DNA of 39,551 nucleotides from Candidatus Cryptoclostridium obscurum (GTDB lineage Bacteria; Bacillota; Dehalobacteriia; UBA7702), in assembly GCA_904420535.1 (NCBI GenBank), contig CAJFVQ010000099.1, positions 1-39,551 of the forward strand, written 5' to 3'. A program made the position numbers and the translations under genes. The notes under the pieces are model-generated. The model was not told the DNA's origin and ran no database searches. It worked only from the letters and a program-made list of their open reading frames with translations. Positions 1 to 39,551 of the stretch are shown here, piece after piece. The number at the start of each line of letters is the position of its first letter. Positions within the stretch are counted from its first letter, which is position 1.

Positions 1-756
1 CATTACGTTTGCCGTTGTGGGCATCATTTTCGTTTGAATGCCCGCCAGAGAATAGATTTTATTGTGGATCCTGGCAGTTTTCGGGAAATGTACAATGACA
101 TCATCACCCGAGATGTCATCGGTTTTCAAGGATATGAAAAGAAAATTAAAAACGCTCGTCTTGCTTCCGGTGAGAATGAAGGAGTTATTTGTGGTACGGC
201 AAATATCGGCGGCTATTCATGTTGTCTTTTTGTGATGGAAGCCAAATATATGATGGGGTCCATGGGTACGGCAGTAGGGGAACGGATTACCAGGCTTTTT
301 GAGTATGCCACAGAGCATCATTTGCCCGTCGTGGGATATACTGTTTCCGGCGGTGCCAGAATGCAGGAGGGAATTTTGTCTCTGATGCAGATGGCCAAAT
401 CTTCCGGTGCGGTTAAGCGCCACAGCGACAGCGGCAACCTCTATCTTACGGTTCTAACGGATCCTACCACAGGCGGGGTCACTGCAAGTTTTGCCATGGA
501 AGGCGATATTATCATGGCAGAACCCGGGGCACTGGTGGGTTTTGCTGGTCCTCGGGTCATCGAGCAAACCATCCGTAAGAAATTACCCGAAGGGTTCCAG
601 AAAGCAGAATTTTTGCTGGATCATGGTTTTGTGGATTTGATTGTTCCTCGGGAAACACAGAAAAAAACAGTAGCTCGGATTTTGGCACTCCATGGTGCAC
701 CGCATCAGACAGAAAACCAGGAAGGGGGAACGGACAATGACAGAACCTCTCGATAA
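1..756 (+). CDS. accD: Acetyl-CoA carboxylase carboxyltransferase subunit beta (5' truncated by window)
   Basis: This is the beta subunit of the carboxyltransferase half of acetyl-CoA carboxylase, which moves carboxyl from carboxybiotin to acetyl-CoA to give malonyl-CoA for fatty acid synthesis. The reading frame is open from the first base. The first residues read HYVCRCGHHFRLNARQRID, the end of the N-terminal zinc ribbon, so the true start lies upstream of the window and the TTG at 34 is internal. The crotonase-fold core is intact, with SGGARMQEG, MQMAKSSGAVKR, DPTTGGVTASFA and GFAGPRVIEQT. The C-terminal cysteine pair reads C-R-C, where the family usually has C-x-x-C, so one residue is missing. 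It overlaps accA by 20 bases, which suggests translational coupling. Identity is certain; only the N-terminus is unseen. Confidence 0.97.
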   Translation, partial: HYVCRCGHHFRLNARQRIDFIVDPGSFREMYNDIITRDVIGFQGYEKKIKNARLASGENEGVICGTANIGGYSCCLFVMEAKYMMGSMGTAVGERITRLFEYATEHHLPVVGYTVSGGARMQEGILSLMQMAKSSGAVKRHSDSGNLYLTVLTDPTTGGVTASFAMEGDIIMAEPGALVGFAGPRVIEQTIRKKLPEGFQKAEFLLDHGFVDLIVPRETQKKTVARILALHGAPHQTENQEGGTDNDRTSR

Positions 757-1513
757 AGTCCGTGCTGCCCGGGCCAAAGGTCGTCCTACAGGACTGAAAT
801 ATATTGAACATATCCTCACGGATTTTGTGGAACTTCACGGCGATCGGCGTTTTCGTGACGACGCGGCCATCGTAGGCGGTATCGGCATGTTGGGCGATAT
901 GGCCGTGACCGCTATTGCCATGGAAAAGGGGTCCGATACTAAGGACAAAGTACGTCGCAATTTTGGTGCACCCAATCCTGAAGGGTATCGGAAATCATTG
1001 CGTTTGATGAAACAGGCGGAAAAATTCCATCGTCCCATTCTTTGTTTTATCGATACTGCCGGCGCTTTTTGTGGTGTCGGTGCGGAAGAACGCGGCCAAG
1101 CCCAGGCCATTGCAGAAAATTTAATGGAAATGATGACTCTTCGCACTCCGATCATTTCTATTCTAATTGGGGAAGGAGGCAGCGGCGGTGCTTTGGCCCT
1201 TGCCGTAGCTGATGAAGTCTGGATGATGGAAAATGCCATTTATTCAGTAATTTCTCCGGAAGGCTGTGCCAGCATTTTGTGGAAGGATTCCTCCAAAGTG
1301 AAGGAAGCTGCAGAATGCTTGAAACTCACCGCCGATGATATGCTTCGCTTTGATGTTGTGGAACGGCTGATCCCTGAAAAGGATCGTGAGTTCGAAGCAA
1401 TCTACACGGAGTTGCAGAATCTTTTATTGGAAAAACTAAAAGAAAAGTCCATCCTTCCCATAGAGGAACTTTTGAATCAGAGATATCAGCGTTTCCGTAA
1501 ATTTGGCATGTAA
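737..1513 (+). CDS. accA: Acetyl-CoA carboxylase carboxyltransferase subunit alpha
   Basis: This is the alpha subunit partner of AccD in the cytoplasmic carboxyltransferase complex that makes malonyl-CoA. The start at 737 is preceded by a purine-rich site (AGGAAGGGGGAA, 719-730) and begins MTEPLDKVRAARAKGRPTG. An in-frame ATG at 692 lies deep inside accD with no such site. At 258 residues it matches the short Gram-positive form, which lacks the N-terminal helical extension of the proteobacterial form (about 320). Family segments seen are HGDRRFRDDAAIVGGIG, FIDTAGAFCGVGAEERGQ, IGEGGSGGALALAVAD and SPEGCASILWKD. It is the last gene of its operon in this window. No convincing terminator follows; the downstream gap is AT-rich and carries the next promoter. 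Confidence 0.97.
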   Translation: MTEPLDKVRAARAKGRPTGLKYIEHILTDFVELHGDRRFRDDAAIVGGIGMLGDMAVTAIAMEKGSDTKDKVRRNFGAPNPEGYRKSLRLMKQAEKFHRPILCFIDTAGAFCGVGAEERGQAQAIAENLMEMMTLRTPIISILIGEGGSGGALALAVADEVWMMENAIYSVISPEGCASILWKDSSKVKEAAECLKLTADDMLRFDVVERLIPEKDREFEAIYTELQNLLLEKLKEKSILPIEELLNQRYQRFRKFGM

Positions 1514-1580
1514 TGTCCAGGACGAAAAATGTTGTCAATTTATATAATTTTTTAAAGCTTTTTAAAGTTTAAATTTCCCA

Positions 1581-1609
1581 TTGACAATGGAGAAGAACTT
1601 TTTTATACT
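1581..1609 (+). promoter_or_regulatory. Consensus sigma-A promoter for the DUF3842/CooT operon
   Basis: TTGACA at 1581-1586 and TATACT at 1604-1609 are separated by 17 bases, an almost perfect housekeeping promoter. A/T-rich tracts just upstream (about 1540-1575) could act as an UP element. Transcription would begin near 1616 and leave a leader of about 130 nucleotides before the first gene. Confidence 0.85.
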
Positions 1610-1615
1610 ATACAC

Positions 1616-1748
1616 AGAAGCATTATGGAGATGCTCTATGGCCAGAAGGCTCTAAAATACAAAATATGAAAAAATATAGTTGGAAACTGTTGCTAAGAAG
1701 GCACACAATTTTTGTGTGTCTTTTTTATTTGTAAAAATGGGGGAACCT
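1616..1748 (+). ncRNA. Structured 5' leader, candidate attenuator or riboswitch
   Basis: Between the predicted transcription start and the ATG at 1749 lies a leader of about 130 nucleotides that ends in an intrinsic terminator (1698-1726). The heptamer AGAAGGC occurs twice, near 1644-1650 and 1696-1702. The second copy enters the 5' arm of the terminator stem, so alternative pairing is conceivable. I could not match the upstream part to any riboswitch class I know. That it is a regulatory leader is inference; the terminator itself is read directly. Confidence 0.5.
1698..1726 (+). terminator. Intrinsic terminator inside the 5' leader of the DUF3842 gene
   Basis: A stem of nine pairs (GGCACACAA at 1700-1708 with TTGTGTGTC at 1712-1720, one G-T wobble) has a three-base loop and is followed by TTTTTT (1721-1726). 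It lies downstream of the promoter at 1581 and upstream of the first start codon, so it would abort the transcript unless relieved. Confidence 0.75.
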
Positions 1749-2162
1749 ATGAAAATAGCGATCATTGACGGTCAAGGCGGCGGCATCGGTAAACACATTA
1801 CCATGAAGCTGCGAAGCTTCTTGGGAGAAGAATACGAGATTATTGGCTTGGGAACCAATGCCGTGGCGACGATGGCCATGCTGAAGGCCGGCGCCAATGA
1901 AGTGGCCACGGGAGAAAGCGCCATCGTTTACATGGCATCAAAGGTGGATGTGATCGTAGGTTCTGTTTCCATCCTTTCTGCCAACAGTATGTGCGGCGAA
2001 ATGACGCCCCGAATGGTAGAAGCCATTGGCAGCTCCGATGCCAAAAAAATTCTGTTGCCGGTGAATCGAAATCAGATTGAGATCGTCGGCGTCCTGCGGG
2101 AGCCGGTACCTCACCAAATCGACCGTCTGGTAGAAGCCATTAAGAATCATGAAAATTTGTGA
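1749..2162 (+). CDS. DUF3842-type protein of unknown function
   Basis: A 137-residue cytoplasmic protein that I recognise as the DUF3842 family; no function is established. It opens with MKIAIIDGQGGGIGKHIT, a beta strand followed by a glycine-rich turn like a Rossmann-type nucleotide site. It continues with LGTNAVATMAMLKAGA, SAIVYMASKVDVIVGS and LLPVNRNQIEIVGV. The whole looks like one alpha/beta domain without membrane segments or signal peptide. The start at 1749 has GGGG (about 1739-1743) just upstream; longer in-frame starts would run through the leader terminator. It shares a transcript with the CooT-like gene 33 bases downstream, which hints at a metal or cofactor role. That role is inference from neighbourhood only. 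Confidence 0.8.
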   Translation: MKIAIIDGQGGGIGKHITMKLRSFLGEEYEIIGLGTNAVATMAMLKAGANEVATGESAIVYMASKVDVIVGSVSILSANSMCGEMTPRMVEAIGSSDAKKILLPVNRNQIEIVGVLREPVPHQIDRLVEAIKNHENL

Positions 2163-2195
2163 TAAGGTGAAAGAAACAGAAAGGAGATTCCTGCT

Positions 2196-2390
2196 ATGTG
2201 TGAAGCCAATGTGTATTTAAGAGAGAAAGATGCGGATGAATATCGACTTTTGATGGAAAGTGTCGATAAAGTGATTCCCGCTGGTGATGAAATTATTTTG
2301 GAAAGCATTTTCGGTCAGAGAAAAATTGTAAAAGCTTATATTAAAGAAATGACTTTGGTGGATCATAAGATCATGCTGGATCATATTTAA
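2196..2390 (+). CDS. CooT-like small nickel-binding protein
   Basis: A 64-residue protein starting Met-Cys-Glu-Ala, with an AAGGAGA ribosome binding site ahead. Size, the Cys at position 2 and the segments LESIFGQRKIVKAYIKEM and VDHKIMLDHI fit the CooT family. In Rhodospirillum rubrum CooT is a dimeric nickel-binding protein of the carbon monoxide dehydrogenase maturation set, with Cys2 as ligand. No CO dehydrogenase genes are nearby here, and many anaerobes carry stand-alone CooT homologues, so the metal partner is unknown. It follows the DUF3842 gene closely in the same operon. Confidence 0.8.
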   Translation: MCEANVYLREKDADEYRLLMESVDKVIPAGDEIILESIFGQRKIVKAYIKEMTLVDHKIMLDHI

Positions 2391-2474
2391 TCCTTCTAGA
2401 ATCGTTTTTTCGGGATGCCTGTCCTTTGTCCATGAAACTGGTGGGAGATCGTTTTGACGTTCTTTTGACATAAC

Positions 2475-2503
2475 TTGACTTTTTTCCATGGGAAAGATAT
2501 ACT
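2475..2503 (+). promoter_or_regulatory. Sigma-A promoter for pgi
   Basis: TTGACT at 2475-2480 and TATACT at 2498-2503 are separated by 17 bases. A second TTGACA at 2465-2470 lies ten bases upstream, but its spacing to the same -10 is too long (27 bases). The start site would be near 2510. A seven-pair hairpin (ATACTGT 2542-2548 with ACAGTAT 2554-2560) lies in the leader just before a weak AAGG ribosome binding site. Confidence 0.75.
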
Positions 2504-2586
2504 TATTTTGAATCATTACGGAAAAAAGCATTTCAGACGATATACTGTTGATGACAGTATGATATAAGGTCAATGAAAAGATTGTG

Positions 2587-4035
2587 ATGATTACCGAAAT
2601 GCTTTTGGGAACGGAATCAGTCATCATATTAAAGACGGAAAGGACAGGTCTTTCTTTGGAAAAAAAATTGATGGTTTCTCTTTGCGAAAAAAATGCTAGG
2701 TCTTTTGTGACGGAGGAAGCTTTTGTGATCATGAAACAGCGGGCCATTGCCGGACAAGATCTGCTTTGGTCAGGAAAAGGACCGGGAGCGGAATATTTGG
2801 GATGGCTGGATCTGCCTGAGAGTTTTGCCGAGAGTGACCTTGAGAAAATAGAAACTACTGCTGAGGAGATTAGAAACACTTCCGACGTTTTTGTGGTGAT
2901 CGGTATTGGCGGTTCTTATCTTGGTTCTTATGCGGCGATTTCTTTTTTGCGCCATCGTTTTTATAATAACGTACCCCGTTCTCTTCGTCAGGGGCCGGAA
3001 ATCTACTTCGCGGGGAATCATTTTAGCGGTCGGTATTTAAAGGAGCTGATAGAGGTCATCGGCGAACGCGATGTCTCTGTGAATGTGATCTCCAAATCCG
3101 GTTCTACCATGGAAACTGCGGTGGCCTTTCGTTTTTTCCGCCAGTATTTAGAGGATCGTTACGGCCGCGAAGAAGCTGTCCGCCGCATTTTTGTCACTAC
3201 TGACGCAACCCAAAGTCCTTTGAAAGATATCGCCGAGGAATCGGGATACTGTTTATTGGGCATTCCTTCCAATGTTGGCGGACGATTTTCTGTTCTTACA
3301 GCGGTGGGGCTTTTGCCCATTGCCGTCAGTGGCGGAGACATTCGCACGATGCTGGATGGCGCCTCTGCAATGCGCGCACATCTGCTTCGTGAGAAAGACT
3401 GTAATGACGCCTTGATCTATGCGATTTATCGGAACCTCTTTTTTGAGCAGGGAAAAACTGTGGAACTTATGGCCTGCTGCGATCCTTGTCTTCATCATCT
3501 GGCGGAATGGTGGAAACAGCTTTTTGGAGAAAGCGAAGGCAAGAACCATTTGGGGCTTTTCCCCGCTGCCGTTGATTTAACAACGGATCTTCATTCCCTC
3601 GGCCAGTTTATTCAGGACGGATCCAGGATCATGTTTGAAACTGTGGTCCGTATTACTGAGCACCGCGCCGATGAAGCAGTTGTGGTGACGGAATCTTTAG
3701 ATGATTTTGACGGCCTCAATGATCTCAGCGGTATGACCATGGACGAGATGAATGCCAAAGCCTTTTATGGTTCTACAATGGCTCATACCGATGGCGGTGT
3801 TCCGAATTTGTTGCTCTCTGTGCCAAATAAAAATGCCGATTCCCTTGGACAGTTGTTTTATTTTTATGAATACGCCTGTGGAATCAGCGGTTATGTGTTG
3901 GGAGTGAACCCCTTTGATCAGCCGGGCGTAGAGGCTTATAAACGTAATATGTACGCACTTTTGGGCCGTAAAGGATATGAAGAGGAGCGCCGTCGCCTTT
4001 TGGAGCGTTTGCAAGAAACTGATAGATTACAATGA
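2587..4035 (+). CDS. pgi: Glucose-6-phosphate isomerase
   Basis: Interconverts glucose 6-phosphate and fructose 6-phosphate in glycolysis and gluconeogenesis. The SIS-type phosphosugar core is clear, with EYLGWLDLP, FVVIGIGGSYLGSYAA, ISKSGSTMETAVAFRFF, GGRFSVLTAVGLLP, NHLGLFPAAVDLTTDLHSLG and, near the C-terminus, FDQPGVEAYKRNMYALLG. It belongs to the short Gram-positive type (about 450 residues). The start is uncertain. ATG 2587 (or GTG 2584) gives about 482 residues, but the AAGG upstream is spaced too far. ATG 2671 would give 454 residues, almost the Bacillus subtilis length, but has no clear ribosome binding site. It is monocistronic, with its own promoter and a strong terminator. Confidence 0.96.
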   Translation: MITEMLLGTESVIILKTERTGLSLEKKLMVSLCEKNARSFVTEEAFVIMKQRAIAGQDLLWSGKGPGAEYLGWLDLPESFAESDLEKIETTAEEIRNTSDVFVVIGIGGSYLGSYAAISFLRHRFYNNVPRSLRQGPEIYFAGNHFSGRYLKELIEVIGERDVSVNVISKSGSTMETAVAFRFFRQYLEDRYGREEAVRRIFVTTDATQSPLKDIAEESGYCLLGIPSNVGGRFSVLTAVGLLPIAVSGGDIRTMLDGASAMRAHLLREKDCNDALIYAIYRNLFFEQGKTVELMACCDPCLHHLAEWWKQLFGESEGKNHLGLFPAAVDLTTDLHSLGQFIQDGSRIMFETVVRITEHRADEAVVVTESLDDFDGLNDLSGMTMDEMNAKAFYGSTMAHTDGGVPNLLLSVPNKNADSLGQLFYFYEYACGISGYVLGVNPFDQPGVEAYKRNMYALLGRKGYEEERRRLLERLQETDRLQ

Positions 4036-4040
4036 ACCAT

Positions 4041-4074
4041 AAAAATGCCAACCGTAAACACGGTTGGCATTTTT
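4041..4074. terminator. Bidirectional intrinsic terminator between pgi and the convergent minus-strand gene
   Basis: A 15-pair stem (AAAAATGCCAACCGT 4041-4055 with its complement 4060-4074) has the loop AAAC. It has T runs on either strand, so it can stop both pgi and the minus-strand gene ending at 4096. Confidence 0.93.
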
Positions 4075-4095
4075 GGCGTTTTTTATAATATGCGT

Positions 4096-4551
4096 TTATG
4101 CTGGTTGGTGCAGCTTTTTCAGGGCTTCGATGGTGGCGTCGAAGTTTTCTTTGTGCCAGTTGGATAATTTAAGCCCTTTCCCTTGCACTGCAAGAATTCC
4201 CGAAGAACGAAAATCGCTCAGTTCTTTTTGTTGAGCAGTAAAACGAATGGTATCGGTATCCGTTACAATTGTAATTACGTTATTTAGAAGATCCTCCGTA
4301 ACTTCCACAGATTTTATGGTAGAATAGGGAATTTCCAATGCTACCTCTTTTTTTAGCATGGCCAGTTGGTTGATGGGAACCAAAACAATTTCATCTTTAC
4401 AGAGCTGAAAAACGTAAAAATCCATATGAAAAAAATCTGTGATTTTTGCGCTCAGATTTGCCGGCGCGTATTTCACAATAATCGTGAGATCTTCTATGGG
4501 TTCGAAGCCTGCTTCTTTGAGGATTTTCCATACTTTTGTTTCTTTTGCCAT
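4096..4551 (-). CDS. Small cytoplasmic protein of unknown function, possibly PH-like
   Basis: A 151-residue protein I cannot assign to a named family. It has no signal peptide or membrane segment. The middle (about 50-115) is a series of predicted beta strands (DFYVFQLCKDEIVLVPI, LEIPYSTIKSVEVTE, VITIVTDTDTIRFTAQ) followed by a C-terminal helix (NFDATIEALKKLHQ). That pattern is like bacterial pleckstrin-homology-like domains of the YokE kind; this is resemblance, not proof. The ATG at 4551 is preferred because GAGG sits nine bases upstream, while the TTG six bases earlier would be too close. It converges with pgi and shares its terminator. It runs the same way as the dehydrogenase upstream but is separated from it by a hairpin. 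Confidence 0.7.
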   Translation of the reverse strand: MAKETKVWKILKEAGFEPIEDLTIIVKYAPANLSAKITDFFHMDFYVFQLCKDEIVLVPINQLAMLKKEVALEIPYSTIKSVEVTEDLLNNVITIVTDTDTIRFTAQQKELSDFRSSGILAVQGKGLKLSNWHKENFDATIEALKKLHQPA

Positions 4552-4668
4552 AATCAAGTACCTCTTCTAAATGTTAATGCGAAAAAATGATACCATAATC
4601 GTCGGGGAAATAATAGATCAATGATTTGACATTTCCACATGAATGAATCAATTTTATCCCATAAAAGT

Positions 4669-4702
4669 AATCGCGGCAGTGAAACATGAAACTGCCGCGA
4701 TT
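4669..4702 (-). terminator. Hairpin terminator downstream of the LDH2-type dehydrogenase gene
   Basis: A 12-pair stem (AATCGCGGCAGT 4669-4680 with ACTGCCGCGATT 4691-4702) has a ten-base loop. On the minus strand it is followed by an interrupted T-rich stretch (TTACTTTTAT), so it should end the dehydrogenase transcript before the next minus-strand gene. Confidence 0.7.
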
Positions 4703-4724
4703 GGTTTTATCGTTTTCTGTTTTT

Positions 4725-5831
4725 CTAGTCTTCAAAGGGGAAATGGTAATCGAGATTTAATTCATCCCGAACTGCCAAGATTTCTTTTTGTACCGCTTCG
4801 GTGATGGCGACGCCTTTGTCTTTTTTCTCCATATAGGCCATATATTCTTTTTCCCCTGCGGTATAAATTCGTTCGGCACCGGGTACCTTTTGGGAATTAC
4901 GGAGTTCGCGAAGAATATCTCCGGCTGTTTTTTTAAAGGCATCGGCGCCCAAAAAGGCATCGGTATCTACAGCAATGAAAAAATGTCCTAAATGATAGGG
5001 TACTTTCTCTCCGTTGGGGCCGATGCCTGTAAGCATCTTCATGTAATTGCCACCCTGTAATGCGGCGGATAACAACTCTACCACTACAGTATAGCTGTAT
5101 CCTTTATAGCCCGCCATTTCTTCTCCAATGCCGCCCAAGGGCGCAAAGGCCGCTTTGCCTCCGGTAAGGGCGTCGAGAATTGCCGCAGAATCTGTCATAG
5201 TGTTTCCGTCCTGAGCGATGACCATACCGGCGGGGGTCTCTTTGTTGATTCTGGCCCAATATTCGATTTTGCCTCGTTGAGTAATGGATGTGGCGCAGTC
5301 GATGACAAAGGGAAAATCCTCATCGGTGGGCATCCCAAAACAAAGAGGATTGGTGCCCATCATATTTTCCACGCCAAAGGTCGGTGCAATGGAGGGACGG
5401 GCATTGGTACCGGTAATGCCGATGCAGTCATTTTTCGTCGCCATAGTGGCATAATACCCGGCAATGCCGTAGTGGGTGGAATTCCTTACGGCGACCATTC
5501 CCATACCGTACTGCTTGGCTTTATCAATGGCCATTTGCATGGAACGATAGCCGATGACCTGTCCCATGCCGTCGTGACCGTCTACCACGGCGGTGGTAGG
5601 CGTTTCTTTTAAAATTTCAAATTTTGTGACAGGTTTCTGAATTCCCGCTTTGATGCGGTCTATATAAATAGGTTTGAAGCGATTGACCCCATGAGAGTAG
5701 ATACCGCGCTTGTCCGCTTCTACCAGTACATCGGCGCAAATTGCCGCATCGTCTCTGGGTACACCGTAGCCGATAAAAGCATCGGTTACGAAATCAGTGA
5801 TGGTTTTCCAATCAACGTATGGATTACTCAA
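4725..5831 (-). CDS. Malate/L-lactate dehydrogenase family (LDH2 type) oxidoreductase
   Basis: A 368-residue NAD(P)-dependent 2-hydroxyacid dehydrogenase of the LDH2/MDH2 fold, unrelated to the classical Rossmann lactate dehydrogenases. Family marks are ADKRGIYSHGVNRF near residue 40, VDGHDGMGQVIGYRSM, VRNSTHYGIAGYYATMA, MMGTNPLCFGMPT and VIDCATSITQRGKIE. Substrates in the family include malate, lactate, sulfolactate, ureidoglycolate and 2-oxo-pantoate-like acids, and sequence alone does not choose among them. The start is a TTG (5829-5831): GAGGGG lies nine bases ahead, the family N-terminus (YVDWKTITDFVTDAF) begins right after it, and no ATG is near. An extended -10 promoter lies upstream. 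It is divergent from the OpuAC-like gene. Confidence 0.92.
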   Translation of the reverse strand: MSNPYVDWKTITDFVTDAFIGYGVPRDDAAICADVLVEADKRGIYSHGVNRFKPIYIDRIKAGIQKPVTKFEILKETPTTAVVDGHDGMGQVIGYRSMQMAIDKAKQYGMGMVAVRNSTHYGIAGYYATMATKNDCIGITGTNARPSIAPTFGVENMMGTNPLCFGMPTDEDFPFVIDCATSITQRGKIEYWARINKETPAGMVIAQDGNTMTDSAAILDALTGGKAAFAPLGGIGEEMAGYKGYSYTVVVELLSAALQGGNYMKMLTGIGPNGEKVPYHLGHFFIAVDTDAFLGADAFKKTAGDILRELRNSQKVPGAERIYTAGEKEYMAYMEKKDKGVAITEAVQKEILAVRDELNLDYHFPFED

Positions 5832-5865
5832 TTCCTTACACCCCTCTGTGTATCGTTTTTTCTAT

Positions 5866-5874
5866 ATTATAGCA
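5866..5874 (-). promoter_or_regulatory. Extended -10 promoter for the LDH2-type gene
   Basis: On the minus strand the bases read TGC-TATAAT (5874 down to 5866), an extended -10 element about 35 bases before the TTG start. No good -35 box is seen at 17 bases (TGGTAC). Confidence 0.6.
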
Positions 5875-5925
5875 CCGATTCATTGGGAGTACCAGCCTTT
5901 TCCCAATATTGGTCTTGAATCAAAG

Positions 5926-5954
5926 TTGTTTTTTGAACTGAGTTATGCTAAAAT
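5926..5954 (+). promoter_or_regulatory. Promoter for the OpuAC-like lipoprotein gene
   Basis: TTGTTT at 5926-5931 and TAAAAT at 5949-5954 are separated by 17 bases, with TG one base ahead of the -10 (extended form). The shared region with the divergent gene holds CATTGGG (5881) and CCCAAT (5902) as an imperfect inverted repeat, a possible but unproven operator. Confidence 0.65.
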
Positions 5955-5998
5955 ATATTAATTAAGCACAATGTATTTTGCAATCCGAGAGGTATTCC

Positions 5999-6934
5999 AT
6001 GAACATGAGACGCTTTCTATTTTATAGTATGGTATTATGTGTGATTTTTCTTGTCAGCGGCTGCGGAAGCAATCAACCAGCTTCCTCCGATGAAAACGTC
6101 GGCACGATTCGCATTGGTATTAAAAATACTGAGGAACAGGAAATCCTTGGAACCCTGGCAAAAATTTTGATCGAGGAAAAAACCGATGCAAGTGCAGAGG
6201 TTGTTTTAGACGATGATGTGACATCGGAAACACTTTTTGAAGATCTGCAAAATGAAGATTTGGATATGTATTTTGATTATTCCGGCTCGATTGGAGAAAA
6301 TGCCTTGTCCATGAATGAAGAGGAGCATAGTAGTTCCGGCGAAGGTGTTGCTATGGTTTTTGTGGAATTACAAAATACTTTGGCCGGTGAATATATGATG
6401 CATCTTTCCAATAGTGTGGGATATGAAGGTGGATTGACGATCTACATCACCCCCCAGCGGCGGGAAGAGCTGAATCAGATCTCATCTTTTTCGGAACTGG
6501 CGGAGGTCTCCGGTGATTTGGTGATTGGTATGCCCGAGGGATTCAAAGAGCGGGTCGACGGATATGCTGCCATGAAAGAGTTTTATGATTTCCGTTTCAA
6601 GGATGTAAAAACTTATTCCGAGGAGGAAGGGTTCTGGGCTCTTGTTCACGGTGAGATCGATGTCATGGTTGGTGACACGACAAGTATCTATAATTCTTTG
6701 TATAATCTTACACTTCTCAGTGATGATCAGCGTTTTTTCCAACCGCAGATCACCTGCTATGTGGTGAGGAATGCGGTGCTTGAGGAATATGAAGGACTGG
6801 AAGATTCTTTGAGCATCATGGAGGGCATGTTGACTTCTGGAAATATGTCTTCTATGAAGCGGCGGGTTTATTATGAAGGACAGGATTTGGAATCCTATCT
6901 CCACGATTATCTGCGCGCTCGGAATTTAATTTAA
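5999..6934 (+). CDS. Glycine betaine/choline-type (OpuAC family) substrate-binding lipoprotein
   Basis: A 311-residue predicted lipoprotein that would bind an osmoprotectant-type solute outside the membrane and hand it to an ABC permease. The N-terminus has two arginines, a hydrophobic stretch and the lipobox FLVSGC, with the lipid-bearing Cys near residue 22. The mature part has the order of OpuAC proteins: IRIGIKNTEEQEILGTLAKI, a DLDMYFDYSG segment like the family's D-x-Y-x-E-Y-x-G region, SFSELAEVSGDLVIGMP, DVMVGDTTS. The start at 5999 has GAGAGG seven bases upstream; a TTG at 5978 lies before that site and is rejected. No ABC ATPase or permease gene is in the window, so it is an orphan component here. 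Ligand identity is not readable. Confidence 0.82.
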   Translation: MNMRRFLFYSMVLCVIFLVSGCGSNQPASSDENVGTIRIGIKNTEEQEILGTLAKILIEEKTDASAEVVLDDDVTSETLFEDLQNEDLDMYFDYSGSIGENALSMNEEEHSSSGEGVAMVFVELQNTLAGEYMMHLSNSVGYEGGLTIYITPQRREELNQISSFSELAEVSGDLVIGMPEGFKERVDGYAAMKEFYDFRFKDVKTYSEEEGFWALVHGEIDVMVGDTTSIYNSLYNLTLLSDDQRFFQPQITCYVVRNAVLEEYEGLEDSLSIMEGMLTSGNMSSMKRRVYYEGQDLESYLHDYLRARNLI

Positions 6935-6968
6935 ATGTGGAAAACAAAAATATGTCAGGTGTTTTTCC

Positions 6969-6997
6969 TTGACAAGAACCCTGGAATGTGTTAGACT
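6969..6997 (+). promoter_or_regulatory. Promoter for the ylxM-ffh operon
   Basis: TTGACA (6969-6974) and TAGACT (6992-6997) are separated by 17 bases. The 13-mer TTTTTCCTTGACA, which contains this -35 box, is repeated exactly at 7008-7020, just before the ylxM ribosome binding site. Confidence 0.75.
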
Positions 6998-7031
6998 GTG
7001 TAAAGTATTTTTCCTTGACAGGAGTAACGCC

Positions 7032-7373
7032 ATGGATGAGTTTGGCAGAAAAGCTTTGTTATTTGATTTTTACGGACCGCTGTTGACCCCTCGCCAGCAG
7101 GAAGTTTATGACTATTCCTGCAGTGAGGATATGAGTTTAGGAGAAATTGCCGAGACTTTGGGCATCAGTCGCCAGGCTGTTCATGATAATTTGCGGCGTA
7201 CAGAAAAAATTTTGGAAGAATATGAAGCAAAATTGGGATTGGCGGAAAAATTTTTGGCCATCGAAGGCCATGTGGAAAATATTCGCCGCAGCGTATCTGC
7301 AATGGATGATTCGCAGGAAACCCGTTCCGTCCTGAAAGAGATTGATGCAATCGATGCATTGGAAAGGCGGTAA
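7032..7373 (+). CDS. ylxM: YlxM family DNA-binding-like protein of the SRP operon
   Basis: A 113-residue helix-turn-helix protein that accompanies ffh in Gram-positive bacteria; in streptococci YlxM modulates the signal recognition particle. It starts MDEFGRKALLFDFYGPLLT, followed by RQQEVYDYSCSED, then the helix-turn-helix LGEIAETLGISRQAVHDNLR (about residues 35-55) and a coiled-coil-prone tail. The ATG at 7032 is chosen because AGGAG lies eight bases upstream; earlier in-frame codons overlap the promoter. It ends two bases before ffh, so the two are co-translated. Confidence 0.93.
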   Translation: MDEFGRKALLFDFYGPLLTPRQQEVYDYSCSEDMSLGEIAETLGISRQAVHDNLRRTEKILEEYEAKLGLAEKFLAIEGHVENIRRSVSAMDDSQETRSVLKEIDAIDALERR

Positions 7374-7375
7374 CT

Positions 7376-8716
7376 ATGGCAATATTTGGTTCTTTGGCTT
7401 CCAAGTTGCAGGAAACCTTTGATAAATTAAAAGGCAAGGGCAAGTTGAGTGAAAGCGACATCAATACCTCTATGCGGGAAATTCGTCTCGCTTTACTGGA
7501 GGCCGACGTCAACTTTAAAGTCGTGAAGGATTTTGTCGCTTCGGTGAAAGCTCGCTCCCTAGGGGCGGAAGTGTTGGAAAGTCTTACCCCAGGCCAACAA
7601 GTGGTTAAAATTGTCAATGAAGAATTAATCTCCTTGCTTGGCTCTACGGAAAGTAAAATTGAAATTGCTTCCAAACCGCCTACGGTCATTATGCTTTGCG
7701 GTCTTCAAGGGGCAGGGAAAACCACGACTGTGGGGAAACTGGGGAATTATTTTAAAACTCAGGGGCGTCGGCCGTTGCTGGTAGCTTGTGACTTACAGCG
7801 TCCCGCTGCCATCAAACAGTTGCAGATCGTGGGAGACGGGGTGAAAATTCCCGTTTTTGCCAAAACGACTGAAAGCACCCCCTTGGAAGTGGCCAAAGAA
7901 TCCCTGGAACACGCAAAGGCCAATGGCAATGATATCGTGATATTGGACACCGCAGGACGGCTTCATGTAGACGAAGCGCTGATGAATGAATTAAATGATA
8001 TCAAGGAAGCGGTAAATCCTCACGAGATTTTGTTAGTGGTAGATGCTATGACAGGGCAAGATGCCGTCAATGTCGCTGAATCCTTTCATGAAACTCTTTC
8101 AATCACTGGGTTGATTATGACGAAGCTTGACGGTGACGCCAGAGGCGGCGCCGCTCTCTCTGTAAAAGCCGTAACAGGTTGCCCTATCAAGTTTGTGGGG
8201 ATGGGGGAGAAAAGTGATGCTTTGGAGGTATTTCATCCCGACCGCATGGCTTCCCGAATTCTGGGCATGGGGGATATGTTGACCTTAATTGAGAAAGCCC
8301 AGAGTGTTTACGATGAAAAAAAGGCCAAAGAGCTGGAAGAGCGGATCATGAAATCCGAATTCACGCTGGAAGACTTTTATGAGCAGATGCAGAGCATGAA
8401 AAAAATGGGTTCCCTTCAGGATCTCATGGGAATGCTCCCGGGAATGGGCGTGAATAAGGCGTTGAAAAATATGGAGATCGATGAGAATTTGATGCGCCAG
8501 ACTGAGGCCATCATTCAAAGCATGACACCGGAAGAACGCCGCAACAGTGCCATCATTAACGGTAGTCGAAAAAAACGGATTGCCAATGGCAGTGGCACTT
8601 CGGTGCAGGATATTAACAAGTTGTTGAAGCAATTTGATCAGGCCAAAAAATTGATGAAACAATTTGGTAATATGGGGAAAAAGAAAGGAAAATTCAGTTT
8701 CCCCGGTTTGAAATGA
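7376..8716 (+). CDS. ffh: Signal recognition particle GTPase Ffh
   Basis: The protein core of the signal recognition particle: it binds signal sequences of nascent membrane proteins and 4.5S RNA, then docks on FtsY. 446 residues in the family order: N domain (1-95), G domain with P-loop GLQGAGKTT (109-117), DLQRPAAIKQLQ, DTAGRLHVDEAL, TKLDGDARGGAAL, then a methionine-rich M domain from about 300 (MQSMKKMGSLQDLMGMLPGM) with the RNA-binding part INGSRKKRIANGSG. It is coupled to ylxM (gap of two bases) and followed 50 bases later by rpsP with no terminator between. Confidence 0.98.
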   Translation: MAIFGSLASKLQETFDKLKGKGKLSESDINTSMREIRLALLEADVNFKVVKDFVASVKARSLGAEVLESLTPGQQVVKIVNEELISLLGSTESKIEIASKPPTVIMLCGLQGAGKTTTVGKLGNYFKTQGRRPLLVACDLQRPAAIKQLQIVGDGVKIPVFAKTTESTPLEVAKESLEHAKANGNDIVILDTAGRLHVDEALMNELNDIKEAVNPHEILLVVDAMTGQDAVNVAESFHETLSITGLIMTKLDGDARGGAALSVKAVTGCPIKFVGMGEKSDALEVFHPDRMASRILGMGDMLTLIEKAQSVYDEKKAKELEERIMKSEFTLEDFYEQMQSMKKMGSLQDLMGMLPGMGVNKALKNMEIDENLMRQTEAIIQSMTPEERRNSAIINGSRKKRIANGSGTSVQDINKLLKQFDQAKKLMKQFGNMGKKKGKFSFPGLK

Positions 8717-8766
8717 TCCATTTTTAATTAAAATATTTTCATTTTACTTTTAGGAGGAAATTAATT

Positions 8767-9009
8767 ATGGCAACAAAAATCAGATTGAAAAGAATGGGTA
8801 GTAAAAAAGCGCCTTTTTACAGAGTCGTTGTGGCGGATTCTCGCTATCCTAGAGATGGCAGATTTATTGAAACCCTTGGGTATTATAATCCTTTAACCGA
8901 CCCTGCTGAAATCAAAATCGATGAAGAAAAAGCACAAAAATGGCTTGCCAGCGGCGCCCAGGCCACCGGTACCGTAAAGAGCTTGTTCAAAACTGTTGGC
9001 ATTAAATAA
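8767..9009 (+). CDS. rpsP: 30S ribosomal protein S16
   Basis: Small-subunit protein bS16, a 16S rRNA binder needed for 30S assembly. 80 residues beginning [20 protein letters not shown], with [20 protein letters not shown] and [16 protein letters not shown], all standard for the family. A strong AGGAGGAAATTAATT site precedes the ATG. It lies in the usual order ffh-rpsP-khpA-rimM-trmD-rplS. Confidence 0.98.
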
Positions 9010-9020
9010 GGAGATTTATC

Positions 9021-9248
9021 ATGAAGGAATTGATTGAATATATCGCTTGTTCCTTGGTGGAAAATCCCGATCAAGTTTCCGTAAAAGAAACCAAAAGAGA
9101 ACGCTCCACAATCTTGGAATTGAGCGTTGCTCCCGATGATATGGGTAAAGTCATCGGGAAACAGGGGCGTATCGCTCGCTCCATTCGCACTGTTTTGAAA
9201 GCTTATGCCACAAAGAACAATGAAAAAGCCAGTTTGGACATTGTTTAA
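9021..9248 (+). CDS. khpA: KH-domain RNA-binding protein KhpA
   Basis: A 75-residue single KH-domain protein (formerly YlqC). In Gram-positive bacteria it forms an RNA-binding pair with KhpB/Jag and affects cell elongation and small-RNA biology. The KH signature is seen in DDMGKVIGKQGRIARSIRT (about 38-56), including the GKQG loop. It starts with AAGGAG ahead and follows rpsP by 11 bases. Its stop codon lies within a 17-base perfect tandem duplication (9243-9276). Confidence 0.95.
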   Translation: MKELIEYIACSLVENPDQVSVKETKRERSTILELSVAPDDMGKVIGKQGRIARSIRTVLKAYATKNNEKASLDIV

Positions 9249-9276
9249 TTCTTTCCCGAGTTTAATTCTTTCCCGA
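9243..9276 (+). repeat. Perfect 17-bp tandem duplication spanning the khpA stop codon
   Basis: GTTTAATTCTTTCCCGA occurs at 9243-9259 and again at 9260-9276 with no mismatch or gap. The first copy contains the TAA stop of khpA, so the duplication does not alter the protein. It looks like a recent slippage event. Confidence 0.97.
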
Positions 9277-9321
9277 CGGGGATGGAAATGTCCGAAAATC
9301 ATTGTTGGCAACAGATGATGG

Positions 9322-9359
9322 AAAGGCTGTTGGGTCGAAAGATGCATCAGCCTTTTTTT
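9322..9359 (+). terminator. Terminator-like hairpin between khpA and rimM
   Basis: AAAGGCTG (9322-9329) pairs with CAGCCTTT (9348-9355) around an 18-base loop, and the 3' side runs into seven Ts (9353-9359). No clear new promoter is seen before rimM, so it could act as a partial terminator or attenuator inside the operon. Confidence 0.5.
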
Positions 9360-9373
9360 ACGAGGTGAAAGCT

Positions 9374-9892
9374 ATGATCCATGTCGGAAAAATTGTCGCC
9401 GCTCATGGTATTCGCGGCGAAGTAAAGGTAGTTCCCTATACTGATAATCCTCGCCGCTTTCGCAAAGGCGGCAAAGTATTTGTAGATAAGATCAATGATT
9501 ATTTGACTATTGCTTCCTGTCGTTTACAGGGGGATCATGTCTTTTTGATCCGCTTTGCCGCCGTTGAGGATCGGAATAGAGCCGAGGAATTAAAGGGGTC
9601 CATGTTATCGATCCCCAAAGAGGAGGCTGCTCCTCTCCCCGAAGGTCAGTACTATTTCTTTCAATTGGAAGGCCTGGATGTTGTAGATGAAGCGGGAACT
9701 TCCCTTGGTATCGTTTCCGATCTGGTAGAAGGCGGTGCCAATGACATTTACCGTATTGATCGCGGAAACGGAGATTACACTTTGCTTCCTGCTTTGAAAC
9801 ATATCATTACGAAAATCGATCTGGAAAACAAAGTGATGGTGGTGCGTCTGATTCCCGGATTGCTGGAGGCTTGCACATATCATGAGAATTGA
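9374..9892 (+). CDS. rimM: Ribosome maturation factor RimM
   Basis: Assists 30S head assembly and 16S rRNA processing, acting through ribosomal protein S19. 172 residues: N-terminal barrel (IHVGKIVAAHGIRGEVKVVP, then FRKGGKVFVD) and a C-terminal PRC-type barrel (YYFFQLEGLDVVDEAGTSLG, VEGGANDIYRI, LLPALKHIITKIDLENKV). The ATG at 9374 has GAGGTG upstream; the frame is open further up but runs through the terminator-like hairpin. It overlaps trmD by 11 bases. Confidence 0.96.
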   Translation: MIHVGKIVAAHGIRGEVKVVPYTDNPRRFRKGGKVFVDKINDYLTIASCRLQGDHVFLIRFAAVEDRNRAEELKGSMLSIPKEEAAPLPEGQYYFFQLEGLDVVDEAGTSLGIVSDLVEGGANDIYRIDRGNGDYTLLPALKHIITKIDLENKVMVVRLIPGLLEACTYHEN

Positions 9893-11165
9893 CATTTTTA
9901 CGCTATTTCCCGGAATGTTTGCTCCTATGTCGGAAAGCATTATGAAACGAGCCTGCGAAAAAGGACTTGCAGAAATCAATATCCATAATATTCGTGATTA
10001 TGCGAAAGATCCTCATTTGGCAGATGACATTTTATACGGCGGTGGCGCTGGCATGGTGCTAAAACCGGAGCCTGTGATGAATGCCCTCCGAGCGCAAGGT
10101 TATCAAAAGGGTGATACCGTGATCATTACATCGCCGGCAGGGAGACCGTTCCGTCAGGAAGACGCAGCGGCACTGTCGAGAGAACGACGGATCTTTATGA
10201 TCGCAGGCCACTATGAAGGCCTGGATCAGCGAGTGGCGGAGTTGACTGGTGCGGCGGAATATTCCATTGGCGATTATGTTTTGACCGGTGGCGAGCTTCC
10301 TGCTATGGTGATGACCGATTCCATCGTTCGTTTGCTCGACGGTGTTTTAGGAGATGCCGCTTCTTTAGAGCAAGAGAGCTTCAATGAAGGACTTTTGGAA
10401 TACCCGCAATATACTCGCCCCAAAGAATACGAGGGAATGTCGGTTCCCGAAGTCCTTTTATGTGGCGATCATAAGGTCATTGAAGAATGGCGTCGAAAAG
10501 AAAGTTTGAAACGCACCTGGGAACGACGGCCGGATCTGCTGGCAAAGATCCCACTTTCACCCGAGGATAAGGCAGAATTAAAGGGTTTGGAAGCGGTGTA
10601 CCATGACAAAGGGAACTTTTATATTGCTTTGGTGCATTATCCTGTTTTGGATCCCAAAGGTCATACCATTGCGACTTCCGTCACGAACCTTGATATTCAT
10701 GATATTGCTCGCTTAGCGCGAACTTATGGCGCCAAAGGGTATTATATTATTCAGCCCGGGGAAGAACAAAAAGAGTTGGTCGCTCATTTGATTCACTACT
10801 GGACTGGAGGTCACGGCGCGAAGATGAACCCCGACCGCAAAGAAGCATTGGATCATGTGGCAGTTGTGGATTCTTTGGAAGATGCCTGTCGTAAGATCGA
10901 AGAACGCGAGGGGGCAAAACCGATCATGGTTGGAACGTCGGCCAAAAACCGTGCCGGCATCATTGGCTATGAGGAACTTTCCCTCAAAATGGAACGGGAC
11001 GATCATAGTTATTTGCTGGTGTTTGGTACCGGTCATGGTCTTACTGACGCATTGCTCGATACGATGGATTATATCTTAAAACCTATTGAAGGACGGGGAG
11101 AGTACAATCATCTCTCGGTTCGTTCTGCGGTGTCCATTGTTGTCGACCGTTTGATTCGGGAATAG
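9882..11165 (+). CDS. trmD: TrmD tRNA (guanine37-N1)-methyltransferase fused to a second SPOUT RNA methyltransferase domain
   Basis: The N-terminal part (about 1-235) is TrmD, which methylates G37 of tRNAs and prevents frameshifting. Its marks are MRIDIFTLFPGMF, DDILYGGGAGMVLKPEP, IAGHYEGLDQRV, SIGDYVLTGGELPAMVMTDS, LEYPQYTRP and RTWERRPDLL. After a short linker (LKGLEAVYHDKGNF) the protein continues for about 185 residues with IALVHYPVLDPKGHTIATSV, ARLARTYGAKGYYIIQP, IMVGTSAKN, LLVFGTGHGLTDALL and SVRSAVSIVVDRL. That part is a SPOUT-class RNA methyltransferase domain which in many Clostridia is a separate gene between trmD and rplS. There is no stop or frameshift between the halves. Length is 427 residues against about 240 for TrmD alone. 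The target RNA of the second domain is unknown to me. Confidence 0.95.
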   Translation: MRIDIFTLFPGMFAPMSESIMKRACEKGLAEINIHNIRDYAKDPHLADDILYGGGAGMVLKPEPVMNALRAQGYQKGDTVIITSPAGRPFRQEDAAALSRERRIFMIAGHYEGLDQRVAELTGAAEYSIGDYVLTGGELPAMVMTDSIVRLLDGVLGDAASLEQESFNEGLLEYPQYTRPKEYEGMSVPEVLLCGDHKVIEEWRRKESLKRTWERRPDLLAKIPLSPEDKAELKGLEAVYHDKGNFYIALVHYPVLDPKGHTIATSVTNLDIHDIARLARTYGAKGYYIIQPGEEQKELVAHLIHYWTGGHGAKMNPDRKEALDHVAVVDSLEDACRKIEEREGAKPIMVGTSAKNRAGIIGYEELSLKMERDDHSYLLVFGTGHGLTDALLDTMDYILKPIEGRGEYNHLSVRSAVSIVVDRLIRE

Positions 11166-11208
11166 CAAGTTATAAATTTTTGAATTCTCGGAAAACCGAA
11201 AAAAAAGC

Positions 11209-11237
11209 TTGCCTTTTATAATTGAGTGTGGTAAAAT
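11209..11237 (+). promoter_or_regulatory. Promoter for rplS
   Basis: TTGCCT at 11209-11214 and TAAAAT at 11232-11237 are separated by 17 bases. The start site would be near 11244, giving rplS a leader of about 75 nucleotides apart from trmD. Confidence 0.7.
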
Positions 11238-11243
11238 ATATCA

Positions 11244-11317
11244 GTAATTGTGTATAGGCGGTGGTCCTCTGGTGCATTAAGGCACGAATGAACGCCAGAT
11301 TAGGAAGGAGATTCAAA
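11244..11317 (+). ncRNA. rplS leader with hairpin, candidate L19 leader
   Basis: The leader folds as TCTGG (about 11268-11272) with CCAGA (11295-11299), enclosing an inner GTGC-ATTAAG-GCAC hairpin, followed by the AGGAAGGAG ribosome binding site. Firmicutes are known to have a conserved L19 leader ahead of rplS. Position and compact two-level stem fit that class, but I could not match it to the covariance model. Confidence 0.55.
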
Positions 11318-11662
11318 ATGAATTTAGTCGAATTGGTGGAACAGCCTTATTTGAAAAATGACATTCCCGCATTTCGCGTCGGTGACACCGTAAAGGTTCA
11401 TGTGAAAATTATTGAAGGCGATAAAGAACGCGTTCAGGTTTACGAAGGCGTTGTCATCGCCAGAAAAGGTCGCGGTTTGACTGAAACTTTCACTGTGCGC
11501 CGTGTTGCTTATGGCGTCGGCATTGAAAGAACGTTCCCTGTCCATTCTCCCAAATTGGATAAAATTGAAATTTCCCGTCGTGGGAAAGTACGTCGTGCAA
11601 AATTGTATTATCTTCGTGAAAGAACCGGGAAAGCAGCAAGAATTAAAGAACTTCATAAATAA
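11318..11662 (+). CDS. rplS: 50S ribosomal protein L19
   Basis: Large-subunit protein bL19, located at the subunit interface. 114 residues from [20 protein letters not shown], with [53 protein letters not shown] and [20 protein letters not shown], all typical. The ATG at 11318 has AGGAAGGAG upstream. The frame is open for 57 bases before it, but those codons belong to the structured leader. It has its own promoter and a strong terminator behind it. Confidence 0.97.
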
Positions 11663-11676
11663 TCAAGAAAATGCTC

Positions 11677-11707
11677 AAAGGTGCGGTAAGTTATTTACCG
11701 CACTTTT
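11677..11707 (+). terminator. Intrinsic terminator after rplS
   Basis: GTGCGGTAA (11681-11689) pairs perfectly with TTACCGCAC (11695-11703) around GTTAT, extended by A/G with T pairs on the outside, and is followed by TTTTATTTTAT. Confidence 0.9.
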
Positions 11708-11770
11708 ATTTTATGGGCATGTTCGATTCAGGAAGTACTTCTTTTTGCGGTTTGGCAAAGGGTCAAATGA

Positions 11771-11799
11771 TGGATTATTTCATAAAATTATGTTATAAT
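11771..11799 (+). promoter_or_regulatory. Extended -10 promoter for rbgA
   Basis: TGT-TATAAT at 11791-11799 is a perfect extended -10. The hexamer 17 bases upstream (TGGATT, 11771-11776) is a poor -35. The leader to the ATG at 11895 is about 90 bases and A/T-rich. Confidence 0.6.
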
Positions 11800-11894
11800 A
11801 TTTATTTAAACAATAATATTGTAAAATATCCACTTTGTTACATTTGGAACAAATAGGAAGAACGCTGCGTAAAAAGATTGGCAGGTGAAAATTT

Positions 11895-12755
11895 ATGACT
11901 GTAATTAACTGGTTTCCCGGTCACATGGCCAAAGCGGGAAAGGAGATTAAAAATCAAGCGGCGCTTTGTGATTTGATTTTAGAAATTGCCGATGCCCGTC
12001 TGCCGGAAAGTTCTCGTAACCCTGAATTACAAAAGCTGATTGGCAATAAAAAAAGCATTCTTGTATTGAATAAATCGGATCTTACAGAAAAAAACGATCG
12101 TGAAGCCTGGCTTCGTTATTATCGTAGTCGTAAGCAAAAAGCTGCCTTTGTCGCGGCGCAGAAAAAAGCGGGATTGCGAGAATTGAAAGATCTGTTAAAT
12201 GGAGAAATCGCGGCTCTCAAACAAACGATGGAAGAACGAGGGCGCAGGCCGCGGCCACTACGCGTCATGATGGTGGGGATCCCTAATACGGGAAAAAGTG
12301 CATTGCTTAATGCCATGGCAGGAGCCCAAAAAGTGAAAACCGGTAATAAACCTGGGTTGACCCGCTCGTTGCAATGGGTTCGCACCGGGGAAAACTGGGA
12401 ACTTCTCGATTCTCCCGGCATTCTCTGGCCAAAATTGGAAGATCAGGATGCTGCTATGCGCCTGGCGGTGGTTGGCTCCATCAGCAAAGACGCCTGCTCC
12501 GAAGAGGACAGCGGCTGGTATTTGCTGAACTGGCTGATCCAGAATCATCCCCGGGTATTTTCGCAGCGTTATCAAGTGGAACACTTGCCCGAATATCCGG
12601 AAGAATTGTTGGAAATGGTGGCCAGAAATCGTGGCATGGTGCGAAAAGGCGGAATTCGAGAGACAGAAACTTATATCATGTTGTTAAAGGAATTTCGCGA
12701 TGGCAAACTGGGAGCCTTGATGTTGGAGCAGCCTCCAAAGGAGGAATTATCATGA
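11895..12755 (+). CDS. rbgA: Ribosome biogenesis GTPase RbgA (YlqF)
   Basis: A circularly permuted GTPase needed for late assembly of the 50S subunit. 286 residues. The permuted order is visible: INWFPGHMAKAGKEI at the N-terminus, G4 NKSDL near residue 58, then the P-loop GIPNTGKSALLNAMAG near 126, KPGLTRSLQW and G3 LLDSPGILWPK, then a C-terminal helical RNA-binding domain. The start has a GGCAGGTG site upstream. It overlaps rnhB as ATGA, so the two are translationally coupled. Confidence 0.96.
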   Translation: MTVINWFPGHMAKAGKEIKNQAALCDLILEIADARLPESSRNPELQKLIGNKKSILVLNKSDLTEKNDREAWLRYYRSRKQKAAFVAAQKKAGLRELKDLLNGEIAALKQTMEERGRRPRPLRVMMVGIPNTGKSALLNAMAGAQKVKTGNKPGLTRSLQWVRTGENWELLDSPGILWPKLEDQDAAMRLAVVGSISKDACSEEDSGWYLLNWLIQNHPRVFSQRYQVEHLPEYPEELLEMVARNRGMVRKGGIRETETYIMLLKEFRDGKLGALMLEQPPKEELS

Positions 12756-13366
12756 ACGAGGAAGCGCGTCTTTTGGAAATGTACCGTTTTGAAAATGAAT
12801 ATTATGCCGAAGGGAAAACCCTAGTAGCCGGGTGTGACGAGGCCGGTCGTGGGCCTTTGGCCGGCCCCGTAGTGGCTGCTGCCGTGATCTTGCCCCAGCG
12901 ATGCCTGATTCCCTCCCTCAATGATTCTAAAAAGCTTTCGGAAAAGAAACGACTCTTATTGGAACAGGAAATCAAAGAAACGTCTATTGCTTGGGCCGTC
13001 GCCAGGGTGGAGGCGGATGAAATCGATCGCATCAACATATTGGAAGCATCGCTAAAAGCTATGCTTATGGCGGTGAAAGGATTATCCGTCTCGGCGGAAG
13101 CCATTTTGATCGACGGGCCTTATGGCCTTCGTCAAAGCGAGATTCCGCAAAAAGCTGTTAAAAAAGGGGATTCTTTATCAGCTTCCATTGCGGCGGCCAG
13201 TATTTTGGCAAAAAACCATCGTGATCGAATAATGGTGAATTATGATACGGTCTATCCTCAATACGGATTTGCAAAGCATAAAGGCTATCCCACGAAATAC
13301 CATCGAGAGATGATTCATCAGTATGGTTTGTCGCCCATTCATAGACGTACTTTTGCGGTGAAGTAG
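12752..13366 (+). CDS. rnhB: Ribonuclease HII
   Basis: Cleaves RNA in RNA-DNA hybrids and removes misincorporated ribonucleotides. 204 residues with the RNase HII signature GCDEAGRGPLAGPVVAAAVI (catalytic Asp29 and Glu30), LNDSKKLSEKKR, ILIDG, and KKGDSLSASIAAASILAKNHRD. The ATG at 12752 has AAAGGAGG upstream and overlaps the rbgA stop. The frame is open farther upstream, but that stretch is out-of-frame rbgA. yraN begins two bases after its stop. Confidence 0.97.
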   Translation: MNEEARLLEMYRFENEYYAEGKTLVAGCDEAGRGPLAGPVVAAAVILPQRCLIPSLNDSKKLSEKKRLLLEQEIKETSIAWAVARVEADEIDRINILEASLKAMLMAVKGLSVSAEAILIDGPYGLRQSEIPQKAVKKGDSLSASIAAASILAKNHRDRIMVNYDTVYPQYGFAKHKGYPTKYHREMIHQYGLSPIHRRTFAVK

Positions 13367-13368
13367 CC

Positions 13369-13734
13369 ATGGGACGCTATCGTAAATCTTTGGGGGAAAG
13401 AGGGGAACATGCCGCAGAGAAAGCACTAACACAACGGGGATATCGTCTTCTGGAAAGGAATTATCTTGTCCGCGGCGGAGAGATCGACCTGATTATGGAA
13501 CGGTCGGAAGAGATTGTTTTCGTTGAAGTGAAGACGAGAACATCGGATCGGTTCGGATCTCCTTTGGAGGGGATTGACGCTCGCAAAAAAGAACACCTTT
13601 ATCACGCCGCCCAAGTGTATCTTTCTAAAAACCATTTGGAACATGCGGCAGTGTCATTTTGTGCAGTCGCTGTGATGGCTGATACCAAAGGGGTCATCCA
13701 AGATGTTGAAATTTTTGAGAATATTTTTCTTTAA
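13369..13734 (+). CDS. yraN: YraN family (UPF0102) nuclease-fold protein
   Basis: A 121-residue protein of the UPF0102 group, which has a restriction-endonuclease-like fold. It has LGERGEHAAEKALTQRGYRL at the N-terminus, then the putative active-site region GGEIDLIMERSEEIVFVEVK (acidic residues followed by E-V-K), then RFGSPLEGIDARKKEHL. Its cellular role is not well established; it usually sits beside rnhB and before comM, as here. It starts two bases after the rnhB stop. A stem without a T run (13738-13764) follows it. Confidence 0.93.
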   Translation: MGRYRKSLGERGEHAAEKALTQRGYRLLERNYLVRGGEIDLIMERSEEIVFVEVKTRTSDRFGSPLEGIDARKKEHLYHAAQVYLSKNHLEHAAVSFCAVAVMADTKGVIQDVEIFENIFL

Positions 13735-13737
13735 TTG

Positions 13738-13764
13738 GCCGCCGATTTGATATGATTCGGCGGT
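13738..13764 (+). terminator. Hairpin after yraN, possible weak terminator
   Basis: GCCGCCGA (13738-13745) pairs with TCGGCGGT (13757-13764), eight pairs with one G-T, around an 11-base loop. No T run follows, so it is either a weak terminator or an RNA-stabilising stem. Confidence 0.4.
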
Positions 13765-13770
13765 GATATA

Positions 13771-13798
13771 TTGACAATCACTTGTCTTTCCTTATAAT
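13771..13798 (+). promoter_or_regulatory. Consensus promoter for the comM-topA-hslU block
   Basis: TTGACA (13771-13776) and TATAAT (13793-13798) are both perfect, with 16 bases between. The palindrome ATAGGCCTAT (13809-13818) sits just past the expected start site and could be an operator. Confidence 0.85.
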
Positions 13799-13873
13799 AT
13801 AAGATATTATAGGCCTATTATGGTATATTATATAGTAGGAATTTTTTAAATCAAAGGAAAGGGAGGCGATATG

Positions 13874-15406
13874 ATGTTGGCCAAAGTCAATTCAGTCTCC
13901 TTATTAGGGTTGGAGACTTTTTCCGTTTTGGTGGAAGCTGATATTTCTAACGGTCTTCCCGCCTTTGATATTGTGGGATTGCCCGATACTGCCGTGCGTG
14001 AAAGCAAAGAACGGGTGAAGGCGGCATTGAAAAATTCCGGATTCCATGTCCCCTCCCGCCGTATTGTGGTCAATCTCGCTCCGGCAGATTTACGAAAAGA
14101 CGGAACCCTGTTCGATTTACCCATTGCCGTAGCATTACTTGTTGCTACGGAACAGATGGTGCTTCCCGATGAATTTGTCGATAGCGTTTTTTTTGGTGAG
14201 CTCTCTTTGGATGGGAGCGTCTCTCCAGTAAACGGGGTTTTGCCTCTTGTGAACGGGATCGGAAAAACACAAAAAAACAGTATGGTATTTGTTCCCTACG
14301 ATAATAGGAGAGAAGCTGCTCTTGATGAGCGGGTTTCTGTTTATCCCGTAAAGGATTTAAAATCTTTGGCTCGTTTTTTTCAGGGGGAGGAACAAATTAT
14401 TCGAGAAATCCCCCAGAAAGAATCTTTTGACTTTTCGACAGGGACCTTTGCTGGCTATGTAGATATGAAAGATATTAAAGGGCAGCATTCGGCGAAACGG
14501 GCCATGGAAATTGCGGCTGCTGGCGGCCACAATATTTTGATGATCGGTGTGCCCGGTTCTGGAAAAACTCTCTTGGCCCGTAGCTTGCCTACGATTTTGC
14601 CACCCCTTACCAGGGATGAAGCCTTGGAATGTACTTGTATCTATAGCCTTGCCGGGGAATTAGGGGGAGATTACCTTATTAAAGAACGTCCCTTTCGTGC
14701 GCCCCATCATACTTCGTCTGCAGTGAGCCTCATCGGCGGCGGCGCTTATCCGAAGCCAGGTGAAATCAGCATGGCTTATCATGGTGTGCTCTTCCTCGAT
14801 GAGATGGTGGAATTTCCCAAAAATGTATTGCAAGTTTTGCGGCAGCCTTTGGAGGACAAGGTCATCCATATTTCCCGTGCCATTGGCGCTTTTACGTTTC
14901 CTGCCGATTTTCAGCTGGTGGGCGCCTGTAATCCTTGCCCTTGCGGGTACCGTGGTGATCCTGAAAAACAGTGTCATTGCTCTGAAAGTCAGGTAAAACG
15001 TTATCAAGGGAAATTGAGCGGCCCGCTTTTGGATCGGATTGACCTTCACATAGAGGTGAACCGCGTGACTTTTTCGGAACTTCACGGTGAAGGAAAAGAA
15101 GAATCCTCTACAGTGGTTCGGGAACGCGTAATGGCAGCGAGAGCGATTCAATTGAAGCGTTATGAGGATCTGGGATTCTCCACCAATGCGGCTTTGGACC
15201 GCCGTTATCTCGATACTTTTTGCGCTCTCGATTCCGAATCCGCCCATATTATGGAGAAGGTATTTCAAAAGCTGCATTTGAGCGCCAGGGCCCATGATCG
15301 TATTTTGAAAGTTGCAAGAACCATTGCGGATCTCAACGGTGATGCCGATATTTCCGGAACCCATATTATGGAGGCGGTGCAATACCGTTCTTTGGACAGA
15401 TCGTAA
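13874..15406 (+). CDS. comM: ComM/YifB family Mg-chelatase-like AAA+ ATPase
   Basis: A AAA+ hexameric helicase-type ATPase. In naturally transformable bacteria ComM promotes branch migration of incoming DNA. About 510 residues: N-terminal Lon-protease-like domain (LAKVNSVSLLGLETF, FDIVGLPDTAVRESKERVKA, NLAPADLRKDGTLFDLPIA), AAA+ core with Walker A GVPGSGKTLLARS near residue 225, FRAPHHTSSAVSLIGGG, Walker B GVLFLDEMVEF, the cysteine-containing GACNPCPCGYRGD, and a C-terminal Mg-chelatase domain (YQGKLSGPLLDRIDLHIEV, LSARAHDRILKVARTIADL). Two adjacent ATGs (13871, 13874) follow GGGAGG; the second has better spacing. dprA lies further along the same strand, consistent with a DNA-uptake role. Confidence 0.95.
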   Translation: MLAKVNSVSLLGLETFSVLVEADISNGLPAFDIVGLPDTAVRESKERVKAALKNSGFHVPSRRIVVNLAPADLRKDGTLFDLPIAVALLVATEQMVLPDEFVDSVFFGELSLDGSVSPVNGVLPLVNGIGKTQKNSMVFVPYDNRREAALDERVSVYPVKDLKSLARFFQGEEQIIREIPQKESFDFSTGTFAGYVDMKDIKGQHSAKRAMEIAAAGGHNILMIGVPGSGKTLLARSLPTILPPLTRDEALECTCIYSLAGELGGDYLIKERPFRAPHHTSSAVSLIGGGAYPKPGEISMAYHGVLFLDEMVEFPKNVLQVLRQPLEDKVIHISRAIGAFTFPADFQLVGACNPCPCGYRGDPEKQCHCSESQVKRYQGKLSGPLLDRIDLHIEVNRVTFSELHGEGKEESSTVVRERVMAARAIQLKRYEDLGFSTNAALDRRYLDTFCALDSESAHIMEKVFQKLHLSARAHDRILKVARTIADLNGDADISGTHIMEAVQYRSLDRS

Positions 15407-15450
15407 TGAATATTCATAGAAAAGAATGAAAATAGAAGGAATTGTAGAAA

Positions 15451-16230
15451 ATGATTGCTGAAATTGACGGATTGCAGATCCATTATCTTGATGAGGGCAG
15501 TGGTTCCCCGGTGTTGCTGCTCCATGGTTGGGGGTGTAATTGCGGCCATTGGGCGCCACTGACCGAGGCTTTGAAAGAAAGTCATCGCGTCATTGTTCCG
15601 GATATTCCCGGCTTCGGAGAAAGCTCGGAGCCGCCTGAAGTTTGGGGAACAGAAGAATATGCTACTTTTTTTGAAAAATTCATGAAAGCCATTGGCGTGG
15701 AATATCCCGCCATTGCGGGGCATTCCAATGGCGGACGCATTGGAATTGTCCTTGCGGAACGGGGTTGTTGCTCAAAATTGATTTTGGTGGACAGTGCCGG
15801 AATTAAGCCCAAGCGTAGTGCTCAATACTATTTGAAAGTATATTCTTATAAAGCGATGAAAAAAGCATTGAGCCTACCGGGTTTGCGCAAGAAAAAGGAT
15901 GATATTTTAGAGAAACAGCGCAAAAAGGCTGGTTCCGCTGATTATCAAGCTGCCAGTCCTAAAATGCGCGCTGTTTTATCTCGTGTAGTCAATGAGGATT
16001 TACGCCCTCAACTTGGAAAAATCAAAAATCCCACGTTATTGGTTTGGGGCAGTGAGGATACAGCGACTCCTCTGTCCGACGGTCAAACCATGGAAGCGAT
16101 CTTGAAGAAAAACGGCAGTGATGCCGCCCTGATTGTTTTTGAAGGCCGCGGCCACTATGCCTTTTTAGAAGAACGGAACCGTTTCATCGCCGTATGCAAG
16201 GCATTTCTCGGTTCCGGGGAGGTATCATAA
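15451..16230 (+). CDS. Alpha/beta-fold hydrolase
   Basis: A 259-residue cytoplasmic alpha/beta hydrolase of unknown substrate. The family core is complete: VLLLHGWGCNCGHWAP (oxyanion region), IVPDIPGFGESS, nucleophile elbow GHSNGG with Ser92, acid Asp203 in VWGSEDTATP, and base His235 in GRGHYAF. No signal peptide is seen. AGAAGGA precedes the ATG. Its stop overlaps the start of the MurF-like gene by one base (TAATG), so the two are almost certainly made together. That suggests it acts on the same pathway, for example on an amide or ester of a ligation product; this is inference. Confidence 0.88.
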   Translation: MIAEIDGLQIHYLDEGSGSPVLLLHGWGCNCGHWAPLTEALKESHRVIVPDIPGFGESSEPPEVWGTEEYATFFEKFMKAIGVEYPAIAGHSNGGRIGIVLAERGCCSKLILVDSAGIKPKRSAQYYLKVYSYKAMKKALSLPGLRKKKDDILEKQRKKAGSADYQAASPKMRAVLSRVVNEDLRPQLGKIKNPTLLVWGSEDTATPLSDGQTMEAILKKNGSDAALIVFEGRGHYAFLEERNRFIAVCKAFLGSGEVS

Positions 16231-17843
16231 TGGAACTTCTTTCTGTGTTATGGGTCGTTCTATCTGTGCCCTATTTGGCTTTTACGGTATTGCGACTAAA
16301 ATATCAACTTCATATGCTGCAACTGAACTCTTATCGCAATGAACGTTATTCTCTTTGGCTGAAGACCAAAGGACATCGTCAATACCGAGAATTGTTGGGG
16401 CTATTGGCGGCTGGAGCGTTGTTGATCGGTGGTACTGTTGCCAATTATGTAGGCCTTTTCCTCTGGGCTGTGATTTATTTGATCTTCATTCAGGCCCGGG
16501 ATAAAACCCCTCCCAAAAAAGCTTTGGTCTTTACGATGCGCGCGCGGCGCCTTTTTGCCGTTGCCATATTGATTTTTGGGATTCCCGCTTTACTTTTAAT
16601 CTTTTTGGTATTGGCTTCTCCGTCGGTGGGAGATTCTTTAAAGAGCGCCGTCATTGCGATTCTTGTGATTTATTCCTTCTGTACTCCCTCTATTATGATG
16701 GCGGCAAATCTCGTTTTGCAGCCCTTCGAAGAAAGCAAAAAGGCGGGATATTTCAAAGAGGCCCAAACCATGTTGGCGGAAAACCCTAATTTAATCAAAG
16801 TTGCCATTACCGGCAGCTTCGGCAAGACTTCGGTAAAACATATCCTCAACGTGATTATGGAAGAAAAATATCATACTTTAATGCCCCCAGGCAGCTACAA
16901 CACACCCATGGGCATCACCATCACGGTGCGGGAGCATTTGAAACCTGTACACCAAGCTTTTATTACGGAAATGGGGGCCAAGCAAAAAGGCGATATTAAG
17001 GAGCTTTGTGATCTGGTTCATCCCCAATACGGATTACTTACCGCCATTGGGGAACAGCATTTGGAAACATTTGGAACGTTCGAGAATATCATTGATACAA
17101 AATTTGAGTTGATTGACGCATTACCCGCTGAGGGCATTGCAGTGCTGAATTTTGACGATGAAAACATCCGCGCCAATGCTTACCGCATGAAGGGAAAAGT
17201 TGTCTCCTACGGCCTTACCAGCGTCGATGTAGATTACAGTGCTAAGGATATTCGCTATCACAGTCGGGGAACGGAATTTACCGTAATTGCTCCCAACGGG
17301 GAGGAAGAACAGATCCGAACTCGTTTGTTGGGACGGCACAATGTTTACAATACGGTAGGAGCGATTGCCATGGCCCATCAACTGGGACTTACCCTTCGAC
17401 AGGCCAAAAAATCCTTGACAACGCTGCCACCGGTGGAACACCGTTTGGAATTAAAGGTTCATGCCAACGGTCTTATCGTTATCGACGATGCTTTCAATTC
17501 TAATCCTGTAGGAGCCAACGCGGCCATGGAAGTATTGGGTGCCATGGATGGTGGCAAAAAGTTCTTGATCACTCCCGGCATGGTGGAATTGGGAGAAAAA
17601 GAAGCAGAGGAAAATCGTAAATTCGGCGTTGCAGCGGCTAAGGCTTGCGATTATATTGCTTTGGTGGGCGTTAAGCAAACAGAGCCCATCAAAGAAGGTA
17701 TTTTGTCGGCGGGATTCCCGGAAGATCATCTCTTTGTCGCAGAAGACCTCAATAGTGCGAATACTTACGTTTATGGAAAGGCTGTTGCTGGGGATATCAT
17801 TCTCTATGAAAATGATTTGCCCGATACTTATAATGAGAAATGA
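16230..17843 (+). CDS. Membrane-anchored MurF-like Mur ligase family protein
   Basis: 537 residues. The first ~165 hold about five hydrophobic segments (near 2-20, 54-72, 74-88, 109-130 and 140-160), absent from ordinary cytosolic MurF. The remainder is a three-domain Mur ligase: P-loop ITGSFGKTSVKHIL near 193, NTPMGITITV, the core LTAIGEQHLETFGTFENI followed by TKFEL (site of the usual carbamylated lysine), VLNFDDENI, GRHNVYNTVGAIAMAH, PPVEHRLELK, VIDDAFNSNPVGANAAMEV and TPGMVELGE. MurF joins D-Ala-D-Ala to the UDP-muramyl peptide. The neighbouring Ddl-like gene fits a similar ligation, but the membrane anchor suggests a lipid-linked or membrane-proximal substrate. Start ATG 16230 has GGGGAGG ahead. 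Substrate is unknown. Confidence 0.88.
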   Translation: MELLSVLWVVLSVPYLAFTVLRLKYQLHMLQLNSYRNERYSLWLKTKGHRQYRELLGLLAAGALLIGGTVANYVGLFLWAVIYLIFIQARDKTPPKKALVFTMRARRLFAVAILIFGIPALLLIFLVLASPSVGDSLKSAVIAILVIYSFCTPSIMMAANLVLQPFEESKKAGYFKEAQTMLAENPNLIKVAITGSFGKTSVKHILNVIMEEKYHTLMPPGSYNTPMGITITVREHLKPVHQAFITEMGAKQKGDIKELCDLVHPQYGLLTAIGEQHLETFGTFENIIDTKFELIDALPAEGIAVLNFDDENIRANAYRMKGKVVSYGLTSVDVDYSAKDIRYHSRGTEFTVIAPNGEEEQIRTRLLGRHNVYNTVGAIAMAHQLGLTLRQAKKSLTTLPPVEHRLELKVHANGLIVIDDAFNSNPVGANAAMEVLGAMDGGKKFLITPGMVELGEKEAEENRKFGVAAAKACDYIALVGVKQTEPIKEGILSAGFPEDHLFVAEDLNSANTYVYGKAVAGDIILYENDLPDTYNEK

Positions 17844-17856
17844 CGGAGGTTTGAAA

Positions 17857-19029
17857 ATGAAAACAGTAATTGGTTTGTTATTCGGCTGTCCCTCGGTAGA
17901 GCATGAAGTTGCCATTATTTCAGCACTTCAGGCCATGCAGTCTTTAAATAAGGATAAATACGATCCTATTCCCATTTATATCAGTAAAGACGGCCAATGG
18001 TATATGGGAGACCCTTTAAAGGATATTGAGCGGTTTCGCAAAGGCATTGATGAGATGTTAAAGGAATGCCAAAAAGTCATTGTTTCGACCAATGCCGGTG
18101 ATGGTACGGTATTTCTTTATCCCCAGGGATTCCGAAACAAAAAACCTTTGGCCAAGATCGACGTCTTTTTACCGGTGATGCACGGTGCTTACGGAGAGGA
18201 CGGTAGTATTCAGGGATTTCTGGAAATGACGGGGATTCCCTATGTCGGACCCAATGTTTTGGCAGCCTCTGTGGGGATGGATAAAGTTGCGCAAAAAGCT
18301 CTCTGTAAAATGGGAGATATTCCTGTTTTGGATTGCTTTTGGTTTTACAGCAGCGAATGGTCTTTGCGGGATTTGGAAATCCTTAATTTTATTGAGGCAA
18401 AATTTAAGTATCCCGTGATCGTAAAACCTGCCAATCTTGGTTCCAGTATCGGCATCAAAGTGGCCCATCACCGTGATGACCTGGTTGACGCCATTGAATT
18501 GGCCTGCCGTTATTCCCAGAAGGTTTTGGTGGAACCTGCGATTATCAATTTAAAAGAAGTCAATATCGCTGTTTTGGGGGATACCGAAGAAGCGGAAGTT
18601 TCCGAATTGGAAGAGCCGTTGAATGCCGATGAAATTTTGTCTTTTCAAGATAAATATATCAGTGACGGCGGGGAAAAATCTTCAGGTATGGCGACTTTGA
18701 AGCGTAAAATTCCTGCGGAAATTCCCGAATCCATGGCCAATGAGATCCGCGGTTTGGCTAAGGACGCCTTCTATTGTCTCAATGGTACCGGCGTGTGGCG
18801 TCTTGATTTTATGATAGATATGGATACGGATAAGGTGTATTTAAACGAAGTGAATACGATTCCCGGTTCCCTGTCCTTTTATCTTTGGGAACCCAAAGGC
18901 GTTTCTTATCCGGATTTATTGGATCGCTTGGTTGAGATTGCGTTGCGGGTAAAACGTCGCAGGGAAAATATGATCGTATCCTTTCAAAGTAATATTTTGG
19001 CCCAAGGCGGCTTTAAAGGGAAAAAATAA
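17857..19029 (+). CDS. D-alanine--D-alanine ligase family protein
   Basis: A 390-residue ATP-grasp ligase of the Ddl family. It has LFGCPSVEHEVAIISALQAM at the N-terminus (canonical Ddl: LFGG-x-S-x-EHEVS), HGAYGEDGSIQGFLEM, the ATP-grasp lysine region KYPVIVKPANLGSSIGIKVA, VEPAIINLKEVNIAVLG, a lysine/serine-rich loop KYISDGGEKSSG, and the metal-binding end VYLNEVNTIPG followed by SLSFYLWEPKGVSYPDLL. The last stretch differs from housekeeping Ddl, where the motif continues with a bulky T-x-x-S-M/L part. The product may therefore be D-Ala-D-Ala or a variant dipeptide or depsipeptide. The start at 17857 has GGAGG upstream, 13 bases after the MurF-like stop. It overlaps dprA by one base. Confidence 0.88.
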   Translation: MKTVIGLLFGCPSVEHEVAIISALQAMQSLNKDKYDPIPIYISKDGQWYMGDPLKDIERFRKGIDEMLKECQKVIVSTNAGDGTVFLYPQGFRNKKPLAKIDVFLPVMHGAYGEDGSIQGFLEMTGIPYVGPNVLAASVGMDKVAQKALCKMGDIPVLDCFWFYSSEWSLRDLEILNFIEAKFKYPVIVKPANLGSSIGIKVAHHRDDLVDAIELACRYSQKVLVEPAIINLKEVNIAVLGDTEEAEVSELEEPLNADEILSFQDKYISDGGEKSSGMATLKRKIPAEIPESMANEIRGLAKDAFYCLNGTGVWRLDFMIDMDTDKVYLNEVNTIPGSLSFYLWEPKGVSYPDLLDRLVEIALRVKRRRENMIVSFQSNILAQGGFKGKK

Positions 19030-20171
19030 TGCGACCGTTATCTTCCAGAGAGACAGAATTAAAATATTTGATCAGTCTCCATCGTTTAGAACATATGGAA
19101 CAAAAGCATTTGACCGCGTTGATGGAGTATTTTGGCAGCGCCGAAACTGCCTGGAAAAAGTATCGCGGATGGGGAAAGATTTTGTCTTTACCCGCACGGC
19201 GTCTGGAAACAATGATCGATTCCAGAAAAGAGATCCAACCGGAAAAGTTGTGGGACTATGCCAAGGGGCTTGGCGTAAAATTTACCACTGTGAAAGATGA
19301 TGATTATCCGGATGCGTTTCGGGAGATTTACGACGTGCCGTATTTGCTTTATTATTTCGGCACTTTGCCGGAACAGGGACGCTTTGCCTTTACTGTGGTG
19401 GGAGCGAGAAAATGCGATTCCTACGGACGGGATATCGCGAAAAAGTTTGCTACCGATTTGGTGCGGCGCGGAAATGCCGCCATTGTGGCGGGAATGGCAG
19501 AAGGTATTGACGCTGCCGCCCATTGGGCTGCGCTGAATGCAGGTGGAGAAACCATTGCCATTTTGGGAAACGGCATTGATGTAATTTATCCTTCAATCAA
19601 TACGAAGCTTTATATGCAGTTAAAGGAACGAGGTTGTTTGATCAGTGAGTTCCCTCTGGGCGCGGAGAGTTTGAAACACCATTTTCCACGAAGAAATCGT
19701 TTGATGAGCGCATTGGGTAACGGTGTCGTCGTTGTGGAAGGTACGCGTCACAGCGGCGTATTTCATACCGTGTCCCACGGTTTAGAGCAAGGAAAAGAAA
19801 TCTATGCGGTTCCCGGCTCCATTTTTCAGGGTTTGAGTTACGCGCCTCATTTTCTGATCAAAGAGGGGACAGCTAAGCTAATCACCTGTGCCGACGATAT
19901 TCTGGAAGATTTCATGGATCTTGAGACAATCAAAGAAATAGAAACCGTTGATGATATGGACTTTTCTCATCATCCTCCGGCGGAATTGAGAGTGTTGGAA
20001 GCGCTGAAACAGGGACCGTTATCCTTTGACGAGATTGAGAAGCTCAGTGGTTTGCCCTCGTCAAAAGTTTCGGCGTTGTTAACGGAATGGGAGATGGACG
20101 ACTTGGTTCGTCAGGAAGCAGGGAGAATCTTTTCCCTGTGTAACTATGTGCAAGAGGTGAGTCATGAGTAA
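19029..20171 (+). CDS. dprA: DNA processing protein DprA
   Basis: Binds incoming single-stranded DNA and loads RecA during transformation; it is widespread even in species not known to be competent. 380 residues: N-terminal SAM-like helical region, Rossmann-fold core with FTVVGARKCDSYGRDIAKKF, VAGMAEGIDAAAHWAALNA, TIAILGNGIDVIYPS, SEFPLGAESLKHHFPRRNRL and IYAVPGSIF, then a C-terminal winged-helix domain (from about 318: LRVLEALKQGPLSFDEIEKL). It starts on the last base of the Ddl-like stop (TAATG) and overlaps topA by 8 bases. Confidence 0.96.
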   Translation: MRPLSSRETELKYLISLHRLEHMEQKHLTALMEYFGSAETAWKKYRGWGKILSLPARRLETMIDSRKEIQPEKLWDYAKGLGVKFTTVKDDDYPDAFREIYDVPYLLYYFGTLPEQGRFAFTVVGARKCDSYGRDIAKKFATDLVRRGNAAIVAGMAEGIDAAAHWAALNAGGETIAILGNGIDVIYPSINTKLYMQLKERGCLISEFPLGAESLKHHFPRRNRLMSALGNGVVVVEGTRHSGVFHTVSHGLEQGKEIYAVPGSIFQGLSYAPHFLIKEGTAKLITCADDILEDFMDLETIKEIETVDDMDFSHHPPAELRVLEALKQGPLSFDEIEKLSGLPSSKVSALLTEWEMDDLVRQEAGRIFSLCNYVQEVSHE

Positions 20172-22431
20172 GTATCTGGTCGTGGTGGAATCTCCCACCA
20201 AGGCAAAAAGTATCAGTAAATTTTTGGGGAAAAATTATAAGGTCATGTCTTCCATGGGGCATGTGCGGGATCTTCCCAAAAGCAAGTTGGGAATCGACGT
20301 GGAGGATAATTTTAAACCCCATTATATTACCATTCGCGGAAAAGGCGAGCTTTTGAAAGAACTGAAAAAAAATGCCAAGGACGCGGAAAAAGTCCTTTAT
20401 GCCGCCGACCCCGACCGCGAGGGGGAAGCCATTGCCTGGCATTTAAAGCAGTACCTTGAGGGAAACAAGGATGGAGAAGATCCCAATGCCGATGCCCTTT
20501 GTCGGGTTGAGTTTAACGAAATCACCAAAGACGCAGTACAGAAAGCGGTGAAGCAGCCGAGAGCCATTGACATCAATCGTGTGTTGGCGCAGCAAAGTCG
20601 CCGAGAATTGGATCGTCTCGCCGGTTACAAATTGAGTCCTCTTCTTTGGAAAAAAGTGCGAAAAGGACTTTCCGCCGGCCGTGTCCAAAGCGTTGCCGTG
20701 CGTTTGATTTGCGAAAAACAAAAGGAAATTGACGATTTCATTCCCGTGGAATATTGGAGTCTTGAAGGCGACTTCTTGCATGAGCAAGAAGAATTTCAGG
20801 CGAAACTTCTGAAAGTGCAGGATAAAAAGGCCGAAATCGCCAATGAAGAGCAAATGAACGAGATTCTTAAGTCGCTAGAAGGCGTTTCTTATCAGGTAAT
20901 TTCCGTTCAGAAGAAACAAAAAAAGAAAACGCCATCACCTGCTTTTACCACCAGTAGCATGCTGCAGGAGGCTAATCAAAAATTAGGATATACTTCTAAA
21001 CGTACCATGCAATTAGCTCAGCAGTTATTTGAAGGTGTTTCCATTGGCAGCACTGCTGTGGGGATCATTACGTATATGCGTACTGACTCGGTTCGCATTG
21101 CTCCCGTTGCCCAAGAAGAGGCACGGGAATATGTCTCGGAACATTACGGGAAAGAGTATTGTCCGGAACAGCCGAGGATTTTTGAGAAAAAAGGACACAT
21201 TCAAAATGCCCACGAAGCGATTCGCCCCACATCAGTGCAACGGACGCCTGCTTCCATGAAGCAATATCTGACACAACCGCAATATCGTCTTTATAAATTA
21301 ATTTGGGAACGCTTTGTGGCGAGCCAGATGGCTGACGCCCAGGTTGAAAATACCGCCTATGATATTCAGGCAGGGGAGTGCTTGTTCCGTGCCAACGGCA
21401 CTGTTGTTACATTCCCCGGCTATATGAAGCTGTATAAAAACGACAAAAAAGAAAATGTTCTTCCCGATATCAAAGAAGGGGAATTGGTTACCTTGAAAAA
21501 GCTCCGTCCGGAGCAGCATTTTACACAACCACCTGCTGCTTATACCGAGGCTTCCCTTACCAAGACTCTGGAAAAACTCGGAATTGGGCGCCCCAGCACC
21601 TATGTGACGATCATTGAAACCATTGTCAGCCGCGGTTACGTTTCTCGACGCGATAAAACATTTCATCCCACGGAATTGGGAATCGTCGTTAATGATTTGC
21701 TCATGGAGTATTTTCCGGACATTCTCAATGTGGAATTTACCGCCCGTCTCGAAGATGAGCTGGATAAAGTGGAGGATGGCTCCGAAAGCTGGCAACAAGT
21801 GTTGGCTGATTTTTACGGACCTTTTTCCGAGCGTCTTGCTAAGGCAGAAGAAGCCATTGGCGAGATTGAGCTGAAAGATGAAGTTTCCGATGTCATCTGC
21901 GAGAATTGTGGCCGTCATATGGTCTATAAAATGGGACGTTACGGCAGATTCTTGGCTTGTCCCGGTTATCCCGAGTGCCGCAATGTCAAATCCGTAGATA
22001 AAGACGGCAATGTGGAGGAAAAAGTCATTGAGGAAAGTGATATTATCTGCGAAAAATGCGGCAGTCGGATGGTGGTCAAAAAAGGGCGTTACGGAAAGTT
22101 TTTGGCCTGCCCTAATTATCCTGAATGTAAGAATATTAAATCCATTGATGAAGAGATTGGCGTTTCATGTGAAAAATGCGGCGGTCAACTGGTAAAAAAA
22201 CGTGGTAAACGCGGTAAGGTCTTTTACGGATGTCAAAATTATCCCGATTGCCAAACCGTTTATTGGAACTTGCCGGTGGAACAGCTTTGTCCCGAATGCG
22301 GTCGTCATATGGTGGAAAAAACCAATAAAAACGGTGAAACGACTGTTTATTGTGAAAATAAAGAATGCCCCGGTAATGTGAAAAAAGCAGCCGAGGGTAA
22401 ACGGGGGCGTAAACAAGTAAGTGAAGAATAA
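20164..22431 (+). CDS. topA: DNA topoisomerase I
   Basis: Type IA topoisomerase that relaxes negative supercoils. 755 residues: TOPRIM domain ([36 protein letters not shown]), [20 protein letters not shown], catalytic Tyr304 in [28 protein letters not shown], and a C-terminal tail from about 578 of four cysteine modules. Modules one to three have C-x2-C...C-x(6 to 8)-C spacing with the [15 protein letters not shown] type of sequence; the last is [14 protein letters not shown]...CENKEC. The start has AGAGGTG ahead and overlaps dprA. The C-terminus overlaps trmFO by 11 bases. Confidence 0.98.
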
Positions 22432-23725
22432 AATTAAAGTTATCGGCGGAGGTCTCGCAGGAAGTGAAGCTGCATGGCAAATTGCCAAACGAGGCTACGA
22501 GGTGGAACTTTATGAGATGCGGCCGGTACAAATGACTCCTGCTCACAAAACGGAACATTTGGCGGAATTGGTATGCAGCAATTCTTTTCGGGCCGCCAAT
22601 GTGGAGAATGCTGTGGGCTTGTTAAAAGAGGAAATGCGTCGTCTTGATTCTTTGATTATGCGGGCTGCCGATGCTACGGCCGTACCTGCCGGCGGCGCTT
22701 TGGCCGTGGATCGCAACGCTTTTTCTGCCACGGTGGAAGAAACATTGATGGCAACGGGAAAAGTTCATTTGATTCGCGAAGAAATCACAGAAATTCCACA
22801 GGATGCCATTACCATTATTGCAACAGGTCCCCTTACTTCGGAAAAATTTTCGATTGTTTTGGCAAATTTAGCTGGTAGGGAAGATCTTTATTTCTATGAT
22901 GCTGTGGCACCGATTTTAAGTGGAGATTCCATCAATATGGACGTGGCGTTTTTCGCCTCTCGATACGATAAGGGTGAAGCCGCTTATATCAACTGTCCCA
23001 TGAATCAAGAAGAATACGATGCCTTTTATGAAGCCATCATTAGTGCCGATGTATTTGAGCCTCATGGTTTTGAAAAAATTAAGTTTTTTGAAGGTTGTAT
23101 GCCCATGGAGGCCATTGCAGCCAGAGGGCGGGAGACCATGTGCCATGGTCCGCTGAAACCGGTGGGCTTGACGGATCCTCGCACTGGCAAAATGCCTTAC
23201 GCCGTGGTGCAATTGAGAAAAGAAGATGCCAGGGGGCAAATGTACAATATGGTGGGTTTTCAAACACATCTCCTCCGCGGGGAACAGGAACGGGTGTTTC
23301 GCATGATCCCCGGTTTGGAACAGGCGGAATTCCAAAGATACGGCATGATTCATCGCAATACCTATATTCACTCTCCCAAGATCCTGGAACCGACCTTGGA
23401 AGTGAGGGATCGGGAGGGGCTCTTCTTTGCCGGTCAGATCACAGGGGTTGAAGGCTATATGGAATCGACTTCCAACGGTTTGTTGGCCGGCATCAATGCC
23501 GTTCGTGCTTTAGAAGGGAAGGCACGGATTACGATGCCGCCTGAGACAGCCATTGGCGCTTTGGCCCATTATGTGGCCCGCGGTGGCAGCGGCCGTTTTG
23601 ATCCTATGAACATTACTTTCGGTTTGATGTCTCCATTGGAACAACGTATTCGCAAGAAAAAAGAACGCAATGCAGCTCTGGCCCGTCGGGCTCTGGATGT
23701 TTTGTCCACAATTGATATTGATTGA
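22421..23725 (+). CDS. trmFO: Methylenetetrahydrofolate-tRNA-(uracil-5-)-methyltransferase TrmFO
   Basis: FAD- and folate-dependent enzyme that makes m5U54 in tRNA. 434 residues: FAD-binding [20 protein letters not shown] at the N-terminus, [26 protein letters not shown] (containing a conserved Cys), [43 protein letters not shown], and the C-terminal [20 protein letters not shown]. The start is GTG at 22421, inside the topA end. No ATG is available before the FAD motif, and the residues after it ([10 protein letters not shown]) fit the family. Confidence 0.96.
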
Positions 23726-23775
23726 CGTATCATTTTTTTTGACGTAAGGTTTTTGTAGCAATGGAGTGAGATGAA

Positions 23776-24669
23776 ATGATTGATCTTTATGACCGGTATA
23801 TGCAATACTTAACGGGAGAAAAGGGGGCTTCCCTCAACACTTCAGCAGCCTATGGTCGAGATTTAGTGGACTACCTCGAATTTTTAGAAGCGGAGCCCCC
23901 CGCTTACGAAGAGGCTCTTACAGCGGATCATCTGACGGTGCGTCGTTATCTGATGGATCTGCAAAAGCGCGGCATGTCTAAAAGCTCCATGGCGCGGAAA
24001 ATGTCTTCCCTTCGCAGCTTTTACCGTTTTTTAGTGCGGGAAGAAATGGTTTCCGATAATCCTATGACTTTGGTTTCATCTCCAAAAGAGAATAAAAAAC
24101 TGCCAAAGTTTATTCATTATGAGGATTTATCAGGCATTTTTTTGCTTCCCGATCATAGTCCCGCCGGATTGCGTGATCTTGCCATTTTAGAAGTGCTCTA
24201 CGGCGGAGGGCTTCGTGTTTCGGAACTTTGCTCTTTAGAGTTACCTCAATATTTGAAAACCATCCATTCTCTTAAGGTTATGGGAAAAGGGAGAAAAGAG
24301 CGACTGGTTCCTTTAGGAACCAGTGCTGTGAAAGCATTGGAGGAATATTTGGAGCGAGGCAGACCTGCTCTGGTCAAAGATGAAGAGGTTCGAAGCATTT
24401 TTTTGAATCAAAGAAATGGCCGTGGTCTTACCCGTCGGGCCATTCAGGATATCATCAATAAATATGTGGAGCGTATGGCTACAAATTTGAAAATATCTCC
24501 TCATATGTTGCGCCATTCTTATGCCACCCATATGTTGGAAAATGGTGCTGATATCCGTATTATCCAAGAACTTCTGGGGCATTCTCGTTTATCTACGACC
24601 CAAATTTATACCCATATTACCAAATCTCATATGAAAGAAGTTTACGACCATGCACATCCTCGTTCATAA
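23776..24669 (+). CDS. xerC: Tyrosine recombinase XerC/CodV
   Basis: Site-specific recombinase that resolves chromosome dimers at dif. 297 residues: N-terminal SAM-like core-binding domain (YLTGEKGASLNTSAAYGRDL), catalytic Arg in LYGGGLRVSELCSLEL, Lys in MGKGRKERLVPLG, His-x-x-Arg in HMLRHSYATHMLENGADI, His in LLGHSRLSTTQIYTHIT and nucleophile Tyr278. The start has GGAGTGAGATGAA ahead. The position directly before hslVU is the usual codV place in Bacillota. It is the chromosomal recombinase, not a prophage integrase. Confidence 0.95.
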   Translation: MIDLYDRYMQYLTGEKGASLNTSAAYGRDLVDYLEFLEAEPPAYEEALTADHLTVRRYLMDLQKRGMSKSSMARKMSSLRSFYRFLVREEMVSDNPMTLVSSPKENKKLPKFIHYEDLSGIFLLPDHSPAGLRDLAILEVLYGGGLRVSELCSLELPQYLKTIHSLKVMGKGRKERLVPLGTSAVKALEEYLERGRPALVKDEEVRSIFLNQRNGRGLTRRAIQDIINKYVERMATNLKISPHMLRHSYATHMLENGADIRIIQELLGHSRLSTTQIYTHITKSHMKEVYDHAHPRS

Positions 24670-24687
24670 GGATAGAAAGGAGCAGAA

Positions 24688-25224
24688 ATGTTTGAAGCAA
24701 CCACGATTATCGGCGTGCAGAAAGATGGCCATACTGCCCTAGCCGGTGACGGCCAGGTCACCATGGGGAATTCTGTGATCATGAAAAACAACGCCAGAAA
24801 AGTGCGGCGCCTTTACGGCGGCAAAGTCGTTGCCGGTTTCGCCGGCGCCGTGGCCGACGCCTTTACTCTTTTTGACCGATTTGAAGGGAAGTTGGGAGAA
24901 TTAAACGGTAACCTGATGCGGGCTGCCGTCGCTTTGGTCAAAGATTGGCGTACTGATAAATATTTGCAAAAATTAGAAGCCATGCTCATTGTGGCAGACA
25001 GCAACAGCATGCTGATTATTTCCGGGAATGGTGAGATTATTGAACCCGATGATGGTATCGTCGCCATTGGCAGCGGTGGCAACTATGCTTTGGCTGCGGC
25101 CAAAGCTTTGGTGGCTCACAGTGATCTTTCCGCCAAAGAAATTGCGGGAGAAGCTATGAAAATTGCCGCTGGAATTTGTGTTTTTACCAATGACCATATT
25201 ATTATTGAAGAAATTGAGGAGTGA
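24688..25224 (+). CDS. hslV: ATP-dependent protease subunit HslV (ClpQ/CodW)
   Basis: Threonine peptidase that forms the double-hexamer proteolytic core with HslU. 178 residues. The N-terminus is [20 protein letters not shown]: the nucleophile is most likely Thr5, exposed after removal of MFEA, as in Gram-positive and Thermotoga forms with a short propeptide. Further marks are [49 protein letters not shown]-like ([20 protein letters not shown]) and [16 protein letters not shown]. It has an AAAGGAG site and its stop lies just before the hslU start. Confidence 0.97.
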
Positions 25225-25226
25225 AC

Positions 25227-26570
25227 ATGAGATCGGAATTAACCCCCAGCCAAATTGTGATGGAATTGGATAAGTATATCATCGGTCAGGCCAACGCCAA
25301 GAAAAGCGTGGCCATTGCTTTGCGGAATCGTTATCGCCGTAAAAACGTCTCCGATGAATTGCGGGAGGACATTATTCCCAAAAATATTATCATGATCGGC
25401 CCCACTGGTGTGGGAAAAACGGAAATCGCCCGTCGATTGGCAAAACTTGTCAATGCCCCTTTTGTAAAGGTAGAAGCCACTAAGTTTACAGAAGTGGGGT
25501 ATGTGGGCCGGGATGTGGATTCCATCATCCGAGAATTGGTGGAAAACTCTATTTCTATCGTACGAGAGGAACGTTTGTCTATCGTACGGAAACAGGCGGA
25601 GAAACAGGCAGAGGCACGACTTGTCAACGCCCTGATGATGAAAGGCTACGGCAAAGAGGCGGGCGAGGATGAAGACGAAACTCTCACACAAAACGAGAAG
25701 AATGCTCGTCGCAGAAAGTATATTCGCCGTCTCCTTGCCAGCGGCGAGTTAGATCGTGAAACGTTGGAGATTGAGGTGGAAGAAACCCCCAATGCTGTAA
25801 TGCTCGGCGGTATGGACGAGATGGGGATGAATCTCGGTGAAGTCCTGGGGAGCATGATGCCCACAAAAACGAAAAAGCGTAAAGTTACTACGAAAGAGGC
25901 TATGCGCATCTTTATCCAGGAAGAGAGCCAAAAGCTCATTGATATGGAGGAGGTTTCAGCTGAGGCCATCGACAAAGCGGAACAAATGGGAATTGTTTTT
26001 CTCGATGAGATCGATAAGATCGCAGTATCTGACTCGAAAAGTGGAATCGATGTCAGTCGCGGTGGCGTACAACGCGATATTCTTCCTTTGGTCGAAGGCG
26101 CCACGGTCAATACAAAACACGGTCCCTGTAAAACCGATCATATTCTTTTTATCGCCGCCGGTGCCTTTCATGTGGCAAAACCCTCGGATCTTATGCCCGA
26201 ACTTCAAGGACGTTTTCCTATTCGCGTGGAATTGGAAAGCTTGACCAGGGATGACTATCGTTTAATTTTGCAGGAACCTGAAAATTCCTTGTTAAAACAG
26301 TATACAGAGTTACTGAAAGCTGACGGTGTTTATGTCTCTTTTACCCCTGACGGGATTGACGCTATGGCAGCCATTGCTGATGAAGCGAATCACCAGGCAG
26401 AAAATATCGGCGCCCGTCGCCTCCATACTATTATGGAGAAAGTCTTGGAAGACCTTTTATTTTCTGCTCCTGATTTGGCCAGGGGAGAAGTTGTTGTTGA
26501 TGCTGAATATGTCAATCGCCGTATGGAAGGCATCGTCAAAAATGAGGATCTTTCCAAGTATATTTTGTAA
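25227..26570 (+). CDS. hslU: ATP-dependent protease ATPase subunit HslU (ClpY/CodX)
   Basis: AAA+ unfoldase that feeds substrates to HslV. 447 residues: [21 protein letters not shown]-loop GPTGVGKT (58-65), [20 protein letters not shown], an intermediate domain with a charged stretch (about 130-215), Walker [13 protein letters not shown], the arginine-rich [12 protein letters not shown], and a C-terminal sensor-2 region ([19 protein letters not shown]). The ATG at 25227 is preferred since GAGGAG sits five bases ahead; the GTG at 25221 lies in that site. In many Bacillota codY follows; here it does not. Confidence 0.97.
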
Positions 26571-26790
26571 TGATCCTGTTATTAGAAAAAGTTTGTATTT
26601 TTGCCAATATTCTTTTTAGAAATTACGAAACAGGACTTTTGAAAACCATGTCGAATGAGTAAAATGTGAAAGGATTACAGTAACCATTGTCTTCGTTCCC
26701 TGTTCTGCTCGGGAAAGGGATGGGATTGTATGATTACGAGAATTTTTTGAAATAACCGCAGATTCATTGGATTTTTTCCGTAAAATTCTC
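26571..26790 (+). other. Gene-poor spacer between hslU and the rpsB promoter
   Basis: With the leader this makes a 355-base stretch without a gene. I see no coding frame of note. A possible weak nested hairpin lies at its start: TCCTGTT (26574-26580) with AACAGGA (26629-26635), enclosing AAAAAG with CTTTTT, followed by CTTTTG. This may end the hslU transcript. No codY, tRNA or small-RNA pattern was recognised. Confidence 0.5.
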
Positions 26791-26819
26791 TTGCAAGTCG
26801 ATTCGCTTTGTGTTAGTAT
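26791..26819 (+). promoter_or_regulatory. Promoter for rpsB-tsf
   Basis: TTGCAA (26791-26796) and TAGTAT (26814-26819) are separated by 17 bases, with TG one base ahead of the -10. The start site would be near 26826. Confidence 0.7.
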
Positions 26820-26834
26820 ATATGAGAAAACGCA

Positions 26835-26893
26835 CGGATTTTGATTCCCCGCGCTCGTGGCAGCAATGCTGCGCGGGGCAGATGACGAATCCG
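26835..26893 (+). ncRNA. Structured rpsB leader, candidate S2 autoregulatory element
   Basis: Three nested stems are read directly. The outer stem is CGGATT (26835-26840) with AATCCG (26888-26893). The middle stem is CCCCGC (26847-26852) with GCGGGG (26873-26878). The inner stem is GCAGC (26860-26864) with GCTGC (26868-26872), closed by loop AAT. A seven-base bulge GCTCGTG lies on the 5' side between the middle and inner stems. It is GC-rich in an AT-rich gap, lies between promoter and AAAGGAGG site, and is not followed by a T run, so it is not a terminator. Binding by protein S2 (uS2) is inferred from position. Confidence 0.7.
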
Positions 26894-26925
26894 GAGGTTC
26901 AAACAAAAGGAGGAAAATTTAAATC

Positions 26926-27684
26926 ATGGCAGTAATTTCTATGAAACAGCTCTTGGAAGCCGGGGTTCATTTTGGCCATCAAACACGCCGTTGGAACCCG
27001 AAAATGGCTCCCTACATTTTCACTGAACGTAATGGTATCTATATCATCGATTTACAAAAAACAGTAAAGAAAATCGACGAAGCGTATAATTTTATCAAAG
27101 ATACCGTTGCTGAAGGGAAGTCTATTCTTTTTGTCGGTACGAAAAAACAGGCCCAAGATGCTATTAAAGAAGAAGCCGTTCGTTGCGGAATGTTCTATGT
27201 GAATCAGAGATGGTTGGGCGGTCTTATGACCAACAATAAAACCATCCAAACCCGTATTGATTTTATTCGCAATTACGAAAAAATGGAAGAAGACGGCACT
27301 TTGGCTCTTTTGCCAAAAAAAGAAGTAGCCCAGCTCCAAGGGAAAAAGGATAAGTTGGAAAAATTCTTGGGCGGCATTAAAGACATGAAAGATCTTCCCG
27401 GCGCATTGTTTGTCGTGGATCCCAAAAAAGAAAGAATCGCCATTGCCGAAGCGAGAAAATTGAATATTCCGATTGTTGCGATTGTTGATACTAACTGCGA
27501 CCCTGAAGAAGTTGATTACGTCATTCCCGGTAACGACGATGCCATTCGTGCGGTAAAACTTCTCGTTTCCAGAATGGCTGACGCAGTAATTGAAGGAAAC
27601 CAGGGAATGTCTATGGCGGAAGATGTGGAAGAAGAAATTGCCGAAGCGGAAGAAGAGGCAATGGACGAAGCTGCCGCCGAGTAA
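26926..27684 (+). CDS. rpsB: 30S ribosomal protein S2
   Basis: Small-subunit protein uS2. 252 residues: [100 protein letters not shown], and an acidic tail rich in Glu and Ala (last 22 residues). A strong AAAGGAGG site precedes the ATG. It is transcribed from its own promoter through the folded leader. A terminator-like stem lies between it and tsf. Confidence 0.98.
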
Positions 27685-27696
27685 TGTGAATTTTTA

Positions 27697-27740
27697 AGGC
27701 AGGGAAGCTGAATAAATATTTTTCGAACCCTGTCTTTTTT
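27697..27740 (+). terminator. Terminator/attenuator between rpsB and tsf
   Basis: AGGCAGGG (27697-27704) pairs with CCCTGTCT (27728-27735), with one G-T, around a 23-base loop, followed by TTTTTT up to 27740. No new promoter is visible before tsf, so it probably sets the S2 to EF-Ts ratio by partial termination. Confidence 0.7.
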
Positions 27741-27770
27741 CTTGAAAATATAGGAGGAATCGAATAAAAA

Positions 27771-28697
27771 ATGGTTACAGCCCAAATGGTAAAAGAGCTC
27801 CGTGAAAGAACCGGGGCAGGTATGATGGATTGCAAAAAAGCTTTGACCGAAACCGAAGGCGATATGGAAAAAGCCATTGACTTTTTGAGAGAAAAAGGTT
27901 TGGCCAAAGCAACGAAAAAGTCGGGACGTATCGCTGCAGAAGGGATCATTGAAAGCTATGTGACCGAAGACCAAAAGGCAGGCGTTCTTGTGGAAATCAA
28001 CTGCGAAACCGACTTTGTGGCCAAAAACGAAGATTTCCGTTCTTTTGCCTCCGATGTGGCAAAACAGGCCCTTAACAGCAATGCTGCTGATATCGATGCT
28101 TTCATGAACGAAGCCTGGCAGGGCGATGCCGGAAAAACCGTAAAAGACGTCCAAACGGAAAAGATCGCCGTGATCGGTGAAAATATCAACGTCAGAAGAT
28201 TTGAAAAAGTGAACGCTGCCGATGGCTGTGTTGCCAATTACATTCATGGTGGCGGTAAAATTGGCGTCATGATCCAAGCCAAAACCGAAGTGGTAAACGA
28301 TGCGGTAAAAACTTGTTTGAGAAACGTAGCAATGCAAGTCGCGGCAATGGATCCCAAATATGTTTCCCGGGATGAAGTTCCTGCGGATTATTTGGAACAT
28401 GAAAAAGAAATTCTCATGGCCCAAGCTAAAGAAGAAAACCCCAATAAACCGGAAAATATCATTGAAAAAATGATCACCGGGCGTTTGAATAAAGAATTAA
28501 AGGAAATTTGCCTCTTGGATCAAGCTTATGTCCAGGATGGTGATCTCACCGTTGCCCAATATCTTGAAAAGGTAAGTAAAGAAGTAGGCGCAACTATCAC
28601 CGTTGTAAAGAGTATTCGCTTTAAAACCGGAGAAGGTCTCGAAAAGAAAGTTGACGATTTCGCAGGTGAAGTCGCCAATATGTTCAAAAAAGACTGA
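27771..28697 (+). CDS. tsf: Translation elongation factor Ts
   Basis: Nucleotide exchange factor that regenerates EF-Tu-GTP. 308 residues: N-terminal UBA-like domain (MVKELRERTGAGMMDCKKAL), then VEINCETDFVAKNEDFRSFA, the two core repeats, VANYIHGGGKIGVMIQ, and the C-terminal LLDQAYVQDGDLTVAQYLEK. The ribosome binding site TAGGAGG lies 13 bases before the ATG, longer than usual. The next in-frame ATG (27786) has no site of its own. Confidence 0.98.
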   Translation: MVTAQMVKELRERTGAGMMDCKKALTETEGDMEKAIDFLREKGLAKATKKSGRIAAEGIIESYVTEDQKAGVLVEINCETDFVAKNEDFRSFASDVAKQALNSNAADIDAFMNEAWQGDAGKTVKDVQTEKIAVIGENINVRRFEKVNAADGCVANYIHGGGKIGVMIQAKTEVVNDAVKTCLRNVAMQVAAMDPKYVSRDEVPADYLEHEKEILMAQAKEENPNKPENIIEKMITGRLNKELKEICLLDQAYVQDGDLTVAQYLEKVSKEVGATITVVKSIRFKTGEGLEKKVDDFAGEVANMFKKD

Positions 28698-28728
28698 GTA
28701 AAAGATTTAAAGAAGCTGGTGATACGTC

Positions 28729-29460
28729 ATGTGGGCAGAACCGATTTACAAAAGAGTCGTACTGAAATTAAGTGGAGAAGCACTTGCCGGAGAACTTGGA
28801 TACGGAATTGAGCAAGATATGCTGAATTTTGTAGCCGGCGAAGTACAGGACCTCCGTGATCTTGGCGTTGATGTTTTGATCGTTGTTGGCGGCGGCAATA
28901 TTTGGCGTGGCATTGCCGGTTCCAAAAAAGGCATGGATCGTGCTACCGCAGATTATATGGGAATGTTGGCCACAGTTATGAACAGTTTGGCTTTGCAAAA
29001 TGCCTTAGAGCATATCGGTATTGATACCCGTGTACAGTCCGCCATTGAAATGCGACAGATCGCGGAACCGTATATCCGTAGGAAGGCTATTCGTCATTTG
29101 GAAAAAGGCCGTGTAGTCATTTTTGCGGCAGGCACCGGAAATCCCTATTTCTCTACAGATACCACTGCTGCTCTGCGTGCTGCGGAGCTGGAAGCGGATG
29201 CAATCCTCATGGCGAAAAAGGTTGACGGCGTTTATTCCGCCGATCCCAAAGTTGATCCAAAGGCGAAAAAGTTTGATACATTGGAGTTTATGGATATTAT
29301 CGAGAAAGAGTTGGGGGTTATGGATTCCACCGCAGCTTCCCTCTGTAAGGATAATAAGATCCCGATTGTATTATTTAATATCAACACAAAAGGAAACATT
29401 CGCCGCGCCATTCTCGGTGAAAATGTTGGTACCGTTGTTGGAGGTGACATTCATGATTAA
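28729..29460 (+). CDS. pyrH: Uridylate kinase
   Basis: Phosphorylates UMP to UDP in pyrimidine synthesis; in bacteria a hexamer of the amino-acid-kinase fold. 243 residues: [88 protein letters not shown], and [23 protein letters not shown] sits ahead of the ATG. It overlaps frr by 8 bases. Confidence 0.98.
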
Positions 29461-30010
29461 AGAATATCTGGCTGAAGCTGAAGAACGAATGAACAAATCT
29501 GCCGAAGCATTAAAGCGTGAACTGGCGACACTTCGTGCCGGACGCGCTACACCTGCATTGCTTGATAAAATTCAGGTGGATTATTATGGAGCAATGACGC
29601 CTTTGAATCAAATGGCGAATATCTCTGCCCCTGAAAGTAGGATGCTCCTGATCCAACCTTGGGATAAAGGTGCTATGAAAGGTATTGAGAAAGCGATTCT
29701 TGCTTCGGATCTCGGTTTGACCCCCACCAACGACGGTACAGTCATTCGCATTGCTATTCCTCAATTAACCGAGGAACGGCGAAAAGAATTAGTGAAAATT
29801 GTAAGAAAAAAATCCGAGGATGCGAAAGTTGCGGTTCGCAATATCCGCCGGGATTTAAATGATGAAATCAAAAAATTAGAAAAAAACCATGAAGTCTCCG
29901 AAGATGATGCGAAAAACGGTTTGGATGACGCCCAGAAACTGACGGAAAAATCTATCAAGAAATTGGACGAAATCACTGCTGCCAAAGAGAAGGAGATTAT
30001 GGAAGTTTAA
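29453..30010 (+). CDS. frr: Ribosome recycling factor
   Basis: Splits post-termination ribosomes together with EF-G. 185 residues, the standard length: [99 protein letters not shown] and [19 protein letters not shown]. The ATG at 29453 has TGGAGGTG ahead, inside the end of pyrH. A long upstream open stretch in the same frame is only antiphase pyrH. Confidence 0.98.
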
Positions 30011-30019
30011 GTTTGTCTT

Positions 30020-30037
30020 AATGCAAATGCATTTTTT
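30020..30037 (+). terminator. Possible weak terminator after frr
   Basis: AATGC (30020-30024) pairs with GCATT (30029-30033) around AAAT and runs into T residues to 30037. Five A/T-rich pairs make it weak. Confidence 0.3.
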
Positions 30038-30064
30038 AAAACTAAATCAAGGGAGGTGTAAGGA

Positions 30065-30229
30065 ATGTATAAAATCACTGACGAATGCGTAGCTTGTGGT
30101 ACCTGCATGGATGAATGCGAACATGATGCGATCAAAGAAGGCGATATCTACGAAATCGACCAAGATGCTTGCCAGGAATGCGGCAACTGCATTGACGCTT
30201 GCCCCAGCGACGCTATTATCGAAGAATAA
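30065..30229 (+). CDS. 2[4Fe-4S] ferredoxin
   Basis: A 54-residue clostridial-type ferredoxin, a low-potential electron carrier. Cluster ligands are C8-x2-C11-x2-C14-x3-C18 and C36-x2-C39-x2-C42-x3-C46, followed by the usual Pro only in the second motif (Cys46-Pro); the first motif has Cys18-Glu. The protein begins MYKITDECVACGTCMDEC and ends DACPSDAIIEE. GGGAGGTG lies upstream of the ATG. It is strongly acidic, as such ferredoxins are. It sits between frr and uppS, where Bacillota usually have nothing, and has its own terminator, so it may be a separate unit. It could serve the IorAB oxidoreductase encoded in the same window. Confidence 0.95.
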   Translation: MYKITDECVACGTCMDECEHDAIKEGDIYEIDQDACQECGNCIDACPSDAIIEE

Positions 30230-30236
30230 TTTGCAT

Positions 30237-30266
30237 AAAACCCCCTCGATCTTCGAGGGGGTTTTT
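30237..30266 (+). terminator. Strong intrinsic terminator after the ferredoxin gene
   Basis: CCCCCTCGA (30241-30249) pairs with TCGAGGGGG (30253-30261) around TCT, flanked by AAAA and TTTTT. It is one of the strongest in the window and lies only 8 bases before the uppS start codon. Confidence 0.93.
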
Positions 30267-30274
30267 GTCAGTTT

Positions 30275-31036
30275 ATGAATAATATGGATAATTATACAAA
30301 TATGACAAAAGAAAAATTATTAGAGCAAATTGATTTAAACCGCATACCGCAGCATATTGCCATTATTATGGACGGCAACGGCCGTTGGGCGAAAAAACAG
30401 AAATTGGCCCGTATCAAAGGTCATGTTGCGGGAACAAAAATTATTAAAAATTTGATCCGAAGTTGCAGTGATTTGGGCGTGAAGGTGCTGAGTCTTTACT
30501 GTTTTTCCACAGAGAATTGGCGCCGTCCTATGGAGGAAGTTAATTTTCTTATGGATTTAGTGCGCAGTTATTTAGTTCGGGAAGCCAATGATATGGTGGC
30601 TGAGGGCGTGCGTCTCCGCGGTATTGGCGATTTGGAACCACTGCCAGACAAGGTAAAAAGAGAAATCTTCCGCGTCAGTGAAATGACAAAGGATTGTTCA
30701 AAGATTGAGTTGAATATTGCCATTAATTACGGTGGCCGTCAGGAAATTCTTCGGGCAGTAAAAGCTATTGCGGAGGAAATTCAAATTGGAAAATTCAATG
30801 TCGAGGATTTAAATGAGACGACATTTTCTCAATATTTATACACTACCGGTCAGCCCGATCCTGATCTGATGATCCGGACTTCTGGTGAGCAGCGAATTAG
30901 TAATTACTTTCTGTGGCAACTGGCATATACGGAAATTTATTTTACGGATGTTAATTGGCCGGATTTTAACGAAGAGGAATTATATCGGGCGGTAATTGCC
31001 TATCAGAAGAGAGATCGCCGTTTTGGCGGTATCTGA
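30275..31036 (+). CDS. uppS: Undecaprenyl diphosphate synthase (isoprenyl transferase)
   Basis: Makes undecaprenyl diphosphate, the lipid carrier for cell-wall precursors, by cis-condensation of isopentenyl units. 253 residues: IPQHIAIIMDGNGRWAKKQ (catalytic Asp33), LSLYCFSTENWRRPMEEV, INYGGRQEILRAVKAIAEE, PDLMIRTSGEQRISNYFLWQ and YTEIYFTDVNWPDFNEEEL. The start is uncertain: ATGs at 30275, 30284 and 30302 are in frame and none has a good ribosome binding site. The first follows the ferredoxin terminator by only eight bases. First gene of the uppS-cdsA-dxr-rseP-ispG-proS series. Confidence 0.97.
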   Translation: MNNMDNYTNMTKEKLLEQIDLNRIPQHIAIIMDGNGRWAKKQKLARIKGHVAGTKIIKNLIRSCSDLGVKVLSLYCFSTENWRRPMEEVNFLMDLVRSYLVREANDMVAEGVRLRGIGDLEPLPDKVKREIFRVSEMTKDCSKIELNIAINYGGRQEILRAVKAIAEEIQIGKFNVEDLNETTFSQYLYTTGQPDPDLMIRTSGEQRISNYFLWQLAYTEIYFTDVNWPDFNEEELYRAVIAYQKRDRRFGGI

Positions 31037-31050
31037 GTTGAGGTGTTGTC

Positions 31051-31851
31051 ATGTTAAAAACCAGAATTTTAAGTGCTTGTGTTTTTGTGCCGCTGATTCT
31101 TATTGCGACAATTTTAGGCGGTTGGTTTTTCGCTGTATTAATGTTATTTGTCGCCATTGTGGGCGGTTATGAACTGCAACGGATTTTAGCCGCACGGGAA
31201 ATTCGCTTTCAGTTTCCATTATTTTGTGGTTTCACAGTGTTGCTGTTTTTGTGCTCTTTACTTTCGGAGTATTATGAATCCATGTCCCTGATTATCCTGT
31301 TTTTGCTCTTTGCGTTATTGGCAATACTGTTTGTATTTGGGAAACTGCGCGCCGTTGATGCGGGACTGTCCTTTTTCGGCTCTGTTTATATTGGCCTAAC
31401 TTTAAGCACCATGGTGGTCATGCGGGTTCAAATGGAGCAAGGGATCTTTTTGATTTTCTTGGTCTTTATCATCCAGTGGCTAACGGATACCGGCGCATAT
31501 TTCGTCGGCTCCAGTTTGGGGCGTCATAAGTTAATGCCCAAGGTCAGCCCGAAAAAGTCCGTGGAAGGAGCAGTGGGCGGTATTGTTGTCGCCGTCATTT
31601 CCGCTTTGATTTTTAATGCCTTTACCCATATTTTACCTTGGGGATGGTTGATCCTGGTTACGGTTTGCGCCTCTGCTTTAGGACAGATGGGAGATCTGGT
31701 GGAAAGTGCATTCAAACGTTGGGCTGGCGTAAAAGATTCCGGAAAAATCATTCCCGGTCATGGCGGAATTTTAGATCGTTTCGATAGTTTATTGTTTATC
31801 GCACCATTTCTCTGTTATTTTCTCATGATTTACACGAATTTGATACAATAG
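31051..31851 (+). CDS. cdsA: Phosphatidate cytidylyltransferase
   Basis: Membrane enzyme converting phosphatidic acid and CTP to CDP-diacylglycerol for phospholipid synthesis. 266 residues with many hydrophobic segments (seven or eight likely). The C-terminal family signature is clear: SAFKRWAGVKDSGKIIPGHG followed by GILDRFDSL. Segment QWLTDTGAYFVGSSLGRHK is also typical. GAGGTG precedes the ATG. Its TAG stop lies within the AGGAG site of dxr, so dxr translation is coupled. Confidence 0.97.
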   Translation: MLKTRILSACVFVPLILIATILGGWFFAVLMLFVAIVGGYELQRILAAREIRFQFPLFCGFTVLLFLCSLLSEYYESMSLIILFLLFALLAILFVFGKLRAVDAGLSFFGSVYIGLTLSTMVVMRVQMEQGIFLIFLVFIIQWLTDTGAYFVGSSLGRHKLMPKVSPKKSVEGAVGGIVVAVISALIFNAFTHILPWGWLILVTVCASALGQMGDLVESAFKRWAGVKDSGKIIPGHGGILDRFDSLLFIAPFLCYFLMIYTNLIQ

Positions 31852-31861
31852 GAGTATATCA

Positions 31862-33004
31862 TTGAAGACAATCGGTATTTTAGGTTCAACGGGTTCCATT
31901 GGTACCCAAAGTCTCGATGTGATCGGCTGGTTCCCCGAGGATTACAAAGTGCAGGTTTTGGTTGCCAACCATCACTGGGAATTGTTAGCGGAACAAGCGA
32001 AAAAGTTCTCCCCGGCTGTGGTAGTGATCTGCGACGAATCAAAGTACTCTCTTTTAAAGGAAGCCCTCAAAGATTTTAAAGGAGAGATCCTGTGCGGAGA
32101 AGAGGGGCTCCATGTTGCTGCTGCCATGAAAGTTGATATGATGATCCATGGCATTGCGGGAATGGCAGGTCTAAGTCCGCTGTTGGATACTTTGAAAGTT
32201 GGCAATAAGGTAGCTTTTGCCAATAAAGAGAGTCTCGTCACCGCGGGGCATCTCGTCATGGAATTGGTAAAACAATATCATACGGTATTATTGCCCGTGG
32301 ACAGTGAGCATTCGGCCATTTTTCAGTGTCTGATGGGGGGACGCAGCGGGATTCGCAAATTGGTATTGACTGCTTCCGGCGGTCCTTTTCGGAACTTTTC
32401 GGTAAAGCAAATGGAAACAATCACGCCTGCGATGGCATTGAAGCATCCCACCTGGAACATGGGGGCAAAGGTTACCATAGATAGTTCCACCATGATGAAT
32501 AAGGGATTGGAAGTGATTGAAGCTCACTGGCTTTTCGATGTGGATTACGATGATATCGACGTTTTAATCCAGCCCCAGAGCGTTATTCATTCCATGGTCA
32601 GTTTCAAAGATGGATCTTTTATCGGCCATTTGGGGAAAGCTGATATGCGGATTCCCATCCAGTTTGCCTTGACCTATCCGGAGCGGAAAGAAAACCCTCT
32701 GGAACCTCTGGATTTTGCGAAGTTGGGGCATATCGATTTTTACGCCCCCCGTCGGGAAGTTTTTCCGCTGTTGGATCTGGCCTATGAAGCGGGAAAAGCG
32801 GGCGGTACGGAAACGGCGGTTCTCAATGCTGCCAATGAGACCTTGGTGTATATGTTCCTGGAAGAGCGAATAAAATATACTGATATTTATTCTTATGCGG
32901 TAAAAGCCATGGAGGCCTACAATCATATTGCTGCGCCGTCTTTGGAAGAAATCTTGACTGCTGCAGATTGGGCAAAAGCATGGCTCAATGAGGTGATTTC
33001 TTGA
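31862..33004 (+). CDS. dxr: 1-deoxy-D-xylulose 5-phosphate reductoisomerase
   Basis: Second step of the methylerythritol phosphate pathway: deoxyxylulose phosphate to methylerythritol phosphate, with NADPH and a divalent metal. 380 residues: NADPH site TIGILGSTGSIGTQSLDVI, GLSPLLDTLKVGNKVAFANK, LLPVDSEHSAIFQCL, LTASGGPFRNF, HPTWNMGAKVTIDSSTMMNK and EAHWLFDVDYDDIDVLIQPQ. The start is TTG at 31862 with AGGAG eight bases ahead. No ATG is available before the NADPH motif. It overlaps rseP (TTGA). Confidence 0.97.
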   Translation: MKTIGILGSTGSIGTQSLDVIGWFPEDYKVQVLVANHHWELLAEQAKKFSPAVVVICDESKYSLLKEALKDFKGEILCGEEGLHVAAAMKVDMMIHGIAGMAGLSPLLDTLKVGNKVAFANKESLVTAGHLVMELVKQYHTVLLPVDSEHSAIFQCLMGGRSGIRKLVLTASGGPFRNFSVKQMETITPAMALKHPTWNMGAKVTIDSSTMMNKGLEVIEAHWLFDVDYDDIDVLIQPQSVIHSMVSFKDGSFIGHLGKADMRIPIQFALTYPERKENPLEPLDFAKLGHIDFYAPRREVFPLLDLAYEAGKAGGTETAVLNAANETLVYMFLEERIKYTDIYSYAVKAMEAYNHIAAPSLEEILTAADWAKAWLNEVIS

Positions 33005-34020
33005 ACGTAATTCTCACAGTTCTTTTGACACTGCTCATGTTCGGCATTATTATTTTTGCCCATGAGTTTGGACACTTGCTTTGCGCAAAAAAATGCCATA
33101 TTTATGTGGAGGAGTTTTCCGTCGGCATGGGGCCGAAGCTATTTGCTTTTCACAAAGGAGAGACCCAGTATACTCTGCGTCTTTTTCCCATAGGCGGTTA
33201 TTGTAAAATGCCGGGGGAAGATGGCGAAAGTGAACATCCCAACGGCTTTGACAAAAAGTCGGTACCCCAGCGGATGCTGGTGGTAGCCGGCGGTGCGCTA
33301 TTCAATTTCATTTTTGCAATTTTACTGTTTATTGTAGCTTATATGGCTTTGGGAACGCCCGTTAACGAGGCCCGGATCGGTGAGGTAACTGAAGGTATGC
33401 CCGCAGCAGAAGCCGGTATGTTAGCGGGAGACGAGATCACTGCTATTAACGGGGAATCAGTGGACACTTGGGCAGAAGCCGTTACGATCATCAATGCCAA
33501 CGAGGGCAATGAGTTGACTTTCACCGTGGATCGCGATGGCGAATCCTTGAGTTTTCAAATCGTGCCCGAATTATCGGAAGATGGTACCCAATCGGTGATC
33601 GGGATTGTGCGAGATAGTGAACGTTTATCGCTTTTCGGCGCCATTCAGTTAGGCTTCCAGCAAACATATGATCTCACAAAGCTGATTTTAGTTTCTCTGT
33701 TTGATATGGTGACTGGCCAGGCAGATGTGGAATTGGCCGGTCCTGTCGGTGTCGGTCAGATGGTGGGGCAAGTGGCCAATTACGGACTCTTGAATTTTAT
33801 CATATTCATTGCCGCCATCAGCGTCAATCTTGGCGTTGTCAATCTTCTGCCTTTGCCGGCTTTGGACGGTAGTCGCCTTGTGTTTTTGGCCATTGAAGGG
33901 CTAAGAGGAAAACCGGTCAGCGCCCAGGTAGAGGGAACCATTCATTTCGTTGGTTTCGTTCTACTCATGGGACTTATGATTGTCATTACCTTTTTTGATG
34001 TCTCCCGAATCGTTGGTTGA
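33001..34020 (+). CDS. rseP: RIP metalloprotease RseP (site-2 protease family)
   Basis: Intramembrane zinc protease that cleaves membrane-bound anti-sigma factors and signal peptide remnants. 339 residues: first transmembrane segment with the zinc motif HEFGH (His21, Glu22, His25), SVGMGPKLFAFHKG, FPIGGYCKMPGED, a PDZ domain (about 120-200: EVTEGMPAAEAGMLAGDEIT), and the third zinc ligand region LLPLPALDGSRLVF. Start is TTG at 33001, overlapping the dxr stop (TTGA), with GAGGTG six bases ahead; the family N-terminus begins just there. Confidence 0.96.
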   Translation: MNVILTVLLTLLMFGIIIFAHEFGHLLCAKKCHIYVEEFSVGMGPKLFAFHKGETQYTLRLFPIGGYCKMPGEDGESEHPNGFDKKSVPQRMLVVAGGALFNFIFAILLFIVAYMALGTPVNEARIGEVTEGMPAAEAGMLAGDEITAINGESVDTWAEAVTIINANEGNELTFTVDRDGESLSFQIVPELSEDGTQSVIGIVRDSERLSLFGAIQLGFQQTYDLTKLILVSLFDMVTGQADVELAGPVGVGQMVGQVANYGLLNFIIFIAAISVNLGVVNLLPLPALDGSRLVFLAIEGLRGKPVSAQVEGTIHFVGFVLLMGLMIVITFFDVSRIVG

Positions 34021-34037
34021 TGACAACGGAGGAAAAT

Positions 34038-35093
34038 ATGAGACGAAAATCCAGGAAAATAAAGATCGGATCCGTAGAGATCGGCGGCGATGCTCCGATC
34101 TCGATCCAAAGTATGAATAATACCAAAACCGCTGATGTGGATGAGACGTTAAAGCAGCTGAATGCCTTGGCAAAGGCGGGGTGCGATATCGGGCGTTTGG
34201 CGGTTCCTGATGCGGAAGCAGCAGAGGCCTTGAGGAAAATCTTGCCCCAAGCGCCCTTGCCTTTGGTGGCGGATATTCATTTTGACTATCGTTTGGCCTT
34301 GGCTGCCATTGATGCTGGGATCGATGCGCTGCGAATCAATCCCGGCAATATCGGCAGCGAGGAACGGATTCGAAAGGTATTGTCGGCAGCTAAAGAACGG
34401 GGGATACCCATTCGTATCGGCATCAATGGCGGATCTTTGGAAAAAGATCTTTTGGCAAAGTATGGACCGACTCCCGAAGCTTTGGTGGAAAGTGCCCTCA
34501 GACAAGTGGCGATTTTTGAACGCTTTGGGTTTGAGGATTATAAAATTTCCGTTAAAACTTCATCGGTTCCTAATACTGTAGCAGCCTATGAATTGCTGGC
34601 AAAGAAAGTGGAGTGCCCCCTTCATATCGGTGTGACCGAGGCGGGAACTTTGCTGAAGGGGAGTATCAAATCGTCGCTGGGGTTGGGGATTTTGCTTTTC
34701 CACGGCATCGGCGATACGATGCGTGTCTCCCTTACGGGGGATCCCATCAACGAAGTGATCGTGGCGCGGGAAATTTTGAGAGGTCTTGGCCTTCGCAAAG
34801 AGGGAGTAGAGATCATTTCTTGCCCCACTTGTGGTCGCACTAAAGTTGATCTGGAAGCCATGGTAATGGCAACGGAAAATGCTTTGGCGGGCTTTCAGCC
34901 AAAACGCCCTTTGACAGTGGCTGTGATGGGTTGCGAGGTCAACGGCCCTGGCGAAGCCAAAGAAGCCGATTACGGAATTGCTTCCGGACGAGGCCAAGGG
35001 CTATTGATCAAAGAAGGACAGGTCGTGGGGAAGTATTCCGAAACGGCCATTGTTGATGAGTTGATTGCTTTAATCAGGAGGAATGAACAATGA
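34038..35093 (+). CDS. ispG: 4-hydroxy-3-methylbut-2-en-1-yl diphosphate synthase IspG
   Basis: Iron-sulfur enzyme of the methylerythritol phosphate pathway that opens the cyclodiphosphate ring to HMBPP. 351 residues: KIGSVEIGGDAPISIQSMNN, GCDIGRLAVPDAEAAEAL, VADIHFDYRLALAAIDAG, LRINPGNIGSEERI, THIGVTEAG-like (LHIGVTEAGTLLKGSIKSSL), and [4Fe-4S] ligands Cys262, Cys265, Cys299 and Glu306 in SCPTCGRTKVDLEAM and MGCEVNGPGEAKEADYGI. ATG 34038 has CGGAGG ahead; a TTG upstream is rejected. It overlaps proS as ATGA. Electrons could come from the ferredoxin encoded upstream. Confidence 0.97.
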   Translation: MRRKSRKIKIGSVEIGGDAPISIQSMNNTKTADVDETLKQLNALAKAGCDIGRLAVPDAEAAEALRKILPQAPLPLVADIHFDYRLALAAIDAGIDALRINPGNIGSEERIRKVLSAAKERGIPIRIGINGGSLEKDLLAKYGPTPEALVESALRQVAIFERFGFEDYKISVKTSSVPNTVAAYELLAKKVECPLHIGVTEAGTLLKGSIKSSLGLGILLFHGIGDTMRVSLTGDPINEVIVAREILRGLGLRKEGVEIISCPTCGRTKVDLEAMVMATENALAGFQPKRPLTVAVMGCEVNGPGEAKEADYGIASGRGQGLLIKEGQVVGKYSETAIVDELIALIRRNEQ

Positions 35094-36805
35094 GGTATAG
35101 TAAGATGTTTGCACCCACCTTGCGGGAGGTACCTGCCGAGGCGGAAATCGCTAGTCATCAACTGATGCTCCGTGCAGGGTTGATGCGAAAAGTCGCTTCG
35201 GGGATTTATACGTATTTGCCTATGGGATGGCGTACTATGGAAAAGATCGATACCATCATTCGAGAAGAGATGAATCGCAGCGGCGCCCAGGAGTTGCTGT
35301 TTCCTATCGTCCAGCCGGCGGAACTTTGGCAAAAGAGTGGACGCTGGGATGTTTACGGTGATGAATTATGGCGGGTTCGCGACCGCCATGGCCGCGATTT
35401 TTGCCTGGGCCCCACCCATGAAGAGGTGATCACTTCTCTCATCAGTAACGAAGTGAAATCCTATAAACAATTACCACTGATGCTTTATCAGATCCAAAAT
35501 AAATATCGCGATGAGCGCCGCCCTCGTTTTGGTTTGATGCGCAGCAGAGAATTTGTGATGAAGGATTGTTACAGTTTCGATCGTGACGAGGATGGGCTAG
35601 ATGTCAGTTATCATCTTATGTATGATGCTTATACCCGCATTTTTCAACGCTGCGGTTTGGACTTCCGCCCGGTAGAGGCGGATAATGGCGCCATTGGCGG
35701 TTCTTCATCCCATGAATTTATGGTTTTGGCCGAAAGCGGCGAAGCGGAAATTCTTTATTGTGATTCCTGCAACTATGCAGCCAATGTGGAAATTGCCGAA
35801 AGTGGCACGGTGATCGCTGAGTCCGAGGAGGCCATGGGGGATGTGGAAAAAGTTCTGACTCCTAACTGCCGTACCATTGATGATGTGGTTTCCTTCTTGC
35901 ATTCTGATGTAAAAAAATCCATGAAGGCATTGGTTTTTATGGCCGATGGAATACCTGTTTTGATCTTTATTCGTGGGGATCGTCGTCTGAATGAAATCAG
36001 TGTGCAAAACTATCTCGGCGCGGTGACTTTCTATATGGCTACAGAAGAAGATCTGGTCAATGCCGGTTTGGTTCAGGGATTTATCGGTCCTGTCGGTCAG
36101 AAGCTCAGGGTCTTAGTCGATCATGAAATTGCCCAAGGTCGTAACTTCTGTTGCGGTGCCAACGAAAAGGATTATCATTTTATCAATGTAAATTTTGGTC
36201 GTGACTTCGATGGCGAAGTTGGCAAGTTCCGTCTGACAGAGGCTGGAGAAACTTGCCCCCACTGCGGTGGTACACTACAAAAAGCGCGCGGCATTGAGGT
36301 GGGACAAGTCTTCAAATTAGGTTCGAAATACAGCAAATCTATGGGTGCCACCTATTTAGACGAAGAGGGCAAAGCACAGTTAATGGAAATGGGATGTTAC
36401 GGCATCGGCGTCGGTCGCACCATGGCAGCTGCCATCGAACAGAACAACGATGAACATGGCATCATCTGGCCTCTTTCCCTTGCTCCTTATCAAATCATTA
36501 TTGTGCCTGTGAGCGAAAAGAGCAAAACTCAGGTCGCAGCAGCGGAAAAACTCTATGGAGATCTGTTGGCTGCAGGGTATGAGGTAATTCTCGATGATCG
36601 CGCCGAACGGGCTGGAGTGAAATTTAAAGATGCCGATCTTTTAGGCATTCCTCTGCGAATCACCATTGGGGATAAGAGCCTTGCCAAAGGTGAATTGGAA
36701 TATAAACTTAGAAGAAGCGGCGAAGCGGGAACAATTTCCGCAGAGAATCCTCTGGATGCCATTGAAGATTTATTAAACAGGGCCGACGCGCCGGACCATG
36801 AATAA
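35090..36805 (+). CDS. proS: Prolyl-tRNA synthetase (bacterial type)
   Basis: Charges tRNA(Pro). 571 residues, the long bacterial form: MRYSKMFAPTLREVPAEAEI, motif 2 region RDERRPRFGLMRSREFVMKD, CYSFDRDEDGLDVSYHLMYD, then the inserted YbaK-like editing domain (about 225-385, containing SDVKKSMKALVFM and GPVGQKLRVLVDHEIAQG), motif 3 GCYGIGVGRTMAAAIEQNND, and the C-terminal anticodon-binding domain (IIIVPVSEKSKTQVAAAEKL). AGGAGG lies ahead of the ATG. Last gene of the uppS series; a bidirectional terminator follows. Confidence 0.98.
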   Translation: MRYSKMFAPTLREVPAEAEIASHQLMLRAGLMRKVASGIYTYLPMGWRTMEKIDTIIREEMNRSGAQELLFPIVQPAELWQKSGRWDVYGDELWRVRDRHGRDFCLGPTHEEVITSLISNEVKSYKQLPLMLYQIQNKYRDERRPRFGLMRSREFVMKDCYSFDRDEDGLDVSYHLMYDAYTRIFQRCGLDFRPVEADNGAIGGSSSHEFMVLAESGEAEILYCDSCNYAANVEIAESGTVIAESEEAMGDVEKVLTPNCRTIDDVVSFLHSDVKKSMKALVFMADGIPVLIFIRGDRRLNEISVQNYLGAVTFYMATEEDLVNAGLVQGFIGPVGQKLRVLVDHEIAQGRNFCCGANEKDYHFINVNFGRDFDGEVGKFRLTEAGETCPHCGGTLQKARGIEVGQVFKLGSKYSKSMGATYLDEEGKAQLMEMGCYGIGVGRTMAAAIEQNNDEHGIIWPLSLAPYQIIIVPVSEKSKTQVAAAEKLYGDLLAAGYEVILDDRAERAGVKFKDADLLGIPLRITIGDKSLAKGELEYKLRRSGEAGTISAENPLDAIEDLLNRADAPDHE

Positions 36806-36828
36806 AACGAAAGATAATAGAAATAAAA

Positions 36829-36857
36829 AAACCGTCCTGAAGTTCAGGACGGTTTTT
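36829..36857. terminator. Bidirectional terminator between proS and the convergent minus-strand operon
   Basis: CCGTCCTGAA (36832-36841) pairs with TTCAGGACGG (36843-36852), with A runs before and T runs after, so it can end transcripts from both directions. Confidence 0.92.
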
Positions 36858-36901
36858 GGTGTTTTGGGCATAAACGTTTTCAATCATCGGAATCGACCGA
36901 T

Positions 36902-38134
36902 TTAAAAACGGTGGTCAAAAATACGGGTTGATTTTTTTTCACTGCGAGGCAGTGCACCGATTTCCACCGGCTTTACCTCGACGGTGATACCGATTTTATT
37001 TTTAAATTGGTTGCGGATCTCACGTTTTAAATCATCCGTATCTGTGCTGGTATTTTTTTCCACAAAGAGGGTGCAGGAATCCTTACCGTCAATTCGGTTA
37101 ATTACAAATTGATATTCGCTGGAAGCATCCTTTATTTTAGCTAATATCGTCTCAATCTGGCTGGGAAAAATATTGACTCCTTTGACTTTGACCATATCGT
37201 CTGTACGCCCCGCAATCGTATCGATGCGAGGATATTGGCTGCCGCAAGGACATTCTCCGGGGATGATTCTTGTTAGGTCATGGGTACGGTAACGAATCAA
37301 GGGAGCGCCTTGTTTTCGTAAGGTGGTAATGACAAGTTCCCCCATTTCCCCGTCGGGCAGAACTTCACCGGTCTTAGGGTTGACGATTTCGAAATAGATG
37401 TAATCATCCCACATATGCATACCACAGTCATAATCGCAGCTAATGCCGATGCCCGGACCGTAAATTTCCGTAAGACCGTAAATATCGTAAAGAGATATTC
37501 CTAATTCTGTGGCAATCCGCTTCCGCATTTTTTCTCCCCAGCGTTCCGAACCGATCACGCCTTTTTTTAGATGGATTTTATCTCCCAGTCCCCGTTTAGC
37601 GATTTCTTCCGCTAGCAGTAGCGCATAGGAGGACGTTGCGCAAAGAACAGTGGATTTCAGATCTACCATCATTTTGAGCTGTTTGTCGGTATTCCCCGGC
37701 CCCATGGGGATGGTCATGGCGCCTAGGTGTTCGGCGCCGTTTTGAAAGCCGATGCCCGCTGTCCATAAGCCATAACCCGGAGTAATGTGAATCCGATCCG
37801 AAGAAGTAATTCCCGCCATCTCATAACAGCGCTGAAACATTTTTGCCCAGTCTTCCACGTCCTGGGCAGTGTAGGGAATGATTACCGGAGTACCGGTCGT
37901 GCCGGAGGAAGAATGAATCCGTACAATCTCCTCCTCGGGCACTGCCTGAAGCCCCAAGGGATAGGCATCTCGCAGATCGCCTTTCCGGGTAAAAGGAAGT
38001 TTCTCGAAATCCTCTTGACTTTGTATGGCGTCGATATCAATGCCTTCCAGTTTGTTTTTGTAAAAGCAATCCATAGAGGTAAGTCTTTTTAATTGCTTTT
38101 TGATCAACTGGAGTTGACTTTCTTTCATTTCCAT
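36902..38134 (-). CDS. Phenylacetate--CoA ligase family (adenylate-forming)
   Basis: A 410-residue ANL-superfamily enzyme related to PaaK, joining an aryl acid to CoA through an acyl-adenylate. Motifs: IHSSSGTTGTPVIIPYT (nucleotide loop), HITPGYGLWTAGIGFQNGAE, IGSERWGEK, ISLYDIYGLTEIYGPGIG, GELVITTLRKQGAPLIRYRT, AGRTDDMVKVKGVNIFPSQI and the C-terminal lysine in ALPRSEKKSTRIFDHR. It is the last gene of a minus-strand operon after iorA and iorB, 19 bases from iorB, with AAAGGAG ahead. This context suggests it handles arylacetates such as phenylacetate or indoleacetate made from aromatic amino acids. Substrate and direction of reaction are inference. Confidence 0.93.
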   Translation of the reverse strand: MEMKESQLQLIKKQLKRLTSMDCFYKNKLEGIDIDAIQSQEDFEKLPFTRKGDLRDAYPLGLQAVPEEEIVRIHSSSGTTGTPVIIPYTAQDVEDWAKMFQRCYEMAGITSSDRIHITPGYGLWTAGIGFQNGAEHLGAMTIPMGPGNTDKQLKMMVDLKSTVLCATSSYALLLAEEIAKRGLGDKIHLKKGVIGSERWGEKMRKRIATELGISLYDIYGLTEIYGPGIGISCDYDCGMHMWDDYIYFEIVNPKTGEVLPDGEMGELVITTLRKQGAPLIRYRTHDLTRIIPGECPCGSQYPRIDTIAGRTDDMVKVKGVNIFPSQIETILAKIKDASSEYQFVINRIDGKDSCTLFVEKNTSTDTDDLKREIRNQFKNKIGITVEVKPVEIGALPRSEKKSTRIFDHRF

Positions 38135-38153
38135 CTAACAATTGCTCCTTTGA

Positions 38154-38738
38154 TCAGTTCACTTCTTCTGCAGCCAATGAGACTGCTTGCAAATTCATCT
38201 TATGATATTTTGAAGGAATACGCTTCATGATTGCATTTTTCAATTCATCGGTGGTTATGCCTAATTTTCCCGATGCTACCGCTGCGCCCAGTAACGCCAG
38301 ATTCAATACTTTAGGAGAACCGCAGCGATGACATATATCTTCGCCGTCGATGAACACGACATTTTTTACTTTGGAACGGATTGCCGCCACCATGGTTTTC
38401 CCACAATAGGGATTCCCTGACAGCGAAGCTGTGATGGGCTGTACTGCCTTGGTGTTGACAATGGCAATGCCGTTTTCTTTTAAATAGGGAAGACAGCGAA
38501 GGGCTTCCCCGGGTTCAAATCCGATCAGCACATCAGCTTGACCTAGAGGGATTAATGGGGAATGAATGGTACCGCCGATCCTGACATGACTTACCACACA
38601 GCCGCCTCGTTGGGCCATACCGATGGTTTCAGCAGTGCGTACATTTTCATTTTTTTCCATGGCGGCAAAGGCGATCAGTTTTGACGCCAAAACAGTTCCT
38701 TGACCGCCGACGCCGCAAAGCAAACAATTTTTGGTCAT
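38154..38738 (-). CDS. iorB: Indolepyruvate:ferredoxin oxidoreductase subunit beta
   Basis: The small (gamma-type) subunit of indolepyruvate:ferredoxin oxidoreductase, which with IorA decarboxylates aryl pyruvates to aryl-acetyl-CoA and reduces ferredoxin. 194 residues: NCLLCGVGGQGTVLASKLI, VRTAETIGMAQRGGCVVSHV, SPLIPLGQADVLIGFEPGEA, and NLALLGAAVASGKLG near the C-terminus. The start overlaps the iorA stop as ATGA. Confidence 0.95.
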   Translation of the reverse strand: MTKNCLLCGVGGQGTVLASKLIAFAAMEKNENVRTAETIGMAQRGGCVVSHVRIGGTIHSPLIPLGQADVLIGFEPGEALRCLPYLKENGIAIVNTKAVQPITASLSGNPYCGKTMVAAIRSKVKNVVFIDGEDICHRCGSPKVLNLALLGAAVASGKLGITTDELKNAIMKRIPSKYHKMNLQAVSLAAEEVN

Positions 38739-39551
38739 TGGCGATCACTCCCTTCTTCTATTGCATTGGTGGGGCAGACCTGAGCACATAAACCGCAGCC
38801 AAAGCAGAGCGACGGCTCAATCATTACCTGATCTCCCTCCAAAGCCATGGCCGGGCAGCCCAAAGCTTTGATACATTTTTTACACTGAATACAGGATTCG
38901 GTGACATGATAACGTCTTTTCGCTTTAGTCACGGCAATGCATGGAGATTTGAATATGATAGCGCGAACGCCGCTGCCTTCCGCTGCCTTTTTAACAGCTT
39001 CCGTTGCCGCAGAAAGATCCAATGGATTGATTGTCTCGACGGAGGAAACCCCAATTGCTTCCAATATTTTAGCAATATCTGCCGGTTTGTGAACATTCCC
39101 CATCATGGTGCGTCCTGTTCCGGGATGCGGTTGATGACCCGTCATCGCGGTGGTAGAGTTGTCCAAAACGATGAGAATAATATCTGTCTCGTTATATACG
39201 GCGTTGATCACTCCGGGTAAACCTGAGGCGAAAAACGTGGAATCGCCGATGAAAGCAAAATTTAGCGTGTCCGGTTCGATGCGATGAAGTCCCTGTGCCA
39301 TGGTGACGTCGGCTCCCATGCAAAGACAAGTATCCACCATATCCAAGGGCATGGCGTTACCCAAGGTATAGCAACCGATATCCCCGCAAAATACAGCTTT
39401 CTTTCCCCGAACCCCTTGTTTTACTGCATAAAAGGATGCCCTGTGGGGACAGCCGGCACAAAGCACCGGCGGCCGTATCGGTAATGGTGGCGTGTCCGTT
39501 ACTTTCTGTTTTGCGTCGTTTATGTTCTCTGCGTCCTCTGCGTCCTCTGCG
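38735..39551 (-). CDS. iorA: Indolepyruvate:ferredoxin oxidoreductase subunit alpha (5' truncated by window)
   Basis: Only the C-terminal part (272 codons) is in the window; the frame is open to base 39551 and reads through the GTG at 39464-39466, so that codon is internal. The visible order is an acidic repeated linker (AEDAEDAEN), the family segment PPVLCAGCPHRASFYAV, the thiamine-diphosphate-binding domain (FCGDIGCYTLGNAMPLD, FIGDSTFFASGLPGVINAVY, LDNSTTAMTGHQPHPGTGR), and a C-terminal ferredoxin domain with two cysteine clusters (CIQCKKCIKALGCPA and CFGCGLCAQVCPTNAI). Full-length IorA is about 600 residues. It catalyses oxidative decarboxylation of aryl pyruvates and heads the iorAB-ligase operon here. 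Confidence 0.95.
   Translation of the reverse strand, partial: AEDAEDAENINDAKQKVTDTPPLPIRPPVLCAGCPHRASFYAVKQGVRGKKAVFCGDIGCYTLGNAMPLDMVDTCLCMGADVTMAQGLHRIEPDTLNFAFIGDSTFFASGLPGVINAVYNETDIILIVLDNSTTAMTGHQPHPGTGRTMMGNVHKPADIAKILEAIGVSSVETINPLDLSAATEAVKKAAEGSGVRAIIFKSPCIAVTKAKRRYHVTESCIQCKKCIKALGCPAMALEGDQVMIEPSLCFGCGLCAQVCPTNAIEEGSDRQ
39531..39551 (-). repeat. 9-bp tandem repeat in iorA encoding Ala-Glu-Asp
   Basis: GCGTCCTCT occurs at 39531-39539 and 39540-39548, and a third copy begins at 39549 and is cut by the window. In the iorA frame it encodes repeats of Ala-Glu-Asp in the linker ahead of the thiamine-diphosphate domain. The repeat may continue outside the window. Confidence 0.85.

Follow-up and report, generated by a model that had tools for sequence, protein, structure and literature searches.

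The window, the whole 39,551-nucleotide stretch that was analysed, carries near its start a DUF3842 gene followed by a CooT gene, and both identities are confirmed by profile matches. Ahead of this pair lie a promoter, a leader of ∼80 nt counted from an inferred start near 1616, and an intrinsic terminator. The earlier note had proposed this arrangement from the letters alone; it is real and, as described below, conserved. The features are as follows.

1581-1609, plus strand: sigma-70-type promoter, TTGACA-17-TATACT, 11/12 consensus letters
1619-1635, plus strand: hairpin P1, AGCAUU-AUGGA-GAUGCU, ANGNA pentaloop (at least five pairs with ANGNA in 7/8 leaders of the order)
1640-1651, plus strand: hairpin P1b, GGCC-AGAA-GGCU, NGNA tetraloop, read from the sequence, holding the first AGAAGGC
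1676-1690, plus strand: hairpin P3, AUAGUU-GGA-AACUGU, from folds
1691-1703, plus strand: hairpin P2 (antiterminator), UGCU-AAGAA-GGCA, ANGNA pentaloop, from folding a leader truncated ahead of the 3′ arm and from relatives, holding the second AGAAGGC
1695-1726, plus strand: intrinsic terminator, stem and T tract, kept in 4/4 genomes of the order
1749-2162, plus strand: DUF3842 gene, first controlled gene (PF12953, E 2e-52)
2196-2390, plus strand: CooT gene, nickel-binding protein family, candidate sensor (PF10133, E 4e-25; PDB 6fan CooT, E 1.3e-14)

Promoter, leader and terminator

The promoter boxes, TTGACA at 1581-1586 and TATACT at 1604-1609 with 17 nt between them, form the best of eight promoter-like sites within 1200-3000, where shuffled sequences gave a mean of 3.3 (sd 1.7). 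Promoters occupy a similar position in the other leaders of the order. The terminator stem, within 1695-1725, has 14 pairs including G-U, with TTTTTT at 1721-1726. A terminator alone is unsurprising, with one found versus 1.5 expected in shuffles. The fold of the 113-nt leader beats 200/200 shuffles (z -2.92), and the 85 nt without the terminator fold no better than shuffles (z -0.70). The upstream part therefore cannot be judged by energy, and conservation decides.

The heptamer AGAAGGC occurs twice in the leader, at 1644-1650 and 1696-1702, in agreement with the earlier description of a duplicated motif whose second copy enters the terminator arm. Each copy is the loop and 3′ strand of a small hairpin, P1b or P2. 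The second copy overlaps the terminator arm, and P2 and the terminator are mutually exclusive. In the window, P2 has four pairs only and the rarer loop form AAGAA, and the terminator is far stronger. Other leaders also have a hairpin at the place of P3, the loop of which is not conserved.

Two further signals lie downstream in the window. Within 2475-2610, a promoter-like TTGACT-17-TATACT precedes the glucose-6-phosphate isomerase gene, with an inverted repeat behind it (AAGCATTTC near 2526, GAAATGCTT near 2598). A strong terminator-like repeat, GCCAACCGTAAACACGGTTGGC, is found 3′ of the isomerase gene at 4038-4084.

Conservation and covariation

The order was sampled through four genomes, namely the window's own (G000), G001, G002 and G003, the last being 91% complete. 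Each harbors two DUF3842 genes, and promoter, leader and terminator stand directly ahead of exactly one of them (L003, which is the window, L009, L024 and L025). The earlier note had named a lack of conservation among relatives as grounds against its reading; the leader is common to all four genomes. The paralogue split, one DUF3842-CooT copy with a leader and one without, likewise recurs in 4/4 genomes, and in the window's genome the leaderless pair (L021 1501-3353, contig C71) is followed by a 413-aa gene. A methyltransferase, a MATE-like transporter and a second Opp/Nik-type ABC transporter lie behind DUF3842-CooT on the same strand in G001 (L062 4804-6983) and G002 (L063 2330-9708), all of which may constitute one long operon.

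Searches with a pattern of the common core and with covariance model R1 revealed three more leaders, each before a YntA-like gene, in G001, G002 and G003. The gene behind the G003 and G001 leaders encodes a family-5 solute-binding lipoprotein; the G002 leader, the seventh copy, is outside the R1 training set and matches at E 2e-6. Against the PDB, the G001 protein matches the nickel-binding YpYntA (4ofl, E 8e-74), with an unnamed solute-binding protein (3ry3) scoring equal and ranked first. The YntA orthologue of the window's genome lies on contig C96 (55% identity), and the leader predicted for it from orthology was then found as the eighth copy, having escaped R1. It consists of P1 (ACGCAC-AUGAA-GUGCGU), P2 (GGAGC-AUGGA-GGUCC, one G-G mismatch) and a terminator. 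The eight leaders together place the element on DUF3842-CooT and on a YntA/NikA-type nickel ABC transporter in 4/4 genomes. As read from translations, the transporter genes of G000, G001 and G002 form a cluster of solute-binding protein, permeases and ATPases. Weak R1 matches in G000 (C27), G002 (C20) and G003 (C193), at E 0.18-0.76, and in G024 (C53, 0.0015) were rejected as plain terminators or coding sequence.

With four or more pairs, a P1 carrying the ANGNA loop is present in 8/8 leaders (0.24 expected from shuffles); with five or more, in 7/8 (0.09 expected). In 60 shuffled sets, no loop pattern out of 640 exceeded 2/8 leaders. P2 combines an ANGNA loop with at least four unbroken pairs in seven of the eight leaders, the eighth having one mismatch. 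The distance from the P1 loop to the P2 loop ranges from 19 to 136 nt.

Across the phylum, probably Bacillota and sampled through 398 genomes, a close YntA relative occurs in 20, at 21 loci besides that of the window's genome. The element was recognized by eye at eight of these loci (L071, L072, L073, L076, L077, L082, L084 and L090, with L072 and L077 incomplete). At the other 13 it was absent by eye or the upstream sequence was too short or unreadable; they include L089, a partial match, and L075, where 259 nt upstream held no visible element. In this distant form the terminator takes the other side of P2, with ACC-ANGNA pairing with the 3′ arm, such that the register is changed between the forms and the exclusion of P2 and terminator is kept. 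Model R2, built on eight sequences of the distant form, matches 123/398 genomes at E<=0.02, several of them with about ten copies. At this threshold it matches none of the remaining 275, the window's own included, and does not find the window leader; the two forms are therefore joined by anatomy and gene context and not by one model. P1 was not seen in several distant copies. A candidate ahead of CooT in G376 (L104) and G414 (L103) was left out because it overlaps an apparent coding end.

Covariation was assessed in alignment A4, in which 73 loci gave 90 matches, 86 of them distinct; the set takes in the training copies and also a few matches that are the opposite strand of another. The eight outer pairs of the terminator are 98.7% formed over 86 copies, with 64 double changes versus a shuffled mean of 18.6; slid controls were 30-50% paired, and it is this stem to which the alignment itself was fitted. 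The pairs of R2 do not include the P2 stem. P2 pair 4 is formed in 74/85 copies (A-T 39, G-C 28, T-A 4), versus a mean of 50.6 and a maximum of 61 over 2000 shuffles. Pair 5 is formed in 56/85 (mean 39.9, max 52); pair 6, at 47/85, shows nothing beyond shuffles (max 54). Both mutually exclusive helices thus covary in relatives, which supports the proposal of premature termination through alternative folding.

All five letters of the P2 loop double as letters of the terminator stem. The A at position 1, the G at position 3 and the A at position 5 are each constant in 86/86 copies, and the letters at 2 and 4 differ between copies in step with their terminator partners. As terminator pairing alone would permit changes at 1, 3 and 5, it is probably the letters of the loop that are recognized once P2 has formed. 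R2 scores loop letters and would miss strongly deviating copies, a real bias that leaves the variation at 2 and 4 unexplained. An inner (A)NGNA hairpin between P2 and the 3′ arm is present in 45/86 copies (shuffles mean 4.6, max 10), most commonly with AGAA, the P1b loop of the window; the strongest inner hairpins have other loops in 40/82.

Genes behind the element

The genes behind the distant form were surveyed at 65 matches outside the training set, comprising 25 loci (L125, L126 and L128-L150) and 40 matches from a hand-made list of 42 at E<=1e-6, the list being a selection that passed over other places at that threshold. L138 and L160 lie on the same short contig of G271, and some first-gene labels were assigned by blastp to labelled matches or by eye. 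The first gene is DUF3842 in 8/65 matches, a Nik/Ynt-type ABC component in seven, ZnuA-like in seven, an ECF S component in six, a methyltransferase in six, CbiM in five, a periplasmic binding protein of family 2 (PF01497) in four, one of them by similarity, CobN or Mg-chelatase in three, LarC in two and DUF4198 in one. FmdE is the first or second gene in four matches, and a TsaA-like gene followed by a CooC/MinD-like P-loop protein is found in another four. In the remaining eight (L135, L138, L157, L163, L173, L175, L176 and L183) a metal link was not seen or the gene was unreadable.

The metal connection that the earlier note drew from the CooT-like product is strengthened by this gene set, the same leader preceding YntA/NikA-type transporters and its distant form preceding LarC, CbiM and CooC-like genes. 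Nickel is marked most firmly by LarC (PF01969, E 1e-157), together with the 'nickel ABC transporter permease' model, which matches at E 3e-73, under its curated cut-off. The ECF S component, ZnuA-like, FecCD/periplasmic binding and CobN targets could point to cobalt or to several metals. CooT follows DUF3842 in four of the eight DUF3842 matches (L125, L145, L146 and L167) and also in L022, L094 and L096. In L134, L153, L160 and L174 it was not seen, and some of these loci stop nearby.

Several loci carry additional features. A 40-kb stretch of G110 (L191, L192; probably Thermacetogenium phaeum) contains several to many elements, among genes for several solute-binding proteins, sets of Nik/Ynt/Opp transporters, methyltransferases and radical-SAM-like proteins, and could be a metallophore island. 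A cobalamin riboswitch (RF00174, 134 bits) at L126 66-249 on the minus strand lies ∼1.3 kb from the TsaA/CooC-like element, and the leaders of YntA-like genes in L081 and L083 resemble cobalamin riboswitches by eye.

A probable conditional terminator, its candidate reader and known RNA systems

The element is a real, conserved and apparently undescribed family of probable conditional-terminator RNAs on nickel genes. At gathering cut-offs no Rfam family matches anywhere in the window, a permissive scan (E<=10) of 1560-1800, of the kind the earlier note had called for, gave chance-level matches far below the cut-offs, and none of the 4227 Rfam models, NiCo and TwoAYGGAY (RF01731) included, matches the element in related loci. 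The earlier placement outside known riboswitch classes is consistent with these scans. Among open PMC papers, searches returned no description of a nickel-linked antitermination or terminator-hairpin regulon, no paper on DUF3842 and, among the papers listed, nothing relevant for nickel, riboswitch, LarC and CooT.

The leader is likely to control a nickel, possibly nickel/cobalt, regulon as a conditional terminator of this family, with P2 held by a trans-acting reader of the loops. What the sequences show is conservation, exclusive helices that covary in distant copies, invariant loop positions and a nickel-related gene set. By default the terminator would form and transcription would stop ahead of DUF3842-CooT; the window terminator is much stronger than the four-pair P2, so the default state should be off and P2 should need help. 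Under nickel scarcity, the (A)NGNA loops of P1, with P1b, and of P2 would be read by a factor acting in trans, which would keep P2 closed. P2 would then occupy the 5′ arm of the terminator, no terminator would form, and the genes would be transcribed. Read-through would thus be the regulated state, and low nickel the likely signal because most targets serve uptake and insertion. The reader is probably a protein and not the metal, and the presence of two small hairpins whose loops are alike but whose distance varies points to a dimer.

CooT appears to be the leading candidate for the reader. It is present in 16/16 element-bearing genomes checked versus 1/8 others and is often within the controlled operon. 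Fisher tests, which were set up after seeing the data and ignore relatedness, gave p 2e-5 at the level of genomes (16/0 vs 1/7), p 0.003 at the level of YntA leaders (12/0 vs 4/6, G246 excluded) and p 0.011 with the order counted once (G246 excluded). Passages of PMC6006190 describe CooT as a nickel accessory protein of CODH that binds one Ni per dimer with a Kd of 9 nM and term its function unclear. The acidity of CooT (pI 4.7-5.6 in 23 copies) counts against a role as reader. A fold search gave no match to a known RNA-hairpin binder; among the matches listed, CooT structures (6fan, 5n76 and 6y8v) came first and CsrA was absent. The next neighbors were F1 epsilon subunits at Z ∼5 and RimM, through its PRC-barrel domain, at Z 3.5-4.7; at these levels the similarity may reflect no more than a common arrangement.

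We tentatively propose, as a possibility that we would not yet favor, that CooT is the nickel sensor of the regulon: apo dimers would clamp tandem ANGNA hairpins and cause read-through, nickel-bound CooT would release them, and DUF3842-CooT would be autoregulated. If so, CooT would act as a nickel-responsive RNA-binding antiterminator; we know of no example of this kind, and searches of open PMC papers gave none. PF10133/COG1532 may once have been called a 'predicted RNA-binding protein', a label that open PMC papers did not confirm, COG1532 there being CooT or a metallochaperone. Among these papers, those listed for CooT with RNA-binding all concerned the crystallography program Coot, and those listed for CooT with nickel were mixed and largely on Coot.

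For acetogens and other anaerobes, the supply of nickel is limiting for CO dehydrogenase/acetyl-CoA synthase, hydrogenases and lactate racemase. The element, which has no counterpart in Rfam and seems to be common to many lineages, sits over genes of nickel uptake and insertion; it offers a testable role for DUF3842 and CooT and a regulon map for finding the RNA-reading factor.

The principal alternative is a metalloriboswitch, in which Ni2+, Co2+ or a metal complex would bind the leader directly and select P2 or the terminator with no protein. The nickel/cobalt uptake and insertion genes, the overlap of the switch with the terminator and the fact that no regulator gene has been identified are all compatible with it. 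Against it stand the 19 to 136 nt between the loops and the distant copies in which P1 was not seen; invariance is confined to the loops of small hairpins, with no conserved junction. The NiCo riboswitch, a transition-metal riboswitch with a role in efflux, shares the metal theme; the present element differs in its separate small hairpins, in genes mainly for uptake and insertion rather than efflux, and in having no match at the element to NiCo or any other Rfam riboswitch. A metalloriboswitch is accordingly unlikely, and of the control suggested in the earlier note, premature termination is supported, whereas a riboswitch in the strict sense finds no support in a conserved part made up of two or three small (A)NGNA hairpins with very variable spacing and without a compact ligand pocket.

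Control by an ANTAR-family response regulator that binds tandem hairpins, as EutV or NasR, is very unlikely, even with one ANTAR gene each in G000, G001 and G002. As read from translations, these three genes have glutamine synthetase-like genes next to them or nearby and are not linked to the element, and none was found in the leader-bearing G003 (91% complete). ANTAR-target regulons concern nitrogen, ethanolamine and amide, in contrast with the nickel regulon here. The anatomy is similar: the dual hairpins of the eutP, nasF and amiE leaders are small and tandem, with invariant loop residues, a second hairpin exclusive with an intrinsic terminator and a default off state. The ANTAR hairpins described in parts of PMC3369931 have hexanucleotide loops with A1 and G4, whereas the present element has A1-G3-A5 pentaloops or NGNA tetraloops, with G at position 4 in 31/86 copies, P1 loops such as AUGUA and AUGAA, and far more variable spacing.

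Leader-peptide attenuation, in which a ribosome on a short ORF sets the fold (in the window, ATG at 1625, MEMLYGQKALKYKI-stop), is still less probable: short ORFs are readable in several leaders, but the ATG is a product of the loop motif and is not conserved (ACG-TAG in the G003 YntA leader, AGG-TAG in the G003 DUF3842 leader, ATG-TAA in G001), and no common codon run was seen.

The least probable reader is CsrA/RsmE binding A(N)GGA loops. According to sections of PMC4333381, CsrA/RsmE is dimeric and binds paired GGA-loop hairpins, and the TwoAYGGAY RNA of Clostridia (loop consensus taken from the family name) resembles the present element in its paired hairpins with AYGGA-like loops. Many P2 loops are indeed AYGGA, but GGA is found in only 31/86 P2 loops, 55/86 and most P1 loops doing without it, and a CsrA gene was found in 1/4 genomes of the order (a 14-genome control search gave three matches). 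The present element further differs in its tie to a terminator before metal genes. With small (A)NGNA hairpins at very variable spacing, the element looks more like the site of a dimeric RNA-binding protein, as ANTAR or CsrA targets are, than like a metal aptamer.
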